Assembly: GCA_020852815.1 (NCBI GenBank)
Contig: JADZAN010000002.1
Location: 372,001-436,000, forward strand
Length of the DNA stretch: 64,000 nt
Source: Gemmatimonadaceae bacterium
GTDB taxonomy: Bacteria > Gemmatimonadota > Gemmatimonadetes > Gemmatimonadales > Gemmatimonadaceae
Reading direction: 5' to 3'
Below are positions 1-64,000 of this stretch, one piece after another (position 1 is the first letter of the stretch; every line of letters starts with the position of its first letter). Position numbers and translations under genes: made by a program. Under the pieces are notes generated by a model. The model saw only the letters and a list, made by a program, of their open reading frames with translations. It ran no database searches and had not been told where the DNA came from.

Positions 1-641
1 AGCGACGGCGCGCCGCGAACCGCGGCGACGATGTCGATGTCACCGACGGTCTCGAGGTGACGCCGCAGCGACCCGGCCACCTCGGCGCGCACGACGTCGG
101 GATGCGCGCGCAGCGTGGCGAGGAGGCGTTCGGCGTCGTGTGCGGCGTGCGGATACAGGAGGCGCGCACCGCTTCCTCGCAGGTTCGCGATGCCGCGCAA
201 CACCTTGTCGGCGGTGCGCTGTCCAAAGCCCGGCAGCGACGCCAGCCGTCCGTCGCGGGCGGCCTGTTCCAGTCCGTGCAGCGACTCGATGCCGAGTCCT
301 TCGTGCAGGCGGTGGATCTTCGCCGTCCCCAGTCCAGGGACGCGTTGCATCTCCAGCAGCCCCTCGGGGGTGTTCTCGCGCAGCTGCTCGAGGTACTGCG
401 AGTCGCCTTGCGCGGCGGCGTCGCGCAGGACGTCGACGACCGTTTGGTCGAGCCAGGGGAGCGCTCCCTCCGCCCGTTCCCCGCTCGCGGAAAGGAGCGG
501 CGTGAGATCGTCGATCGCCAGCGCGTGCAGTGCGCGAGATGCCGACTCGAAGCTGCGTGACTTGGCGCGCGACTCGCCCCTCAGTTCCAGCAGGGTGGCA
601 ATCTCGGCGAGGATGTGTGCGGCGTCGCGCGGTGAGAGCAT
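1..641 (-). CDS. polX: DNA polymerase X family protein (PolX), N-terminal part, cut by window edge
   Basis: This is the first 213 residues of a family X DNA polymerase, a repair enzyme that in bacteria usually carries a C-terminal PHP 3'-5' exonuclease; that part lies outside the window. Visible from the N-terminus are a helical 8-kDa-like domain (about 1-80), two helix-hairpin-helix motifs (VPGLG at 101-105 and LPGFG at 136-140), and the start of the nucleotidyltransferase site: GS at 190-191, RR at 193-194 and the metal-binding pair D201/D203. The start is the ATG whose first base is 641, because the homology begins at once with MLSPRDAAHILAEI. It sits 62 bases downstream of a small unknown gene on the same strand. 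Bacterial PolX acts in base-excision repair and gap filling; the PHP domain is assumed, not seen. Confidence 0.93.
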   Translation of the reverse strand, partial: MLSPRDAAHILAEIATLLELRGESRAKSRSFESASRALHALAIDDLTPLLSASGERAEGALPWLDQTVVDVLRDAAAQGDSQYLEQLRENTPEGLLEMQRVPGLGTAKIHRLHEGLGIESLHGLEQAARDGRLASLPGFGQRTADKVLRGIANLRGSGARLLYPHAAHDAERLLATLRAHPDVVRAEVAGSLRRHLETVGDIDIVAAVRGAPS

Positions 642-703
642 GGCGCCAATATACGCCCGCGACCGTCACCGTTCCCGGCGGCGTCAGCCGTGCGTGCGGT
701 GAT

Positions 704-1168
704 TCAGGCGGTCACGCCGGCAAAGTGCCGTAGCTGGCCGACCATCGCATGCAGCTTTCGCTCCGTCTCGTCGATCTCGGCGGCCGCTTCCTCCACGTCG
801 AGCAGCCCGGCGCGCATCGAGGTCGCGACCTTGTTGAGGTAGCGGATGTTGTTCAGCACGTCCTGGGTGGCGCGGCGCAGCCCGTGAAAGCGGCGCTTGT
901 CGCTCTGCGCGCGCTGGAAGCGCAGGACCAACTCGGGCTGGCTGAGCTGGCGGGCGTGCGCGAGTACCTCGTCGGGGGAGCTGCCCGGGATCGACCCATG
1001 ATCGCGAAAGCCGTCATCATCCCATTCGTCGTCCTCGAACCAGAGGTGGCCCACGTGTTCGACGCCATCGAACTCGACGGCGACGGAGACGTTGAAGCGT
1101 CGTCCCTCGATGTCGACGGTCGTCACGTGCAACTGCTCGATGGGGGAAGTCATGGTCGGCGTGCTCAC
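704..1168 (-). CDS. Hypothetical protein, acidic N-terminal half and helical C-terminal half
   Basis: I do not recognise this 154-residue protein. The first half is rich in Asp and Glu around residues 35-60 (FEDDEWDDDGF) and looks like a small beta domain. The second half (about 75-150) is predicted to be mostly helical, with the heptad-like stretch EAAAEIDETERKLHAMVGQL. It has no signal peptide, membrane segment or cysteine. The listed start is a GTG that overlaps the TGA stop of the upstream hydrolase (GTGA); an in-frame ATG five codons later (first base 1153) is equally possible. Tight coupling to the hydrolase and to polX downstream suggests one transcript of three genes. Codon usage looks like its neighbours, so it is probably a real gene. 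Confidence 0.75.
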   Translation of the reverse strand: MSTPTMTSPIEQLHVTTVDIEGRRFNVSVAVEFDGVEHVGHLWFEDDEWDDDGFRDHGSIPGSSPDEVLAHARQLSQPELVLRFQRAQSDKRRFHGLRRATQDVLNNIRYLNKVATSMRAGLLDVEEAAAEIDETERKLHAMVGQLRHFAGVTA

Positions 1169-2055
1169 TTGCCCGGGGAGGATGTATCCTCGAGGAATTG
1201 TCCGATCGCGCTGAAGAGCGCATCGGGCCGCTCAACGTACGGTACATGGCCGCTCCCCTCAAGGACGACGCAGCGCGCACCCATCGCACGCGCCGCGGCG
1301 AGCGTCGAGTCGGCCGGAATGGGATCGGCCCAGCCATGCACCATGAGTGTCGGCAGGCGGAGCGCGGAGAGGAGGGGGATGAGGTCGAAATCTCCCAGCG
1401 ACTCCCAAACTGACTGCTGCACGCGCGCGGTGACGCGGAACGGCGTGAGGTCGCGCGCGCGATCGGGGTGCGCGAAGTAGCCGGCGACGCTCAGCTCGAA
1501 CGTCCGTTGCCGGTAGGCGGCCGGGTCGCGCTCGCGCAGTCCGCTCGCCGCCAGCTCGGCGCGCAATCGCGCGATCTCCGCTCCCGATTGCCGGCGCGCG
1601 AACTCGGTCTCGAAGGCTTCACGCCAGGTGCGTGACAGTGGGGCGGGGTCGATGAGGACGAGTCGCGCCGGCGGGGTGAGGTCGTCGCGACGCGTGGCTT
1701 CGAGCGAGTACAGGAGGGCGAGCATCGCCCCCCATGAGTAGCCGACGATGGTGAGCGGATGTGCGCCGAGTTCGTGGATCACCTTTCCCAGGTCGTCCAC
1801 GTGGACGCGCCAGGTGATCGGCGCCGATGCGTCGGTGCGCGAGCGGCCGCCGCCTCGCTGGTCGTAGAACAGCAGCTCATGTCGATCGGCGAGGGCGAGC
1901 ATCTGCGGGAGCAGGTACTCGTGGTGGGCGCCGGGACCGCCGTGGAGCACGACCAGCCTGGGCGATGACTCGGCACCGTAGGCGCACCAGTAGAGCGGAA
2001 CGTCGGTGGACGCGGTGGCGCCCTCGGCGCGCGGTGCAGGGATGGGGAGCGGCAT
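1165..2055 (-). CDS. Alpha/beta hydrolase, proline iminopeptidase-like (S33)
   Basis: A 296-residue alpha/beta hydrolase of the proline iminopeptidase family, which removes N-terminal proline from short peptides; related enzymes act on other small amides or esters. The complete catalytic machinery is visible: oxyanion motif HGGPG (about 38-42), the DQRGGGRS motif (about 66-73), nucleophile Ser107 in GYSWG, Asp244 in HGWADP and His270 in GSGHVPY. No signal peptide is seen, so it is probably cytoplasmic. The start ATG at 2055 is the only one giving a family-like N-terminus. Its stop overlaps the GTG of the next small gene, so the two are translationally coupled. The exact substrate cannot be read from sequence; a tripeptidyl aminopeptidase or haloperoxidase-like esterase are alternatives. 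Confidence 0.9.
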   Translation of the reverse strand: MPLPIPAPRAEGATASTDVPLYWCAYGAESSPRLVVLHGGPGAHHEYLLPQMLALADRHELLFYDQRGGGRSRTDASAPITWRVHVDDLGKVIHELGAHPLTIVGYSWGAMLALLYSLEATRRDDLTPPARLVLIDPAPLSRTWREAFETEFARRQSGAEIARLRAELAASGLRERDPAAYRQRTFELSVAGYFAHPDRARDLTPFRVTARVQQSVWESLGDFDLIPLLSALRLPTLMVHGWADPIPADSTLAAARAMGARCVVLEGSGHVPYVERPDALFSAIGQFLEDTSSPGK

Positions 2056-2166
2056 GGGTGAAAGCTACGGGCGGTCCCGTGGCCGCGCCTCGGGCAGCGC
2101 CGGCTCACCTCGAGGTTGCTGGCCGCCGCCACGACTACCGGCTATCGTGCGGAGAGGAAGGGCACG

Positions 2167-2913
2167 ATGACCCCGGATCGCGAGTGCAGTCGGGAGGCGA
2201 TGATGCAGCAGTACCGGCACGTGCGACGATCGCTACGCGTGGGAATGGCAGCGGCATGTCTGGTGGTTGTGCTCGTTCCCCCGGCGCAGGCGCAGGGCCG
2301 CCGCGCACGCAAGAGTTCACCGCCCCCCGCCTCGACGCTCCCTGAAGGGTGGGTGGCGCGCCTCGATCCCCAGGAGGAGAAGCGCGGTCGGACCCTGGCG
2401 GAGGTGACGCTCGAGGGTGACTCGCTCGCGTTGCACGTGGCGGGTGGCCCCGCGGTTACGCTGTGGAACAATGCGTATCACGCCGAGGGGCGCTTCATGG
2501 TGTGGGGGAGTTTCACGCAGACGCGCGCCACGACCCCTCCCGGGGGATACGGCCCGTTCATCGGCGGGACGTCGCTGGACGGGAAGGAGTACAACTACCT
2601 CTACTGCGCTGTACATGGCAACGGCGCGTACTCCATCAAGCACCGCTTTGGCGGGGAGCTGCACACGCTGGTCGAGCGCCGAGTGAGCGGGGCCATCCGC
2701 CCCGCCGACGCCAGTGGCAAGGCGAGCAACGCGATCGGGTGGCTGGTCGACGAGACCAACGTGGCCTGCGTGATCAACGGCACCTCGGTGTCGACCTTTC
2801 CCCGCACGCTGCTGCTGGGGCCCGGGAAGCTGGAGTCGATCGACGGGATCTTCGGCCTGCACGTGGATCGTGACGTGGACGTCCGCATTACCGAGTTTGG
2901 GGTGAAGCACTGA
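2167..2913 (+). CDS. Secreted protein, possible concanavalin-like beta-sandwich
   Basis: A secreted protein of unknown function. The ATG at 2167 has a good Shine-Dalgarno (AGAGGAAG, 6 bases upstream) and gives 248 residues. An ATG at 2203 with GGAGG five bases upstream gives a more compact signal peptide and may be the real start. The signal peptide is basic (RHVRRSLR), then hydrophobic (MAAACLVVVLVPPAQAQG) with a cleavage site near AQA. The mature part (about 190 residues) reads as a beta-rich single domain with motifs WNNAYHAEGRFMVWGSF, GPFIGGTSLDG and YNYLYCAVHGNG. This resembles laminin-G or DUF1080-type sandwich domains, but I cannot assign a family firmly. It is a lone plus-strand gene, divergent from the hydrolase and convergent with the M28 peptidase. 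Confidence 0.82.
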   Translation: MTPDRECSREAMMQQYRHVRRSLRVGMAAACLVVVLVPPAQAQGRRARKSSPPPASTLPEGWVARLDPQEEKRGRTLAEVTLEGDSLALHVAGGPAVTLWNNAYHAEGRFMVWGSFTQTRATTPPGGYGPFIGGTSLDGKEYNYLYCAVHGNGAYSIKHRFGGELHTLVERRVSGAIRPADASGKASNAIGWLVDETNVACVINGTSVSTFPRTLLLGPGKLESIDGIFGLHVDRDVDVRITEFGVKH

Positions 2914-2935
2914 GCGTGCGCCGCGCTGCCGCGCG

Positions 2936-4318
2936 TCAGCCTCCCGCGCGGCGCGTCAGCGTCACCGTCACGGTGAGTCGGGCGGTGTCGCGCAGCACCA
3001 CCAGCTCCACCTGCTCTCGCGGTGCGTGGGAGTAGAGTGCATCGGTGTAGGTGTAGAGGTCGGTCACGCTCTTCCCCCCGATCGAGATGATGACGTCACC
3101 GGCGCGAAGTCCCGCCGCCTCGGCCGGCGACCCCGGGCGCACTCCCGTCAGCCGCACGCCGCGCACGTCGGTGGCCGCCATGTCGGGAATCGAGCCCAGG
3201 TAGGGCTGGGGGCCGGAGCGCGTCGGCATCCCGGTCTGCGTGGCCGTCGCCGGCGCGCGCACGAACGTGAGGCGCGACGGGCGGTTGCCCAGGGTGCGCA
3301 CGATTCGCTCGGCGAAGGCCGCCACGCGCGCCATCCCGGCGGCGTTGATGCGCGCCGCGTCGTCGGTGGCGCGATGATAGTCGTCGTGCAGGTCAGTGAA
3401 GAAATGCAGGACGGGAAGGTTGCGCAGGTAGAACGAGGCGTGGTCGGATGGCCCCGCACCGTCGCCGATGGCGATGAGCGTGAGCGCAGGGGCGACGTTG
3501 GCGTCGTTGACGATCGCCGCCAGCTCCTTCGCCGTCGCCGTTCCGTACACCATCAGCTTGTCCTCGCGCAGGCGCCCCACCATGTCGAAGTTGAGCATGG
3601 CCTGCACCGAGTCGAGCGGGAACGGCGCGTGATCGACAAACCATGCGGAGCCGAGGAGCCCAAGCTCCTCCCCGCTGAACGCGACGATCGCGACGGAGCG
3701 TGCCGTGGGGCGCGCCGCGAGCAGGCGCGCGAGTTCGAGCACGGTCGCCACGCCGGACGCATTGTCGTCTGCTCCGTTGCGGATGGCGTCGCCGGCCTCC
3801 GGGTCGAGTGCATTGAAGCCGCTGCGCCCCAGGTGATCGAAGTGCGCGCCGAGCACGATCACCTGCCGGCGAAGCGCCGGGTCGCGCCCCTCGATCATCG
3901 CCACCACGTTGGCGGTCGGCATCTCCGGGGGAAGGCCGGCGCGCTGCGCGACCGCCGAGCGGGCGACGAACGGCTGCACAAAGCCCGGCGTGCAGCGGAC
4001 GGTGCACGTGGGAGGCGACACGACCGCCCGCAACCGGAGCGCGGCGAATCGTCGCGCGATGAAGGCGCGAGCGCTGTCGTTGCCGGCGGTCCCGGTCCGC
4101 CGCCCTTCGAGGGCGTCACTGGCGAGGTAGCCGACATCCGCTGCGAGGCGCGCGCTGTCGGGGGTTGCGACGGGAAGGGAGGCAGCTGACGGGGCGCCGC
4201 CCCCATGGCAGGCGCCCTGAATGGTCAACGAGAGGGCGGCGAGCAGCGACGCCGGCAGCCGGAAGCCGCGCTCGTGCGCAGCCGCTCCAGGCAGGGACAG
4301 GGGTGTGGCGCGAGACAT
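2936..4318 (-). CDS. Secreted M28 family zinc aminopeptidase with C-terminal PDZ domain
   Basis: A 460-residue exported metallopeptidase of family M28 with a PDZ domain. The chosen ATG (first base 4318, MSRATPLSL) gives a membrane-targeting segment ending in LTIQGACHGG. The cysteine could be lipidated, although the lipobox is imperfect. The dizinc site is visible: HFDHLG (His159, Asp161), the bridging Asp in GADDNASG, the general-base and zinc Glu pair in GEELGLLG, Asp in NFDMVG, and the terminal His in FFTDLHDDYHRATDD. The PDZ domain occupies about residues 365-455 (GVRLTGVRPGSPAEAAGLRAGD). It probably trims peptides in the periplasm or at the cell surface. An upstream in-frame start would add about 30 Pro/Arg-rich residues and is unlikely. 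Confidence 0.93.
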   Translation of the reverse strand: MSRATPLSLPGAAAHERGFRLPASLLAALSLTIQGACHGGGAPSAASLPVATPDSARLAADVGYLASDALEGRRTGTAGNDSARAFIARRFAALRLRAVVSPPTCTVRCTPGFVQPFVARSAVAQRAGLPPEMPTANVVAMIEGRDPALRRQVIVLGAHFDHLGRSGFNALDPEAGDAIRNGADDNASGVATVLELARLLAARPTARSVAIVAFSGEELGLLGSAWFVDHAPFPLDSVQAMLNFDMVGRLREDKLMVYGTATAKELAAIVNDANVAPALTLIAIGDGAGPSDHASFYLRNLPVLHFFTDLHDDYHRATDDAARINAAGMARVAAFAERIVRTLGNRPSRLTFVRAPATATQTGMPTRSGPQPYLGSIPDMAATDVRGVRLTGVRPGSPAEAAGLRAGDVIISIGGKSVTDLYTYTDALYSHAPREQVELVVLRDTARLTVTVTLTRRAGG

Positions 4319-4490
4319 GGAGCACCCGAACAGGGGAGGGTACGGGCAAGGATACCGGGGGCACTCGGGCCGGTACAGCGGGAGACGGGATGACAGCGCG
4401 TGGGGCAAGCACCGTGGGCACGCGTTTCGCCACTGGGGGCGAGAGCGTCCTATTCATCACAGGGAACCCCGTTCGTCACGCCCCTCCCGC

Positions 4491-6176
4491 ATGTCGTCAA
4501 TCTTCGAGTCCGTCCGCGCCATTGCCCGCCTGACCTGGTTGCTCTCGAATCGCCCCACGGCGGTGGAGGAGCAGAAACGGACGTTGCGCGAAGCGATCGG
4601 CGGCATTCGCGGGGCTGGGCTCGTCCTCTCGTTGGCCGAGCTGAATCGTTCGCTGGCGGCGGCGACGCAGCTCGAGCCGGTCCCCGCCGAGGTGCCGTGG
4701 CTGTCCGAGCTGTCGGCGCGCATGGCCGGGCACGCGGTGATGCTGTTCGACATTGCCCCGGAGGTGAAGGCGGCGGACCTGCTGGGAGTTGCTCGCGTGC
4801 TCTCATCGCCGCCGGTAGCTGGCGACGAAGGCGCCAACTTCGACGCGCGGTGCCGGGAGCTTCAACTCACGACGATCGATATCCGCATGGGGCGCGTCGG
4901 CTTCCTGCGGCGCGCGACGCCGATATCGTCGGGGCGCATTGCCGTGACGCCGCCGGCGCAGACCCCGCCGCTGGGAATCGGGGCCGTCCCCGCCCTGCCG
5001 GGCGCAGTCGCGGACGGTGGCGGGAAGCGCACCCCGCCGCGCGTCGTGCGGGAGGTTGCGCGGGCGCCGCGGGGAGCGGCGGGTGGCGCGGCCGGCGACG
5101 AGCGATTGCAGGACGACGAGGAGGCGATGATGGCCTCGGCCATGTCGCGCGACGCGAGCCCGCGCCTGATCGACGCGGTGCTCCAGCATCTCGACGCCCC
5201 GCTCGACGCCAGCAGCGCCCCGGTGGTGCTGGACGAGTATTCGCGCACCGTGGAGGACCTGGCGCGCGACGGCCGGTGGGAGGGGGTGGGGTTGCTCCTG
5301 CGGCGCATGGTGGCGCGTGAGGGCGAGGTCACGAACGCCGACGTGAAGCGCAGTTTCGTCATCCATCTGCGGCGGCTCTTCAAGCCGGGGGTCCTGCGTG
5401 GCGTGGCGCAGTTTGTCGCGCGTCGACGCGAGTTGCGCGAGGAGATGGCGCCGGTCTTCAACCGCGCTGGCGAAACGGGGGCCGAGGTGCTCATCGAGCT
5501 GATGGTTGCCTCGAACGTCACCTCCGAGCGCCGTGCCTTCCGGTCGATGCTCGCCAGGTGCCCGGACGCGACCGAGCAGCTGCGTCACCTGCTGCAGGAC
5601 GCGCGGTGGTACGTGGTGCGCAACGCTGCCGAGCTGTTGGGCGAGATGGGGGTGGTGGAGTCCGATGCGGCGCTCATTGCCGCGCTCAGGCACAGCGATG
5701 CGCGCGTTCGCCGGGCCGTGGCGGGGGCGCTGGCTCGCCTCGGCACCGCGCGCGGCGTGCACGCCGTGCAGGGGCTGTTGGGCGACAGCAACGCCGCCGT
5801 GCGACTGCAGGCGGTGCACGGGCTATCGTCGGCGCGCGTGTCGCGCTCCGTTCCCGCGCTGCTGGCGGCGCTGGAGCAGGAGTCGGACCCCGAGCTGCAG
5901 CATGCGCTGCTGCATGCGTTAGGCGCGCACCCCACCGATGCGTCGGTGAGCGCCCTGTCGCAGGCGGCGCAACCGGGCGGGCTCCTGACGCGCAAGTCGA
6001 CCGCGTATCGCCTGGCGGCCGTGCACGCGCTGGGCGAGGCGGCCACGCTGACCGCGCTCTCGGTGCTCCGTCGGCTGCAAGCCGACAAGGATCGCGAGGT
6101 GCGCGCGGCGGTATCGCGGGCGCTGATGGCCCATGCGCAGGGGGTGCTCGCCCCCGCCGGAGGGGCGCGCGGCTGA
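4491..6176 (+). CDS. HEAT-repeat protein
   Basis: A 561-residue protein whose C-terminal third (about 370-555) is built of HEAT/PBS-lyase-like helical repeats. Recurrent units read like RNAAELLGEMG, RVRRAVAGALARLG, AVRLQAVHGLS, QHALLHALGAH and YRLAAVHALGEA. The N-terminal 130 residues resemble a helical domain, and the middle is a low-complexity Ala/Gly/Pro/Arg linker (about 150-205). Such proteins are scaffolds or modulators of partner proteins; no catalytic motif is seen. The ATG at 4491 (MSSIFESVRAI) is chosen because codons upstream in the same frame are His/Arg/Gly-rich and overlap the promoter region of the divergent M28 gene. No clear Shine-Dalgarno precedes it. It is followed by a strong hairpin terminator. 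Confidence 0.88.
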   Translation: MSSIFESVRAIARLTWLLSNRPTAVEEQKRTLREAIGGIRGAGLVLSLAELNRSLAAATQLEPVPAEVPWLSELSARMAGHAVMLFDIAPEVKAADLLGVARVLSSPPVAGDEGANFDARCRELQLTTIDIRMGRVGFLRRATPISSGRIAVTPPAQTPPLGIGAVPALPGAVADGGGKRTPPRVVREVARAPRGAAGGAAGDERLQDDEEAMMASAMSRDASPRLIDAVLQHLDAPLDASSAPVVLDEYSRTVEDLARDGRWEGVGLLLRRMVAREGEVTNADVKRSFVIHLRRLFKPGVLRGVAQFVARRRELREEMAPVFNRAGETGAEVLIELMVASNVTSERRAFRSMLARCPDATEQLRHLLQDARWYVVRNAAELLGEMGVVESDAALIAALRHSDARVRRAVAGALARLGTARGVHAVQGLLGDSNAAVRLQAVHGLSSARVSRSVPALLAALEQESDPELQHALLHALGAHPTDASVSALSQAAQPGGLLTRKSTAYRLAAVHALGEAATLTALSVLRRLQADKDREVRAAVSRALMAHAQGVLAPAGGARG

Positions 6177-6187
6177 GGCGATGCGTG

Positions 6188-6220
6188 CCTGAAGGCGCCC
6201 GCGATGCGGGCGCCTTCAGG
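6188..6220. terminator. 15-bp GC-rich hairpin between convergent genes
   Basis: A perfect inverted repeat lies between two convergent genes. The arms are CCTGAAGGCGCCCGC (6188-6202) and its exact reverse complement (6206-6220), around a GAT loop. There is no T tract, but position and stem strength suggest a bidirectional transcription terminator for the HEAT-repeat gene and the beta-lactamase-like gene. Confidence 0.8.
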
Positions 6221-6265
6221 CGCACGGCAAGTGGGCGCCGGGTGTGCGGCGCGTGCGGGCGACGC

Positions 6266-7687
6266 CTAGGGCTGGCGGTCCAGGATGGTGAAGCCGTAGA
6301 CCATGTCGACCTTGAGCTTCGCCACCTTGTCGCCGGTGCGCACGAAGGTGAGGCGCTGCCCGTCCTGGTCCCAGGTGTCGTTGCCGAGGTAGTGCAACTC
6401 GCCGGGCTTGGGGTTGGGGCCCATCGCCACGGTGGCCATGAGCTTGTTGCCGTCAGGCGCAATCCTGATGGTGAGATCCATGCCGCGTCCCACGCCGACG
6501 TAGGTTCCCGCCAGGTCGCCCAGCGAACCGGCATAGGGCTGCGTGGCGCGCGCCTTCTTCCCGAACACGCGATCGGCGATGGCGGCGACGACCGGGTCGG
6601 GGGGGAGTCCGGTGGAGTTCGAGAGGACGACGATGACCGCGTCCTCGTCGGGGAAGTAGTCCGAGGCCGAGAGGAAGCCGTTGATCCCGCCGCCGTGCTC
6701 GATGACGCGGTGCCCGTTCACGTCGTGCATGCTGATGCCGAGCCCGTAGCGCAGCCTGGTGCCGTCGTTGAGCGACTGCGGCGTGATCATCTCCTGGTAC
6801 GATGCGGCCGGGAGCACCTTGCCGCCGTGCAGCGCGCGGTTCCACGCCAGGAGGTCGCCCGCCGTGGAACAGAGCGAGCCGGCTGCGTATGGGTAGGTGT
6901 GACGCAGGAAGCCGGCCTTCTGCAGCCCCTTGGGGCCCATGTCGAATCCCTTCACCTTCCCCTTGATGATGGCCGACTCGGAGCAGTAGTGCGAATCCCT
7001 CATCCCGACCTTGTCGAAGATGCGCTCCTTGACGAAGTCGGCGTACGACTTGCCCGAGAGCTTCTCGATGATGAGTCCGGCGAGGAAGAACGCCGAGTTG
7101 TTGTAGATCTCCCGTTCGCCCGTGTCGAAGTTGAATGGCTCCTTCGAGAAGAGGGCCACAAGCGAGTCCTTCGGGAGGTCGCGCACCATCATCGGGCCGA
7201 ACTGCGGCATCTCGGTGTAGCCCTTGATCCCCGAGGTGTGGTTGAGCAGCTGACGGATGGTGATGCGGTGCCCCTGCGTGGGAAAGTCGGGGAGGTACTT
7301 CGTGAAGTCGTCGTCGAGCGAGAGCTTCCCCTCGTCGCGCAACATCAGGATTGCAGTGGAGGTGAACTGCTTGGTCACCGAACCGATCTCGTAGACGGCG
7401 CGCGGTGGCGTGGGGGTGCCGAGTTCGAGGTCGGCGGAGCCGTAGCCCTTGAGGGCGAGCGTGTCGCGCCCCTTCACCACGGCCACCGAAAGTCCGGCCC
7501 CCTTGCCCTCCTTGAGGAAGGCGCCGGCAATGGAGTCGATGGCCTTGGTGAGCGCGACACGGCGCGCGCCTTGCGCCTGCGCGAACGCTGTCGTGGATGC
7601 CAGCGGGAGCGCGGCGGCGAGACCAATGCCGGCGAGCCGGATGGCGGCGCGCCGAGCCCGGCGTGAGGTGCAGGAGTGGATGAGCAT
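6266..7687 (-). CDS. Exported serine hydrolase, class C beta-lactamase / PBP-like
   Basis: A 473-residue serine hydrolase of the beta-lactamase class C / D-alanyl-D-alanine carboxypeptidase superfamily (Pfam Beta-lactamase). The three active-site elements are present: S103-V-T-K106 (SxxK), Y195-N-N (YxN) and H331-G-G (replacing KTG). A signal peptide is seen after a basic N-terminus (RRARRAAIRLAGIGLAAALPLASTTAFA). A C-terminal DUF3471-like beta domain follows the catalytic domain (about 395-470). Proteins of this class are mostly esterases or peptidases rather than true drug-resistance enzymes, so antibiotic hydrolysis should not be assumed. The ATG at 7687 gives the signal peptide directly. 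A perfect palindrome in an AT-rich patch lies 30 bases upstream and may control it. Confidence 0.92.
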   Translation of the reverse strand: MLIHSCTSRRARRAAIRLAGIGLAAALPLASTTAFAQAQGARRVALTKAIDSIAGAFLKEGKGAGLSVAVVKGRDTLALKGYGSADLELGTPTPPRAVYEIGSVTKQFTSTAILMLRDEGKLSLDDDFTKYLPDFPTQGHRITIRQLLNHTSGIKGYTEMPQFGPMMVRDLPKDSLVALFSKEPFNFDTGEREIYNNSAFFLAGLIIEKLSGKSYADFVKERIFDKVGMRDSHYCSESAIIKGKVKGFDMGPKGLQKAGFLRHTYPYAAGSLCSTAGDLLAWNRALHGGKVLPAASYQEMITPQSLNDGTRLRYGLGISMHDVNGHRVIEHGGGINGFLSASDYFPDEDAVIVVLSNSTGLPPDPVVAAIADRVFGKKARATQPYAGSLGDLAGTYVGVGRGMDLTIRIAPDGNKLMATVAMGPNPKPGELHYLGNDTWDQDGQRLTFVRTGDKVAKLKVDMVYGFTILDRQP

Positions 7688-7716
7688 TGGCCGAGGACGG
7701 GAGGGAGGCAACCGGA

Positions 7717-7728
7717 TTTGTATACAAA
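7717..7728. promoter_or_regulatory. Palindrome TTTGTATACAAA upstream of the beta-lactamase-like gene
   Basis: A perfect 12-bp palindrome, TTTGTATACAAA, lies in a rare AT-rich patch 30 bases upstream of the ATG at 7687. Its size, symmetry and position fit a dimeric repressor operator or the promoter -10 region. No regulator gene is adjacent, so the factor is unknown. Confidence 0.45.
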
Positions 7729-7842
7729 ACTCGCCCGTTCCGTACGGCGCCGCCACTCCCCCGGTTTCGCCCGGCACGGCCTAACGCACGAGGGGCGGCG
7801 CCGCAGCACCGCCCCCCTCCCTGCAGCCGTCCCTCCGCCGCG

Positions 7843-8910
7843 CTACCGCGCCGTGAAGTCCGTGGCGCCCGAGATGCTGCGGCAGGCCTCCGCCAGCAGG
7901 TCGGCGGTCCGATCCAGGTCGTCGAGCGACACCATCTCGTTGGGGGAGTGCATGTAGCGGTTGGGGACCGAGACCAGCGCGGTCGCCACTCCCTCGCGCG
8001 CGAGGTGGATGAAGTCGGCGTCGGTACTCGTGTCGCGACCGGCGGCGTGCACGGAGTAGGACATCGTCAGGCGCTCGGCCGATTCGCGCAGGATGCGGTA
8101 CACGACGGGCGAGTTGACCGACCCGCGCGTGAGGACCGGCCCGCCGCCGAGCTTGTGCTCCCCGACTTCCTTCTTCTCGGGCCCGGGGTGGTCGGTGGCG
8201 AAGGTGACGTCGACGGCGATGGCCATCTGCGGGTTGATGCGGGCCGCTGCCACCAGGGCGCCGCCACCGTGCAACCCGATCTCCTCCTGCGCCGTGGCGA
8301 CGGCGACCACCCGCGCACGCCCCGGATTGGCCGCATAACGACGCAGTGCCTCGAGGACGACGAAGGCTCCGATCCGGTTGTCGATCGACCGTGATGCAAT
8401 GCGATTGTTGGGGAGTTCGACCGTCCGCGAGTCGATCACCCCAGCGTCGCCGATTGCCACGAGCGCCAGCGCCTCGTCCTTGGTCGCGGCGCCGATGTCG
8501 ACCCAGAGATCGGAGACGCGCGATGCCTTTTCCCGCTCGTCGGGCTTCATGAGGTGGATCGGCTTCTTCCCGACCACGCCCACTACATCGCCGTTGCGCC
8601 CGGCAAAGCGGATGCGCTGCCCAACGAGGACCTGCGTGTCCCACCCGCCAATCAGCGCGATATAGACGAGCCCACCGTCGTCGATCCAGGTCGCGATCAC
8701 CCCGATCTCGTCGATGTGGCCGGCGAGCATCACGGTCACCTCACCGCCGCCCGCCACCTCGGCCATGCTGTTCCCCATGACGTCGGCCGACGTGGATGCG
8801 AAGGGAGCGGCCTCCTCGCGCCAGACGCGTGCGGGGGCCGCCTCGAAGCCCGATGGCCCCGGGGTGTCGAGGAGACGCTTGAGGAAGGCGACAGATTCGG
8901 GGGAGAGCAT
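7843..8910 (-). CDS. M42 family metallopeptidase (tetrahedral aminopeptidase-like)
   Basis: A 355-residue cytoplasmic aminopeptidase of family M42 (glutamyl aminopeptidase / TET / FrvX group). These form large tetrahedral dodecamers that digest peptides released by proteasomes or Lon-type proteases. Metal-binding and catalytic signatures are all visible: AGHIDEIG (first His ligand), SIDNR (bridging Asp), ATAQEEIG (Glu base and ligand), AVDVTFATD (Asp ligand) and MHSPNE (last His). Length and N-terminus (LLDTPGPSGFE) match the family. There is no signal peptide. The gene is on the same strand as the beta-lactamase-like gene but separated by about 155 bases, so it is probably an independent unit. 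Confidence 0.95.
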   Translation of the reverse strand: MLSPESVAFLKRLLDTPGPSGFEAAPARVWREEAAPFASTSADVMGNSMAEVAGGGEVTVMLAGHIDEIGVIATWIDDGGLVYIALIGGWDTQVLVGQRIRFAGRNGDVVGVVGKKPIHLMKPDEREKASRVSDLWVDIGAATKDEALALVAIGDAGVIDSRTVELPNNRIASRSIDNRIGAFVVLEALRRYAANPGRARVVAVATAQEEIGLHGGGALVAAARINPQMAIAVDVTFATDHPGPEKKEVGEHKLGGGPVLTRGSVNSPVVYRILRESAERLTMSYSVHAAGRDTSTDADFIHLAREGVATALVSVPNRYMHSPNEMVSLDDLDRTADLLAEACRSISGATDFTAR

Positions 8911-9000
8911 CGGCGGGCGGGTGGTGGCGGGAGTTGCGGGAAGCTACTGCGGTCAGCAAGGGAGCGGCCGATCGAACGGGCCGGGCCCTCTCACCTCATC

Positions 9001-9957
9001 CTACGGCACCAGGATCGCTCCCCGCGCCAAGTCCAGTGGCGTGAAGCATCCCGGGTTGAACAGCCGGGCCATGATCTCGATCCCCTCGACCAGTCGTGGT
9101 CCGGGGCGCGAGGTGAAGGCGTTGCCGTCCATCACGACCACGCGCTTCGAGCGTGCCCACGCCCACTCGTCGCGTGCGAGGGTGGCTCGCGCTTCCTTGT
9201 CGGCGCGCTCCAGGGCGAAGCCGCACGGTGCAAAGACGATCACGTCGGGTGCGGCGTCTCGGACTGATGGGGCCGGGCAGGGGCGGGAGTGCTCGCCGGC
9301 GGTGGCCAGGGCGTCGACACCGCCGGCGCGGCGCACCATGTCGGGGACCCAATGACCGGCAGCGTACACCGGGTCGGTCCACTCGATGACGGCCACACGC
9401 GGGCGCGGGGCGCCGGCCGCCTTGAGCGTCTCGTGCACCCGGCGCATGCGTGCGCGCAGCCCGGCCACCAGCTCGCGCCCCTCGTCCTCGGCGCCGACCA
9501 CGAGCGCCAGCCCCTCGATGGACGCCAGGACCCCCTCCAACGTACGGGCGGCAATCGTGTGAACCTGCGCCGGCGGGGTGAGGGTCGACGCGATGCGGTG
9601 CATCTCGCGCTCGTCGATCGCGCAGACCTCGCCGAGTCCCTGGGTGACGATGAGCGCGGGGTGGAGCGCGCGCAGCATGGCCTCGTCGAGGGTGAACAGC
9701 GCCTGGCCGCTCCCGGCGGCGATATGCACCTGCCGGTCGATGTCGAGCGCATCGTGCGCGGCGTCGATGCGGCTGGCGGTGACGTGCGGCAGCCGCAACG
9801 CGGCGTCCGGAACATCGCAGGCGTGGGTGACGCCGGCCACGCGCCCCCACACGCCGAGTGCGGCGAGGATCTCGGTGGCGGCGGGGAGGAGCGAGACGAT
9901 CGGGGCGTTGTGGCTGGCGGCCGTTGCGGTCGCCGCCCCGTCCGTGTCGTCATTCAT
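9001..9957 (-). CDS. BtuF/TroA-like cobalamin-binding protein without signal peptide
   Basis: A 318-residue protein of the TroA/BtuF helical-backbone substrate-binding family. The N-terminal lobe begins with the BtuF-like stretch IVSLLPAATEILAALG and includes LIVTQGLGEVCAI; the C-terminal lobe includes RVAVIEWTDPVYAAGHWVPDMV. Family members bind vitamin B12 and deliver it to an ABC importer. No signal peptide or lipobox is visible at the ATG at 9957 (MNDDTDGAATATAAS), and no BtuC or BtuD gene is next to it, so a cytoplasmic or accessory role is possible. The link to B12 fits the cobalamin-dependent metH elsewhere in this window. Four 14-bp tandem repeats start immediately upstream of the start codon. 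Confidence 0.85.
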   Translation of the reverse strand: MNDDTDGAATATAASHNAPIVSLLPAATEILAALGVWGRVAGVTHACDVPDAALRLPHVTASRIDAAHDALDIDRQVHIAAGSGQALFTLDEAMLRALHPALIVTQGLGEVCAIDEREMHRIASTLTPPAQVHTIAARTLEGVLASIEGLALVVGAEDEGRELVAGLRARMRRVHETLKAAGAPRPRVAVIEWTDPVYAAGHWVPDMVRRAGGVDALATAGEHSRPCPAPSVRDAAPDVIVFAPCGFALERADKEARATLARDEWAWARSKRVVVMDGNAFTSRPGPRLVEGIEIMARLFNPGCFTPLDLARGAILVP

Positions 9958-10013
9958 GGGCCGTCACGCACGGGCCGTCACGCATGGGCCGTCACGCACG
10001 GGCCGTCGCGCAG
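9958..10013. repeat. Four tandem 14-bp repeats (GGGCCGTCACGCAY)
   Basis: Four head-to-tail copies of a 14-bp unit, GGGCCGTCACGCAC, with single changes in copies 2 and 4 (a T, and GCGCAG). They begin at the base next to the ATG of the cobalamin-binding-like gene and therefore occupy its 5' untranslated region. A unit of 14 cannot stay in frame if translated. It may be an iterated protein-binding site or a simple slippage product. Confidence 0.85.
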
Positions 10014-10015
10014 GG

Positions 10016-10037
10016 GAGTGACCAATGCTGGTCACTC
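10016..10037. terminator. 9-bp hairpin overlapping the stop of the small membrane protein
   Basis: The inverted repeat GAGTGACCA / TGGTCACTC surrounds the loop ATGC. It includes the TGA stop (10032-10034) of the small membrane protein gene and lies just before the 14-bp repeats. It is probably a terminator or an RNA processing signal between the two minus-strand genes. Confidence 0.55.
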
Positions 10038-10400
10038 ACCGGCCGTCGGGAACGCGAGGAGGGTGAGGACCAGGTAGACGACGCCCAGCAGGTACCAGCG
10101 CGAGTTGCCGGTGAGCAGCCAGATCACCCCACCCATGAGCGGGACCGCCTCGCCGGCGGCCCAGCCTACGAGCGACAGGGTGCGCACCTGTTGCACCCGG
10201 CGGGCGTTGCGGAGGGCGAGGAACAGCACGAGGCAGGCCGCCATCGACGCCCCCCAGACGGCGCGCGCCCCCCAGAGGAGGGTATTGAGGCCGGCCGGGT
10301 CGAAGTCCGGCGTGGAGCTGCGGCGAATGAACCAGACCACTGCGCCGAACATCAGCACGCCGGACAGCATCGCAATGCGGATGATCACCATCGGGTTCAT
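10032..10400 (-). CDS. Small four-helix membrane protein of unknown function
   Basis: A 122-residue integral membrane protein. The ATG at 10400 is chosen because AGGAG lies eight bases upstream in CCCAGGAGCCAGAGC; longer in-frame reading gives implausible Arg/Gly/His-rich sequence. Four hydrophobic segments are seen at about residues 4-22 (VIIRIAMLSGVLMFGAVVWF), 38-58 (ARAVWGASMAACLVLFLAL), 70-88 (LVGWAAGEAVPLMGGVIWLL) and 95-115 (WYLLGVVYLVLTLLAF). No motif identifies a family. It follows the amidohydrolase gene by 83 bases on the same strand and may be co-transcribed with it. Confidence 0.82.
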   Translation of the reverse strand: MNPMVIIRIAMLSGVLMFGAVVWFIRRSSTPDFDPAGLNTLLWGARAVWGASMAACLVLFLALRNARRVQQVRTLSLVGWAAGEAVPLMGGVIWLLTGNSRWYLLGVVYLVLTLLAFPTAGE

Positions 10401-10483
10401 GCTCTGGCTCCTGGGCGGCATTGCGGTTGGCGGGTGAGGGAAGGGGGGCGTACGGGGATGCGGAACGGGCGATTCGGCATCGC

Positions 10484-12196
10484 TCAGTCGTGGATGGTCG
10501 TTCCCGACTCCCGGCGATACACCGCCTTGCCGGCCACCCACGTCGATAACACGTTGGTCTTCAGCACCAGTTCGGCGGGGACCTGCATGATGTCCTGGTC
10601 GAGCACGACGAAGTCGGCGTACTTCCCGGGTTCCAGCGACCCCACCTCCCGTTCCATGAAGGCGGCCCACGCGGCCCACATCGTCATCGACTTGAGCGCC
10701 TCGTCGCGCGTCATGCGCTGCTCGGGATACCACCCGCCGGCCGGCCAGTTGTTGTCGTCCTGGCGCGAGATGGCGGCGTGGAACGACAGGAGCGGGTTGG
10801 TTTTCTCCACCGGGAGGTCGCTCCCGTTGGGAATGATGACGCCGGAATTGAGGAGCGAGCGCCAGGCGTAGGCGCCGAGGAGGCGCTGCGGGCCAAGGCG
10901 GTTGCCCGCCCAGTACATGTCGCTCGTCTGGTGCGACGCCTGCATGGACGGGATCACGCCTAACTGCGCGAAGCGCGGAATGTCTTCCGGGTGGATGATC
11001 TGCGCGTGCTCGACGCGGAAGCGATGATCGCTTGACGGGGCGTCCTTGAGCGCCGCCTCGAACTCGTCCAGCACCACGCGGTTGGCGCGGTCGCCGATGG
11101 CGTGCACGTTGAGCTGGAAGCCGCGCCGCAGCGCCTCCGCGCCCACACGGCGCACCGCGCCCGCCGGGACGAGCGTGAGCCCGCTCGTCCGCGCATCATC
11201 GCTGTAGGGTTCGAGCAGCGACGCCCCCCGCGAGCCTAACGCACCGTCGGCCACCATCTTGATCGACTTGATCCACAGGTGGCCATCGTACAGCGCTGAC
11301 TGCGGCCCGCGCGCGAAGTAGTGCGCCAGGTTGGCCGAGTCGCCGGCGACCATCACGTAGTTGCGAACCGAGAGCTTTCCCTCCTTCGCCAGCTCCTCGA
11401 AGACATCGATCGATTCCTTCCCCACCCCCGCATCCTCCACGCTCGTCAGCCCCCAACGGTTCATCTCCTGCGCGGCGGCGATGGCGGCGGCGCGCAACTC
11501 GTCGTGCGTCGGGGGCGGGATGACCTTCTCGGCAATCGCCATGGCCGCGTCGACGAGGACGCCGGTGGGGACGCCGTTCGCGGCGCGCTCGATATGCCCG
11601 CCAAACGGGTCCTTCGTGGCGGGGGTGAGCGCGGCCGCCTTGATTGCCGCCGCGTTGAGCAGCGCCGCGTGCCCGTCCACGCGTTGCAGGAAGACCGGGT
11701 GGTTGGGGACGGCGGCGCTCAACTTCTCATGCGTGGGGAATCGCGTGTCGGGCCAGTCGTTCTGGTCCCAGGCCGCGCCGAGTATCCAGCGCCCGGCGGG
11801 CGTGGTTTTGGCGCGTTCGGCGACGCGTGCAATCACCTCGTCATATGAGGTCGACCCGCGCAGGTCGACCGTGGCGAGCGCCTGCCCCAACCCCATCATG
11901 TGAACATGGGCGTCGATCATCCCGGGAATGACCGTCTTTCCGCCCAGGTCGACCAATTGCGTTTCGCTCCCCTTCATCGCGGTGATGAGGCGCGACGGCC
12001 CGGTGGCCACGATGCGCCCGCCGCGAATCGCCATGGCGTCGACCACGGGGCGGTTCTGGTCCACCGTGTAGATGCGGGCGTTGGTGACGATGAGGTCGGG
12101 CGCCTGCGCCGCGGCGGCCGCGAGCGGGAGGACGAAGGCGCTCGCGAGCGTGCGTACGAGCGCGAGCGTGGCGGTGGAGCGATGGCGAGGGATCAT
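10484..12196 (-). CDS. Exported YtcJ-like metal-dependent amidohydrolase
   Basis: A 570-residue enzyme of the amidohydrolase_3 (YtcJ/NfdA) group, metal-dependent hydrolases of amides such as N-substituted formamides. The N-terminus has a signal peptide (VRTLASAFVLPLAAAAAQA). The body shows the family motifs in order: PGMIDAHVHMMG (metal His pair), DGALGSRGA, NVHAIGDRAN, RVEHAQIIHPED and NGSDLPVEKTNP, the last carrying the catalytic Asp region. The composite beta domain is formed by residues about 28-80 and the C-terminal 60. The ATG at 12196 is chosen because upstream in-frame sequence is Arg/Pro-rich and overlaps a terminator-like hairpin. The substrate is unknown; bacterial homologues are often broadly annotated. 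Confidence 0.92.
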   Translation of the reverse strand: MIPRHRSTATLALVRTLASAFVLPLAAAAAQAPDLIVTNARIYTVDQNRPVVDAMAIRGGRIVATGPSRLITAMKGSETQLVDLGGKTVIPGMIDAHVHMMGLGQALATVDLRGSTSYDEVIARVAERAKTTPAGRWILGAAWDQNDWPDTRFPTHEKLSAAVPNHPVFLQRVDGHAALLNAAAIKAAALTPATKDPFGGHIERAANGVPTGVLVDAAMAIAEKVIPPPTHDELRAAAIAAAQEMNRWGLTSVEDAGVGKESIDVFEELAKEGKLSVRNYVMVAGDSANLAHYFARGPQSALYDGHLWIKSIKMVADGALGSRGASLLEPYSDDARTSGLTLVPAGAVRRVGAEALRRGFQLNVHAIGDRANRVVLDEFEAALKDAPSSDHRFRVEHAQIIHPEDIPRFAQLGVIPSMQASHQTSDMYWAGNRLGPQRLLGAYAWRSLLNSGVIIPNGSDLPVEKTNPLLSFHAAISRQDDNNWPAGGWYPEQRMTRDEALKSMTMWAAWAAFMEREVGSLEPGKYADFVVLDQDIMQVPAELVLKTNVLSTWVAGKAVYRRESGTTIHD

Positions 12197-12234
12197 GACC
12201 GATCGTGGGAGGCGGGAGCGATGGCGCAATCTGT

Positions 12235-12293
12235 GGGGGCGCGACGCACGCGGGGAGGGTCGCGCCCCCGGTTCGAGTGGCGCGACCCTCCCC
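12235..12293 (-). terminator. Two overlapping, mutually exclusive GC-rich hairpins
   Basis: Downstream of the DUF4349 gene, three complementary segments lie in series. One pairing is 12252-12266 with 12279-12293 (GGGGAGGGTCGCGCC and its reverse complement, 15 bp). The other is 12235-12245 with 12259-12269 (GGGGGCGCGAC and its reverse complement, 11 bp). The segments share bases 12259-12266, so only one hairpin can form at a time. It is most simply a terminator for DUF4349, but the layout resembles an attenuator ahead of the amidohydrolase gene. Confidence 0.7.
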
Positions 12294-12319
12294 ATTGTCG
12301 CATCGACCAGGCCCGCGAC

Positions 12320-13282
12320 CTACCGCCCTTCGGTGGGCTGCGGCCGCGCCGTGCGGCGCAGCGGGCGCCAGCGGCGCCAGGCCAGCGCGGCCAGTCCCGC
12401 CAGGAGTGCGAGGGGGATGACGATCCCTAACGAGGCAATGAAGGCGGCGACGAAGTGCACGAAGTTGCGCCAGGCATCGAGGAACGCCTCGCCGATCACG
12501 TTCTCGCCCGGGGTCCCCGGGGAGACGAGGGGAAGGCGCTCGTGCACCGTCACGGTGAGCGTGCTGGTGGCCACGCGCGACTTGAGGTAGTTGAGCCGCC
12601 CCTCGAAGCGCTCGATCTCCTCGCGCACCCGCGCCAGTTCACGCTCCACGTTGAGGACGTCCTCGAGCTTCCCGGTGCGCGTGGCGAGCAGCGTTACCAG
12701 GCGGTCCTCGAGGCGGCGCGCGTTGGCGGTGCGCGCCGTGAGGTCCACGAACTCCTCCCCCACGTCTTCGGCATTGGAGGTCACGCTTTCGACCTTGCCG
12801 ATGGGGCGAAGGGTCGCCAGGGCCTCGTCGTAGCGCGCCGCGGGGATCTTGAGCTCGATGGTGGCGCTGCGCACCTCGTTCTCGCCGGCGGAGAGCGACG
12901 TGTTGCCGACCCACCCCCCTAACGAGGTGGCGATGCGCTGCACGGCCGCGATGGCGGTCTCCAGCGAGTCCACCTGGACCGAGGCGGTCCCGGTGCGGAT
13001 GATCATCGACGTATTCGTGCGGCCGGCGCCCTGGGCCGCGGCGCTCCCGCTGGCAAGCGCCGACTGCGCTCCGCCAGGTGCCGCCTCCTTGGCCTGGGCG
13101 AAGCCGCTCGGGGCGATGGCAACGGGGGCGGCCGCGATGTCGGCGACCGGCGGCGTGGCGGGGTAGTTCGCGTCGCGCTGTAGAGATGCCTGCGGCCCCG
13201 AGTCGGCGCGGCTACCGCAGGCTGCAACGACGGCGACCACGACGAGCGACAGCGGGGCAAGGAAGCGACTGCGGCGGGACAT
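12320..13282 (-). CDS. DUF4349 domain lipoprotein
   Basis: A 320-residue lipoprotein with a DUF4349 domain. The N-terminal signal ends in the lipobox VVAACGS (Cys22), followed by an Ala/Pro-rich tether to about residue 90. The DUF4349 core (about 92-250) begins with IIRTGTASVQVDSLETAIAA and contains a long amphipathic coiled segment (LEDRLVTLLATRTGKLEDVLNVERELARVREEIERFEGRL, broken here only for description) typical of the family. A single transmembrane helix near the C-terminus (about 275-300, FIASLGIVIPLALLAGLAAL) is followed by a basic tail. The family has no settled function; the architecture suggests an envelope-anchored sensor or organiser. It is divergent from the M61 peptidase gene, with about 200 bases between them. 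Confidence 0.92.
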   Translation of the reverse strand: MSRRSRFLAPLSLVVVAVVAACGSRADSGPQASLQRDANYPATPPVADIAAAPVAIAPSGFAQAKEAAPGGAQSALASGSAAAQGAGRTNTSMIIRTGTASVQVDSLETAIAAVQRIATSLGGWVGNTSLSAGENEVRSATIELKIPAARYDEALATLRPIGKVESVTSNAEDVGEEFVDLTARTANARRLEDRLVTLLATRTGKLEDVLNVERELARVREEIERFEGRLNYLKSRVATSTLTVTVHERLPLVSPGTPGENVIGEAFLDAWRNFVHFVAAFIASLGIVIPLALLAGLAALAWRRWRPLRRTARPQPTEGR

Positions 13283-13485
13283 GGTGCGTCTCCGGGTTGC
13301 TGGAAGTGAAGAGCGGTTGGTGTTTGGTCGCTCGGAAGAGGAGACGTTCGCGGTCGGGAAAGTTGCACACCGGGGCTGCCCCTCCGCTTTAGCACGCGCA
13401 CCCTGCCCCGGCGGCGGCTCATCCCTCCCGCCCGGCCGCCCTACCCCGGGCCCATTACCTTTCGCGCACTTCCATCCCAGACGTC

Positions 13486-15339
13486 ATGCACTCCCTGTCG
13501 CTCCGCGCCGTTTCCTCGCTGGTCGTACCGATCGTCTCGCTCGCCTTCGCGCTTCCCGCGGCGGCCCAGCGCGGGGGCGCCAAGGCCTCCGATGTCTCGG
13601 CGCCGGTGAGCGACCTGCGGTACGAGGTGTCGTTCACGGGAGCAACCGCGGCCGAGCGCGTGCTGAAGGTGACGACGCGGTTTTCGGTGAGTGGGCGCGA
13701 TCCGGTGCTGCTCTCGCTTCCGGCGTGGACCCCGGGGGCGTACGAGCTGTCGTTCTTTGCCCGCAACGTCCTCAACTTCGCGGCGACGGGTGACGGCAAG
13801 GCGCTCACCTGGGACAAGCTCGACTACGACACCTGGCGCATTGCAACTGGCGGGGCGAAGGCGGTGACCGTGACGTTCGACTACCGCGCCGACTCGCTCG
13901 ACAACGCCATGGCCTGGTCGCGCGACAACTTCGCCTTCTTCAACGGGACCAACCTCTTCCTCTATCCCGAGGGGCGCGACGCATCGTTCGGCGCCAGCGT
14001 GACCGTCACCACCGAGGCCAACTGGCAGGTGACGACGGGGATGGCGTCGACCGGCGCGCGCACCTACAGCGCCCGCAACTACCACGACCTGGTCGACATG
14101 CCCTTCTTCGTGGGCGCGTTCGATGTCGACTCGCAACTCGTGCGCGACAAGTGGGTGCGGCTGGCGACGTATCCCGCCGGCGGGCTCTCCGGCGACGCGC
14201 GCCGCACGTTCTGGGAGCAGGTGCAACGCGCCTTTCCCCCGATGATCGACGTGATCGGCGATGTCCCGTACGACACGTACAGCATCCTCGCGGTCTTCGA
14301 TTCGTCGTCGATGGGAGGGAGCGCGCTCGAGCACGCCAACTCGCACGTGGGGATCTACACGCCGTTCATCATCGGCAACACCGCGCTGCCGTCGATCACC
14401 GCGCACGAGATCTTCCACCTGTGGAACGTGAAGCGGATGCGCCCGGCGGACATGGTCCCGTACCGCTATGACCGCGCGCAGCCCACCACCTGGCTCTGGG
14501 TGAGCGAGGGGATCACCGATTACTACGCCGACCTCGCCCTCGTGCGCGGCGGCGTGGTGGATTCGAGTGAGTTCCTGCGCATGACGATGGCCAAGATCGA
14601 CGAGGTCGCTTCGGCCCCCGCGGTCGCGCTCGAGGATGCGTCGCTGTCGACGTGGATCCACCCCACCGATGGGAGCGGCTATCTCTACTATCCCAAGGGA
14701 TCGCTCGCGGGATTCCTCCTCGACATCTACATCCGCGATGCCAGCGACAACTCGGCGGGGCTGGATGCGGTGATGCGCGAGGTGTACCAGAGGAGCCACG
14801 CCGCGGGGCGCGGCTTCACGTCGCAGGACTGGTGGGGGGCGGTGCAGCGCGCGGCGAAGGGGAAGTCGTTCACCGACTTCAACGCCAGGTACATCGACGG
14901 GCGCGAGCCGTTCCCGTGGGGCGCAGCGTTGCCGCTGGCGGGGCTCAAGCTCAAGTCGGACACGTTGCGCGAGCCGCGGCTCGGTGTCTTCACGGCGATG
15001 GACTCCACCAGCACGGCCGTCATCGTCACCGAAGTCGAGCCTGGGGGCGCCGCCGACGCCGCAGGGGTGAAGCGCGGCGACGCATTGATCAGCGTGGGCG
15101 AGATCCCGGTGAGCGAGGGATTCGGGACGCGCTTCCGCGCCCGCTACGGGCGCGCCGAGGGCGAGTCGATCGCGCTCACGGTGCGTCGCGGCGGCAAGGA
15201 GCTGACGCTGACGATGGTGGTGCGGATGTCGATCCAGGTGCAGCAGCGCATCATCATCGACCCCGCGGCATCGCCCAAGGCACGCCGCGTGCGCCGCGGC
15301 ATCCTCACGGGAAGGGTGGACGGGGCCCCGAACCCCTGA
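13486..15339 (+). CDS. Secreted M61 family (glycyl aminopeptidase-like) peptidase with PDZ domain
   Basis: A 617-residue exported metallopeptidase of family M61. The signal peptide is residues 1-28 (ending LPAAAQ). The gluzincin site is His307-Glu308-xx-His311 (HEIFH) with the downstream Glu341 in WVSEGITDYYAD. The N-terminal beta domain (about 35-200) carries the family stretch PAWTPGAYE. A PDZ domain lies near the C-terminus (about 495-585, EPGGAADAAGVKRGDALISVG). Known M61 enzymes release N-terminal Gly or Ala from peptides; secretion suggests nutrient scavenging or periplasmic turnover. The start ATG at 13486 gives the signal peptide directly. The gene ends in a strong hairpin shared with the convergent S9 peptidase. 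Confidence 0.94.
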   Translation: MHSLSLRAVSSLVVPIVSLAFALPAAAQRGGAKASDVSAPVSDLRYEVSFTGATAAERVLKVTTRFSVSGRDPVLLSLPAWTPGAYELSFFARNVLNFAATGDGKALTWDKLDYDTWRIATGGAKAVTVTFDYRADSLDNAMAWSRDNFAFFNGTNLFLYPEGRDASFGASVTVTTEANWQVTTGMASTGARTYSARNYHDLVDMPFFVGAFDVDSQLVRDKWVRLATYPAGGLSGDARRTFWEQVQRAFPPMIDVIGDVPYDTYSILAVFDSSSMGGSALEHANSHVGIYTPFIIGNTALPSITAHEIFHLWNVKRMRPADMVPYRYDRAQPTTWLWVSEGITDYYADLALVRGGVVDSSEFLRMTMAKIDEVASAPAVALEDASLSTWIHPTDGSGYLYYPKGSLAGFLLDIYIRDASDNSAGLDAVMREVYQRSHAAGRGFTSQDWWGAVQRAAKGKSFTDFNARYIDGREPFPWGAALPLAGLKLKSDTLREPRLGVFTAMDSTSTAVIVTEVEPGGAADAAGVKRGDALISVGEIPVSEGFGTRFRARYGRAEGESIALTVRRGGKELTLTMVVRMSIQVQQRIIIDPAASPKARRVRRGILTGRVDGAPNP

Positions 15340-15370
15340 CGCCTGCGCGTCCGTCGACCCGATGACCCAA

Positions 15371-15396
15371 ACGGGGCAGCCGAGTGGCTGCCCCGT
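15371..15396. terminator. 11-bp hairpin between convergent M61 and S9 genes
   Basis: ACGGGGCAGCC (15371-15381) and its exact reverse complement (15386-15396) flank the loop GAGT, followed by a short CGTTG. The position between two convergent stop codons supports a bidirectional terminator. Confidence 0.8.
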
Positions 15397-15422
15397 CGTT
15401 GCATCTGGCGCATCGCTCCGCG

Positions 15423-17531
15423 CTACGACGTGACCTTGTCGCCGACGTACTTTCTGATCCAGCCCAGCACCTCCTGGTACCAGAGGCGCGAGTTCTGGGG
15501 CTTGAGGATCCAGTGCCCCTCATCGGGATAGATGACGAAGCGCGACGGCACGCCCTGCCGCTGCAGCGCGCTGAAGAGCGAGACGCCCTCGTAGTACGGG
15601 ACGCGGAAGTCCTGTTCCCCGTGCAGGACGAGCATCGGCGTCCTCATGTTGCCGGCCGAGAGATGCGGCGACCAGCGGCGATACTGCTCGTCCATGGCCT
15701 TCTGCTGCCAGAACGGGGCGCCGAACTCCCACTCGGTGAACCAGATCTCCTCCGTGGCTCCGTACATGTTCTCCAGGTTGAAGATCCCCGCGTGCGAGAC
15801 AAGCGCCTTGAAGCGGTCGGTGTGGCCGGCCATCCAGTTGACCATGTAGCCGCCGAACGAGCCGCCGGCAGCCGCAACGCGAGTCCCGTCCATCCACGGG
15901 TTCCGCGCCAGCGCGGCATCGAGCCCCAGCATGAGGTCCTCGTACACCTTGCCGCCCCAGTCCTTCGTGACGCCGTCGGTGAAGGCCTGCCCGTAGCCGG
16001 TGGAGCCGCGCGGGTTGATGGCCACCACCGCGGCGCCGATGGAGGCAAACAATTGGAAGCTCCAACGTCCGCCCCAGTTGTCGAGCCACGCGCCTTGCGG
16101 CCCGCCGTGAATGAGGAAGACGACGGGGTATCGCCTGGCCGGGTCGAAGTTGGGCGGCTTGACGATGAAGCCATGCACCGAATCGCCCTGTGCGCCGGCG
16201 AACCAGAAGTCCTCGGCGGGGTTGAGCGAGAACGCGGTGAGTGCGGCATCGTTCTCGTGCGTGAGCTGCCGCTCGCGCCCCACCGGTTCCCTCGTGGGGA
16301 TGTCGGGGCGCACCCAGACCTCGGCCGGGTGGTCCACCGCGTCGCGGAGCCAGGCCAGCGTGCGCCCATCGCGCGACGCGGTGAAGCTTGTGTTGTTGTT
16401 CGCCGTGATCTCGGCCGTCGGCGGCATGGCCGCGCTCCCCGACGCCGTGAGCGCAATCCGGAAGAGCTTGTCCCGCCCGCGGTCGCCCGTGCCGACAAAG
16501 AGGGTGCGACTGTCGGGGGCGAAGAAGTACGACTCGGCGTTGCGGTCCCAGGCGGGGACGAGTTCGCGCGTGCTGCGCGACGCGCGATCGTGGAGCATCA
16601 GGCGCCAGCGATCGGACTCGAAGCCGGCACGCGCCTGCGACGCGAAGGCAATGAAGCGTCCGTCGGGCGAGTAAACCGGGTTCTGGTCGGCTCCCTTGTT
16701 GCTGGCGGTGATCACCGTGGGGGCGCCGCCGGCGGCGGGGACGGTGTAGACGTTTACGTCGGTCGACCACGCCTCTTCGCGCCCGGCGTCCTTTGCCGTG
16801 TAGGCAACCTCGTGTCCGTCGGGCGAGAAGGCGTACCCCTCGCTCCCCCCAAACGGCGGCAGCGGTACGTCGTAGCGTGCGCCGGCGGTGAGGTCCTTCA
16901 TTGCGCTGCCGTCGGTGGCCACGATGAACAGGTGCGAGCGCGTGCCGTCGCCCCAGGCGCTCCAGTGGCGGTACATCAGCGACTCGGTGACCCGCGCCTT
17001 GACCTTGCTGTCCGCCTGGGCACGGTCGCGCGCCGCGTTGCACGCGTTGTCCGAACACTCGGGGTAGACCGTCGTCGTGAAGGCGATGTGGTCACCGGCG
17101 GGCGACCAGACCGGGCCGCTGGCGCCGCCATTGAGCGTCGTCAGCTGGCGCGGCGCCGAGCCGTCGGCATCGGCAATCCAGAGCTGTCCCTGCGCGATGT
17201 AGGCCACCTGGTTGCCGTCGGGCGACCAGCGCGCCTCGGTGACCTGCAGTGAATCGTTGGGCCAGCGCCGTGTGGCACCACCGGCGAGCGTGACCATCCA
17301 TGTCGAGGGGACGCGCCGGTTGGCCTCGACATCGGTGACGCGAACGGTGTAGAGCAGGTGCGCGCCATCGGGCGAGAGCTGCGGGTCGGCAACCGCGCGC
17401 AGCGATGCCACATCGTCCCAGGTGATGGGGCGCCGCCCCGGCGTCGGTTGTTGCGCGTGCCCCGCCGCCACCGGCGACGTGAGCAGGGACAACGCGATGG
17501 CTGGGACGAGGGTGTGCACTCGAGGGCGCAT
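15423..17531 (-). CDS. Secreted S9 family (prolyl oligopeptidase-type) peptidase
   Basis: A 702-residue secreted serine peptidase of family S9 (acylaminoacyl/dipeptidyl peptidase group). It has a signal peptide (residues 1-27, ending GHAQQ) and then a seven-bladed beta-propeller with TolB/WD40-like repeats of the type SPDGxxxxY (about 40-430). The C-terminal alpha/beta hydrolase domain has Ser558 in GGSFGGY, Asp641 in HGEQDFRVP and His673 in DEGHWI. The spacing of this triad is typical of S9. It probably cleaves di- or tripeptides or acylated residues from peptide N-termini in the periplasm. The next upstream gene on the same strand is an Xaa-Pro peptidase, so the pair may act together on proline-containing peptides. 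Confidence 0.96.
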   Translation of the reverse strand: MRPRVHTLVPAIALSLLTSPVAAGHAQQPTPGRRPITWDDVASLRAVADPQLSPDGAHLLYTVRVTDVEANRRVPSTWMVTLAGGATRRWPNDSLQVTEARWSPDGNQVAYIAQGQLWIADADGSAPRQLTTLNGGASGPVWSPAGDHIAFTTTVYPECSDNACNAARDRAQADSKVKARVTESLMYRHWSAWGDGTRSHLFIVATDGSAMKDLTAGARYDVPLPPFGGSEGYAFSPDGHEVAYTAKDAGREEAWSTDVNVYTVPAAGGAPTVITASNKGADQNPVYSPDGRFIAFASQARAGFESDRWRLMLHDRASRSTRELVPAWDRNAESYFFAPDSRTLFVGTGDRGRDKLFRIALTASGSAAMPPTAEITANNNTSFTASRDGRTLAWLRDAVDHPAEVWVRPDIPTREPVGRERQLTHENDAALTAFSLNPAEDFWFAGAQGDSVHGFIVKPPNFDPARRYPVVFLIHGGPQGAWLDNWGGRWSFQLFASIGAAVVAINPRGSTGYGQAFTDGVTKDWGGKVYEDLMLGLDAALARNPWMDGTRVAAAGGSFGGYMVNWMAGHTDRFKALVSHAGIFNLENMYGATEEIWFTEWEFGAPFWQQKAMDEQYRRWSPHLSAGNMRTPMLVLHGEQDFRVPYYEGVSLFSALQRQGVPSRFVIYPDEGHWILKPQNSRLWYQEVLGWIRKYVGDKVTS

Positions 17532-17647
17532 GGTGTTGGCTCGTTCAGGGGCGCGTGGACCGCGCGCGCCGGGCGGGGGGTGCTGCGGGGGATGCTACGC
17601 GTGCGCGGCGGAGGGCGCCCTGAAGCCGGCGCCTATGCGGCCGCACC

Positions 17648-19225
17648 TTACATCTTGATGCAGGAGGTCGGCTTCTGGTATCGGGGGGCGGGGCGGGAGC
17701 CGTCCGACTTGTACCACTCCACCTTCGTGGCGTCGCGCGGCGGCGCGCCGCGTGCCGGCGTGCGCATGAGCGCCTCGATCTCGTCGATTTCGCGGGGGAG
17801 GCCGCACGACACCCACTCCACGCCCTGTTCGGTGACGACGTAGTCGTCCTCGATGCGCACCCCGATGTCGGCGTACTGCTTCACGGTCGCGCCGATCCGT
17901 GCCGCCAACTGCGCATTGCGCGGCGTGCGAGGGAGGATGTCCAGCAGGTTACCGCGCACGTAGATCCCCGGTTCGATGGTGAAGGCGCTTCCCGGGGCAA
18001 TCACGCCTGAGTAGTAGAACTGCTCCGGATCGTGCACTTCCAGCCCGATCCCGTGCCCCAGGCCGTGCATGTAGTACAGTTGCACCTGCGGGCACTGCCG
18101 CGGCGTTGCGCCGTCGGTGCAGTCGTAGGTTGCGCTCGGCGACTCGATGAGGCCAAGCCGCGCCAACCCGTTGGCGATGACGGCGCGCGCCGAGTCGTTC
18201 ATCTGGCGTGCCGGCGTTCCCGGGCGCGCGTTGCGTTCGGCGGAGGCCTGCGCCTCGCGCACCACCTGGTACACTGCGCGCTGCTCCGGCGTGAAGGTGC
18301 CGCTCACCGGGAACGAGCGCGTGAGGTCGGCCGCGTAGCCCTGGTACGTGGCGGCGACGTCCATCACGACGATGTCGCCGGCTTTCACGAAGCGATCGTC
18401 CCTGTTGTAGTGCAGTGTCGTCGAGTTCTCGCCGGAGCCCACGATTGATGCGTACGCCGGTCGGTCGGCGCCGTTGCGCCGGAACATGTACTCGACCAGC
18501 GCCTGGATCTCGAACTCGTTCATCCCCGGCTCGATGGCCAGCATCGCCTCGCGGTGCGCGTCCATCGAGATGGCGATCGCCTTGCGGAGGATCTCAAGCT
18601 CCCCCTCGCTCTTGGTGGCGCGCAGTCGGGCCACCTGCTGGTTGGCCCCAGCAATCGAGAGTTTGGGGTAGCGACGGCGCAGTTGATCGACGAACCGGTC
18701 GTCGCCGTTGAGCGTGTCGCCCGACTCGGCGATGTCGGCGAGGAGGCTGAGCTTCACCTCGCCCTGGAGGAGCGAGTCGAGCGCCGCCTCGAACTCGCCC
18801 GACAGGCGCGTCGCGACCTGCGTCATCTCGGCGGCCGCGGCGGTGCCGTTGCGCCTGCCGCTCCACACCTCCTGCGCCGGGTTCTTCCCCTGCACGAAGA
18901 GCGTCCAGCGCGCCTCCCCTCCCCTCTTCGTCATGAGGAGCGTGGCGTCGGCCTCGCGGTACCCCGTGAGGTACAGGAAGCCCGGCGACTGGAAGAACGA
19001 CATGTAGTCCTGCACCGGCGACACCGCCCCCCTGGCCACGAAGACGCCGTCTCCCAGCTTCCCAGCGAGCGCGGCGCGACGTTGCGCGTACTCGGCGAGC
19101 GGGATCTGCGCGCCGAGCGTGGCCCCAGCGATGAGCGGTGCGACGGCGGTCGCGACAAGGGCGGCGGCAGCGATGGCGCGCGTTGCGGCCCGCGTGCGAA
19201 GGGCGTGGGCGTGGGCGTGGAGCAT
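17648..19225 (-). CDS. pepP: Secreted Xaa-Pro aminopeptidase (M24B)
   Basis: A 525-residue exported aminopeptidase P-type enzyme that removes an N-terminal residue preceding proline. The N-terminal creatinase-like domain (about 45-220) is followed by the pita-bread catalytic domain. The five dinuclear metal ligands are seen in order: Asp in VVMDVAATY, Asp in YAADLTRS, His in GHGIGLEVHDPE, Glu in FTIEPGIYV and Glu in GVRIEDDYVVTE. The ATG at 19225 is chosen because it starts a plausible signal peptide (basic N-region, then AIAAAALVATAVAPLIAGATLGAQ, cleaved near GAQ). The N-region contains a His-Ala repeat encoded by GTGGGC-type runs. A guanine-rich tract sits just upstream. A C-terminal Cys pair may form a disulfide. 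Confidence 0.94.
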   Translation of the reverse strand: MLHAHAHALRTRAATRAIAAAALVATAVAPLIAGATLGAQIPLAEYAQRRAALAGKLGDGVFVARGAVSPVQDYMSFFQSPGFLYLTGYREADATLLMTKRGGEARWTLFVQGKNPAQEVWSGRRNGTAAAAEMTQVATRLSGEFEAALDSLLQGEVKLSLLADIAESGDTLNGDDRFVDQLRRRYPKLSIAGANQQVARLRATKSEGELEILRKAIAISMDAHREAMLAIEPGMNEFEIQALVEYMFRRNGADRPAYASIVGSGENSTTLHYNRDDRFVKAGDIVVMDVAATYQGYAADLTRSFPVSGTFTPEQRAVYQVVREAQASAERNARPGTPARQMNDSARAVIANGLARLGLIESPSATYDCTDGATPRQCPQVQLYYMHGLGHGIGLEVHDPEQFYYSGVIAPGSAFTIEPGIYVRGNLLDILPRTPRNAQLAARIGATVKQYADIGVRIEDDYVVTEQGVEWVSCGLPREIDEIEALMRTPARGAPPRDATKVEWYKSDGSRPAPRYQKPTSCIKM

Positions 19226-19233
19226 CCGAACCC

Positions 19234-19264
19234 GGGAGGAAGGGAGGGGGAGGGGGAGGGGGGG
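19234..19264 (+). other. Purine tract with potential G-quadruplex upstream of pepP
   Basis: Five or more guanine runs of three to six G, separated by one to five bases (GGG-AGGAA-GGG-A-GGGGG-A-GGGGG-A-GGGGGG), lie 9 bases upstream of the pepP ATG. The G-rich strand is the template strand of pepP. A second set of G runs (GGGCGT repeats) lies inside the first codons. The motif matches the usual G-quadruplex pattern; folding in the cell is not shown. Confidence 0.6.
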
Positions 19265-19268
19265 CCGA

Positions 19269-19297
19269 ACGGGCGGCAACGAATCGCTGCCGCCCGT
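19269..19297 (-). terminator. 10-bp hairpin downstream of the acyl-CoA dehydrogenase gene
   Basis: ACGGGCGGCA (19269-19278) pairs exactly with TGCCGCCCGT (19288-19297) across a nine-base loop. It lies about 115 bases after the stop of the acyl-CoA dehydrogenase gene and before pepP on the same strand, so it probably ends the upstream transcript. Confidence 0.6.
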
Positions 19298-19346
19298 GAA
19301 GAAACCGCGATTCAAGCTACACCGGAATAGCCGCTCCGGTTCAGCG

Positions 19347-19400
19347 GTCGCGCCGTTCGCGCCAGTCGCGCCAGTCGCGCCAGTCGCGCCAGTCGCGCCG
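19347..19400. repeat. Six tandem 9-bp repeats (GTCGCGCCA)
   Basis: Six head-to-tail 9-bp units read GTCGCGCCA with changes at the ends: the last base is G in the first and last units, and the second unit begins TT. They lie 13 bases after the stop of the acyl-CoA dehydrogenase gene. They are likely a short minisatellite in the 3' untranslated region; no function is apparent. Confidence 0.85.
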
Positions 19401-19412
19401 TACGCGACGCCC

Positions 19413-20558
19413 CTACTTGAGAACCGCCTTGGCGATGGTCTGCAGCTGCATGTTGGAGGTCCCTTCGTAGATCGTCCCGATCTTTGCGTCGCGGTAGAAC
19501 TTCTCGACCGGGTAGTCCTTGGTGTAGCCATAGCCGCCCAGCAGCTCGACGCAGAGCGAGGTCGTACGTTCGCACACCTGCGAGGAGAAGAGCTTGGCCA
19601 TGGCCCCCTCGCGGGCGATGTCCTGCCCGGCGTCCTTGAGGCGTGCCGCGTTGTACACCATGAGGCGGGCGGCCTCGACCTCGGTGGCAGCCTGCGCCAC
19701 CTGGAACTGGATCCCCTGGAACTCGGCGAGCGCCTTGCCAAACTGGCGTCGCTCCTTGAGGTAGGCGGTGGCCGCGCCTAACGCGCCCTGCGCAACGCCG
19801 ATCATCTGCGCCCCGATCCCGATGCGCCCCACGTTGAGCGTATCGATGGCGATCTTGTACCCCTGTCCCACGGCGCCGAGCACGTTGGCGTTCGGCACGC
19901 GGCAGTTGTCCAGGAGCAGCTCCACCGTGCTGGAGGCGCGGATTCCCAGCTTGTCCTCCTTCTTGCCCACGGCGAAGCCCGGGAAGTCGCGCTCGACGAT
20001 GAAGGCCGTGATGCCCTTGTAGCCGGCGGTGGGGTTCGCGTTGGCAAAGACGATGTAGACGCCGGCCTCGGCGCCGTTGGTGATCCAGAGCTTGCGCCCG
20101 TTGAGGATCCAATCGTCGCCGTCACGCTCGGCGCGCGTGGCCAGGGCAAAGGCGTCGGAGCCGGAGCCGGCTTCGGAGAGCGCGTACGAACCGACGGTCG
20201 CGGCGGTGAGCGCCGTGAGGTATTCGCCCTTCTGGGCGTCGGTGGCGTACGTGCGCAGCGGGTACTCGACGAGCGTGTTCTGCACGTCGACGAGAATGGC
20301 GGCCGACGCGTCGACCTTGCTGAGTTCCTCCACGGCGAGCGCGACCATCATCAGCGAGCCACCGGCGCCGCCATGTGCTTCGTCGACCTCGATCCCCATG
20401 AGACCGAGCTCGAACACCTTGGCAACGATGGATGGGTCGACCTTGCCGTTGCGCTCCATCTCGCTCACGAGGGGGCGAACCTCGTCGTTGGCGAAGGCGG
20501 CGACGGCGTCGCGAAAGAGGACTTCGTCCTCGGAGAGCGTCGTGAGCGGGGCGGTCAT
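19413..20558 (-). CDS. Acyl-CoA dehydrogenase (short/branched-chain type)
   Basis: A 381-residue FAD-dependent acyl-CoA dehydrogenase that introduces the alpha-beta double bond in acyl-CoA and passes electrons to electron transfer flavoprotein. It has the three family domains: N-terminal helical (1-115), middle beta (120-225, containing YALSEAGSGSDA and WITNGAEAGVY) and C-terminal helical (230-381, with RRQFGKALAEFQ). The catalytic base is Glu365 in IYEGTSN, the position used by short-chain and short/branched-chain enzymes. Length is normal. It probably acts in branched-chain amino acid or fatty acid breakdown, but no pathway neighbours are present. A strong hairpin separates it from the upstream metal efflux gene. 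Confidence 0.95.
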   Translation of the reverse strand: MTAPLTTLSEDEVLFRDAVAAFANDEVRPLVSEMERNGKVDPSIVAKVFELGLMGIEVDEAHGGAGGSLMMVALAVEELSKVDASAAILVDVQNTLVEYPLRTYATDAQKGEYLTALTAATVGSYALSEAGSGSDAFALATRAERDGDDWILNGRKLWITNGAEAGVYIVFANANPTAGYKGITAFIVERDFPGFAVGKKEDKLGIRASSTVELLLDNCRVPNANVLGAVGQGYKIAIDTLNVGRIGIGAQMIGVAQGALGAATAYLKERRQFGKALAEFQGIQFQVAQAATEVEAARLMVYNAARLKDAGQDIAREGAMAKLFSSQVCERTTSLCVELLGGYGYTKDYPVEKFYRDAKIGTIYEGTSNMQLQTIAKAVLK

Positions 20559-20586
20559 GGTCGTGTGGAGAGGAATGGGCCCGTCG

Positions 20587-20616
20587 CGCCGGCCGCGCGT
20601 GGGGGCGCGGCCGGCG
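20587..20616 (-). terminator. 12-bp hairpin downstream of czcA
   Basis: CGCCGGCCGCGC (20587-20598) and its exact reverse complement (20605-20616) enclose a six-base loop. It lies 42 bases after the stop of the efflux pump gene and before the acyl-CoA dehydrogenase start, so it probably terminates the efflux operon. Confidence 0.75.
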
Positions 20617-20657
20617 AGACGCCTCGTAATGTACTGCGCGCGGCCGCCGCCCGTCGC

Positions 20658-23792
<3,135 letters not shown>

Positions 23793-23795
23793 GCG

Positions 23796-24986
23796 TCAGC
23801 CCCCGCGCCGCTTCAGGATCTCGGCCTTTGCCACCGATGCGCCGCCCACGATCACCACCGTGCCGGTGTCCACGCCGCCCAGGATCTCGGCGCTGACCGT
23901 CGTGCGACGGCCGATACGTACGCGCACCGCCGTCAGGTGCATCCCGTCACCACGCGGCTCCGACACCACCACCACCGTGTCGCCGTCGAAGGCCTGGATG
24001 GCACCTGACGGAACCGTCGGGACCACCCTCCCCGCGGCGCCCGAGAGCTCCGCGTTGGCGAACATCTCCGGCTTGAGGATGCCGCGCGTGTCGCGCACCG
24101 CCGCATGCACCTCGATGGTGCGCGTGAGCGTGTCGACCGAGGGGAAGACGCGCGTCACCGTCGCATCGAAGCGCGCCGCGGGGGCAGCCGTGACCGTGAA
24201 GCTCACCGGCGCCCCCACACGCGCCGCCGCCGCCGCCGCGTCCGGCACCTGCAACACCAGCGTCAGCGCCGAGGTGCGGCTCACCGTCACCAGCGGCGCC
24301 CCCACCAGCACCACGTTGCCGGGCTGCACGTCGCGCGAGATGACCAGGCCATCCAGCGGCGCGCGCACCAGCACCCAGTGCGGATCCATCCCCGGCTGCT
24401 CCGGCCCGTCGCCCAGCAGGTGCTCGAGGAACTCCTCGGCGCGTACCAGCTCCGCCGTCGCGCTCTCCCGCGTCGCCTGGGCATCCGTGTGCAGCCCCCG
24501 CAGCTTCTCCAGCTCGGCCATCGACACGGCCTTGAGCCCGTACAGTCGCTCGCCGCGCTCGGCCGCGCTCTGTGCGACGCGCAGGTCCGATTCGGCACGC
24601 ATCACGTCTGCCTTGGCGCGCGACAGCGCGGCGCGCGCATCCATCATCTCGTGCGAATGGATCGCCACGAGGATCTCCCCCTTCCGCACGCGATCGCCAG
24701 GCATCGCGTACACCTTCACGATGCGTCCCTCGACGATCGAACCGATCGGTTCCGTCGCGCCCTGGTCGAGCGACAGGCGCCCCGGGGCGCGCCACGCATC
24801 GCGCCATGGCGTGCCCACGACCTTCGCGGTCGTGAAGCCAGCGATCTTCACCGACGCGGCCGTCAGCAGCGCCGTATCGGCTGGTGGCGTGGCGGCCACC
24901 GTGGCCGGAATGCTCGCTCCCTCGCTCGATTTGGAGCAGCCACTCGCGGCCGCGAGGAGAGCCAACCAGGCAACACGGGGACGCAT
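23796..24986 (-). CDS. czcB: Efflux RND periplasmic adaptor lipoprotein, CzcB/CusB family
   Basis: A membrane-fusion adaptor of about 396 residues that links the RND pump to the outer-membrane channel. The N-terminus is a lipoprotein signal (WLALLAAASGCSKSS, lipobox AASGC). The barrel-sandwich hybrid begins with GSIVEGRIVKVYAMPGDRV, followed by a helical hairpin (about 115-180, rich in Ala/Arg/Glu), and the sandwich closes at GLVISRDVQPGNVVLVG. Beta-barrel and membrane-proximal domains follow to residue 396. The ATG at 24986 overlaps the czcC stop (TGATG). A GTG one codon earlier also fits, since GGAG lies five bases before it. No His-rich or Met-rich N-terminal metal site is seen. Confidence 0.93.
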   Translation of the reverse strand: MRPRVAWLALLAAASGCSKSSEGASIPATVAATPPADTALLTAASVKIAGFTTAKVVGTPWRDAWRAPGRLSLDQGATEPIGSIVEGRIVKVYAMPGDRVRKGEILVAIHSHEMMDARAALSRAKADVMRAESDLRVAQSAAERGERLYGLKAVSMAELEKLRGLHTDAQATRESATAELVRAEEFLEHLLGDGPEQPGMDPHWVLVRAPLDGLVISRDVQPGNVVLVGAPLVTVSRTSALTLVLQVPDAAAAAARVGAPVSFTVTAAPAARFDATVTRVFPSVDTLTRTIEVHAAVRDTRGILKPEMFANAELSGAAGRVVPTVPSGAIQAFDGDTVVVVSEPRGDGMHLTAVRVRIGRRTTVSAEILGGVDTGTVVIVGGASVAKAEILKRRGG

Positions 24987-26236
24987 CACGGATTCTCCAG
25001 GAGCGGCGCCCCAAGGGCGCGATTGAGCTCGAGCTGGGCGAGATTCACGTCCATCGTCCAGCGCAGCGCCGCGGCGCGCGACTCGGCGCGCGCCCGCTGG
25101 GCCTCGATCAGTTCCATCAACGAAATGGCGCCCTCGCGGTACGCCCCCTCGGCGATTTGTGCCACTTCAGCGGCGCGCGCATCGACCCCCGCCGCCCCCG
25201 CCGCCAGTGCCTCGCGCATCGCCTGCATTCCCTGCAACGCCGCCGCCACTTCGCCACGCACGCGCAGCTCGGCGTCGCGCAACTCGGCCCTCGCCATCAG
25301 CGCCTCGCCGTGCGTGCGCTCGCGCGGCCCCTCGTTCCGGCTAAACAACGGCAGCGGGACGATGATCCCCAGCAGGCTCGTGTTGTAGCCCGCGGTCTGC
25401 TTGTAGCCCGTCACCACTTGCAGGTCGCTCACGACGCCGCGTCGCTCCGCCGCGGCGCGATGCGATGCCTCGTCGGCTGCATGCCGAAAGGCGGCGAGGT
25501 CCGGGCGCTGCGCCAGCGCGCGCGCGACCGCCGCCGCCTCGTCAGGCACCGTCGGCGCCGACGCCACCGACGCCAAGCCTGCCAGCGGCGGCAACGACTC
25601 CACCGCCATTCCCAGGAGTCGCGCCAGGTCGCCGCGTGCGCGCGCTGCCTCGGTTCGCGCCGTGGCTTCGGTCATGCGCGCGCGATCGGCCTCCAGCTTG
25701 GTGCGAACGGCGACCACCTCGGCGACCGCTCCCTCGCGAAAGCGCCGCTCGTCGAACTGCGCAATCTGCTCGCGTGCCACCCGCTCCTCGGTCGCGACGT
25801 GCAGCAGCTCGCCGCCGAGCGCGGCCCGCCAGAAGGCGCGCATCACCTCCGCGTCGATCGCGCGCGCGGCCACGGCCGAATCGGCGCGCCCGCGCTGGGT
25901 GAGCGCCGTCCCCGCCGTGCGGATCGCCAGTCGTCGTCCCGTGATGTCGACGGGGAGCTGCACCGTGGCGAAGATGTCCGGCTGCAAGACGCTCTGCATG
26001 TTCTCGCGCCGCCACTCGAGCGTCGGGTTGGGAAACGCGCCGTCGGTCCTGGCGCGCCCCTGCGCCACGAGGCGCCGCGCGTGCGCCGCCTCGCTCCACG
26101 GACCGCGCGCGCGCGCCATCACGACGGCTTGCTGAAGGGTCAGCGCCCCCCCACCCTGCGCCGACTGCCCGTGGGCGGTCGAGACGAGGGCAGCGAAAGC
26201 GCAGGACACCGAAATGGCGAGTCTCATGGCTCGCAT
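24986..26236 (-). CDS. czcC: TolC-family outer membrane channel, CzcC/CusC-like
   Basis: A 416-residue outer-membrane efflux channel of the TolC (OEP) family, giving the exit duct of the CzcCBA pump. It starts with a signal peptide (MRLAISVSCAFAALVSTAHG). The body has two OEP repeats with long Ala/Arg/Glu helices (about 50-230 and 235-410), including QQAVVMARARGPW near the start and ISLMELIEAQRARAE near the end. The ATG at 26236 has GGGAG five bases upstream; an ATG at 26227 and a TTG at 26251 are alternatives. The gene follows the histidine kinase stop by 78 bases, a gap that holds a direct-repeat candidate regulator site. Confidence 0.92.
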   Translation of the reverse strand: MRAMRLAISVSCAFAALVSTAHGQSAQGGGALTLQQAVVMARARGPWSEAAHARRLVAQGRARTDGAFPNPTLEWRRENMQSVLQPDIFATVQLPVDITGRRLAIRTAGTALTQRGRADSAVAARAIDAEVMRAFWRAALGGELLHVATEERVAREQIAQFDERRFREGAVAEVVAVRTKLEADRARMTEATARTEAARARGDLARLLGMAVESLPPLAGLASVASAPTVPDEAAAVARALAQRPDLAAFRHAADEASHRAAAERRGVVSDLQVVTGYKQTAGYNTSLLGIIVPLPLFSRNEGPRERTHGEALMARAELRDAELRVRGEVAAALQGMQAMREALAAGAAGVDARAAEVAQIAEGAYREGAISLMELIEAQRARAESRAAALRWTMDVNLAQLELNRALGAPLLENP

Positions 26237-26245
26237 CCTAGCTCC

Positions 26246-26289
26246 CGGCAATGAACCGATTATGAACGATGTTAAGCTTTCACAAGCGC
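26246..26289 (-). promoter_or_regulatory. Candidate promoter with 11-bp-period direct repeats before czcC
   Basis: On the minus strand the gap between kinase and czcC contains TTCATAATCGG directly followed by TTCATTGCCGG, two copies of TTCAT exactly 11 bp apart. OmpR-type regulators typically bind such direct repeats. A CATAAT -10-like box overlaps the first copy, with CTTGTG 16 bases upstream. This suggests a metal-inducible internal promoter used by the adjacent response regulator; it is inference from spacing only. Confidence 0.4.
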
Positions 26290-26314
26290 CGCGAGGACAA
26301 CGCCCCGCTCCGTC

Positions 26315-27715
26315 TTAACGCTGACCGGCGCCCGGCTCCGGCGAGGGCGAAGGGTCTGGTCGCTTCGTCGCCCGTTCGGGAGGGGGAAAGAGGATGCGGA
26401 AGCGCGACCCTCCCAGGTGCCCCTCATCCACGCGAATCGTCGCCCCGTGCTTCTGTACGATCCAGGCGGCGATGGCCAGTCCGAGTCCGCTCCCCTCGGG
26501 CGCGTGTTGCCGCGCCGCCGCTCCACGATAGAAGCGCTCGAAGATGCGGTCGCGCTCCTCGGGCGATATGCCGATCCCCGAGTCATCCACTTCAAGCACG
26601 CCGTCGCCGGCGCGACACAACACCCGCACCTCCACTCGCCCACCGGCCGGCGTGTAGTGCAGGGCGTTGTGCAGAAGGACGCCGACGAGACGATGGATGA
26701 GCCGCGCGTCGCACGACACGGGGCATTCGTCCAGCACGGGAATCTCGAGCGAGATGCCGCGGCGGCGGGCCTCCGCGTGCCACGGCGACAGGGCGTCGCT
26801 CACCACGTCGTCGAGAAATGCCGGCTGCAGGACCGCCTGCGCGCTCCCGGCGTCGGCGCGGGCCAGCTGCATCAGTTCGTCGACGAGCGACGAGGCACGC
26901 CGCAGGTCGTCGTGGATGCGCTCCACCGACTGCCGATCATCGCTTGCCGAGGGTGGCTGGGCGAGACGCGTCTCGGTTTCGCCGAGCATGCGTGCCATGG
27001 GCGTGCGGAGTTCGTGCGCCGCGTCGGCGAGGAATCGTCGCTGTTGTGCCAGCGCCCCATCCAATCGGTCGAGCAGCGCGTTGAAACGCCGTCCCAAACG
27101 TCCCAGTTCGTCGTTGGCGTCGGCGATCGGGAGTCGCGCCGACGGTGCGCTCGCGTCGATTCGCTCTGCGGCTTCGGCCATCTGCCCAACTGGGCGCAGC
27201 GCACGCCCGGTGACGAGCCACCCGGCGAGCGCCGCCAGCGCGACCGCGAGCGGGAGCGCGATGAGCGTGGCCTGGTCGATGCGGCGGTGGGCGTTGGCAA
27301 GGTCGGCGACGCTTACCCGCAGGCGCAACTTCCACCCGATGGCCAGGTCGCGCTCGAGCGGCACGATGTACGTGCGCACGGGGGGGCGCGGCCCCGACTG
27401 CGCGTTAGGCAGGCGCGCCGAGGCGAAGATGGTGGAGTCGGGGCGCAGGAACTCGAACTCCATGCCGGCAAAGACCAGTTCGCCGGCAATGTGGCGCAGC
27501 GTGACCTCGACGTGCTGGTACTCGGACAGCTCGGCGCGGAAGAACGAGCGCACGAGTTCGATGTTGCGCAGCACGCCGTCCTCGTGCTGGACGGCGAGGG
27601 CGCGCCGCGCGATGCCGCGCATGGCGACGATCGACACGAGGAGGAGGACGAAGACGCTCCCCGCAAACCACGCCGTCATGCGACGGCGAATGCGCGGGTT
27701 TCCCTTCGTCGCCAT
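26315..27715 (-). CDS. Sensor histidine kinase (CzcS/CusS-like position)
   Basis: A 466-residue membrane histidine kinase. Transmembrane helix 1 is at about 13-33 (MTAWFAGSVFVLLLVSIVAM), the periplasmic sensor spans about 40-148, and transmembrane helix 2 is at 150-170. HAMP is at about 171-223, and the dimerisation/phosphoacceptor domain has His234 in DAAHELRTPM. The HATPase domain has HNALHYTPAGG (N box), VDDSGIGI (G1), ERFYRG (F box) and GSGLGLAI (G2). The partner response regulator lies 2 bases upstream and the metal efflux genes follow, so it probably senses periplasmic metal ions. The sensor region lacks the cysteines or His clusters of some Cu sensors. The tail (FPPPERATKRPDPSPSPEPG) is low complexity. 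Confidence 0.95.
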   Translation of the reverse strand: MATKGNPRIRRRMTAWFAGSVFVLLLVSIVAMRGIARRALAVQHEDGVLRNIELVRSFFRAELSEYQHVEVTLRHIAGELVFAGMEFEFLRPDSTIFASARLPNAQSGPRPPVRTYIVPLERDLAIGWKLRLRVSVADLANAHRRIDQATLIALPLAVALAALAGWLVTGRALRPVGQMAEAAERIDASAPSARLPIADANDELGRLGRRFNALLDRLDGALAQQRRFLADAAHELRTPMARMLGETETRLAQPPSASDDRQSVERIHDDLRRASSLVDELMQLARADAGSAQAVLQPAFLDDVVSDALSPWHAEARRRGISLEIPVLDECPVSCDARLIHRLVGVLLHNALHYTPAGGRVEVRVLCRAGDGVLEVDDSGIGISPEERDRIFERFYRGAAARQHAPEGSGLGLAIAAWIVQKHGATIRVDEGHLGGSRFRILFPPPERATKRPDPSPSPEPGAGQR

Positions 27716-27717
27716 GC

Positions 27718-28407
27718 CTAACGGGTTCTTCCCTGCCTCGGATCGCCGAGGCGATAGCCGGCGCCGCGAATCGTGTGGAGCAACGGCGCTTCGTCGCTTT
27801 CGTCGATCTTCTTGCGCAGCCGGGCGATGTAGACGTCGATGACGTTGCTCGCCGGGTCGTAGTTGTCGTCCCAGGCGTGCGCGCTGATCTTCTCGCGCGT
27901 CACCACCTCGCCGGCGTGACGCATGAGGTACTCCAGCACCGCGAACTCCTTGCTCGTGAGCGAGATCTGGCGCCCGTTGCGTTCGGCAACGCGCGTCCCC
28001 GTATCGAGCGAGAGTTCACCGACCTGCAGCGTGGTGGGGACGAAGACCGCCGGGCGCCGCAGGACCGCCCGCACGCGGGCCTCCAGCTCCGCCAGCACGT
28101 ACGGCTTCACGATGTAGTCGTCGGCGCCGAGGTCCAACCCGGCAATGCGATCTTCCACCGTATCGCGGGCCGTGGCCATGAGGATCCGGACGGGCGATCC
28201 TGCGGCGCGCAAACGCCGGCAGACGTCCAGCCCATCGATGCCGGGAAGGCGGATGTCGAGCACGGCGACGTCGTAGTCGTTCATCGCGGCGAGTCGAAGC
28301 GCGTCTTCCCCCGTGGGCGCGAGATCGACGGCGAAGCCGGTCTTGCGCAGATAAGCGACGGCCAGCTCCGCGATACGCGCATCATCTTCCACGAACAGGA
28401 CTCGCAT
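27718..28407 (-). CDS. OmpR-family response regulator, partner of the efflux kinase
   Basis: A 229-residue two-domain response regulator. The receiver domain (1-118) has the acidic pocket E7-D8-D9, phosphorylation site Asp51 in VAVLDIRLPG, and the conserved Lys in DYIVKPY (about 101). The winged-helix DNA-binding domain (about 128-222) shows LTSKEFAVLEYLMRHAG and NVIDVYIARLRKKID. It heads the block with the kinase and the CzcCBA pump and probably activates the pump genes when metal is sensed. Its stop codon lies within GTTAGGC, a recurring word in this window. Upstream, around 28465-28495, GGTTTCATGAAGC and TTAGGATGAAG give partly repeated TCATGAAG-like boxes that may allow autoregulation. 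Confidence 0.95.
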   Translation of the reverse strand: MRVLFVEDDARIAELAVAYLRKTGFAVDLAPTGEDALRLAAMNDYDVAVLDIRLPGIDGLDVCRRLRAAGSPVRILMATARDTVEDRIAGLDLGADDYIVKPYVLAELEARVRAVLRRPAVFVPTTLQVGELSLDTGTRVAERNGRQISLTSKEFAVLEYLMRHAGEVVTREKISAHAWDDNYDPASNVIDVYIARLRKKIDESDEAPLLHTIRGAGYRLGDPRQGRTR

Positions 28408-28576
28408 TCAGGTTCCCCGGTCGGCGACGATGGAGTGCATTGCGGGGCAGTAGGTGACCCGTGCTCTTCATCCTAACCGAGCTTCATGAAACCAAGATGA
28501 GTGCTGCATCAAGGGTGCGCATGCACGAGTGAACGGGCGTTGGCCGGCCGGGAGGGGTCGCGCAGCGCTGCGAGGA
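28408..28576 (-). promoter_or_regulatory. Region upstream of the response regulator gene
   Basis: This 169-base gap follows the metF-type gene on the same strand. It contains the self-complementary CGCAGCGCTGCG just after the metF stop (about 28562-28573), possibly a terminator, and a less GC-rich stretch (28465-28500) with TTCATGAA and GATGAAG boxes that may hold the regulator promoter. No gene is seen. Confidence 0.4.
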
Positions 28577-30481
28577 CTACGAGCGCAGGACCTCGAGCGC
28601 CAGCGAGACCTTTCCGAACGGCGCCGAGACCTGGACGCCTTGCACGTCGCTCCTCACGAGCGAGAGCATCTCGCGCGCGATGGCGATTCCTTCCTGCAGT
28701 GCGTGTTCGGCCGACTGCTGGTTGGCGCGTCGCATGCGGTGCAGGATCTCCTCGGGGACGACGACGCCCGGCACCTCGTTGGCGAGGAACTCCGCGTTGC
28801 GCAGCGAGACTAGCGGCCAGATGCCGGCAACGATCGGGACATGCGACGACCCGAGCTCGCGCAGGAAGCGCTCGAGCTGGCGCGAGTCGAAGACCGGTTG
28901 CGTAATGGCGAACTCGGCGCCGGCATCCACCTTGTAGTCGAAGCGCCGGCGCTCGAGTGCGGGGTCGATTGCGGCCGGGTTGACGCCCACGCCGATCGTG
29001 TAGCGCGTTGGCGCCCCGATCGGGTTGCCGCCCGGGTCCAGTCCGCGATTGAGGTTGCGCACCAGGTTCGTGAGGCCGATCGAGTCGATGTCGAAGACGG
29101 CGGTGGCGTCGGGGTATGGCCCCATCTTGGGCGGGTCGCCGGTGATGAGGAGGAGGTTGTGCAGTCCCATCGCTGCGCCGCCTAACAAGTCGGAGAGCAT
29201 CCCCAGCAGGTTGCGGTCGCGGCAGGCGTAGTGGCACACCGCCTCGATGCCCACCTGCTGCTCGATGAGGAGCGACGTCATCATCGCCCCCATCCGGCTC
29301 TGCGCGCGCGGCCCGTCGGGTACGTTGACCGCATCGACCCCCGCCGTCTTCAGCGCGCGCACGTCCTCCAGCATGCGCGAGGCGTCCACCCCGCGTGGCG
29401 GGACGATCTCGACGGAGGAGACAAACTGCTGTGTGGCGAGCTTGTGCCCCCAGTTGCTCCGCTCTCCCAGCGGCACCGGATGCACCCCCGCATGCTTGCT
29501 CACCGCGCGCTCACCGACGGCGAGCACACTCCCGTCCCCCGACGCCCGTCCCCCGTCCTTTCGCTTCAGCGATCGCGGCACCAGCGGACGGATCCCCTCC
29601 ACCATGGCGCGGATGTGCGCCGGCGTGGTCCCGCAGCACCCGCCGATCACCTTGGCGCCTGCCTGCAACAGGTGGCGCGCGTAGGTGGCCATGTACTCGG
29701 GGCTCGCCATGTACATCTTGCGCCCGCCCACCTCGCGCGGCATGCCGGCGTTAGGCATCGCGCTCAACTTGCGACGTGTGCTGGCCGCCATCTTCTCGAT
29801 CGCCTCGAGGATGATCTGCGGCCCCACGGAGCAATTGAGCCCGATGACGTCGGCGCCCAGGGCGTCGAGCGACTCGGCGATGTCCTCGGGCCGCATCCCG
29901 AAGATCGTGACGCCCTCGACGTCGACCGTCATCTGTGCGATGAGCGGGAGCTCGGGGGCCACCGAGCGCGCGGCGAGGATCGCCTGCGAGATCTCGTCGA
30001 GGTCGGCGAACGTCTCGAGGATGAGGCAATCCACTCCGCCATCGCGCAGCGCGGCGACCTGCTCCTCGAAGGCGGCGCGCGCCTCCTCGAGCGAGGTGGG
30101 ACCGTACGGCTCCAGCCGCACGCCTAACGGGCCAATGGCCCCTGCCACCAGGACGGCGTCGAGCGCCGCCTCGCGCGCGATGGTCGCCGCGGCGCGGTTG
30201 ATCGCCGCTACCTCCTTCTCGAGCCCGAAGTTGGCCAGCTTGAATCGGTTGGCGCCGAACGAGTTGGTCTCCAGCACCTCGGCGCCGGCCTTTACGTACT
30301 CCTCGTGCACGCCGCGCACGAGGTCGGGCGCGCGCAACGAGAGCTCGTCGTAACACTGGTTGATGAAGACGCCACGCTGGTAGAGCATGGTCCCCATGGC
30401 GCCATCGAAGACGAGGACCGCGTCGGGGTCGGTGATGCGCTCGCGAAGTGCGGCGCGGTCGGAACGTGCGCCCTCGATCAC
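28577..30481 (-). CDS. Bifunctional homocysteine S-methyltransferase / methylenetetrahydrofolate reductase
   Basis: A 634-residue fusion of the type known from Bacillus YitJ. Residues 1-300 are a zinc homocysteine S-methyltransferase: DGAMGTMLY near the start, zinc ligand Cys217 in GLNCSVGP, and Cys282-Cys283 in GGCCGTTP. A low-complexity linker (about 300-345) joins it to a MetF-type (beta/alpha)8 barrel (about 350-630) with FVSSVEIVPPRG, LLLITGDPPK, GVGVNPAA and ITQPVFD. The reductase makes 5-methyl-THF for MetH, encoded upstream. The start is a GTG at 30481; no good ATG precedes the homology. The linker DNA contains GACGGG-type repeats also found in metH. It may be read from the SAM-II-controlled metH transcript, though 200 bases and one gene intervene. 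Confidence 0.95.
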   Translation of the reverse strand: MIEGARSDRAALRERITDPDAVLVFDGAMGTMLYQRGVFINQCYDELSLRAPDLVRGVHEEYVKAGAEVLETNSFGANRFKLANFGLEKEVAAINRAAATIAREAALDAVLVAGAIGPLGVRLEPYGPTSLEEARAAFEEQVAALRDGGVDCLILETFADLDEISQAILAARSVAPELPLIAQMTVDVEGVTIFGMRPEDIAESLDALGADVIGLNCSVGPQIILEAIEKMAASTRRKLSAMPNAGMPREVGGRKMYMASPEYMATYARHLLQAGAKVIGGCCGTTPAHIRAMVEGIRPLVPRSLKRKDGGRASGDGSVLAVGERAVSKHAGVHPVPLGERSNWGHKLATQQFVSSVEIVPPRGVDASRMLEDVRALKTAGVDAVNVPDGPRAQSRMGAMMTSLLIEQQVGIEAVCHYACRDRNLLGMLSDLLGGAAMGLHNLLLITGDPPKMGPYPDATAVFDIDSIGLTNLVRNLNRGLDPGGNPIGAPTRYTIGVGVNPAAIDPALERRRFDYKVDAGAEFAITQPVFDSRQLERFLRELGSSHVPIVAGIWPLVSLRNAEFLANEVPGVVVPEEILHRMRRANQQSAEHALQEGIAIAREMLSLVRSDVQGVQVSAPFGKVSLALEVLRS

Positions 30482-30683
30482 GAGAACCCCACCAGCAAAC
30501 AGGCGGCCACCACGAGATATCGCTGCAAGGGAGGTGTGGGCTGCGGGGAAGGAGCAACGCGCGTTGCTGTCAATGCCAGGGCACTCAGGAAAGCGGGCGG
30601 ACTACAGGCCATCTCACACACGGTCGACGGCTCGTGGTCGGCGCAGGGCGCCGGCGCGCCGGCGACCATTTGGAAGATGGCTT

Positions 30684-31472
30684 CTAATTACGTCTTGCCA
30701 AGCGACACCGAACGATGGCGGTCGTGAACTCCCGGTTCCAGCGCCGGTGCACGGAGCGAAGTTTGCGGATGGGGACCGTCTCGATCCACTCGAGCGAGAA
30801 TCGTGACTGCGCCACGATCCGTTCGAAGCGCGCGATCGTCATCCCGTTCAGCCCTCCAGTGACCTCGCGAAACCTCGTGGCGCCATCCGACCTGAGGTCG
30901 GAGCGCCAGCGCAACAACGCCTTCTCACTGAATACCAGGTGCGCCCAAGGGAACACGGAGAGCATGTGCGCGCCGTATGGGTGGAACCAGGTGGGGCCGA
31001 AACTGGCGATGATCTTTCCGTTCGGCACAAGCAAGTTGTGCATCTCCTCCAGGACGGCGCTCGGGTCGTTGAAGTGCTCGAACGAGTCGATGCTTACCAC
31101 GTACTCGGCAGGTGCACTCGCTCGAATCGAGAATCGGCACTTCGAGGACAGCCCTTCGGCCTCGGCCTGGGCGCGCGCGCGAGCGAGAAGGTCTGTCTGG
31201 ATGTCGACGCCCTCGACGTGTGCGGCGACTTTCGCCAGTTCGAGCGCTTCATGTCCCTCGCCACATCCGAAGTCGATGACCGAGCGACCCCGCACCTCCT
31301 CGAGCAGCGCGCTGCCGAGCAGGACTTGCAACTTGCTCTTTCCCGCGTACGCACTTCCGTCCATGGATGTCGGCTCGCTCGGAGCGATTCGCCGCAGCAA
31401 GCGGTACTGCACGCCATCGAACAAACTCGCCTCCTCGCACCGTGTGGTTGGCTGTTCACGCGCAGGAATCAT
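30684..31472 (-). CDS. Class I SAM-dependent methyltransferase, lower-GC island between metH and metF
   Basis: A 262-residue class I methyltransferase (Methyltransf_11/23 type). Motif I is VIDFGCGEGHEA (about 80), followed by VEGVDIQ at the end of strand 2, VVSIDSFEHFNDP (motif with catalytic-site region) and LLVPNGKIIASFGP. The C-terminal part (WFHPYGAHMLSVFPWAHLVFSE) resembles glycan or small-molecule methyltransferases; the acceptor is unknown. The ATG at 31472 is chosen because sequence upstream in frame overlaps the metH stop. The gene is visibly less GC-rich than metH and metF, with more A/T at third positions, and has no functional tie to methionine synthesis beyond using SAM. That suggests a later insertion. 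Confidence 0.85.
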   Translation of the reverse strand: MIPAREQPTTRCEEASLFDGVQYRLLRRIAPSEPTSMDGSAYAGKSKLQVLLGSALLEEVRGRSVIDFGCGEGHEALELAKVAAHVEGVDIQTDLLARARAQAEAEGLSSKCRFSIRASAPAEYVVSIDSFEHFNDPSAVLEEMHNLLVPNGKIIASFGPTWFHPYGAHMLSVFPWAHLVFSEKALLRWRSDLRSDGATRFREVTGGLNGMTIARFERIVAQSRFSLEWIETVPIRKLRSVHRRWNREFTTAIVRCRLARRN

Positions 31473-31567
31473 ACTCGATTCACTGCGGGCCACTAGCAGC
31501 CCTGGCACGCACGGTGGTGTCGGCGCGCTGGCCCCCGCCAGCTGCCACCCATCAATTGTGACGACGG

Positions 31568-34500
31568 TCACTCTCCCCGCACCGCGTAGTACTTGGCCTC
31601 CGGATGGTGCACGATGAGCGCCGCCGTCGACTGCTCGGGGATCAGCTGCCTGGCCGAGGTGAGCGACATGCCTAACGCATCCACCGGGAGGAGCCGGAAG
31701 ACCACGTCGTGGTCGTCCAGGTCGGGGCAGGCGCCGTATCCCCACGAGTAGCGCTTCCCGCGGCCCGCGGGGACGCCCAGCTCGGCGCGTATGCGGCGGT
31801 GAAGCCACTCGGCCGTCGCTTCTGCCGCCTCCACCGAAAGCCCATGGGAATAGAACGCCTCGGTGTACTCGCCCTTCGCCTGCAGCTCCTCGAACCGGCG
31901 CGTGGCGGCGTCGCCGACGGTGACCACCTGCAAGGCGATCACGTCCACGTCGCCCGACTCGACCGAGCGGAAGTAGTCCGCCAGGCACAACCGGTCGCGC
32001 CCTTCCTGCCGCGGGAAGTGGAAGCGCGCCACCTCACGCAACGATCCGCCGTCGGCCTCCCACGCGTCGGGGTCGTACACGATCACCTCGTTGCCGCTGG
32101 ACTGTACGGGGAAATACCCGTAGGCGGCCTGCGGGACGAGCCAGCCATCGCGCTCGGCCTCGCCCTTGAGGCGAGCGAGCACCGGCTCGAACTCCGTGCG
32201 CACGGTGTGCTCGTACGCCTCGCCCGAGCCGCGCGCCCCCCATTGCAGGCGGTACAGCTCGTCGAGATCGAGGAGGTCGAGCACCTCGCCTAACGGGATG
32301 TCGCGCAACAGGCGCGTGCCAAGGAAGGGGGCCTCGGGAATGGCATGATCCGCGGAGACGCTCGATCGCTCCCCGCCCGCATCGCCGCGGGCAACGTCCT
32401 TCCCCACGCCGCTGTGCAGGAAGACGTCGGCGCGTGCGTCCGCCAGCTGCTTGGCGACGAATCCCGCGCGCTGCGCCGGGTCCTGGAGCCGGTCCATCGT
32501 CTCCAACCCCTCGAACGCGTCCTTGCAATAGAAGACGCCGGCATCGAAGGGGCGCTCCCCATCGACGAAGAGCGCGCGCCGCCCGAAACGCCGGTTGATC
32601 GCCGCCCCCCCGATGAGCACCGGCAGCTGCACACCGCGGCGATCCAGCTCCTGCACGCACATCGGCATCTGCTTCGACGTGCTCACCAGGAGCGCCGACA
32701 ACCCGATGGCATCGGCCTTCACCTCGAGCGCCTTCTCGATGATCGTGTTGACCGGGACCTGCTTCCCCAGGTCGTACACGGTATACCCGTTGTTGGAGAG
32801 GATCGTGTTGACGAGCGACTTGCCGATGTCGTGCACGTCGCCGTACACCGTCGCCAGCACCACGCGCCCCTTGGTGTAGCCCTCCTGCTTCTCGAGGAAC
32901 GACTCGAGGTGCTTCACCGCCTTCTTCATCACCTCGGCCGATTGCAGCACGAAGGGAAGGATGAGTTCTCCCGCGCCGAACTTGTCGCCCACCTCCTTCA
33001 TCGCCGGGAGCAACACCTCGTTGAGCACCTGCACCGGCCGCTCGCGCACCCCCGCCGCATCCAGCGCCTCCTCGATCCCCTCCTTCTTGCGGTGCACGAC
33101 CATCCAGTGCACCCGCGCTTCCGGCGTCATTCCCTCGGTTGGGTCGGCGCGCAGCGCCACTCCCGTCTCCCGTCCCTCGTCTCCCGTCCCCTTGTCGAAG
33201 TGTTCGATGAATCGTTGCAGCGCATCCGGGCGCTTGTTGAACACGAGGTCGTCGGCGAGCGCGCGTTCCGCCGCCGAGATCTCCGCGTAGGGCGTGACGT
33301 GCGCCGGGTTGACGATGGCGGCATCGAGCCCGGCCTGCACGCAATGGTGCAGGAAGACCGAGTTCAGGACGGCGCGCGCCCCAGGGGCCAGCCCGAAGCT
33401 CACGTTGGAGACGCCGAGGATCGTGAGCACGCCCGGCAATTCGCGCTTGATGAGGCGGATGCCCTCGATGGTCTCGTGCGCCGAGTCGATCCACTCGACG
33501 TCGCCGGTAGCAAGGGTGAAGGTGAGGGCGTCGAAGACGAGGTCCGACGGCTGCATGCCGTACTCGCCCACGACGATGTCGTGGATCGCGCGCGCCACCT
33601 CGAGCTTCCGCTCCCGCGTGCGCGCCATCCCGACCGGGTCGATCGTGAGGGCCACGAGGGCGGCGCCGTGCGTGATGGCCATGGGGACGATCGCGTCGAT
33701 GCGGGCGCGACCGTTCTCCATGTTGATCGAGTTGATGATCGCCCGCCCCGGAACGTGCTCGAGCGCCGCCTTGATGACGCCCGCCTCGGTCGAGTCGATC
33801 ATGAGCGGCGTCTCGACCGACATCGACAGGAGCTTCGCCACGGTCGCCATCTGCGCCGCCTCATCCGCCCGCTCGGTGAGGGCAACGCAGACGTCGAGGA
33901 CGTGGGCCCCCGACTCGGCCTGTTCGCGCGCGACCTCCACGATCCCCTCGTAATCATCCGCCAGGAGCAAGCGCTTGACCTTGCGTGACCCCTGGGCGTT
34001 CACCCGTTCGCCCACGAGGAGCGGGGGGGGCGACTGGTGCAGGGTGATCGCGCGCATGGCGGAGGAGGCGCGCGGGACGTGGTGATGAGCGCGCGGCGAG
34101 CCGGTGGCGCCGGAGGCTGTCGTCGCGAACGGCGCTCGCACCCCCAGCGCGTCCACCGCGTCGTTGATCGCCTTGAGGTGCTCCGGCGTCGTCCCGCAGC
34201 ACCCTCCCACGATCCGCACCCCGAAGTCGCGCACGAACTCCCCCAGCATCGCCGCCATCGCCGCCGGCTCCAGCGGGTATACCGCGTCTCCCGTCCCGGT
34301 GTTCAGCGGCAATCCGGCGTTTGGAACCACCGAGACCGGGCGCGTCGCGTGCTGCGACAGATAACGCACCGGCTCGCGCATGTGCTCGGGCCCTGTGGAG
34401 CAGTTGAGCCCGATCACGTCCACGCCTAACGACTCCAGCGTCGTCATCGCGCTGGCAATGTCGGTCCCCAGCAGCATGCGCCCGCTGGTGTCGAGCGTGA

Positions 34501-35143
34501 CCTGCGCCTGCACCGGGAGGCGCCAGCCGAGTTCGCGGAACAGGCGCGCGAAGCCGGCCAGCGCCGCCTTCACCTCGAGGATGTCCTGCGACGTCTCCAC
34601 CAGCAGGACGTCCACCCCACCTTCCACGAGGTACTTCGCCTGCCAGTAGAAGTCGTTGCTCAACGCCTCGAACGTCACGTTGGAGAGCGCCGGGTCGCTG
34701 CTCGACGGGAGCATCCCGGTGGGCCCGATCGACGCGGCGACGAAGCGCGGACGCTCGCTGGTGGCGTACGCATCGCACGCCGCTCGCGCCAGGCGGGCCG
34801 CCGCCACGTTGATCTCGCGCACCTTGTCCCCCAACCCCCACTCCTCCAGGCGGCGCGGCGTCGACTGGAAGGTGCACGTCTCCACCACATCGCTCCCCAC
34901 CGCGAGGAACGACTCGTGGATCGCCTGGATCACATCGGGGCGCGTCAGCACCAGGTGGTCGTTGCACCCCTCGAGCGACTTTCCGCCGTAGTCTTCCGCG
35001 GTCAGGTGATAGCGCTGGATGTTGGTCCCCATCGCGCCGTCATACACGAGCACCCCGCGCGCCAGCGCGTCCAGGTAGCCGGAGCGAACGGGGAGGTGAA
35101 AGGCGTTGGCGATGTTCGGCGTGGAGCGGGCGTCGTCGGACAA
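31568..35143 (-). CDS. metH: Cobalamin-dependent methionine synthase
   Basis: A 1191-residue MetH with all four modules. The homocysteine-binding barrel has Cys248 in GLNCSTGP and Cys315-Cys316 in GGCCGTTP. The 5-methyl-THF (pterin) barrel (about 365-640) has LLVGERVNAQGSRK. The cobalamin module has His771 in GDVHDIGKS, supplying the lower axial ligand. The C-terminal activation domain (about 920-1191) has YSWGYGACPDLDDH. It transfers the methyl group of 5-methyl-THF to homocysteine. The start is a TTG at 35143, supported by GAGG six bases upstream. Interdomain linkers are longer and more repetitive than usual (around 340-360 and 650-665). A SAM-II riboswitch and T-run terminator precede it, so it is probably repressed when SAM is plentiful. 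Confidence 0.97.
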   Translation of the reverse strand: MSDDARSTPNIANAFHLPVRSGYLDALARGVLVYDGAMGTNIQRYHLTAEDYGGKSLEGCNDHLVLTRPDVIQAIHESFLAVGSDVVETCTFQSTPRRLEEWGLGDKVREINVAAARLARAACDAYATSERPRFVAASIGPTGMLPSSSDPALSNVTFEALSNDFYWQAKYLVEGGVDVLLVETSQDILEVKAALAGFARLFRELGWRLPVQAQVTLDTSGRMLLGTDIASAMTTLESLGVDVIGLNCSTGPEHMREPVRYLSQHATRPVSVVPNAGLPLNTGTGDAVYPLEPAAMAAMLGEFVRDFGVRIVGGCCGTTPEHLKAINDAVDALGVRAPFATTASGATGSPRAHHHVPRASSAMRAITLHQSPPPLLVGERVNAQGSRKVKRLLLADDYEGIVEVAREQAESGAHVLDVCVALTERADEAAQMATVAKLLSMSVETPLMIDSTEAGVIKAALEHVPGRAIINSINMENGRARIDAIVPMAITHGAALVALTIDPVGMARTRERKLEVARAIHDIVVGEYGMQPSDLVFDALTFTLATGDVEWIDSAHETIEGIRLIKRELPGVLTILGVSNVSFGLAPGARAVLNSVFLHHCVQAGLDAAIVNPAHVTPYAEISAAERALADDLVFNKRPDALQRFIEHFDKGTGDEGRETGVALRADPTEGMTPEARVHWMVVHRKKEGIEEALDAAGVRERPVQVLNEVLLPAMKEVGDKFGAGELILPFVLQSAEVMKKAVKHLESFLEKQEGYTKGRVVLATVYGDVHDIGKSLVNTILSNNGYTVYDLGKQVPVNTIIEKALEVKADAIGLSALLVSTSKQMPMCVQELDRRGVQLPVLIGGAAINRRFGRRALFVDGERPFDAGVFYCKDAFEGLETMDRLQDPAQRAGFVAKQLADARADVFLHSGVGKDVARGDAGGERSSVSADHAIPEAPFLGTRLLRDIPLGEVLDLLDLDELYRLQWGARGSGEAYEHTVRTEFEPVLARLKGEAERDGWLVPQAAYGYFPVQSSGNEVIVYDPDAWEADGGSLREVARFHFPRQEGRDRLCLADYFRSVESGDVDVIALQVVTVGDAATRRFEELQAKGEYTEAFYSHGLSVEAAEATAEWLHRRIRAELGVPAGRGKRYSWGYGACPDLDDHDVVFRLLPVDALGMSLTSARQLIPEQSTAALIVHHPEAKYYAVRGE

Positions 35144-35154
35144 GGCGATCCTCG

Positions 35155-35175
35155 AAAAAAAAAGAGCCCAGGGCT
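35155..35175 (-). terminator. Hairpin plus nine-T run in the metH leader
   Basis: On the minus strand AGCC-CTG-GGCT (35175-35165) is followed by C and nine T (35163-35155), ending one base before the metH Shine-Dalgarno. It is the only long T run noticed in the window. With the SAM-II aptamer just upstream, it is probably the expression platform (intrinsic terminator). The stem is short, so bases from the neighbouring GCGCC/GGCGC segment (35181-35195) may take part. Confidence 0.65.
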
Positions 35176-35189
35176 GAAGGGCGCCGGGC

Positions 35190-35245
35190 GGGCGCTTTAG
35201 CGAGTTGTTTTACGTGGCCGCAATTTGCCGGGAAATCGCCACGAT
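35190..35245 (-). ncRNA. SAM-II (SAM-alpha) riboswitch aptamer upstream of metH
   Basis: The leader matches the SAM-II fold, an H-type pseudoknot that binds S-adenosylmethionine. P1 is CGTGGC (35243-35238) paired with GCCACG (35218-35213). The P1 loop begins GATTT (35237-35233) and ends in ATTGCG, as in known SAM-II loops. The 3' tail has TAAAA (35212-35208) and GCTAAAG (35201-35195), the conserved pseudoknot/triplex strand. Order, spacing and conserved words agree with the family (Rfam SAM_alpha), known mainly from Alphaproteobacteria and Bacteroidetes ahead of methionine genes. It lies 47 bases before the metH TTG start, with a terminator between. Assigned from memory of the consensus; a covariance-model score was not run. 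Confidence 0.87.
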
Positions 35246-35351
35246 CATGCAATTGTCACAGGACGCGGCCAGGAGTCGCTCAACGCCCTGCGTATGGAGG
35301 AATAGCGAATGGGGGCGCCGCCGACAAGCGCGCCCTCTCGACGCGCGGCGT

Positions 35352-35405
35352 CTCAACGGCGCGCGGCGCCTCAACGGCGCGCGGCGCCTCGACGGCGCGC
35401 GATCC
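35352..35405. repeat. Three tandem 18-bp repeats
   Basis: Two identical 18-bp units, CTCAACGGCGCGCGGCGC (35352-35369 and 35370-35387), are followed by a third copy with differences (CTCGACGGCGCGCGATCC) and preceded by a shorter relative near 35336. They lie directly after the stop of the receiver-like gene, in the space between it and the metH promoter. Confidence 0.85.
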
Positions 35406-35406
35406 C

Positions 35407-35829
35407 CTACGGCAGCTTCGGGGCGCGCCGCTCGGGCGGGGTGTCGAATCGCACGCGACCGCTCTCCCGCGCCCGCGCGCGCACGTACTGCGCGAGCGCC
35501 GCCAGTCGTTGGCGTTCCAACGGAAGCGCGAGATCGGCCAGGGTCTGGCGCGCGATCCCGTGGGCGAGTGCGAGGTTCGCCGTCTGGTCGCTCGTCGTGC
35601 GGTAGAGGACGAAGGCTCCCCCCGAGGCCAGCGGGATCCGCGCCGCCGCTTCGCCACCGTCAGGCGCCACCGAGTCGCGATCGATCACGACCAGGAGCGG
35701 CGGGACCGTCTGCGCCAGTTCCTCCGCCTCGGCCACCGAGTGCGTGACCTGCACCTTGTGCCCGGCGCCGGCCAGGAGTTGCGCCAGCCCCTCGAGCAGT
35801 GCGTCGTCGCTCCCGATGAGGAAGAGCAT
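35407..35829 (-). CDS. Receiver-like protein with degenerate active site
   Basis: A 140-residue single-domain protein resembling a response regulator receiver. It has an N-terminal strand and acidic pair (MLFLIGSDDA), a helix (LLEGLAQLLAGAGHKV), a strand 3 with an Asp at the phosphorylation position (LLVVIDRDS), and a Thr/Ser after strand 4 (FVLYRTTSD). The Lys that normally precedes Pro after strand 5 appears to be replaced (LALPLE instead of KP), so signalling by the usual chemistry is doubtful. No output domain follows; the tail (ARESGRVRFDTPPERRAPKLP) is basic and disordered. It is 3 bases downstream of the DUF167 gene and is probably co-transcribed with it and yggT. Confidence 0.75.
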   Translation of the reverse strand: MLFLIGSDDALLEGLAQLLAGAGHKVQVTHSVAEAEELAQTVPPLLVVIDRDSVAPDGGEAAARIPLASGGAFVLYRTTSDQTANLALAHGIARQTLADLALPLERQRLAALAQYVRARARESGRVRFDTPPERRAPKLP

Positions 35830-35832
35830 CGC

Positions 35833-36165
35833 TCAGCGCCCCTCCACCAAGCGCTCGACCGCCGACGGCGATAGCCCCGCGACCTCGACAACCTTGGATC
35901 GCGAGGCGTCGCCGGCAACGATTCGGATCATGCGGCGCGGGACGTCGAGCACGTCGGCCAGAAACTTCACGAGGGCCTCATTGGCCGCCCCTTCGACGGG
36001 CGGCGCCTGCAGTCGCACCTTGAGCGCTCCTTGCTGGACGCCCGCGAGCTCCGTTCGCGAGGCGCGTGGCTGCACGCGCACGGGGAAGCGTACCGCCCCC
36101 GCACGCTCTTCCACCGTGACCGCGCTCACCTTGCCGGCGCCCGCCGCCTTGGCGGCATGGGTCAC
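35833..36165 (-). CDS. yggU: DUF167 (YggU) family protein
   Basis: A 110-residue protein of the DUF167/YggU family, small alpha/beta proteins of unknown function. The core (about 22-105) has the family pattern RFPVRVQPRASRTELAGVQQ, LKVRLQAPPVEGAANEALV and RIVAGDASRSKVVEVAG. The start is a GTG at 36165 that overlaps the yggT stop (GTGA); it adds an Ala/Lys-rich lead of about 20 residues. An internal GTG nearer the core is possible. Pairing with yggT is the standard bacterial arrangement (as in Escherichia coli yggT-yggU), which supports both calls. Confidence 0.92.
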   Translation of the reverse strand: MTHAAKAAGAGKVSAVTVEERAGAVRFPVRVQPRASRTELAGVQQGALKVRLQAPPVEGAANEALVKFLADVLDVPRRMIRIVAGDASRSKVVEVAGLSPSAVERLVEGR

Positions 36166-36752
36166 GTGAGCCCTACCAGGACCCGTTCCAGGAGCCCCAG
36201 CAGCAGATAGGCGATGATCGGTGTGATGTCCACCATGCCCAGCGTTGGCACCACCTGACGCAACGGGCGCAGGATTGGCTCGGACAGCGTGAAGGCCCAC
36301 CGAACCCACGGGGAGTACGGCGACACGCGCACCCAGGAGCAGACCACGCGCACGATGAGCGCCAGTCGCAGCACCGCGAACGTCCACTGGATCAGCATGC
36401 GCAGGATCCCGCGCGACCCCGTCTGGGAGGCGAAGTAGAACGCCCCCGCCTGCTCGCGCACGAAGTCGAACAGCGACAGGAAGACGATCCCGCCCAAGAC
36501 GACGATCGCCAGCGACCACCACGGCGCGTTGCTCGGCAGCCCCCCCGCCCGGACGATCTGGCGCTCCACCGGCGCCATCAGCGGCTCCACGCTCTCGCGA
36601 AAGAAGCGGGCAACCTTTCCGAACGGGTTGAGACGTCGCGTGCGGACCAGCCAGTCGATCAGGCACACGAGCGCGAGCGCCGCCCCGGCGCCAAAGAGGG
36701 CGAGGCTGAGGATGCGGCGGACTGCGTCGAGGGCAAGGAGAAACGAAGGCAC
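36162..36752 (-). CDS. yggT: YggT family integral membrane protein
   Basis: A 196-residue membrane protein of the YggT (YlmG) family, with roles proposed in envelope function, ion homeostasis and cell division/nucleoid distribution. Hydrophobic segments lie at about 14-34, 80-98, 118-140 and 172-194. The conserved block RVVCSWVRVSPYSPWVRWAFTLSEPILRPLRQVVP, interrupted here only in description, carries the family's P-I-L-x-P-x-R motif before the last helix. The start is a GTG at 36752; there is no better in-frame ATG. It overlaps the DUF167 gene by 4 bases. Confidence 0.93.
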   Translation of the reverse strand: MPSFLLALDAVRRILSLALFGAGAALALVCLIDWLVRTRRLNPFGKVARFFRESVEPLMAPVERQIVRAGGLPSNAPWWSLAIVVLGGIVFLSLFDFVREQAGAFYFASQTGSRGILRMLIQWTFAVLRLALIVRVVCSWVRVSPYSPWVRWAFTLSEPILRPLRQVVPTLGMVDITPIIAYLLLGLLERVLVGLT

Positions 36753-36850
36753 GATGAATTCTCGCGGATCGCAGCGGGGGCATCAAGCGCGCCGTCGACG
36801 CACGCGCACGGTCAGGAGCGGCTGCACCGAATGCCACGGAGGTGGCCGAG

Positions 36851-38413
36851 TCAGACGGGACGCTCGGGTTTGAAGATCAGCTTGAGGACTCGTGCTACCC
36901 CGGAGAGTCGCTGCAGGATCGACCGACCGTGCGCCAGGCGCAGGTAGGCGTCGCCGCGCGCCGCGGTGTCGTCGCCGTAGCCAAACCACCACGGCTGCCG
37001 CCACCCGGTGAACAGGTCATCTACCACGGTCTGCGTGCGCACGCACTCCTCCAGCCCCAACACGCCGTGCGCCCGCCCGGAGCCGCTCGCCTTCATGCCG
37101 CCGTGCGGCACCTCGGCCACTCCCGCAATCAACGTCACGTCGTTGATCACCACCGTCCCCGCCTGCAACCGCGACGCGATGCGCTGCGCGCGGCCGCGGT
37201 TGCGGCTCCACACGCTCGCGCTCAACCCGAATGGCGACGCATTTGCCAACGCGATTGCTTCCTCGTCGTCGCGCACCGCGACGATGGGGAGGAGGGGGCC
37301 GAACGTTTCCTCGTGCAGCGCTCGTGCAGCTGGCGGAACATCGAGCAGGAGCGTGGGCGGAAAGACGCCGCCAGAGGCCTGGTGCCCGGGGCGACCCTCG
37401 CCCCAGGCGCGCCACGCCCGCGCCCCGCGCGCCGTGGCGTCGTCGCGCTGCGATGCCAGCACCGACTCCTGCGAGTGCTGGATGAGCGCCCCCACGTCGT
37501 ACGTCCCGCCGCCGGCGCTCCTCGGCAGCAGGGCGCCAACTCGCTGCTGCAGCGCTGCGACGAAGCGGTCGTGGATCGACGCGGCGACGAAGACCCGCTT
37601 TGGCGCCACGCACGTTTGCCCGGCGTTGGCAAAGCGCCCCCACGTGAGCCCGCTCGCCGCGTGCTCCACGTCGGCGTCGTCGCACACGATGGCCGGATCG
37701 CTCCCGCCCAGTTCGAGCGCGCAGGGAATGAAGCGCTCAGCGCATGCCACGGCGACGCGGCGTCCGGTGGCCACCGAGCCCGTGAAGAAGACCTTGTCGA
37801 CGTCCGCCGACACGAGGGCCGCCCCCACCGCGCCGTCACCGGGGAGCACCTGCATTGCGCCTGGCGGGACGCCGGCTTCGTGCAGCAGCTCGCCCAGCAG
37901 CACCGCGCACGCAGGCGTCAGCTCGGACGGCTTGAGGATGACCGCGTTGCCCGCCACCAGCGCCGGGATGACGACCCCCGCCGGGAGCATGAACGGGTAG
38001 TTCCACGGCGCAATGACGGCCACCACGCCGTAGGGAACGTGCGAGATCGTGATGCGCTTGCGCCACAGCGCGAGCGTCGATGAGGTGAGGTGGCGGGGAG
38101 CCAGATGGCTCGGCGCCAGGCGCGCGTAGAAGCGCGCCAGGTCGAGCGACGTCGCGACCTCGGCCATTGTCGCTTCGGGAACCGGCTTCCCGTTCTCGCG
38201 GGAGATGAGCGCAGCCACCTCTTGTCGACGCTCGAACAGTCGTTGGCGAAAGCGCTCGACGATGGCTGCCCGCGCATCGGTGCCTAACGCCTGCCATGCG
38301 GGCTGGGCGGCGCGCGCCGCTGCCACGGTACGCGAGACTTCACCGGCGAGGCCGTCGCCGGCGAGACCGTCGCTCGGGGATGTCTCGGTTCCCATGGCGC
38401 GCGCTCCGCTCAT
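36851..38413 (-). CDS. NAD(P)-dependent aldehyde dehydrogenase
   Basis: A 520-residue aldehyde dehydrogenase oxidising an aldehyde to the acid. Family motifs appear in order: APWNYPFMLP (cofactor-binding loop), KPSELTP, FTGSVATGRRVA (Rossmann loop), LELGGSDPAIV (general-base Glu), GQTCVAPKRVF (nucleophilic Cys), EETFGPLLPIV and the C-terminal HGGMKASGSGR. About 50 residues after the core (WRQPWWFGYGDDTA...) form an extra tail. The substrate is not clear; succinate-semialdehyde and aromatic aldehyde dehydrogenases share these motifs. The ATG at 38413 overlaps the stop of the VanZ-like gene (ATGA), so the two are coupled, which is unexpected for a metabolic enzyme and a membrane protein. Confidence 0.94.
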   Translation of the reverse strand: MSGARAMGTETSPSDGLAGDGLAGEVSRTVAAARAAQPAWQALGTDARAAIVERFRQRLFERRQEVAALISRENGKPVPEATMAEVATSLDLARFYARLAPSHLAPRHLTSSTLALWRKRITISHVPYGVVAVIAPWNYPFMLPAGVVIPALVAGNAVILKPSELTPACAVLLGELLHEAGVPPGAMQVLPGDGAVGAALVSADVDKVFFTGSVATGRRVAVACAERFIPCALELGGSDPAIVCDDADVEHAASGLTWGRFANAGQTCVAPKRVFVAASIHDRFVAALQQRVGALLPRSAGGGTYDVGALIQHSQESVLASQRDDATARGARAWRAWGEGRPGHQASGGVFPPTLLLDVPPAARALHEETFGPLLPIVAVRDDEEAIALANASPFGLSASVWSRNRGRAQRIASRLQAGTVVINDVTLIAGVAEVPHGGMKASGSGRAHGVLGLEECVRTQTVVDDLFTGWRQPWWFGYGDDTAARGDAYLRLAHGRSILQRLSGVARVLKLIFKPERPV

Positions 38414-39675
38414 GTGCCATCCTCCGCCTGCAGTGACGGCTGCAACGCCCGGCGCTTCAGCCAGGGCGCGAGCCACGTGGCCAGCGCTGCACCCAGCAGC
38501 ACTCCTCCCCACTCGATCGGTGATGCTGGGGCAAAGTGCGCGGCCCACGGGATCACGGCCAGCCCGGCGGCCACACTCGCGACGGGGAGAAACGAGAGGG
38601 TGCGGCCGCGGCTGCCTGTCGTTGTCGGCCCCAGTCGCGCCAGCGCCCCCCAGAGGGCGCACGGAAAGACCAGCGCGCCAAGCCACACCGCCGACCACCA
38701 CACGTCGTGCGCTTCCATGGGATGCTCGAACGGCAGGAGCATCGACCAGCCGAGCGCGACCGAGAACGGCACCAGTCGCTCCACCGTCCCCGAGGGCCTC
38801 GAGACGCGCATACGCCACCCGTCGCGTTGCAGCTGCGCCTCCGCCGTCACGTTCTCTCCGGCGCCGCCCAGCGCACCGGCAACGGCGGCCGAGGGGGTAC
38901 GCAGGCGCAGGTATCGCGTGCGCAAGCTGGCGCGAAAGACGAAGCGCTCGCCGCTCGCCCCCAGGAGAAACAGCTCCCAGCGCTCGCCACCGATGCGCGC
39001 TATAGCCGAGGTGCGCTGCGGTGCATGCCCACTCAGGAACTCGATGCGTGGCACGGCCTCATAACGGAGATAAGCGGTGCGCACCGAGTCGGGGATGGCG
39101 ATGAGGCCGTACGGAATGGGGATGCGGTTCACGGCGAACGTGGCGAGGTGACCGGAGTACGGCTCGAACTGCTGGTGCTGCGGCGTCCACTGCCCCCACA
39201 GCAGCATGCGCGGGAGCGCGGGACGCAGGAGCCAGGCGGTGGCCGCCATGATCAGCAGCGCAGCGGCCGCGAAGCCCATCGACGCGCATTGCGCCTGACG
39301 GCGTTCCGACGCGACCAGGGGACGCCAGTGCGCCATGGTCCACGCCCCGATCGCCCCGCCGAGCGTGTTGGTGAGCAGGTCGGAGATCGTCGCATCGCGG
39401 CCGGCGATCACCGCGAACTGCAAGCTCTCGATCGCCAGCGACGTCGCCAAGCAGGTGACAATCGCCTGTCGCCACGACATCCCCGCAAACGCCAGCGCCC
39501 AGCCCAGGGGGAGAAAGAGCGCGACGTTCAGGATCACGTCGACCGTTCCCAGGCTCCCGCACACCAGGCAGAACATGGGAGTCGAGGCCTCGGCAATCGT
39601 CCCCGGCGACAGCGTCGCCATGGCGATGCCGCCCAGGACCACCAGTGCGGGGAGCGAGCGCGCCAGGCGAGTCAC
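38410..39675 (-). CDS. VanZ-like membrane protein with extracytoplasmic beta-sandwich insert
   Basis: A protein of about 421 residues. The N-terminal VanZ-like domain (about 5-125) has hydrophobic segments and the conserved stretch SLAIESLQFAVIAGRDATISDL. A long extracytoplasmic region (about 165-300) follows, looking like a laminin-G/concanavalin-type sandwich (GQWTPQHQQFEPYSGHLA, VNRIPIPYG). More transmembrane helices close the chain (about 335-410). VanZ family members occur in glycopeptide resistance (teicoplanin) and very often in exopolysaccharide/exosortase loci; the neighbours here favour the latter. The start is a GTG at 39675, the first start after the stop of the upstream membrane glycosyltransferase. 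It overlaps the aldehyde dehydrogenase start. Confidence 0.84.
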   Translation of the reverse strand: MTRLARSLPALVVLGGIAMATLSPGTIAEASTPMFCLVCGSLGTVDVILNVALFLPLGWALAFAGMSWRQAIVTCLATSLAIESLQFAVIAGRDATISDLLTNTLGGAIGAWTMAHWRPLVASERRQAQCASMGFAAAALLIMAATAWLLRPALPRMLLWGQWTPQHQQFEPYSGHLATFAVNRIPIPYGLIAIPDSVRTAYLRYEAVPRIEFLSGHAPQRTSAIARIGGERWELFLLGASGERFVFRASLRTRYLRLRTPSAAVAGALGGAGENVTAEAQLQRDGWRMRVSRPSGTVERLVPFSVALGWSMLLPFEHPMEAHDVWWSAVWLGALVFPCALWGALARLGPTTTGSRGRTLSFLPVASVAAGLAVIPWAAHFAPASPIEWGGVLLGAALATWLAPWLKRRALQPSLQAEDGT

Positions 39676-39685
39676 GCGAAGCTCG

Positions 39686-41320
39686 TCACGGGCGCCTGGG
39701 GTTTGCCACGCGGTTGGGGGCGAGCGCGCGGCAGCTCGCTCCCCCGTCGTCGCCCTCACCGGGGGCGCGCAGGTGCAATACCATCGCCCGGTCCGAGACC
39801 GAGTGCACGACGTCGAAGTCGCGACAGGCGCGCGCCAGCAGGTCGTTGTGCAGCCATTGCCAGACGCCCACCGGGGCCACGATCGCGTACGCGACCTCGC
39901 GCGCGCGCAGATACGCCGCCAGCGAGTCGGGGTGCTCGCGCAGGGCGCGGTCCTCGTTGATGGTGCGACGCCCCGTATGCCAATAGAACGCACGCTCCTT
40001 TGACGTGAAGAGGCGCGCCGTGGGCGGAGTTGAATCGCGCACCCAGGCGGCGAGGCGCATCGACTCCCGTTCGTCGGGCGACAGGCACGTGGGAGCGTCG
40101 ACCGGGTGTGAGCGGTCACACGCGCGCATCGCGGCGACGGCCCGCGCATCGCGCGCCAGCGCTCCCGCCAGCAGCAACGCGGCGATGGCCGGGACCACCC
40201 AGCGGCGGACCGACGGAAGCCATCGCTCGCCGCACCATGCGCACCCCGCCAGCAGCAACGTGAACAGCAGCGCCGTCACCGGCGTCAGGAAGCGCGGCGT
40301 GGCGTGGCGCCACACGAGCAGGAGCGCCGCGTACGCGGCGAGGAAGGCGACGAGGGCGGGCCAGCGCCGGCGCAGGACGCCAACACCCGCGGCACCGAAG
40401 CCGAGCGTCGCGACCAGCCACGCCACGTTGTCCACGCGCGTTCCCGGGACGACTGCCAGCGCCAGGGCGTCGGGGAGCATGCGCAGGAGGTACAGCCGCG
40501 CGCGTCCGGGCATGCGCCCGAGCATCTCCAGAAGGAACGACCGCCCCGCGTCGCGCCCGCGCGCACCGATGTCGGCAATGTAGAGGCGGCGGCTTCCAGG
40601 GTCTGGCGCGGCAAACGTCCACGCCAGCCATCCGCCGACGGTGACGAGCGCGACGCTGCCAAACCAGACGGCGCGTCGATAGCGCCCTCGCGCGACCCAA
40701 TAGGCAAAGAGCGCCGGGATGAAGACGACTCCCGCCGTCCGGGTCAGCGCCGCGAGGTAGACCGCAATCCCCGCCAGGAGCGCGTAGCGCGGCGACTCAT
40801 CCTCGCGCACCAGCGCCCAGAGCGCGAGCGTCACCAGCAGGGTGAAGGGTGCCTCGGCCATGAGGTTCCCGCCAATCCAGAGCATCCCCGGATTGAACGC
40901 CGTCACCACGAGCGCGGCGAGCGCGACCTGTTCACCAACGGCGCGCCGCGCGGCATCGTGGAACAGCAGCAACGTCGCGGCCGAGCAACAGGCCATCAGG
41001 GCGTAGAGGACGTCGAGACGGTCGCCCACCGGCCACCCGACCACCGCCAGCAGCAATGGATAGAGGGGCGGGAAGCGCGCGTGGATCGGCGCCGCGATGT
41101 CCTGCACCTCGCGATACGAGAAGTGGCGCAACTCGCGGGCGAGGAGTAGATACGTCGCATCGTCCTCGCCAAACACGATACCAGGGGAGCGCAGGTACCA
41201 GGCAAGCACCGCGTGGGAGACGACGATCGTCAGCGCCAGTGCCCTCGCCATCGAGGCGTCGTACAGAAAGCTGGCCCCGCGCTCTCGCGGCATCGCCAAT
41301 GTCGGTCCGCTCACGCGCAT
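39686..41320 (-). CDS. GT39/ArnT-like integral membrane glycosyltransferase
   Basis: A membrane protein of about 544 residues with roughly 10-12 hydrophobic segments, of the glycosyltransferase 39/83 (ArnT, protein O-mannosyltransferase) superfamily. These use polyprenyl-phosphate sugars on the outer face of the membrane. The first extracytoplasmic loop has the acidic motif GEDDATYLLLAREL expected for catalysis, and FPPLYPLLLAVVGWPVG follows helix 2. The C-terminal soluble domain (about 400-544) includes FYWHTGRRTINED. The ATG at 41320 is chosen; upstream in-frame codons are His/Arg-rich and unlikely to be translated. It lies 10 bases before the VanZ-like gene. The acceptor glycan or lipid is unknown. 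Confidence 0.86.
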   Translation of the reverse strand: MRVSGPTLAMPRERGASFLYDASMARALALTIVVSHAVLAWYLRSPGIVFGEDDATYLLLARELRHFSYREVQDIAAPIHARFPPLYPLLLAVVGWPVGDRLDVLYALMACCSAATLLLFHDAARRAVGEQVALAALVVTAFNPGMLWIGGNLMAEAPFTLLVTLALWALVREDESPRYALLAGIAVYLAALTRTAGVVFIPALFAYWVARGRYRRAVWFGSVALVTVGGWLAWTFAAPDPGSRRLYIADIGARGRDAGRSFLLEMLGRMPGRARLYLLRMLPDALALAVVPGTRVDNVAWLVATLGFGAAGVGVLRRRWPALVAFLAAYAALLLVWRHATPRFLTPVTALLFTLLLAGCAWCGERWLPSVRRWVVPAIAALLLAGALARDARAVAAMRACDRSHPVDAPTCLSPDERESMRLAAWVRDSTPPTARLFTSKERAFYWHTGRRTINEDRALREHPDSLAAYLRAREVAYAIVAPVGVWQWLHNDLLARACRDFDVVHSVSDRAMVLHLRAPGEGDDGGASCRALAPNRVANPRRP

Positions 41321-41795
41321 CCCCGCGCGCCACTCGGTCGTCGCGACGATAGCGACGGCCGGCGAGTCGTGCAGACGCCGCCCTGGGGACGACGCTCGAT
41401 GGCAATGGGCATGACGGCGGCGGGAACGGGGCTGCGACGGGGTGAAAAAGAAGCGATCAGGTCGATCTGCACGCCCCGTACCGGTCGGATGTGACAACCG
41501 TCACCAATCGTCCGGCGGGGGCATCGCAACATGCGCGGGTGACACGCGCAATGGAATCTTCAGCGGCACGGACAGTGCAAACACACCCCGGTTACCGACT
41601 TGCTCGGCTGGCAAATGACTGGGCGCCACGCGATCATTCACGCCACGACTCTGCCCGTTCGACGGCACGACAACGACGCATCACACCTCGCTTGTCACCC
41701 TTTCTCTCACCCGACGACCGCCTGATCTCCGTTCGCCACCGCTCCCCGTCATCACGTTCTCGTCCGACGTACCGAGCCCGAACCGGCGCGACCCA
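41321..41795. promoter_or_regulatory. 475-base divergent intergenic region with an inverted repeat
   Basis: This space separates the minus-strand membrane glycosyltransferase from the plus-strand polysaccharide genes. It is somewhat less GC-rich than its surroundings and should hold both promoters, although no clear -35/-10 pair stands out. GTGAC-AACC-GTCAC (41491-41504) is a perfect inverted repeat and a candidate operator. Reading frames here give only Arg/Ser/Pro-rich sequence; I see no gene. Confidence 0.45.
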
Positions 41796-43481
41796 GTGAG
41801 CGCCGCCGGAGTCTCGAGCTTGGGGGTGAACGAACGGGCTCCCGATTCGACCATTCGCCTCGCGCTGGTTGCGGATTCATGGGAGCAGCCGCGATGGGTG
41901 GTGCAGGGGATCGAGGAAGCGGTGGTGGCTGGGGTGGTGACGATCGTCGCCGTCGGCATGGTCGCGGGGGGCGGGAAGGGACGGGACAACCGCCCGTTCC
42001 TTCGGCGTGCCTACGACGTCTTCGATCGCACGCGCTTCCGCCCGCCCTCCGAGCCCTTCGACACCGCGTCGCTGAAGCCAGTCGCCGGTCCTGTGCAGGT
42101 AACCACCATCACGCCGCCGGCAACGATAGGTGACGCGATGAGTGCTGCGTCGGCCGATGTCATCCTCGTCCTGTCAGACGCGGTGGCGCCGGGCGCGTGT
42201 GCCCGCTACGCGCGGGAAGGCGCTGCGGTCTTCGCGCTGGGCGGCATCCGCGGGACTGCCAGTCCGGACGTGGGATTCCGCGAGGTCGTGACCGGCGAGT
42301 CGGTGATCAACGTGCGCCTCGAACTGATCGCCCCCGACGGCCAACAGACGGCGCAGGCAATCGAGTCGATGACCAACACGCACGTCTTTTCGGCGGGGCG
42401 TACGCGCGCCATCGCGGCGCTTCAGGCGGTTGGTCTCCTGCAGCGACTGGCGCGCGCGATCCTTCACGAGCGCACGGCGGCGGCAACGCGCGGGGAACAG
42501 GCCAATCCGGTCGCGGTGTACCCCCCGCCGAATGCGGGCGGGAAGGCGGCTCCTGCGCTTCCACCACTCGCGCCGTCGCTCGCTGGGCTCGGAATGCGCT
42601 ACCTGCGCTACGTCTCGGGTGCGCGCCAGACGCGCGACCAGTGGTACCTGGCCTATCATCGGAGCGCTGGCGCTACGACGGCTGCGCCGTCCGCGGCCGA
42701 GGTGGCGTTGGCACCGGAGATCGACCTTGCACGCTACAACGTCATCGCTCCCCCTGCCGATCGTTTCTGGGCCGATCCCTTTCCGCTCTGCGTCGGCGGC
42801 AAGGAGTACCTCCTCATCGAGGAACTCATCTTCGCCGAGGGGGTGGGGACGCTGGCCGTCCTGGAGCTGGGCGCAGATGGTCCGGTGGGGACAGCGACCA
42901 CGATCCTGAAGAAGCCGTATCACCTGTCATATCCCTACATCTTCACGTACGAAGGGACGACCTATCTTCTCCCCGAAACGGCTCTCGAGGGGCGTCTCGA
43001 GCTGTATCGCGCCGTGCGTGCGCCGTACGAGTGGGTCTTCGATCGCACGTTGATCGAGGGGCCGATGCTCATGGATGCGACGATCGAGGCGATCGATGGG
43101 CGATGGTGGATGTTTGCCTGTGAGGCGCGTCCGCAGCGGCAGCCGTGGACCGACCTCCTCCTGTATTACGCCGACTCGCCGCTGGGACCGTGGACGCCGC
43201 ATCCCAGGAGCCCGGTCGTCTCCGATGTGCGATATGCGCGTCCGGCGGGGCGTCTCTTTCGGCGTGACGGTGCGCTCCTCCGGCCGGCGCAGGATTGCTC
43301 CCGCACGTACGGCGGGGCCATCTCGCTGCGTCGCATCGTCACGCTCACCCCGACCGACTATGCGGAAGTGGAGGAGCAGTACTTGGCCGGTGGGGAGGAG
43401 CGTGGCATCAGCGGTCCGCACACGCTCAATCGCGCTGGTGCGCTGAGCGTGATCGACCTCAAGCGGCGCGTCAGGCGTTGA
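41796..43481 (+). CDS. GINT1-like beta-propeller protein with formyltransferase-like N-terminal half
   Basis: A 561-residue two-part protein. The C-terminal half (about 300-555) has the pattern of the glucosamine inositolphosphorylceramide transferase N-terminal propeller domain: DRFWADPFPL, YLLIEELIF, YHLSYPYIFTYEGTTYLLPET, LYRAVRAPYEW and MDATIEAIDGRWWMF. Related five-bladed folds occur in GH43-type enzymes. The N-terminal half (about 20-220) resembles a Rossmann-like hydrolase/formyltransferase fold (RLALVADSWEQPRW, DVILVLSDAV, GVNVRLELIAPDG-like strands). In bacteria such proteins sit in glycan loci and their reaction is unknown; transfer of a sugar or acyl group is a guess. The start is a GTG at 41796. 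Three genes on the same strand follow. Confidence 0.75.
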   Translation: MSAAGVSSLGVNERAPDSTIRLALVADSWEQPRWVVQGIEEAVVAGVVTIVAVGMVAGGGKGRDNRPFLRRAYDVFDRTRFRPPSEPFDTASLKPVAGPVQVTTITPPATIGDAMSAASADVILVLSDAVAPGACARYAREGAAVFALGGIRGTASPDVGFREVVTGESVINVRLELIAPDGQQTAQAIESMTNTHVFSAGRTRAIAALQAVGLLQRLARAILHERTAAATRGEQANPVAVYPPPNAGGKAAPALPPLAPSLAGLGMRYLRYVSGARQTRDQWYLAYHRSAGATTAAPSAAEVALAPEIDLARYNVIAPPADRFWADPFPLCVGGKEYLLIEELIFAEGVGTLAVLELGADGPVGTATTILKKPYHLSYPYIFTYEGTTYLLPETALEGRLELYRAVRAPYEWVFDRTLIEGPMLMDATIEAIDGRWWMFACEARPQRQPWTDLLLYYADSPLGPWTPHPRSPVVSDVRYARPAGRLFRRDGALLRPAQDCSRTYGGAISLRRIVTLTPTDYAEVEEQYLAGGEERGISGPHTLNRAGALSVIDLKRRVRR

Positions 43482-43504
43482 ACGGCGCGTCAGCGTCCGG
43501 CACC

Positions 43505-44149
43505 ATGTCGCGCATCGGGAACGCCCTTCGCCGGCACGGTCCCGGGCGCGTTTTCCGTCTTGCCGTCGAGCGAGTGGCCGACGCCATCTATCGCCGGAAG
43601 GAACTGGTCTTCTACCGGGTTCCCTTGGAGGCCGTCCTCGCCGACGCGACAACGCGTGCGTACGTCGAGACGTGTCGCTTCTCGCTGTTGTCGCTGGAGG
43701 AGGCGCGAGAGTTCACCGGTGCAGCTGACGACGTGCTGCGGGCGCTGCGGCCGTACCTGGTCGAGGATCGCGCCGGGGTTTCGGTCCTCCTCGCGTGGCT
43801 CGACGGCGCCGTGGCGGGATGGAACATGGTGTGGGTCGGGGCGGCGGAGTGGCCGCTGTCCGAGACCGGCACGTCGCTCACCCTCACGCGCGACGATGCC
43901 ATCTTCTATTCGGCGTACACCGTCCCGCGCTTTCGCGGGCGACACGTCAACCGGGCGTTGATGGGCGAGACCGCGCGCGTGGCGCTGGAGCGCGGGGCGC
44001 GCGAACTGTGGGCCTGGCACGAGGACTGGAACGAGGCACCGCGAAAGAACATGACCAAGGTCGGGATGGTGCGCGTCGGGACGCACGCGCGTATGCGCCT
44101 GCTGGGACAGTGGCTCACCCCTCGCTGCGAGCCGTTGCGGCATGAGTGA
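43505..44149 (+). CDS. GNAT-type acetyltransferase in the polysaccharide locus
   Basis: A 214-residue protein with a GNAT-like core (about 55-190). The acetyl-CoA loop region reads YTVPRFRGRHVNRALMGETARVALERGARELWAWHEDWNEAPRKN, described here in one run of motifs rather than as a consensus: substrate-binding strand, R-x-R-G-R/H-like turn and helix, then a return strand. The N-terminus (LRRHGPGRVFRLAVERVADAIY) is basic and amphipathic and may contact the membrane. It is predicted to acylate a sugar amine or lipid-linked intermediate. The ATG at 43505 follows the previous gene by 23 bases; its end overlaps the next gene by 8 bases, indicating one operon. Confidence 0.75.
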   Translation: MSRIGNALRRHGPGRVFRLAVERVADAIYRRKELVFYRVPLEAVLADATTRAYVETCRFSLLSLEEAREFTGAADDVLRALRPYLVEDRAGVSVLLAWLDGAVAGWNMVWVGAAEWPLSETGTSLTLTRDDAIFYSAYTVPRFRGRHVNRALMGETARVALERGARELWAWHEDWNEAPRKNMTKVGMVRVGTHARMRLLGQWLTPRCEPLRHE

Positions 44150-45341
44150 CCGGCCGCCGGCGGCGACCGCCAGCCGCAATCAAGGCTCGTTTCGCTGCGA
44201 CGTGGTGCGCGCGACCGACCCGGCCGTGCTCCCGGCGGAGCGTGCACTCGACGCCGCGTCGTTTCCGCTCCCGCTCCCGTCGCGCCAGGCGTGGGCGCGA
44301 CACCTCGGTACGCCGGCCGACCACGTGGCGATCGCCCGCGACGAGACCGGCGCCGTCAGGTCGCTGCTGGGCATCTCGCTCACCGCCACGCGCGCCCTGC
44401 CGCTGCATCGTGTGGCCCGCGTCGAGGGGGTGGGGAGCGGGTACGCCGGTGCCGACGGGCGTGCGTTGCTGCTGGCGGTGTCTGACTTCGCCAGGCAGCA
44501 TCCCCGCATCCTGCGTGTGGTGGTCGAGGTCGAGACGAGCGACGACGCGGCGCGCCGAACCATCTCCGGCTTCCTCCACGAGGCCGGCTACCGGCGCATT
44601 CCGTCGGAACGGGTGTCGGAGCGCACGCTGTCGATCGACTTGCGCCCGACGGAGGAGGAGATGTTCGCGGCGCTGAGCCGTCGCGGGCGACAGAACATCC
44701 GGCTCGCCGCCAAGCAGGGGCTCGAGACGGTCGCCCTCGGCGAGCCGCGCGACGAACGCTATGGAAGCCGGATGAACGCCCTGCTGGTCGATGCGCTCGC
44801 GCGCACTGGTGCGGCCCCGCAGGACAAGGATTGGGGGGCGATCTTCGCGCTCTGTCGCGACCGCCCCGAGCGCTCGCGCGTCGCCGCCGTCTTTCGCGGC
44901 GCCGGGCGCGAGCCCGACGACCTGGTCGGCTACGCCTGGGGGATGCATCACGGCGATCGCGTCGAGTACAGCACTGGTGCGTCGGCGCGCATCCCCGGCG
45001 TCTCGCTCCCCATCCTCTATCCGGCCATCTGGGACATCGTCCTCTGGGGAAAGCGGACGGGCGGTACCTGGTTCGACCTGGGCGGCGTGACCCCGGGCGA
45101 GCCCGGAAGCGGCGACGCGTTAGGCGGGATCTCGCACTTCAAGCGCGGCTTCTCCAAGGATGAAGTCTCGCTGGGCGAGGAATGGGCCTTGGCGCCGCAC
45201 CCGCTCCGCGCGCGCATCGCCGACTGGACCAGCGCGATGGCCCGCCGGGTGCGCGAGCGTCGTCAGGCGCGACATCAGGGCGTCGCGGCGTCGACGCCGG
45301 AGCTGCCAGCGCACGAACCCTCGCCGAGCGCCGACGCCTAA
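44142..45341 (+). CDS. FemAB/CelD-like GNAT acyltransferase
   Basis: A 399-residue protein with two GNAT-type lobes, as in FemAB/FemX peptidyltransferases and BioF2-like CelD proteins. The signature stretch ALSRRGRQNIRLAAKQGLE is typical of the first lobe-lobe junction. The second lobe carries VGYAWGMHHGDRVEYSTGASA and GGTWFDLGGVTPGEPG, followed by the usual HFKRGFSKDEVSLGEEW near the end. In exopolysaccharide loci such proteins are thought to modify sugars or link amino acids to glycans. It overlaps the upstream GNAT gene by 8 bases. Its TAA stop overlaps the TAG stop of the convergent glycosyltransferase on the other strand. Confidence 0.87.
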   Translation: MSDRPPAATASRNQGSFRCDVVRATDPAVLPAERALDAASFPLPLPSRQAWARHLGTPADHVAIARDETGAVRSLLGISLTATRALPLHRVARVEGVGSGYAGADGRALLLAVSDFARQHPRILRVVVEVETSDDAARRTISGFLHEAGYRRIPSERVSERTLSIDLRPTEEEMFAALSRRGRQNIRLAAKQGLETVALGEPRDERYGSRMNALLVDALARTGAAPQDKDWGAIFALCRDRPERSRVAAVFRGAGREPDDLVGYAWGMHHGDRVEYSTGASARIPGVSLPILYPAIWDIVLWGKRTGGTWFDLGGVTPGEPGSGDALGGISHFKRGFSKDEVSLGEEWALAPHPLRARIADWTSAMARRVRERRQARHQGVAASTPELPAHEPSPSADA

Positions 45342-46789
45342 CGGCTCCGGGGGGACAGGACGCGATCGTCGATCGCGTCGAACAGGATACGCGCCTGCGC
45401 CTCGCGGTCGAACCGGCCGTCCACATTCACCGGCGACGGACGCACCCCGCCCTCGAACGCGCGGAAGCGCGCGGCGATGCGGCGGCCGACCTCGTCGGCG
45501 TCGCTCGGTGGGACGACGTCGGCCTCGGTGTCCCGAAGGGTGAGGTCGATCGCCGTCCCCGGGTCGGTGAGCGCGAGGACCCACGAGGAGAGCTGCACGT
45601 ACTCGAAGACTTTTCCCGGGATGCACTCCTCCTGGAACTGCGGGAGCACGACCAGTACCGCCGACTCCTCCTGCAGGCGAATGGCCTCCGCACGCGGGCG
45701 GAACTTCTCGGCGATGACATAGGGCGCGACTCCCTCCTGCGCGGCGATCTCGGCCACGGGAGTCCCCTCATATACGTCGCCTCCCAGGAAGCAGACGCGA
45801 AAGCGATCGGGACCAACGTCCGGCAGCAGGTCCAGGGCGCGGCGACAACCGCGGAAAAGCGGGCGCGGGTCGCGACCGTTGTAGAGGCTCCCGGCGTGCG
45901 TGATGGTGAATGGCGCCACCGGGGGATGCGCGCTGTGTACGTCCGGGTCGGCGCCGTTCATCGCCGTCATGATCTTCCCCGCGTGGTGCGGGTAGCGATG
46001 ATGCATGATGACCTCCATGGCCGCCGTGTTCATCACCACCAGCGCCGCCGCGTCGACGCAGCGCGTCTCGTAGCGCCGCGTGAGGTTGCGCCACGTGTAG
46101 CTGCGCAACTCGGGTGGTTGCGTGTCCTCGTAGAAGAACTGGTCGCGAAGGTCCATCACGAACGGGATCCCCGTGCGCGCCGCAATGCGGCGGGCGGCGT
46201 CGTGCGCCATTTGCGGGGGGCCCGAGCTGGCCACCAGGTCGTAGGAACGCTCGTTATGCAGTGCGACGCCGAGCGCGGCGGCATCGCGCGCCCAGTTGGA
46301 CCACTCGAGGTAGTGCATGCGCGCCAGGTAGCCACGCCGCGCGGCGCGCAGCCGCCCCTTGACCCCGGGCTCGACGATGGGCCCGGTCCACGCTGGCGCG
46401 GCGGTCGCCGAGACGTGCACGCCCGGCGGAGCAGGCGCACGGAATCGTTTGAGTCGCTGCAGCAGCCACCGCTCCGCCACGCGGATGGACGGGAGATGGC
46501 GAGCGACCCCCCACAGCCTGGTGCCCGCGGGGAGCCCCGCCAAGCGCGAATCGTCGCGCAGGTCGGCGGCATCGGGGTCCATCATGATCACGTCGACCTG
46601 CCACCCGCGCCTGGCGGCGTAGCCCACCAGCTTCTCCCATCGCAACGCACCGATGCTCGAGTCGGGCGGAAAGGCGTAGCTCACGAGGAGCAGGCGTCGC
46701 GTGGCCGCAGCCGGTTCGCGCGTGCTCCCGGTCGCGATGTGGAACGGAGCGGTGAGCGAGGAACGCGAGCGAGAGGAAGGGGAGGTCAC
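45338..46789 (-). CDS. GT4-type glycosyltransferase
   Basis: A cytoplasmic GT-B glycosyltransferase of about 483 residues, group 1/4-like. The N-terminal domain begins LLLVSYAFPPDSSIGALRWEKL, a form common in surface-polysaccharide enzymes, and includes LVASSGPPQMAHDAARRIA and FVMDLRDQFF. The C-terminal domain has ITHAGSLYNGRDPRPLF (nucleotide-sugar site entry) and QFQEECIPGKVFEYVQ with the Glu of the EX7E-type motif. The start is uncertain: a GTG at 46789, just after the flippase gene ends, is used, while the true homology begins about 28 residues later. The donor sugar cannot be read. It is encoded downstream of the flippase and is probably co-transcribed. Confidence 0.86.
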   Translation of the reverse strand: MTSPSSRSRSSLTAPFHIATGSTREPAAATRRLLLVSYAFPPDSSIGALRWEKLVGYAARRGWQVDVIMMDPDAADLRDDSRLAGLPAGTRLWGVARHLPSIRVAERWLLQRLKRFRAPAPPGVHVSATAAPAWTGPIVEPGVKGRLRAARRGYLARMHYLEWSNWARDAAALGVALHNERSYDLVASSGPPQMAHDAARRIAARTGIPFVMDLRDQFFYEDTQPPELRSYTWRNLTRRYETRCVDAAALVVMNTAAMEVIMHHRYPHHAGKIMTAMNGADPDVHSAHPPVAPFTITHAGSLYNGRDPRPLFRGCRRALDLLPDVGPDRFRVCFLGGDVYEGTPVAEIAAQEGVAPYVIAEKFRPRAEAIRLQEESAVLVVLPQFQEECIPGKVFEYVQLSSWVLALTDPGTAIDLTLRDTEADVVPPSDADEVGRRIAARFRAFEGGVRPSPVNVDGRFDREAQARILFDAIDDRVLSPRSR

Positions 46790-46820
46790 GAGGACGGGCG
46801 ACGCGAACGGGTGGGACGGA

Positions 46821-48329
46821 TCACGACATCGCCCCGCGAATGCGCGACACGATGGCGAGCATGCGCTCGCGATGCAGGAGAAGGAGCGTGGCACCGTAGG
46901 CAACCGCGCCAACCGCAATGTCGGTCGCCAGCGCCCACGGCCGCGCGAAGTCGTCCGGCTGCAGGAAGCGCGCGCTCCATACGGCGGCGGACATCACCAC
47001 CACGCCGGAGAGCGGTGCCCGCAGCGCGTGGAGATACTCGCCGAACGACATGTGCACCTGACGGAACGTGAGGACGGCCAACGGGAGGAGCACGAAGAGC
47101 GGGTACGCCGTGAGCCAGCCGATCGCGATCCCCGTCGTCCCCCACTTGGCGCCGATCACGAAGGCAACCGGCATCACGATCGCCCCGACGACGTTGATGC
47201 GCATCATCTGCCGGTTCTCCCCCGTCACGACCAGGACCTGCGGCAGGATGGGCGCCACCGAACGCATGCCGGCCGCGACCCCCAGCAGCTGCAACGGCGC
47301 GACCATCGATACCCAACGGTCCCCCAGCGCCAGCGGCACCAGGTCGCCGGCCACCAGGGCAATGCCGATCGTTGCCGGGAAGGTCAGGAGCGCCAACGCC
47401 TCGGAGATACGCAGGATGTAGCGCTTGAGCGCCGAGCGATCGTGCTGCGCCGCCGAGAGGATGGCCGGCGTCACCCCGCCCACCAGGGATGTAAGCTTCT
47501 CGACCGGCGTATGCGCCACGTCCCACCCGAACCGGTACGCCCCCAGCGCGTCCTTGGTGAGCAGCTTGCCGGCCACGAAGAAGTCGGCGTTCTGGTACAC
47601 ATACCACGCCAGACGTCCCACGATGGTGTGCTGGCTGAAGCGCAGCGCGGGCGACAGCGCCCGCCACCGCGGCCACTGAAACGGCACGCGCACCAGCCGC
47701 AACACCCCAATCGTGGAGAGCAGCGCGCCCAGGAGGGAACTCAGTACCAGCGTCCAGTAGCGGAACCCCATCGACGCGAACACCACTGCCCCGACCGCGA
47801 GGATCACCGACTGCAGGCCATCGTTGATGGCCAGGTCACGAAAGCGCATGTCGCGCTGCAGGATCGCCTGCGGGACCACGCGCACGCCCGTGATGAGAAA
47901 GATCCCCGCCATTGCGACCACCACCCAGGTGAGTCCCGGCGCGTCGAAGAAGGCGGCGAGCAATGGCGCGGCCAGGCACGACACCACGAAGCCCGCCGCG
48001 CCAAACAGGAGCGACAGCGTGTTGATCTGCGCCAGTTCATCCTGCGACAGATCGCGCAGGGTCACGACCGTCGTCCCTATCCCGAACTCGCTCAGGAGCG
48101 TCACGATCCCGAGATACATCGTGGCCAGTCCCACCAGCCCGTAGTCCGCCGGCGTCAGCAAGCGCGCCACGATGAAGGTGCTCGCCCACGCCAACAATTG
48201 GCTGAGCCACTTCACCGATCCCATCCACGCCACGCCATGTGTCAGCGAGCGGTCCAGGTGCGCGTGCCCATCGCCATTCGGCGCCGACGCCCGCTGTGCC
48301 GCGGCGGGGGAGCTATCCGTCCCTGTCAT
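46821..48329 (-). CDS. Wzx/MOP-family oligosaccharide flippase
   Basis: A 502-residue multi-pass membrane protein of the polysaccharide transporter (MOP) superfamily, which flips lipid-linked repeat units to the periplasmic side. About 12-14 hydrophobic segments are visible. The N-terminal VKWLSQLLAWASTFIVARLLTPADYGLVGLATM is the classic Wzx/RfbX-like start, and QNADFFVAGKLLTKDALGAY the classic middle motif. The ATG at 48329 adds a soluble lead of about 35 residues. It is divergent from the UDP-GlcNAc 2-epimerase gene across 100 bases. Together with the glycosyltransferases it indicates a Wzx/Wzy-type route; no Wzy polymerase or export channel is seen in the window. Confidence 0.92.
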   Translation of the reverse strand: MTGTDSSPAAAQRASAPNGDGHAHLDRSLTHGVAWMGSVKWLSQLLAWASTFIVARLLTPADYGLVGLATMYLGIVTLLSEFGIGTTVVTLRDLSQDELAQINTLSLLFGAAGFVVSCLAAPLLAAFFDAPGLTWVVVAMAGIFLITGVRVVPQAILQRDMRFRDLAINDGLQSVILAVGAVVFASMGFRYWTLVLSSLLGALLSTIGVLRLVRVPFQWPRWRALSPALRFSQHTIVGRLAWYVYQNADFFVAGKLLTKDALGAYRFGWDVAHTPVEKLTSLVGGVTPAILSAAQHDRSALKRYILRISEALALLTFPATIGIALVAGDLVPLALGDRWVSMVAPLQLLGVAAGMRSVAPILPQVLVVTGENRQMMRINVVGAIVMPVAFVIGAKWGTTGIAIGWLTAYPLFVLLPLAVLTFRQVHMSFGEYLHALRAPLSGVVVMSAAVWSARFLQPDDFARPWALATDIAVGAVAYGATLLLLHRERMLAIVSRIRGAMS

Positions 48330-48366
48330 GCGTGCGCGCAACGTCAGGCGACACGGCTCCGGGCGG

Positions 48367-48383
48367 TGCACCACCACGGTGCA
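48367..48383. promoter_or_regulatory. Inverted repeat in the flippase / 2-epimerase divergent promoter region
   Basis: TGCACC-ACCAC-GGTGCA is a perfect 6-bp inverted repeat in the middle of the 100-base space between two divergent start codons. It could bind a dimeric regulator controlling both directions. No other support is available. Confidence 0.35.
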
Positions 48384-48429
48384 ACGGCTACGTTCAGTCC
48401 CGGTACTACCAATCGGTTACGCACAGCCT

Positions 48430-49548
48430 ATGAAAGTCCTCGTCGTTGCAGGTGCTCGTCCCAACTTCATGAAGGTCGCGCCAATTCTCAACGCACTCGA
48501 ATTGGCGGGACACCAGCGCATCTTTGTCCACACCGGCCAGCACTACGACGCCTCGATGTCCGATGCGTTCTTTCGTGACCTGGGCCTCCCCATCCCCGAT
48601 CGCCACCTCGGCGTCGGCTCCGGCTCGCACGCCCGCCAGACCGCCCGCGTCATGGAGGCCTTCGAGCCCGTCCTCGAGGAAACGCGCCCCGACTGGATCG
48701 TCGTCGTCGGTGACGTGAACTCGACCCTCGCCTGCGCCCTCGTTGCCGCGAAGCTTCGCCCCGCCATCGGCTGCCGGGTGGCCCACGTGGAGGCTGGACT
48801 CCGGAGCAACGACTGGGCCATGCCCGAGGAGGTCAACCGCGTCGTGACCGATCGGTTGAGCGACCTCCTCCTCACCCCCTCCCACGACGCGGAGCCCAAC
48901 CTGGCGCGCGAAGGAATCGACCCGGCGCGCGTGGTCTTCGTGGGCAACGTGATGATCGACTCGCTCCTCCGGATGCTCCCGCATGCCAAGGCGCTCGACC
49001 TCCCGGCGAAGCTTGGCGTCACCCCCGGCCGGTACGCCGTGTCGACGCTGCATCGTCCGTCCAATGTGGACGATCAACGGCAGCTCTCGGTGATCCTCAC
49101 CGCCTTCGGCGAGCTGTCGCGCGAACTGCCGATCCTCCTCCCGCTTCATCCGCGCACGAGAGAGCGCGTGCGGGCCTTCGGGCTCGAACCGCTCCTGGCT
49201 CCCCTCCAGGTCATGGATCCCCTGGGCTACACCGAGATGCTGGGGCTCCAGGCCGATGCGGCGGTAATGCTCACCGATTCCGGCGGGATCCAGGAGGAGA
49301 GCACGGTGCTCGGCGTCCCGTGCGTCACCCTGCGCGAGTCGACCGAACGCCCGGTGACGGTCACCGAGGGGACCAACAGGATGGCGCCATGGCCGCTCAC
49401 GACCGATGGGGTCCTGTCGTCTGCCCGGGCGGCGCTCGCGATGGGGCGCGTCGCTGTCGGTGCCAGGGCGCCGGAAGGGTGGGACGGCCGCGCTGGCGAG
49501 CGAATCGTCAAGTCGATGGAGCGTGCGTGGAGGCCTGCATCGCACTGA
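48430..49548 (+). CDS. wecB: Non-hydrolysing UDP-N-acetylglucosamine 2-epimerase
   Basis: A 372-residue enzyme interconverting UDP-GlcNAc and UDP-ManNAc for surface polysaccharides. Family motifs are clear: GARPNFMKVAPI at the N-terminus, HTGQHYD, VVGDVNSTLACAL, AHVEAGLRS, MPEEVNRVVTDRLSD, LHRPSNVDD, PLHPRTRERV, and near the C-terminus LTDSGGIQEEST with CVTLRESTERPVT. The ATG at 48430 starts exactly at the conserved MKVLVVAGARPNF. ManNAc could be oxidised to ManNAcA by a dehydrogenase such as the AlgD-like enzyme of this locus, but that substrate is not proven. A hairpin terminator follows. Confidence 0.96.
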   Translation: MKVLVVAGARPNFMKVAPILNALELAGHQRIFVHTGQHYDASMSDAFFRDLGLPIPDRHLGVGSGSHARQTARVMEAFEPVLEETRPDWIVVVGDVNSTLACALVAAKLRPAIGCRVAHVEAGLRSNDWAMPEEVNRVVTDRLSDLLLTPSHDAEPNLAREGIDPARVVFVGNVMIDSLLRMLPHAKALDLPAKLGVTPGRYAVSTLHRPSNVDDQRQLSVILTAFGELSRELPILLPLHPRTRERVRAFGLEPLLAPLQVMDPLGYTEMLGLQADAAVMLTDSGGIQEESTVLGVPCVTLRESTERPVTVTEGTNRMAPWPLTTDGVLSSARAALAMGRVAVGARAPEGWDGRAGERIVKSMERAWRPASH

Positions 49549-49571
49549 GCGCTGACCTGCGGCGTCAATCG

Positions 49572-49596
49572 GGGAGGCGCGCCGATCGCACCTCCC
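49572..49596. terminator. Hairpin between convergent wecB and NDP-sugar epimerase genes
   Basis: GGGAGG (49572-49577) pairs with CCTCCC (49591-49596), and an inner GCG/CGC pair extends the stem after one mismatch. It sits in the 52-base gap between two convergent stop codons and probably terminates both transcripts. Confidence 0.65.
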
Positions 49597-49600
49597 TGAC

Positions 49601-50566
49601 CTATCCCGACAGCTGCGCAGGATTCTCCCGGTACCAGGCCCACAGCCGCGCGATCCCCTCGTGCAACTGCACCGGGGGTTCGTAGCCGAGCACCTCGCGC
49701 GCACGTTCGAGCGCCGCGAGCGAGTCCCGCACGTCACCGGCGCGAGGGGGAAGGTGATCGATCGGGATGGACTTTCCCGTCACCTCTCCAACGACCTTCA
49801 CGAGATCGAGCAGTGAGGTCCTGGTCCCGGCGCCCACGTTCACCATCCAGCCGTTGACGCGCTCCGCGGGCTGCGTGGCGGCGAGAAGATTCGCCGCGAC
49901 GACGTTCTCCACGAAGGTGAAGTCGCGCGTCTGGCGGCCGTCGCCAAACAGCCGCATCGGAACGCCGTGTACCGCCGCGCGGAAGAGGGCAGGGACAACC
50001 GCGGCGTACGGGCCATTGGGGTCCTGGCGCGGGCCGAAGACGTTGAAGTAGCGAAGCGCGACCCCCTCGAGCAGTCCCGCGCGCGCCCACGAGAGCGTGT
50101 ACATCTCTCCCGCGAGCTTGGCCGCCGCGTATGGCGACCGGGGGAGCGGCTCCATCGTCTCGACCTTGGGGAGCGTCGGTGTGTCGCCATACGCCGACGA
50201 TGACGCCGAATACACCACGCGCCGCGCGCCGGCCGCGCGCGCGGCCTCCAGGATGTTGAGCGTCGCCGTGACGTTGTTCTCGTGGCACCCGACGGGATCG
50301 GCGAGCGAGCGCGGAACCGAGGGGAGCGCCGCGACATGGAAGATCACCTCGATCCCCTCGACTGCTCGCTCGCAGTCGCGCGGGTTGCGGAGGTCACCAT
50401 GGACGAAATCCACGGTCCCCTCTCGATGCGCGAGGTTGTGCCGGAAACCGGTCGAGAGGTTGTCGATCACTCGCACGGCGTGGCCGCGGTCGACCAAACG
50501 ATCCGTGAGATTGGAGCCTATGAAGCCGGCGCCGCCGGTGACGAGCGCGCGGAAGGGTGCAGGCAT
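49601..50566 (-). CDS. NAD-dependent nucleotide-sugar epimerase (GalE/WbpP-like)
   Basis: A 321-residue extended short-chain dehydrogenase/reductase acting on nucleotide sugars. The Rossmann glycine motif is TGGAGFIG (10-17). The catalytic Ser and Tyr-x-x-x-Lys are in YSASSSAYGD and SPYAAAKLAGE, and the sugar-binding FNVFGPRQDPNGPYAAVVP matches UDP-GlcNAc/UDP-glucose 4-epimerases (WbpP group). It probably supplies a 4-epimerised hexosamine or hexose for the polymer. The ATG at 50566 (MPAPFRALVTGG) is chosen because earlier in-frame sequence is unlike the family. It stands alone on the minus strand among plus-strand glycan genes. Confidence 0.93.
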   Translation of the reverse strand: MPAPFRALVTGGAGFIGSNLTDRLVDRGHAVRVIDNLSTGFRHNLAHREGTVDFVHGDLRNPRDCERAVEGIEVIFHVAALPSVPRSLADPVGCHENNVTATLNILEAARAAGARRVVYSASSSAYGDTPTLPKVETMEPLPRSPYAAAKLAGEMYTLSWARAGLLEGVALRYFNVFGPRQDPNGPYAAVVPALFRAAVHGVPMRLFGDGRQTRDFTFVENVVAANLLAATQPAERVNGWMVNVGAGTRTSLLDLVKVVGEVTGKSIPIDHLPPRAGDVRDSLAALERAREVLGYEPPVQLHEGIARLWAWYRENPAQLSG

Positions 50567-50927
50567 GAAGGTGCCGAAAGCGACGAAGGAATCGGACGAC
50601 TCGGCGCAGTGACGAGCAAGCCACGCACCAGCGCGCAAGCGCCGCGAATATGACGATTGGCGACTCGCCGTCGTCGCGAGGCCCGCGGAGAAGTTGCGCG
50701 GGGGGTGTCGCGGCTGCGCACAACAGCGACTCGGCGAGGGAGGCCCCCCACCTCCCACACCATGTGGGGCCCCTGCAACACCGACCTCGACTCCAATTCC
50801 CGAATCCTCTCACGCCGCCGCATCCACAGAAAGCACGGAGGCCGGCGCTACGGCGCCCGATTTGCGGAAGGTAGGAAGGCTAATCCTGCATCCTCCCACC
50901 GGGAACGGACTTGAGCACTTTTCACCC
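50567..50927. promoter_or_regulatory. 361-base divergent intergenic region
   Basis: This is the space between the minus-strand epimerase and the plus-strand glycosyltransferase operon. It must hold both promoters, but no convincing -35/-10 pair is visible. The part near 50738-50765 holds the near-palindrome CCTCCCACACCATGTGGGGCC (CCCACACC-ATGTGGGG), a possible operator. I see no gene. Confidence 0.35.
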
Positions 50928-52070
50928 GTGCTGATCGTAGCCATCGCCAGCCTCCTTGCCGTCGTCGCCATCTGGATCGGGTATCCGGTCGTGGTGGCGT
51001 TGCTGGCGTCGCTCGTCGTGAAGCGATCTCCCCGGGCGGCAGGTGCCGGCGACCCTGGGACCGGGGTATCGAATGGGCGTCGGGTCACGGTGGTCATCGC
51101 GTCGGTCGATTCCCCGGAGGTGATTCGAGCCCGCGTCGAGGATGCCCTGACGACCGATTATCCGCCGGCGCTCCTGGAAGTTGTCGTCGCCCTCGATGCC
51201 GGAGGGACGGCCTCCAGCGCCTCTCTTGGGGAGATCGACCCTCGCGTGCGCGTTGTACGCGGGGACGCCCCCGGTGGAAAGGCGCTTTCGTTGAATGCCG
51301 CCGTCCGCCAGGCGAACGGGGAGATCCTGGTCTTCAGCGATACGGCGCAACGGTTCGAGCGCAGTACCATTCCGCGCCTGGTGGCGGCGCTCGGCGACTC
51401 TCGCTTCGGGGCCGTGTCGGGGTCGCTCCAGATCGGGCGTGACGGCGCGCCAGCCAACCTCGCCGAGCGTTACTGGCTGTTCGAGAAGTGGCTTCGCTTG
51501 CAGGAGGCGCGGCTTCACTCGACCGTCGGGGTAACGGGTGCCGTGTACGCAATGCGCCGCGAGTGCTGGCACCCGCTGCCGGCCGGGCTGATTCTCGACG
51601 ATGTCTACGTCCCGATGCTCCTCGTGCTGCGCGGCTTCCGCGTGGGGTTCGAGCCGACGGCGACCGCGTACGACGACCGCCGCTTTCCGCCGGCGCAGGA
51701 GTTCAAGCGCAAGGCCCGCACGCTGACCGGGGTCGTGCAGCTGTGCGTCTGGCTCCCCGCGGTAATGCTCCCGTGGCGGAATCCGATCTGGTTGCAGTTC
51801 CTCTTCCACAAGCTGCTGCGCCTGGCGACGCCCTACCTCCTGCTCGTGGGCGGAGTGTCGGCGGCGGCGTGGCTCGCCTCGGGTGCGGGGATCACGACAC
51901 CATGGGTGGGGACGATGCTGCTCCTCATCATGCTGGCGCTCGCCACGCTGGCGACCGCGGCCGTTCCGCGCATTCGCCGGGCGGCGTCCATGGCCTTTGC
52001 GATGCAGGTGGCCGTGGTGCGTGCGACCGTGAACGGTCTGCGGGGGCATTGGGACGTGTGGAGTCGTTAG
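50928..52070 (+). CDS. GT2-family membrane glycosyltransferase
   Basis: A processive-type family 2 glycosyltransferase of about 380 residues. A single N-terminal transmembrane helix (PVLIVAIASLLAVVAIWIG...) is followed by the GT-A domain with VTVVIASVDSP, VVVALDAGG, GGKALSLNAAVRQANGEILVFSDTAQ (the D-x-D-equivalent region) and ILDDVYVPMLLV. Three or four C-terminal transmembrane helices close the chain. The start is weakly supported: a GTG at 50928 is the last start before the transmembrane helix and there is no good Shine-Dalgarno. Codons further upstream look non-coding. It opens a plus-strand operon of glycan genes; its stop is inside GTTAGG. Confidence 0.88.
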   Translation: MLIVAIASLLAVVAIWIGYPVVVALLASLVVKRSPRAAGAGDPGTGVSNGRRVTVVIASVDSPEVIRARVEDALTTDYPPALLEVVVALDAGGTASSASLGEIDPRVRVVRGDAPGGKALSLNAAVRQANGEILVFSDTAQRFERSTIPRLVAALGDSRFGAVSGSLQIGRDGAPANLAERYWLFEKWLRLQEARLHSTVGVTGAVYAMRRECWHPLPAGLILDDVYVPMLLVLRGFRVGFEPTATAYDDRRFPPAQEFKRKARTLTGVVQLCVWLPAVMLPWRNPIWLQFLFHKLLRLATPYLLLVGGVSAAAWLASGAGITTPWVGTMLLLIMLALATLATAAVPRIRRAASMAFAMQVAVVRATVNGLRGHWDVWSR

Positions 52071-52080
52071 GTTACCCTGC

Positions 52081-53316
52081 ATGTCAGCGATGACACCGCC
52101 CCCCGCCGATCACGTGACCCCCGAAGCGCCGGGCGCAGACCTCGCGCGTCCGTCGGTGGTGCGCCCGGCGAGCGCCGGCGAGCGCGGCCGGCGCCCGCTG
52201 CGCGTCTGCCTCGTGGGGCCATCGCTCGAGATTCTCGGCGGTCAGTCGGTGGTGCTCGCTCGCCTGCTGTCACGATTTGGGGAGACCGACGAGATCGAGG
52301 TGTCGTTCCTCCCGGTCAATCCGCGCCTGGCGGGGCCCTTCCGCCTGCTGCAACGGGTGAAGTACGTGCGCACCTTCGCGACGTCGATCGCCTACGTGGC
52401 GTCGCTCCTGCGCCGCGTGCCGCGGGTCGACGTGGTGCACGCCTTCTCGGCGTCGTACTGGTCGTTCCTCCTGGCCCCCGTTCCCGCCATGCTGGCCGGG
52501 CGCCTGTTCGGGAAGACGGTCGTGCTCAACTACCACAGCGGCGAGGCCGACGATCACCTGGCGCGCTGGCGCACGGCAATCCCGCTGGCGCGTCTCGCCG
52601 ACGTGATCGCCGTCCCGTCCGGCTACCTCGTCGACGTTTTCCGTCGCCACGGGCTGGACGCGACCGCGATCTTCAACTTCGTGGACGTGGAGCGCATCCC
52701 GTATCGCCGGCGCGAGTCACTGCGTCCTCGATTCCTCAGCAACCGCAACCTCGAGTCGCTCTACAACGTTGCATGCACCATCCGCGCGTTTGCACGGGTG
52801 CAACGCGTTCATCCGGACGCCGAGCTGATCGTGGCGGGGGATGGTCGTGAACGCGCCGCGCTGGAGCGGCTCGTCGCCGAGCTGGGGCTGCGTCACGTCA
52901 CATTCACCGGTCGCGTGGCCCCCGAGCGGATGCCCGCGCTGTACGACGACGCCGATGTCTACTTCAACTCACCGGACATCGACAACATGCCCAGTTCGGT
53001 CATCGAGGCGTATGCGGCGGGGCTCCCGGTCGTGACGACCGATGCCGGCGGCATCCCGTACATCGTGCGGCATGAGCGGACGGGGATGATGGTGCCCGCG
53101 GGCGACGATGTGCAGCTGGCGGAACAGGCGCTGCGGCTCCTCCGCGAGCCGGCGCTCGCGCTCGCGATCGCCGACCGGGCGCGCGGCGAGTGTCTCGAGC
53201 GTTACGTCTGGCCGGCGGTGCGTGACGCGTGGGTGCACCTGTACTGCGAGACCGATGCGCGCGCCGCCGGGCGCGGTGTGGGCGACGCCTCGGGCGTGCG
53301 CACGCTGGTGGCCTGA
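52081..53316 (+). CDS. GT4-type glycosyltransferase
   Basis: A 411-residue GT-B glycosyltransferase of family 4. The N-terminal donor/acceptor loop is CLVGPSLEILGGQSVVLARLL, the interdomain region has NYHSGEADDHLARW, and the C-terminal domain has LIVAGDGRERAALERLVAELG and the EX7E-type motif NSPDIDNMPSSVIEAYAAGLPVV. Retaining enzymes of this type add hexoses, often mannose or glucose. The first 35 residues are a disordered Pro/Ala lead. The gene follows the GT2 gene by 10 bases and precedes the lyase gene by 1 base, so the operon structure is tight. Confidence 0.93.
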   Translation: MSAMTPPPADHVTPEAPGADLARPSVVRPASAGERGRRPLRVCLVGPSLEILGGQSVVLARLLSRFGETDEIEVSFLPVNPRLAGPFRLLQRVKYVRTFATSIAYVASLLRRVPRVDVVHAFSASYWSFLLAPVPAMLAGRLFGKTVVLNYHSGEADDHLARWRTAIPLARLADVIAVPSGYLVDVFRRHGLDATAIFNFVDVERIPYRRRESLRPRFLSNRNLESLYNVACTIRAFARVQRVHPDAELIVAGDGRERAALERLVAELGLRHVTFTGRVAPERMPALYDDADVYFNSPDIDNMPSSVIEAYAAGLPVVTTDAGGIPYIVRHERTGMMVPAGDDVQLAEQALRLLREPALALAIADRARGECLERYVWPAVRDAWVHLYCETDARAAGRGVGDASGVRTLVA

Positions 53317-53317
53317 G

Positions 53318-55717
53318 ATGTCGATCACCCAGAAGCTGGGCAAGCTCAGGGGGCGCTCCCTGGACGAGGTGCGAGAGCGCCTCGCGCAGCGCCTCGCCGC
53401 GCTCGCCGAGCGTGCGGGATTGCGCGACGCCGGCGAGCCGTCGGACGCGCGCCTGCGCTCGGCGCTGCGCCCCGAGTGGCGCGGGCACGACCTGGCCTTC
53501 GTGGTGCGCGCGGTGCGGGAGGGTGCGCATCCGCGCCTGGCTCCGGGAATCGACGACTTGGCGTCGACCCTGGCCACGGTGCGCAGCCGCTGGCCTGAGC
53601 GCGTGACCGAGCTGGCGCGCACCGCCGACGATATCGTCGCGGGGCGCTTCGAATTGTTAGGGCACGAGACGCTGGAGATCGCCGACCCGATCGACTGGTC
53701 GCGCGACCCGTTGCGCGATGTGCGCGCCCCCGACGCGCACTGGAGCACCATCGCGTACCTCGACCCCCGCGTAGCCGGCGATCACAAGCTCGTGTGGGAA
53801 CTGAGCCGCCACCAGTTCCTCGTGACGCTCGGGCAGGCATATGCCCTCACGCGGCGCGAGTCGTACGCCGTGCGCGCGGCACGGCTCCTCGAGAGCTGGA
53901 TGGACGCCAACCCGCCCAAGCGCGGCATCAACTGGGCCAGCAGCCTCGAGGTCGCCTACCGATCGATTGCCTGGCTCTGGGCGCTGCGCTTCCTCGCTGG
54001 CTCTCCCGTGTTTGGCGATGGGCTCGTGCTGCGGCTGCTCAAGTTCCTCGAGGTGAGCGCGCGCCACCTCGAGCGCTACCTCTCCACGTACTTCAGCCCC
54101 AACACGCACCTCACGGGCGAGGCGCTTGCCCTCCTGTACCTCGGCACGCAGCTGCCCATGTTCGAGGGCGCGCCGCGCTGGCGTGACCGCGGATGGGACA
54201 TCCTGCTCGCGCAGCTGCAACGGCACGTGCGCCCCGACGGGACGTATTACGAACAGGCGACGTACTACCAGCGATACACGCTCGACATCTACCTGCACGC
54301 GCGCCTGCTGGGGAGCGCGCACGGGCTGGGCGACGTGCGTTGCGTGGACGAGGCGCTGCACCGCCTGGCCACGTCCACCGCGTGGGTGGCGCGCGCCGAC
54401 GGGACCATCCCGCTCTTTGGCGATGAGGACGGGGGGCGCCTCCTCTTCCTCGATGGTCGCCCGGGCGACGACGTGCGCGCGTCAATCGCCACCGTCGCCG
54501 CCCTCCTGGGCGACGCGGCGCTGGCTCAGATTGGCGGTGCGGCCAGCGACGAGGTGGTGTGGATGCTCGGCCGGGATGGCATGGCCCGCCTGGATCGCCT
54601 GCAGCAGGAGGGGGCGGGGTCCGGCACCCTCCTGGCCGGCGGCGCATCGACCGCCCGCGACCAGCGCGACGGCGGCCTGTTCACGATGCGCGATGGGTGG
54701 GAGGAAGACGCGGCGGTGCTCACGCTCGATTGCGGACCTTTGGGTGCGGACAATGGCGGGCACGCCCACGCCGATTCGCTGGCGCTCGATCTCGCCATCG
54801 GGAGCACTCCCGTGTTTGTCGATGCGGGGACCGTCAGCTACACCACGTCGAGCGCCGAGCGCGACCTCATGCGCTCGTCGCTGGTGCACAACACCGTCTC
54901 GCTCGACGGCGTCTCGTCCTCGGTCCCGGCCGGCCCGTTTCGCTGGGATGCCATGACGCACGGTGTGCTGGATGCGTGGCACTCGACGCCGGCCGGTACG
55001 CTCTTCGAGGGGCATCACGACGGCTACGATCGCCTGCCATCGCCGGCGCGCCATCGGCGTTTGGTGCTGGCGGCGCGCCGCGGCTGGTGGCTGGTGCGCG
55101 ACGTCATCGAGGGCGATGGGGTGCACGATGCGGTGGCCACCTTTCAGTGCGCCCCCGGGCTCGACCTCGAGGCGGAGGGCGACACGCTGCGTGTGCTGGA
55201 CGACGGGCGGCTCTTCCTGAGCGTGCGCGCGTTAGGCGCGGAGGGAACGTGGCGCCTCGACGACGGCGTCGCGTCACGCCGATACGGGGCGCGGGAGCGG
55301 GCGCGACGCGCGCGATTCGCCTTCCGGACGGCGCCACCGGCCACCGCGGTCATCTTTGCCCTCATCCGGGGCATCGGGCGCGAGTGGCGCGTGAGCCACG
55401 AACGAGAGGCGACGGCCAGCGGCCTCCGCGAGACCGTGCGCCTGCACGGCGACGAGGTGCGCGACACGGTGTCGTTTGGCGCCAGCGGCAACGCCGAGGG
55501 GGTCCAGACTGACGCCCGCGTGGCGTGGGTGAGGCGCCGCGCGTCTGATGGCATGGTGGAATCGCTCCTGGCGATCGGTGGCACGCGCCTCGAACTGGAT
55601 GGGACGCAGCTTGCCGAGCCGGCAGGGGGGGTGGTGAGCGCCATTCGGGAGCGCGGAGGGTGGCGCGTGGACCGATCAGACGTCCGCGAGGGGCCCGGCC
55701 CCGGCGCGAAACCCTAA
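53318..55717 (+). CDS. Heparinase II/III-like polysaccharide lyase domain protein
   Basis: A 799-residue protein with the two-domain heparinase II/III architecture. An alpha/alpha-toroid spans about 60-430 (SLEVAYRSIAWLWALRFLAG, STYFSPNTHLTGEALALLYLGTQ, GTYYEQATYYQRYTLDIYLH), followed by a beta-sandwich from about 450 with ADNGGHAHADSLALDLAIG, VDAGTVSYTTSSAERDLMRSS and HNTVSLDG. His, Tyr and Arg residues in these motifs are those used by lyases that cleave uronic-acid-containing chains. No signal peptide is visible, which is common for the form found inside exopolysaccharide loci, where it may trim or help synthesise the polymer. The ATG at 53318 comes one base after the upstream stop. Confidence 0.9.
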   Translation: MSITQKLGKLRGRSLDEVRERLAQRLAALAERAGLRDAGEPSDARLRSALRPEWRGHDLAFVVRAVREGAHPRLAPGIDDLASTLATVRSRWPERVTELARTADDIVAGRFELLGHETLEIADPIDWSRDPLRDVRAPDAHWSTIAYLDPRVAGDHKLVWELSRHQFLVTLGQAYALTRRESYAVRAARLLESWMDANPPKRGINWASSLEVAYRSIAWLWALRFLAGSPVFGDGLVLRLLKFLEVSARHLERYLSTYFSPNTHLTGEALALLYLGTQLPMFEGAPRWRDRGWDILLAQLQRHVRPDGTYYEQATYYQRYTLDIYLHARLLGSAHGLGDVRCVDEALHRLATSTAWVARADGTIPLFGDEDGGRLLFLDGRPGDDVRASIATVAALLGDAALAQIGGAASDEVVWMLGRDGMARLDRLQQEGAGSGTLLAGGASTARDQRDGGLFTMRDGWEEDAAVLTLDCGPLGADNGGHAHADSLALDLAIGSTPVFVDAGTVSYTTSSAERDLMRSSLVHNTVSLDGVSSSVPAGPFRWDAMTHGVLDAWHSTPAGTLFEGHHDGYDRLPSPARHRRLVLAARRGWWLVRDVIEGDGVHDAVATFQCAPGLDLEAEGDTLRVLDDGRLFLSVRALGAEGTWRLDDGVASRRYGARERARRARFAFRTAPPATAVIFALIRGIGREWRVSHEREATASGLRETVRLHGDEVRDTVSFGASGNAEGVQTDARVAWVRRRASDGMVESLLAIGGTRLELDGTQLAEPAGGVVSAIRERGGWRVDRSDVREGPGPGAKP

Positions 55718-55736
55718 CGAGAAGAGGACGTCGATC

Positions 55737-57668
55737 ATGTGCGGGATTTGCGGGATCGTCACCGGACCTCGGGGCACGCGCGCCGCGGATCGCGACACGG
55801 TGGAGCGCATGTGCCACTCCATCGTGCACCGCGGCCCCGACGGGAGCGGCTACTTCGTGGAGCCCGGCGTCGCGCTCGGACATCGCCGCCTGTCGATCGT
55901 CGACGTCACGCACGGGGCACAGCCGATGGCCTCCGACGATGGCCGCTTCACCATCGTCTACAACGGCGAAGTCTACAATCACCCGGTGCTGATGCCGCAG
56001 CTGCAAGCGCAGGGCGTCCGGTACCACACGCACTGCGACACCGAGACGGTCTTGCACCTGTACGAACGCCTGGGCAAGGCGCTGCCGACCGAGCTCCGCG
56101 GAATGTTCGCCATCGCCATCTGGGACCGGCAGGAGCGCGAGCTCTACCTCGTCCGCGACCGCCTGGGCGTGAAGCCGGTGTACTACGCGCACCTCGAGGA
56201 TGGGACGCTCGTCTTTGCCTCGGAGATCAAGGCGATCCTCGCCTCCGCGATGATCCGGCCAGCGCTCAATGCCGATGCCTTCCCCGACTACCTGGCAAAC
56301 TTCGCCCCGTCGGGCAACGAGACGATGTTCGCCGGGATCCGCCGGCTCCCCGCGGGGCACTCGCTCACCTGGAAGGATGGCGCGATCAGCATTGCCCAGT
56401 ACTGGGACCTGCACTTCGCCGAGGGAATGCTCGACGAGCGAGACGACGCCTCGCTCGTGGACGAGTATCGTGAGCGCTTTCGCGATGCGGTGCAGATGCG
56501 CCTGATGGCCGACGTCCCCCTCGGGATGTTCCTCTCCGGTGGCATCGACTCGGCGGCCATCACGGCGATGATGTCGCAACTGGTCGATGAGCCCATCAAG
56601 ACCTTCTCGGTCGCCTTTGCCGAACGCGAGGCAAACGAACTGAAGTATGCGCGCATGGTCGCGCGCCGCTACGCAACCGATCATCACGAGATCGTCGTGA
56701 GCCCGGAGAGCTTCTGGGGAGCGCTCCCCAAGCTCGTGTGGCACGAGGACGAGCCGATCGCGCATCCGTCGAGCATCGCCCTCAACTTCGTCTCGCGCCT
56801 CGCCGCCGAGCGCGTGAAGGTCGTCCTCACGGGCGAAGGGAGCGACGAAACGCTCGCCGGCTACAATCGGTATCGCATGACGGTCTACAACTCCAAGCTC
56901 GGCGCGCGCTACGAACACCTCGCGCCGCGGGCGATGCGCGCCGCGGTGAAGTCGGGGATCGATGCGCTGCCGGGATCGACGGGGTTGCGCCGGAAGCTGG
57001 AGCGGACCTTCCTGTACCTCCCCAGCGACCTGGATACGATCTACTTCGACAACTTCGCCGTCTTCGGCCGCGCGCGTCAGGCAGAGGTGCTCTCCCCCGC
57101 GATGCGCGAGCGCTGCATCGGCATCGATCCGTATGCCGCACATCACGCGGCGCTTGAGCACTCCGACGCGAGATCGCTGCTCAACAAGCTGCTCTATGCC
57201 GACACCAAGACGTACCTGCACGAACTGTTGATGAAGCAGGACCAGATGAGCATGGCGGCGTCGATCGAGAGCCGCGTCCCGTTCCTCGATCACCCGCTGG
57301 TCGAATTCGCGGCCGCACTCCCGTTGCGCATGAAGCTTCGTGGCGTGACGACGAAGCACATCCTGCGCGAGGCCATGCGACCGCATCTCCCACCGGAAAT
57401 CCTGAGTCGCAGGAAGATGGGCTTCCCGGTCCCAGTTGGAGCCTGGTTCGCCGGCGCCTGGCGACACCTGGTCGACGAGTTCGTGCTATCGCCACGCGCG
57501 GCGGCGCGCGGGCTCTTCGACATGAACGCCATCTCCGCCATCGCCGACCACCACTTGCGCGGCGAGCAGAAGCATGACCAACGCCTCTGGGCGCTCGTCA
57601 ATCTGGAGATCTGGCAGCGCATCTTCCTCGACGGCGAGAGCGTCGAGGCGATTTCGGTTGCGCCCTGA
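55737..57668 (+). CDS. asnB: Glutamine-hydrolysing asparagine synthase family amidotransferase
   Basis: A 643-residue class II glutamine amidotransferase/asparagine synthase. Cys2 (MCGICGIV) is the glutaminase nucleophile, with IVHRGPDGSG, LGHRRLSIVD and YNGEVYNH in the same domain (1-210). The synthase domain has the ATP pyrophosphatase loop FLSGGIDSAA near 265-272 and later VLTGEGSDETLAGYNRY and SRRKMGFPVPVGAWF. Length and context match the amidotransferases found in exosortase/exopolysaccharide loci and WbpS-type enzymes that amidate uronic acids, so it may modify a sugar rather than make asparagine. A good AGAAGAGGA ribosome site precedes the ATG. It lies 19 bases after the lyase gene. 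Confidence 0.94.
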   Translation: MCGICGIVTGPRGTRAADRDTVERMCHSIVHRGPDGSGYFVEPGVALGHRRLSIVDVTHGAQPMASDDGRFTIVYNGEVYNHPVLMPQLQAQGVRYHTHCDTETVLHLYERLGKALPTELRGMFAIAIWDRQERELYLVRDRLGVKPVYYAHLEDGTLVFASEIKAILASAMIRPALNADAFPDYLANFAPSGNETMFAGIRRLPAGHSLTWKDGAISIAQYWDLHFAEGMLDERDDASLVDEYRERFRDAVQMRLMADVPLGMFLSGGIDSAAITAMMSQLVDEPIKTFSVAFAEREANELKYARMVARRYATDHHEIVVSPESFWGALPKLVWHEDEPIAHPSSIALNFVSRLAAERVKVVLTGEGSDETLAGYNRYRMTVYNSKLGARYEHLAPRAMRAAVKSGIDALPGSTGLRRKLERTFLYLPSDLDTIYFDNFAVFGRARQAEVLSPAMRERCIGIDPYAAHHAALEHSDARSLLNKLLYADTKTYLHELLMKQDQMSMAASIESRVPFLDHPLVEFAAALPLRMKLRGVTTKHILREAMRPHLPPEILSRRKMGFPVPVGAWFAGAWRHLVDEFVLSPRAAARGLFDMNAISAIADHHLRGEQKHDQRLWALVNLEIWQRIFLDGESVEAISVAP

Positions 57669-57695
57669 GCGGTCGCGAGGACCGCGCGAGACGAC

Positions 57696-58949
57696 ATGCA
57701 CATTCTCTGGCTCAAGACCGAACTCCTTCATCCCGTCGACAAGGGCGGGAAGATCCGGACGTACCAGACGCTCAAGCACCTCAAGGCGCAGCACCGCGTC
57801 ACGTACCTCTGCCTCGACGACGGTACCGCCGCGCCGGACGCCGAGGCGCGCTCGGAGGAGTACTGTCACGACCTGATCCGCATCCCCTTCACGGCGCCGA
57901 GCAAGGGGAGCGGGGCGTTCTTCGCCGACCTCGCGCGCAACGTCTTCTCCACGCTCCCGTACGCCGTGGCCAGGTACCGATCCGCAGCGATGCGCGAGGC
58001 GATTCGTCGCGCCGTGCGCGAGCGCGCGATCGACCTCGTCATCTGCGACTTCCTGACTCCGTCGCTCAACGTCCCGAACGACCTCGGCGTCCCGACGCTC
58101 CTCTTCCAGCACAACGTGGAGGCGGCCATCTGGGAGCGACATACCGCGGTGGCGGTGCACCCGGTCAAGAAGGCCTACATGCGCGAGCAGTGGCGTCGCA
58201 TGCGCGCCTTCGAGCGTCACGAGTGTCATCGCTTCGATCATGTGATCGCGGTCTCCGACGCGGATCGCGATGCCTTCCGCGAGCAGTACGGCGTGACGTC
58301 GGTGAGCAGCGTGCCCACGGGCGTCGACACCGACTTCTTCCAGCCCAGCGGCGCGGTGGTGCGCCTGCCGCACAACATCGCCTTTACCGGGAGCATGGAC
58401 TGGATGCCGAATGAGGACGGCGTCGCGTGGTTCGTGCGCGACGTCCTGCCGCTCGTCAGGCAGCAGGTGGGCGATGCCACGCTTTCCATCGTTGGTCGAA
58501 ACCCGTCACCGGGAGTGAAGGCCCTCGCGTCGGCCGCCCCCGCCATCGAGGTGACGGGCACCGTTCCCGACATCCGTCCCTTCCTCGAGCGGGCCGCCGT
58601 CATCGTCGTCCCGCTCCGGGTAGGTGGTGGGACGCGCCTCAAGATCTTCGAGGCGATGGGGATGGAGCGCCCCATCGTCTCGACCACGATCGGGGCCGAG
58701 GGGCTTCCGGTCGTCGATGGTCGTGACATCCGCATCGCCGATGATGCCGCGTCATTCGCGACCGCTGTCATCCAGCTGCTGCAGGACCCCGGCGAGGGCG
58801 ATCGCCTGGGGAAGGCCGCGGCACGGCAGGTACGAGAGGAGTTTGGCTGGCAGCGCGTGACCGCGCAGTTCGCCGACGCCTGCCGCGCCACGGTCGAGCA
58901 GGTGCAACAACGACGCCCGGCCGGCCAGTCTGCCGGGCGCGCCGCCTAA
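57696..58949 (+). CDS. GT4-type glycosyltransferase
   Basis: A 417-residue GT-B glycosyltransferase. The N-terminus LWLKTELLHPVDKGGKIRTYQTLKHLK, the FQHNVEAAIWERHT motif, IAVSDADRDAFREQYGV, FTGSMDWMPNEDGVAWFV and VPLRVGGGTRLKIFEAMGMERPIVST are characteristic of glycosyltransferases of the exosortase-associated (TIGR03087-like) group. It probably adds a sugar to the lipid-linked repeat unit. It is placed between asnB and the AlgD-like gene with 27- and 23-base gaps, in the same operon. The stop codon falls in GCCTAACG. I did not see an exosortase gene in the window, so that association rests on resemblance only. Confidence 0.92.
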   Translation: MHILWLKTELLHPVDKGGKIRTYQTLKHLKAQHRVTYLCLDDGTAAPDAEARSEEYCHDLIRIPFTAPSKGSGAFFADLARNVFSTLPYAVARYRSAAMREAIRRAVRERAIDLVICDFLTPSLNVPNDLGVPTLLFQHNVEAAIWERHTAVAVHPVKKAYMREQWRRMRAFERHECHRFDHVIAVSDADRDAFREQYGVTSVSSVPTGVDTDFFQPSGAVVRLPHNIAFTGSMDWMPNEDGVAWFVRDVLPLVRQQVGDATLSIVGRNPSPGVKALASAAPAIEVTGTVPDIRPFLERAAVIVVPLRVGGGTRLKIFEAMGMERPIVSTTIGAEGLPVVDGRDIRIADDAASFATAVIQLLQDPGEGDRLGKAAARQVREEFGWQRVTAQFADACRATVEQVQQRRPAGQSAGRAA

Positions 58950-58972
58950 CGGGCACTTACCGCACGCATATC

Positions 58973-60295
58973 ATGACATCACGCATCAGTGTTTTCGGCT
59001 TGGGCTACGTCGGCTGCGTCTCTGCGGCCTGCTTTGCCAAGGAAGGGCACCAGGTGGTCGGCGTGGACGTGAACCCGTCCAAGGTCGACATGATCAACAA
59101 CGGGATCGCGACGATCGTCGAGCACGGGATCGGCGACCTGGTGGCCGAGATGCGCGCGTCCGGCCGCATGCGCGCCACGGTCGACGTGCGCGAGGCGGTG
59201 CTGGCCACCGACATCTCGCTCGTCTGCGTGGGGACGCCGAGCAAGCCGAATGGCGCGCTCGAACTCGGCTACGTCGAGCGCGTCTGCGAGCAGATCGGGG
59301 CGGCGTTGAAGGAGAAGACGACGCGCCATACCATCATCATCCGCAGCACCGTCCTTCCCGGCAGCACGCACGGCGTCGCGATCCCGGCGCTGGAGCGGTA
59401 CTCGGGACTCAAGGCCAACGTCGATTTCGGGATCGGGATGAATCCCGAGTTCCTGCGAGAGGGGACGTCGATCGAGGATTTCTACGATCCGCCGTTCACC
59501 GTGGTCGGGAGCGAGGACCCACGGACCGTCGAGGCGGTGCAGGCGATCTACGCCGGCATCGACGCGCCGTTCCATGCCGTCGCGACCGGCGTGGCCGAGA
59601 TGCTCAAGTACGCCTGCAACTGCTACCACGGGCTCAAGGTGTCGTTCGCCAACGAGATCGGGAACGTGGCCAAGGCGTTAGGCGTGGACAGTCACGAGGT
59701 GATGCGCCTGTTCTGCCTGGACACGAAGCTCAACGTGTCGCCGGCCTACCTCAAGCCGGGATTCGCGTTCGGCGGGTCGTGCCTGCCCAAGGACCTGCGC
59801 GGCCTGGCATACCGCGCTCGCACCCTCGACATCGAGACGCCGGTGCTGAGCGGGACGCTCGCCAGCAACCAGCTGCAAATCATGCGTGCCTTCGAATTGG
59901 TGGCGGCCACCGGGCGCAAGCGCGTCGGCGTGCTGGGCCTCGCCTTCAAGTCGGGGACCGATGACCTGCGCGAGTCGCCGATGGTCACCCTCATCGAGAA
60001 GCTGCTGGGGCGCGGCTTCGAGGTGACGATCTACGACAAGGAAGTGCGCAGCGCCAACATCATCGGTTCCAACCGCGACTACGTGGAGCAGGAAGTCCCC
60101 CACATCTGGGAGCTGATGCGCGCGTCGGTCGACGAGGTGCTCGCCGACGCGGACGTCATCGTCATCGGGAACGGATCGAAGGAGTTCAAGGCGATCGAGC
60201 CCACGCTTCGCCCCGGGCAGCGGGTGGTCGACCTGGTACGGGTCTTTGGTCCGAAGGTGTCCGACGGCAGCAGCTACGAGGGGATCTGCTGGTAG
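58973..60295 (+). CDS. algD: Nucleotide-sugar dehydrogenase, AlgD-like (GDP-mannose / UDP-sugar 6-dehydrogenase)
   Basis: A 440-residue NAD-dependent enzyme that oxidises the C6 of a nucleotide sugar to a uronic acid. Motifs are GLGYVG (9-14), VDVNPSKV, VCVGTPSKPNG, NPEFLREGTSI, the catalytic Cys270 in GGSCLPKDLRG, VGVLGLAFKSGTDDLRESP and a C-terminal GICW. The full pattern, including the closing YEGICW, is closer to GDP-mannose dehydrogenase AlgD than to UDP-glucose dehydrogenase, but the substrate should be treated as unproven; UDP-ManNAc is possible given wecB. It would provide the acidic sugar of the polymer and, with asnB, perhaps a uronamide. Confidence 0.9.
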   Translation: MTSRISVFGLGYVGCVSAACFAKEGHQVVGVDVNPSKVDMINNGIATIVEHGIGDLVAEMRASGRMRATVDVREAVLATDISLVCVGTPSKPNGALELGYVERVCEQIGAALKEKTTRHTIIIRSTVLPGSTHGVAIPALERYSGLKANVDFGIGMNPEFLREGTSIEDFYDPPFTVVGSEDPRTVEAVQAIYAGIDAPFHAVATGVAEMLKYACNCYHGLKVSFANEIGNVAKALGVDSHEVMRLFCLDTKLNVSPAYLKPGFAFGGSCLPKDLRGLAYRARTLDIETPVLSGTLASNQLQIMRAFELVAATGRKRVGVLGLAFKSGTDDLRESPMVTLIEKLLGRGFEVTIYDKEVRSANIIGSNRDYVEQEVPHIWELMRASVDEVLADADVIVIGNGSKEFKAIEPTLRPGQRVVDLVRVFGPKVSDGSSYEGICW

Positions 60296-60301
60296 GTGGC
60301 C

Positions 60302-61462
60302 ATGGCGCCTCCCCGCGACGCGTCGCGGATCCGCATCGTCTACTGTCTCGATTCGTTCGATACCGGTGGGACGGAACTCAACGCGGTGCGAACCGTGGAG
60401 CAGATCGATCGCTCGCGCTTCGACGTGTCGTTCGTGGCGCTCTCGGACCGCGGGGCGCTGGCTGCGCGCGTGCGCGAGGCCGGCATCCCCATCGAGGTGT
60501 TTCCCCTCAACGGATTCTTCTCCCTGCAGGCGCTGCGCAGCGGACGCGCGCTCGTGCGCTACCTGCGGCGCGAACGCGTGGACGTCCTCCACGCGCACGA
60601 TATCTACTCCAACATCTTCGCCGTCATCTGCGCGCGCATTGCCGGCGTCCCGATGGTGATCGCGTCGCGGCGATGGTGGTACGCCTCCAACCGGAAGGTG
60701 TACCTCATCCTCAATCGCTGGACCTATCGACTGGCGCATCGCGTGCTGGCCAATGCCGAGGCGGTGGGGGCGCTGGTGGCGCGCGAAGGGATCGACCCCT
60801 CGCACATCGTCGTCGTGCCCAACTTCGTGGAGGACTACGCGTTCGCAGCACCAGACGCGGCGGTGCTCACCGAGTGGCGGCGCGACCTGCGAATTGCACC
60901 TGACGACGAGACGATCGGCATTGTTGCCAACCTCTTCGCCGTGAAGGACCACGACACGCTGCTGCGGGCGTTCCAGCGCGTGGTGACGGAGCGCCCGCAC
61001 GCCCGCCTTGTCCTTGTCGGTGATGGGCCGGAGCGAGCGGCGTTGGCACGGCTCGCGTCCGGACTCGGCGTGGCCGACCGGGTGAGCTTTGCCGGGCGCC
61101 GTCCCCAGAGCCCCACCATGCACTGGCTCTTTGACGTGAGCGTCCTCTGCTCGCGGCACGAAGGCTTCCCGAATTCGGTGGTGGAAGCGATGGCGGCCGG
61201 ACGCCCCGTGGTCGCCACGCGCGTGGGCGGCATCCCCGATGTCGTGGTGGACGGCGACACGGGATATCTCGTCCCGTCCGGCGATGTCGAGGCGCTCGCC
61301 GATCGGCTCCGTTTCGCCCTCGCCAACGCCGCCGAGCGCGCGCGACTCGGGAGCGCGGGCGCCGCACGTGCGCGAAACGTCTTCCACTCCAAACGAGTGA
61401 TGGCGACGCTGGAGCGGCTCTACGCTGACTTTCTGTCGCAGGGCGGGCGCCGACTGAACTGA
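60302..61462 (+). CDS. GT4-type glycosyltransferase
   Basis: A 386-residue GT-B glycosyltransferase of family 4. It begins IVYCLDSFDTGGTELNAVRTVEQ, has VLHAHDIYSNIFAVICARIAGVP and SRRWWYASNRKVYLILN, then LANAEAVGALVAREG, NLFAVKDHDTLLRAFQRV and the EX7E-type SRHEGFPNSVVEAMAAGRPVV. The gene lies 6 bases after the AlgD-like stop. A GTG at 60296 two codons earlier is an alternative start; the ATG at 60302 with GGTGG upstream is preferred. It probably completes the repeat unit or starts a modification. It is the last gene of the plus-strand operon before a 314-base gap. Confidence 0.93.
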   Translation: MAPPRDASRIRIVYCLDSFDTGGTELNAVRTVEQIDRSRFDVSFVALSDRGALAARVREAGIPIEVFPLNGFFSLQALRSGRALVRYLRRERVDVLHAHDIYSNIFAVICARIAGVPMVIASRRWWYASNRKVYLILNRWTYRLAHRVLANAEAVGALVAREGIDPSHIVVVPNFVEDYAFAAPDAAVLTEWRRDLRIAPDDETIGIVANLFAVKDHDTLLRAFQRVVTERPHARLVLVGDGPERAALARLASGLGVADRVSFAGRRPQSPTMHWLFDVSVLCSRHEGFPNSVVEAMAAGRPVVATRVGGIPDVVVDGDTGYLVPSGDVEALADRLRFALANAAERARLGSAGAARARNVFHSKRVMATLERLYADFLSQGGRRLN

Positions 61463-61776
61463 ACGTCGTTCATTCGCACTCGTGCGTCGTTCCCGCGGCG
61501 TTTGGTGTGATGCACGGCACAGTTCGCTGCGGCTGTCGCACACCGCCGCCCGGAACGATCGGTGTAGCTTCGCCACCACACGATTAGTGGCGAGACCGCG
61601 TCATTCGAAGGCGTCGTGGCGGTTTTCGACCCTATGCGTGTATCATGTGACGGTTTCGCGCCGTATCCTGTCAGGCGCGCGGCTGCGCCGGGTGTCATCC
61701 ACCGCGTTCGCGAGTGCCATCGATCCGTCGCGCCATGCTGATCGACAGGAGCATCAGTCTCATTCCGCCTCATCTC
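61463..61776 (+). promoter_or_regulatory. 314-base region upstream of the large lipoprotein gene
   Basis: No gene is seen. The region is less GC-rich than its surroundings (for example CACGATTAGTGG and TGCGTGTATCATGTGACGG near 61580-61655), so a promoter for the lipoprotein gene is likely. A TATCAT box near 61638-61643 could be a -10 element. GAACGTCGTTC just after the upstream stop is a short imperfect palindrome. Confidence 0.4.
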
Positions 61777-64000
61777 ATGCTGCACAGCTCCCGCACTGCG
61801 CGTGTAGCGCTCATCGGCGTCGTGTTGAGCGCCGTCGCGGCGTGCTCGGATGCGCCTCCGGCTCCGTCGCAGAGTGTCGTGCCTGCGCCCACCGTGAAGC
61901 AGGTCATCGTCGACATCGATTCCACCGTCATGACCGTGGGCGGACGGGCGCGCGCGACGGCGCAACCGCTCGACGCGTCGGGCTTTCCCATCAGCGGCAA
62001 GACGGCCGCGTGGACGTCGGGGAACCCGGCGATTCTGACCATCGACGACAGTGGGCGCGTCACGACCGTTGGCCCGGGGATCACGCGCGTTATCGCCACC
62101 ATCGATGGCGTCCCGGGCGATCGCGACGTCGTCGTGCGTGCGCTCCCCACGGCAGCCCTGATCGTCGTCGCGATGGCGCGCCAGAACCTCAGGGTCGGGG
62201 ACACGACCCGCGCGTCGGTGGCGCTCTTCGACTCCATCGGCACGCCGCTCGCCGCGCGCCCCGTCACCTGGTCGGTGGAGGGGAGCCCCACCGTGGCCAC
62301 AGTCTCGCAGTCCGGGCTCGTCACCGCGATCGCTCCCGGCAGCGCGCAGTTGGTGGCGACGCTTGGGACGGTGCGTGGAGAGGTCGATTTCTCGGTGAGT
62401 GCGCTTCCGCCGGTCACCGCTGTGGTCGCCTCCGTCGCCGTCTCGATCCCGAAGTCCACCCTGCGCATCGGCGAGAACATGCAGGCGAGCGCCACGCCGC
62501 TCGACTCGGCCGGCGTTCCCCTCTCGGTGCGCCCCATCGCCTGGTCGCTCGTCTCGGGCACGGGCGTGGCGAGCGTATCGTCTGCCGGGCTGGTGACGGC
62601 CGTCGGGGCGGGCACGGCGCAGATCGCGGCGACCATCGATGGCGTGCGCGGCGTCGGGAACCTGAGCGTCATCGACACGACGACCATTCCGGGGCCGCCG
62701 CCGCCGCTGGTCGTTCCCGCGCTTCCCGATTCCTTCCCGATCGTCTTTCCGCAGGTGACCGGGCGGAGCATCGCGGTGCACGCGGGCGACAACCTCCAGG
62801 CCATCCTCGCCTCGGCACAGCGTGGCGATGAGATCGTCATCGACGCCGGCGCGACATTTAGCGGTAACTTCACGCTCCCTGCCAAGGCGGGAACTGCTGC
62901 CACTGGTTGGGTCCTGATTCGATCGAGCAAGCTGGCGCAGTTGCCGCCGCAGGGCACGCGTGTCACCGCGGCGCATGCGTCGCTGATGCCCCGCATCAGC
63001 ACACCCAACAACCAGCCGGCCATTGTCACGGCACTCTCGGCGAGCGGCTACTGGATTGCGGGCATCGAGTTCAGCACCAACCCCGCGACCTCGGTCGTCG
63101 CGAGCATCGTGGGACTGGGGAGTGCCGGTGCGGCGCAGAACGCGATGAGCCTCGTCCCGTCGGACCTGGTGCTCGATCGCGTGTACGTGCATCCGCAGCC
63201 GACGCAGAATGTGCAACGCTGCGTGGAGCTGCACAGCGCGCGCGCCGCCGTGCTCGATTCATACCTGATGGACTGCCACGGCAAGGGATTCGACTCGCAG
63301 GCCATCGTTGGATGGAACGGACCCGGGCCGTACCGCATCGAGAACAACACGCTGGCCGGCGCGGGCGAGAACATCATGTTCGGCGGTGCCGACCCGAAGG
63401 TCCCTGGCGTCATCTCCAGCGACATCATCATCCGCCGCAACTACATCTACACGCCTCCCAGCTGGAAGGGGGTGTGGACGAAGAAGAACATCTTCGAGTC
63501 CAAGGCATCGCAGCGCGTGCTGATCGAGGGCAACGTCCTCGAAGGGTCGTGGACCGACGCGCAGGTTGGCTACGCCTTCATCCTCAAGGTGGCCAACCAG
63601 AATGGCGGTTGCACCTGGTGCATCTCCAACGATATCACGATCCGCGACAACCTCATCCGGAATGTGGGGGGCGCCTTCGGGATCACGGGGAAGGACGGGG
63701 CGAACCCCATTGGCCAGCTGCTCAGTCGCCTGTTGATCGAGAACAACTATGTCGACAGCGTGAACGTGGGGGTGTATACCGGTGTCGGACGCTTTGTCGA
63801 CATCATGAACAACGCGCAGGACGTGATCATCCGCCGCAACACGATGGTGGCGCCGGGCAACCTGGCGCAGTTCCTGGACCTGGCGACCATTCCCGCGGCG
63901 ACCAACTTCACCTATGACCAGAACATCGTGTCGTACGGGACGTACGGCTTGTTCTCGTCGAAGTACGGGAGTGGCGAGGCGTCGTTGCAGGGCTTCAACG
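61777..64000 (+). CDS. Large lipoprotein with bacterial Ig-like repeats and a right-handed beta-helix, cut by window edge
   Basis: The first 741 residues of a surface or periplasmic lipoprotein. The lipobox SAVAAC ends at Cys23. Three BIG2/Ig-like domains (about 35-310) repeat the pattern VAxVSxxGLVTAxxxGxAxIxATxxG (for instance ATVSQSGLVTAIAPGSAQLVAT and ASVSSAGLVTAVGAGTAQIAAT). A Pro-rich linker (IPGPPPPLVVPALPDSFP) leads to a right-handed parallel beta-helix from about 330, with rungs such as DIIIRRNYIYT, LIEGNVLEGSW, ITIRDNLIRN and VIIRRNTMV. Such beta-helices are found in polysaccharide lyases, epimerases and adhesins. Position after the AlgD-like operon suggests it acts on the polymer. 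An in-frame ATG at 61735 is an alternative start. Confidence 0.92.
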   Translation, partial: MLHSSRTARVALIGVVLSAVAACSDAPPAPSQSVVPAPTVKQVIVDIDSTVMTVGGRARATAQPLDASGFPISGKTAAWTSGNPAILTIDDSGRVTTVGPGITRVIATIDGVPGDRDVVVRALPTAALIVVAMARQNLRVGDTTRASVALFDSIGTPLAARPVTWSVEGSPTVATVSQSGLVTAIAPGSAQLVATLGTVRGEVDFSVSALPPVTAVVASVAVSIPKSTLRIGENMQASATPLDSAGVPLSVRPIAWSLVSGTGVASVSSAGLVTAVGAGTAQIAATIDGVRGVGNLSVIDTTTIPGPPPPLVVPALPDSFPIVFPQVTGRSIAVHAGDNLQAILASAQRGDEIVIDAGATFSGNFTLPAKAGTAATGWVLIRSSKLAQLPPQGTRVTAAHASLMPRISTPNNQPAIVTALSASGYWIAGIEFSTNPATSVVASIVGLGSAGAAQNAMSLVPSDLVLDRVYVHPQPTQNVQRCVELHSARAAVLDSYLMDCHGKGFDSQAIVGWNGPGPYRIENNTLAGAGENIMFGGADPKVPGVISSDIIIRRNYIYTPPSWKGVWTKKNIFESKASQRVLIEGNVLEGSWTDAQVGYAFILKVANQNGGCTWCISNDITIRDNLIRNVGGAFGITGKDGANPIGQLLSRLLIENNYVDSVNVGVYTGVGRFVDIMNNAQDVIIRRNTMVAPGNLAQFLDLATIPAATNFTYDQNIVSYGTYGLFSSKYGSGEASLQGFN

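Follow-up and report, generated by a model that had tools for sequence, protein, structure and literature searches.

The SAM-II riboswitch of A. tumefaciens metA (RF00521; PMC1273637) combines a P1 hairpin, a GAUUU...UUGC loop, an L3 segment, the motif GCUAAA and a P2 pseudoknot, and many known members of this family are followed by intrinsic terminators and by methionine genes. The SAM_alpha regulon reconstructed in Proteobacteria has metY at its core and extends to hom, metA, metX, metC and metW (PMC4239095). For the S. meliloti metZ element a SAM-dependent Rho-independent terminator has been predicted directly behind the aptamer (PMC9373788), whereas the metX element from the Sargasso Sea (PDB 2QWY, cited in PMC10907184) hides the ribosome site. 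We describe here a metH leader in which all of the A. tumefaciens elements recur, on the minus strand of a 64,000-nt stretch of a Gemmatimonadaceae genome (the window), and which differs from the known RF00521 members in its Gemmatimonadota host and in having metH as the main target. With metZ it shares a terminator directly behind the aptamer, although gene and phylum differ; with metX it shares the core, but it precedes a terminator instead of hiding a ribosome site. The SAM-II long-loop family (RF01726) also has the same core and departs from the window in its loop and in its tail, GAGUCGGG, which has a matching CCCCGCACUC in the terminator arm.

Since SAM-II is a known class and the metZ terminator had already been predicted, the window holds a new member of that class; what is new is the lineage, the targets and the antiterminator wiring, while the riboswitch class itself is known. 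In the one open-access library that we searched, SAM-II was not recorded in Gemmatimonadota or Gemmatimonas, and this lineage, metH as the main target and an antiterminator drawn from either P2 strand were all unreported.

A cmscan of the 64 kb against 4227 Rfam families gave one match above threshold, to RF00521, at 35252-35176 of the minus strand with 40.6 bits (E 1.1e-5; gathering score 36), and none at gathering score to RF01726. The first-pass annotation had recognized SAM-II in this leader from its P1 arms, a loop running from GATTT to ATTGCG, TAAAA and GCTAAAG, and had proposed a covariance-model search as a check; every one of these motifs is in place on the minus strand (Table 1), and the assignment is now backed by the covariance model, by homologous leaders and by pseudoknot covariation. 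The P1 stem encloses a GAUUU...UUGC loop, as SAM-II requires, and the aptamer belongs to a class with a 9-nt loop. When the entire leader was first folded, it proved no more stable than its shuffles, as one would expect of a GC-rich sequence with a pseudoknot. On the strength of these sequence comparisons the metH leader is a genuine SAM-II riboswitch, predicted to bind SAM.

Table 1. Features of the metH leader and neighbouring genes (positions in the window)
Feature	Position	Strand	Basis
Candidate promoter TTGTCG-17 nt-TATTCC	35299..35327	-	predicted; similar block in same-genus G002
SAM-II (SAM_alpha, RF00521) aptamer	35176..35252	-	cmscan and search of own whole assembly
P1 hairpin, CGTGGC 35243-35238 / GCCACG 35218-35213	35213..35243	-	sequence
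Aptamer loop GATTTCCCGGCAAATTGC (GATTT...ATTGCG)	35237-35220	-	sequence
L3	35212-35202	-	sequence
Conserved GCTAAA (GCUAAA), within GCTAAAG	35201-35196	-	sequence
P2b pseudoknot, loop GGC 35229-35227 with tail GCC 35193-35191; spans GCTAAA	35191..35229	-	covariation in relatives
Proposed antiterminator, GCGCC 35195-35191 with GGCGC 35185-35181	35181..35195	-	nascent-RNA folding, conserved complementarity
Terminator stem, GCCCGG 35189-35184 / CUGGGC 35171-35166, plus two inner pairs	35166..35189	-	folding
U9 (T9) tract of terminator	35155..35163	-	sequence
Shine-Dalgarno GAGG of metH	35150..35153	-	sequence; kept in same-genus leader TCGAGGATCTCC-GTG
metH, cobalamin-dependent methionine synthase, 1191 aa, TTG start (35143)	31568..35143	-	TIGR02082
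Class I SAM-dependent methyltransferase gene (start predicted)	30684..31424	-	Pfam Methyltransf_23/11
bhmT-metF, bifunctional homocysteine S-methyltransferase / methylenetetrahydrofolate reductase	28577..30481	-	NF006396 723 bits, cut-off 453

Because the Rfam alignment pairs only P1, the P2 pseudoknot provides an independent test of the assignment. Among leaders with an 8-nt loop, the native sequences pair 300 of 321 P2b cells and their shuffles 258 (sd 4.6), and the variable pair is G-C in 57, C-G in 31 and A-U in 4 of the 107; in the 9-nt class, which is that of the window, 56 of 57 cells are paired. In neither class did any of 2000 shuffles reach the native value, a permutation control that overstates independence because the leaders are related by descent. 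The 7-nt class does not fit this register, and a shifted register pairs 49 of its 57 cells with no excess over shuffles. The H-type pseudoknot between the loop and the 3' tail is supported by this covariation. P1 is nearly invariant, with 871 of 876 cells paired in 146 unique relatives. The compensatory changes for which the first-pass annotation would have compared related metH leaders do occur in it, thinly: one full compensation, CGAGGC/GCCTCG in L027, is joined by the long-loop relatives, whose P1 reads, by eye, GGTGG/CCACC and CGAGG/CCTCG.

Counting matches at E <= 0.001, SAM-II is present in 58 of 60 near relatives (53 over the cut-off), in 239 of 394 genomes of the class and in 202 of 298 genomes drawn from the phylum, with no match in 14 control genomes, so that an occurrence that had been put forward as worth documenting in this lineage is anything but solitary. 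At the orthologous position in front of metH, 17 of 22 named metH relatives carry the element by a strict pattern and the other five carry it as a variant. SAM-I (RF00162) was found in 4 of the 60 relatives and is absent from this genome, and SAM-II is the order's usual SAM riboswitch and, apparently, the usual SAM sensor of the phylum. The gene downstream is metH for 81 of 156 distinct leaders; when targets were clustered, with each cluster named from one member, the others were threonine synthase and homoserine dehydrogenase (9 each), metF and the cystathionine gamma-synthase family (8 each), panB and a RimK-like ATP-grasp gene (7 each), metX (5) and smaller groups. Most leaders outside metH precede methionine or homoserine pathway genes, and in this genome a second SAM-II copy lies before a homoserine dehydrogenase gene, so both copies stand in front of methionine/SAM pathway genes.

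Some of these associations merit separate mention. The gene panB (ketopantoate hydroxymethyltransferase), found behind SAM-II in L003, L043, L046, L051, L137, L172 and L189, is an unusual target. The RimK-like ATP-grasp gene follows SAM-II, mostly with a terminator, in L142, L153, L175, L181, L187, L188 and L195, and a role for it in methionine metabolism is not obvious. SAM-I and SAM-II occur in one genome in G047 and G040 (over cut-off) and in G042 and G008 (below), the SAM-II match of G040 lying below its own cut-off; a 2007 survey counted zero species with both (PMC2258182).

The metH product scores 1079 bits against TIGR02082 (cut-off 1010.85) and is the only one in the assembly to exceed that cut-off. 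Its 22 best matches are 74-80% identical, and with one exception their source MAGs bear the label Gemmatimonadetes, Gemmatimonadota or that of a subgroup, in many cases Gemmatimonadaceae, which bears out the earlier description of the genome as Gemmatimonadota-like. The metH-methyltransferase-metF stretch proposed at the same time has to be redrawn, since its metF is a fused homocysteine S-methyltransferase/MTHFR gene. This bhmT-metF directly adjoins metH in the named relatives with enough flanking sequence and in the same-genus genome G002, with no methyltransferase gene between the two, and thus the unit that relatives conserve is metH-bhmT-metF, into which the methyltransferase gene has been inserted locally. 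A search for terminator-like sites from 31700 to 28300 gave none, and the intergenic gaps along the three genes are roughly 140 and 200 nt. The fused gene is probably under the same switch as metH, by presumed co-transcription.

An intrinsic terminator with a hairpin of -12.0 kcal/mol sits between the aptamer and metH, and its stem recurs unchanged, with a different loop, in the same-genus leaders L021 and L238. The first-pass annotation had described a small hairpin followed by nine T just ahead of the ribosome site; the nine T are present, with GAGG and then the TTG start downstream, and the hairpin exists too, but its stem is larger than that description implied. The inference of a transcriptional expression platform gains support from the retention of the terminator in relatives, those of the same genus included. 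A simple terminator scan missed this hairpin, probably because its loop exceeds the 8-nt limit of the scanner. A sigma-70 promoter scan found nothing; in G002 a block TTGCCC-N17-TATTCC, with the same 17-nt spacing as the candidate promoter of the window, lies upstream of the aptamer.

Stepwise folding of the nascent RNA makes GCGCC:GGCGC the first stable structure as the transcript grows (-8.9 kcal/mol), and the terminator replaces it only once the terminator 3' arm emerges. When transcription has reached the end of the stem, the outer terminator pairs have a mean probability of 0.61 with the tail free and 0.96 with the tail held in the way that a SAM-bound P2 would hold it, and with the full U tract these values become 0.07 and 0.83-1.0, a contrast to be read with caution, since the fold that competes there also consists of a hairpin with U's behind it. 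In that fold, the minimum for the full length with a free tail, a longer hairpin pairs AAAG with part of the U tract; it still leaves U's behind, and it might also terminate. The pairing proposed as a 5-bp antiterminator is present and is conserved, not covarying, within the window's subtype, and thermodynamics alone does not decide whether it and the SAM-bound aptamer are mutually exclusive.

If SAM is absent, the tail GCGCC, which lies 3' of GCUAAA, would pair with GGCGC in the terminator 5' arm, and this pairing would delay the terminator long enough for RNA polymerase to read into metH. If SAM is bound, the tail would instead be held in the P2 pseudoknot, its GCC paired with the GGC of the loop, and the released arm would allow GCCCGG/CUGGGC and U9 to form, stopping transcription just ahead of the ribosome site. 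The direction of the switch, OFF with SAM, is taken from the stabilization of P2 by SAM (PMC9373788, PMC10907184), supplemented by our own inference. We consider it likely that the riboswitch represses metH, and probably bhmT-metF too, through SAM-dependent transcription termination. For this putative OFF switch we infer that the RNA binds SAM, that control is kinetic, that transcripts end there in the cell and that the genes are co-transcribed.

The same wiring can be followed across the 156 leaders. A terminator was defined as a hairpin with a folding energy of -8 kcal/mol or lower and, behind it, 5 or more T in 9; 145 of the leaders have one, whereas first-order resampling of the sequences yields 55 of 156. 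In 119 of those 145 the terminator 5' arm contains a perfect complement of at least 5 nt to the aptamer tail or loop, usually to the tail as in the window, where 39.5 would be expected from shuffled arms. Sorted by tail, the leaders fall into type A (nnGCC), type B (nnGCG or nnGCA) and type C (GCGC, the type of the window). Types A and C mostly use tail pairing, while in type B pairing to the loop dominates (32 of 40 against 9.6 expected; GCCGCC:GGCGGC is an example). Loop and arm hexamers of type B covary: loops with GCCGCG have the arm CGCGGC in 5 of 7 cases and GGCGGC in none, and loops with GCCGCC have GGCGGC in 16 of 26 and CGCGGC in 2 (Fisher p 0.0006, kinship of the leaders ignored). 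Swapping arms within a type weakens the loop pairing of types B and C (0 of 100 swaps reach the native value) and the tail pairing of type A (2 of 100). The type C tail, which is constant, shows no excess (51 of 100), and its pairing energy is -8.59 kcal/mol against -6.11 (sd 0.30) with shuffled arms. In the nascent RNA, 67 of 78 type A and C leaders pair the tail downstream, with a gain of about 6 kcal/mol. Equilibrium folding gives the terminator the advantage in most relatives even when the tail is free (mean 0.85-0.87), and the switch would therefore need kinetic control; modelled in this way, the equilibrium terminator and the nascent tail pairing fit kinetic, co-transcriptional control. 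On balance we lean towards the view that SAM-II senses SAM throughout Gemmatimonadota and that its two expression platforms are interchangeable, so that the antiterminator would be drawn from the 3' strand of P2 (the tail) or from its 5' strand (the loop).

Other readings of the locus can be set against this evidence. The score of the aptamer is just 4.6 bits over the gathering score, and a GC-rich leader might resemble the SAM_alpha model by chance; such a coincidence is scarcely credible, however, for an element that keeps its orthologous position in relatives, finds no match in the control genomes, covaries in P2 and has pathway-specific neighbours. If the element is real, it could act on translation in the manner of the Sargasso Sea metX element, with a SAM-bound P2 or a downstream fold masking the ribosome site of metH. 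Translational control is thought to operate in SAM-II elsewhere (PMC9373788, PMC10907184), and some leaders (L034, L037-L039) have a start codon right behind the tail and no terminator. In the window, by contrast, GAGG lies about 37 nt past the P2 tail, behind U9 and outside the aptamer, and a terminator conserved within the genus intervenes, which makes control of translation unlikely here.

A further alternative is that the aptamer is real and the hairpin with T9 is a constitutive attenuator uncoupled from SAM. Most relatives do favour the terminator at equilibrium whether the tail is held or not, and the S. meliloti metA riboswitch has a terminator without a predictable riboswitch-driven antiterminator (PMC9373788). 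Against uncoupling, which we judge quite unlikely, stands the complementarity between the P2 strands and the terminator 5' arm, which is conserved, partly covarying and well above chance. SAM-dependent termination remains our preferred reading.

With these leaders SAM-II, a riboswitch mainly of Alphaproteobacteria, extends into a large phylum whose members are mostly uncultured, and there metH becomes its main target. Transcription switching by SAM-II is predicted and, according to the literature searched, little tested, and the many natural leaders with matched loops, tails and terminator arms form a ready set for in vitro work.

Several metH leaders depart from the common form. In L034, L037, L038 and L039, translation control is likely because the start codon abuts the SAM-II tail (GCUAAAACGCCAGGAUGAC) and there is no terminator; the mode of SAM-II control changes within the order. 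Upstream of metH in L060, L062, L065, L073 and L077 (about 1350-1435 of each locus) lies a SAM-II-like element with a changed L3, UUAAUCC or CUAAUCC...GCUAAA and without AAACAA, which scores at most 26 bits, under the Rfam cut-off, and has no listed match in L062; judged by their sequence, these leaders are possibly a divergent SAM-II variant. In other Gemmatimonadota, metH is preceded by the RF01726 form (45.0 bits in L084, 43.1 bits in L101), and this long-loop form or one near it is found upstream of metH in L084, L087, L095, L101 and L116, some of them labelled Longimicrobium, with the tail GAGUCGGG or GUGUCGGG; in most of them the terminator arm carries a stretch resembling CCCCGCAC that matches the tail.
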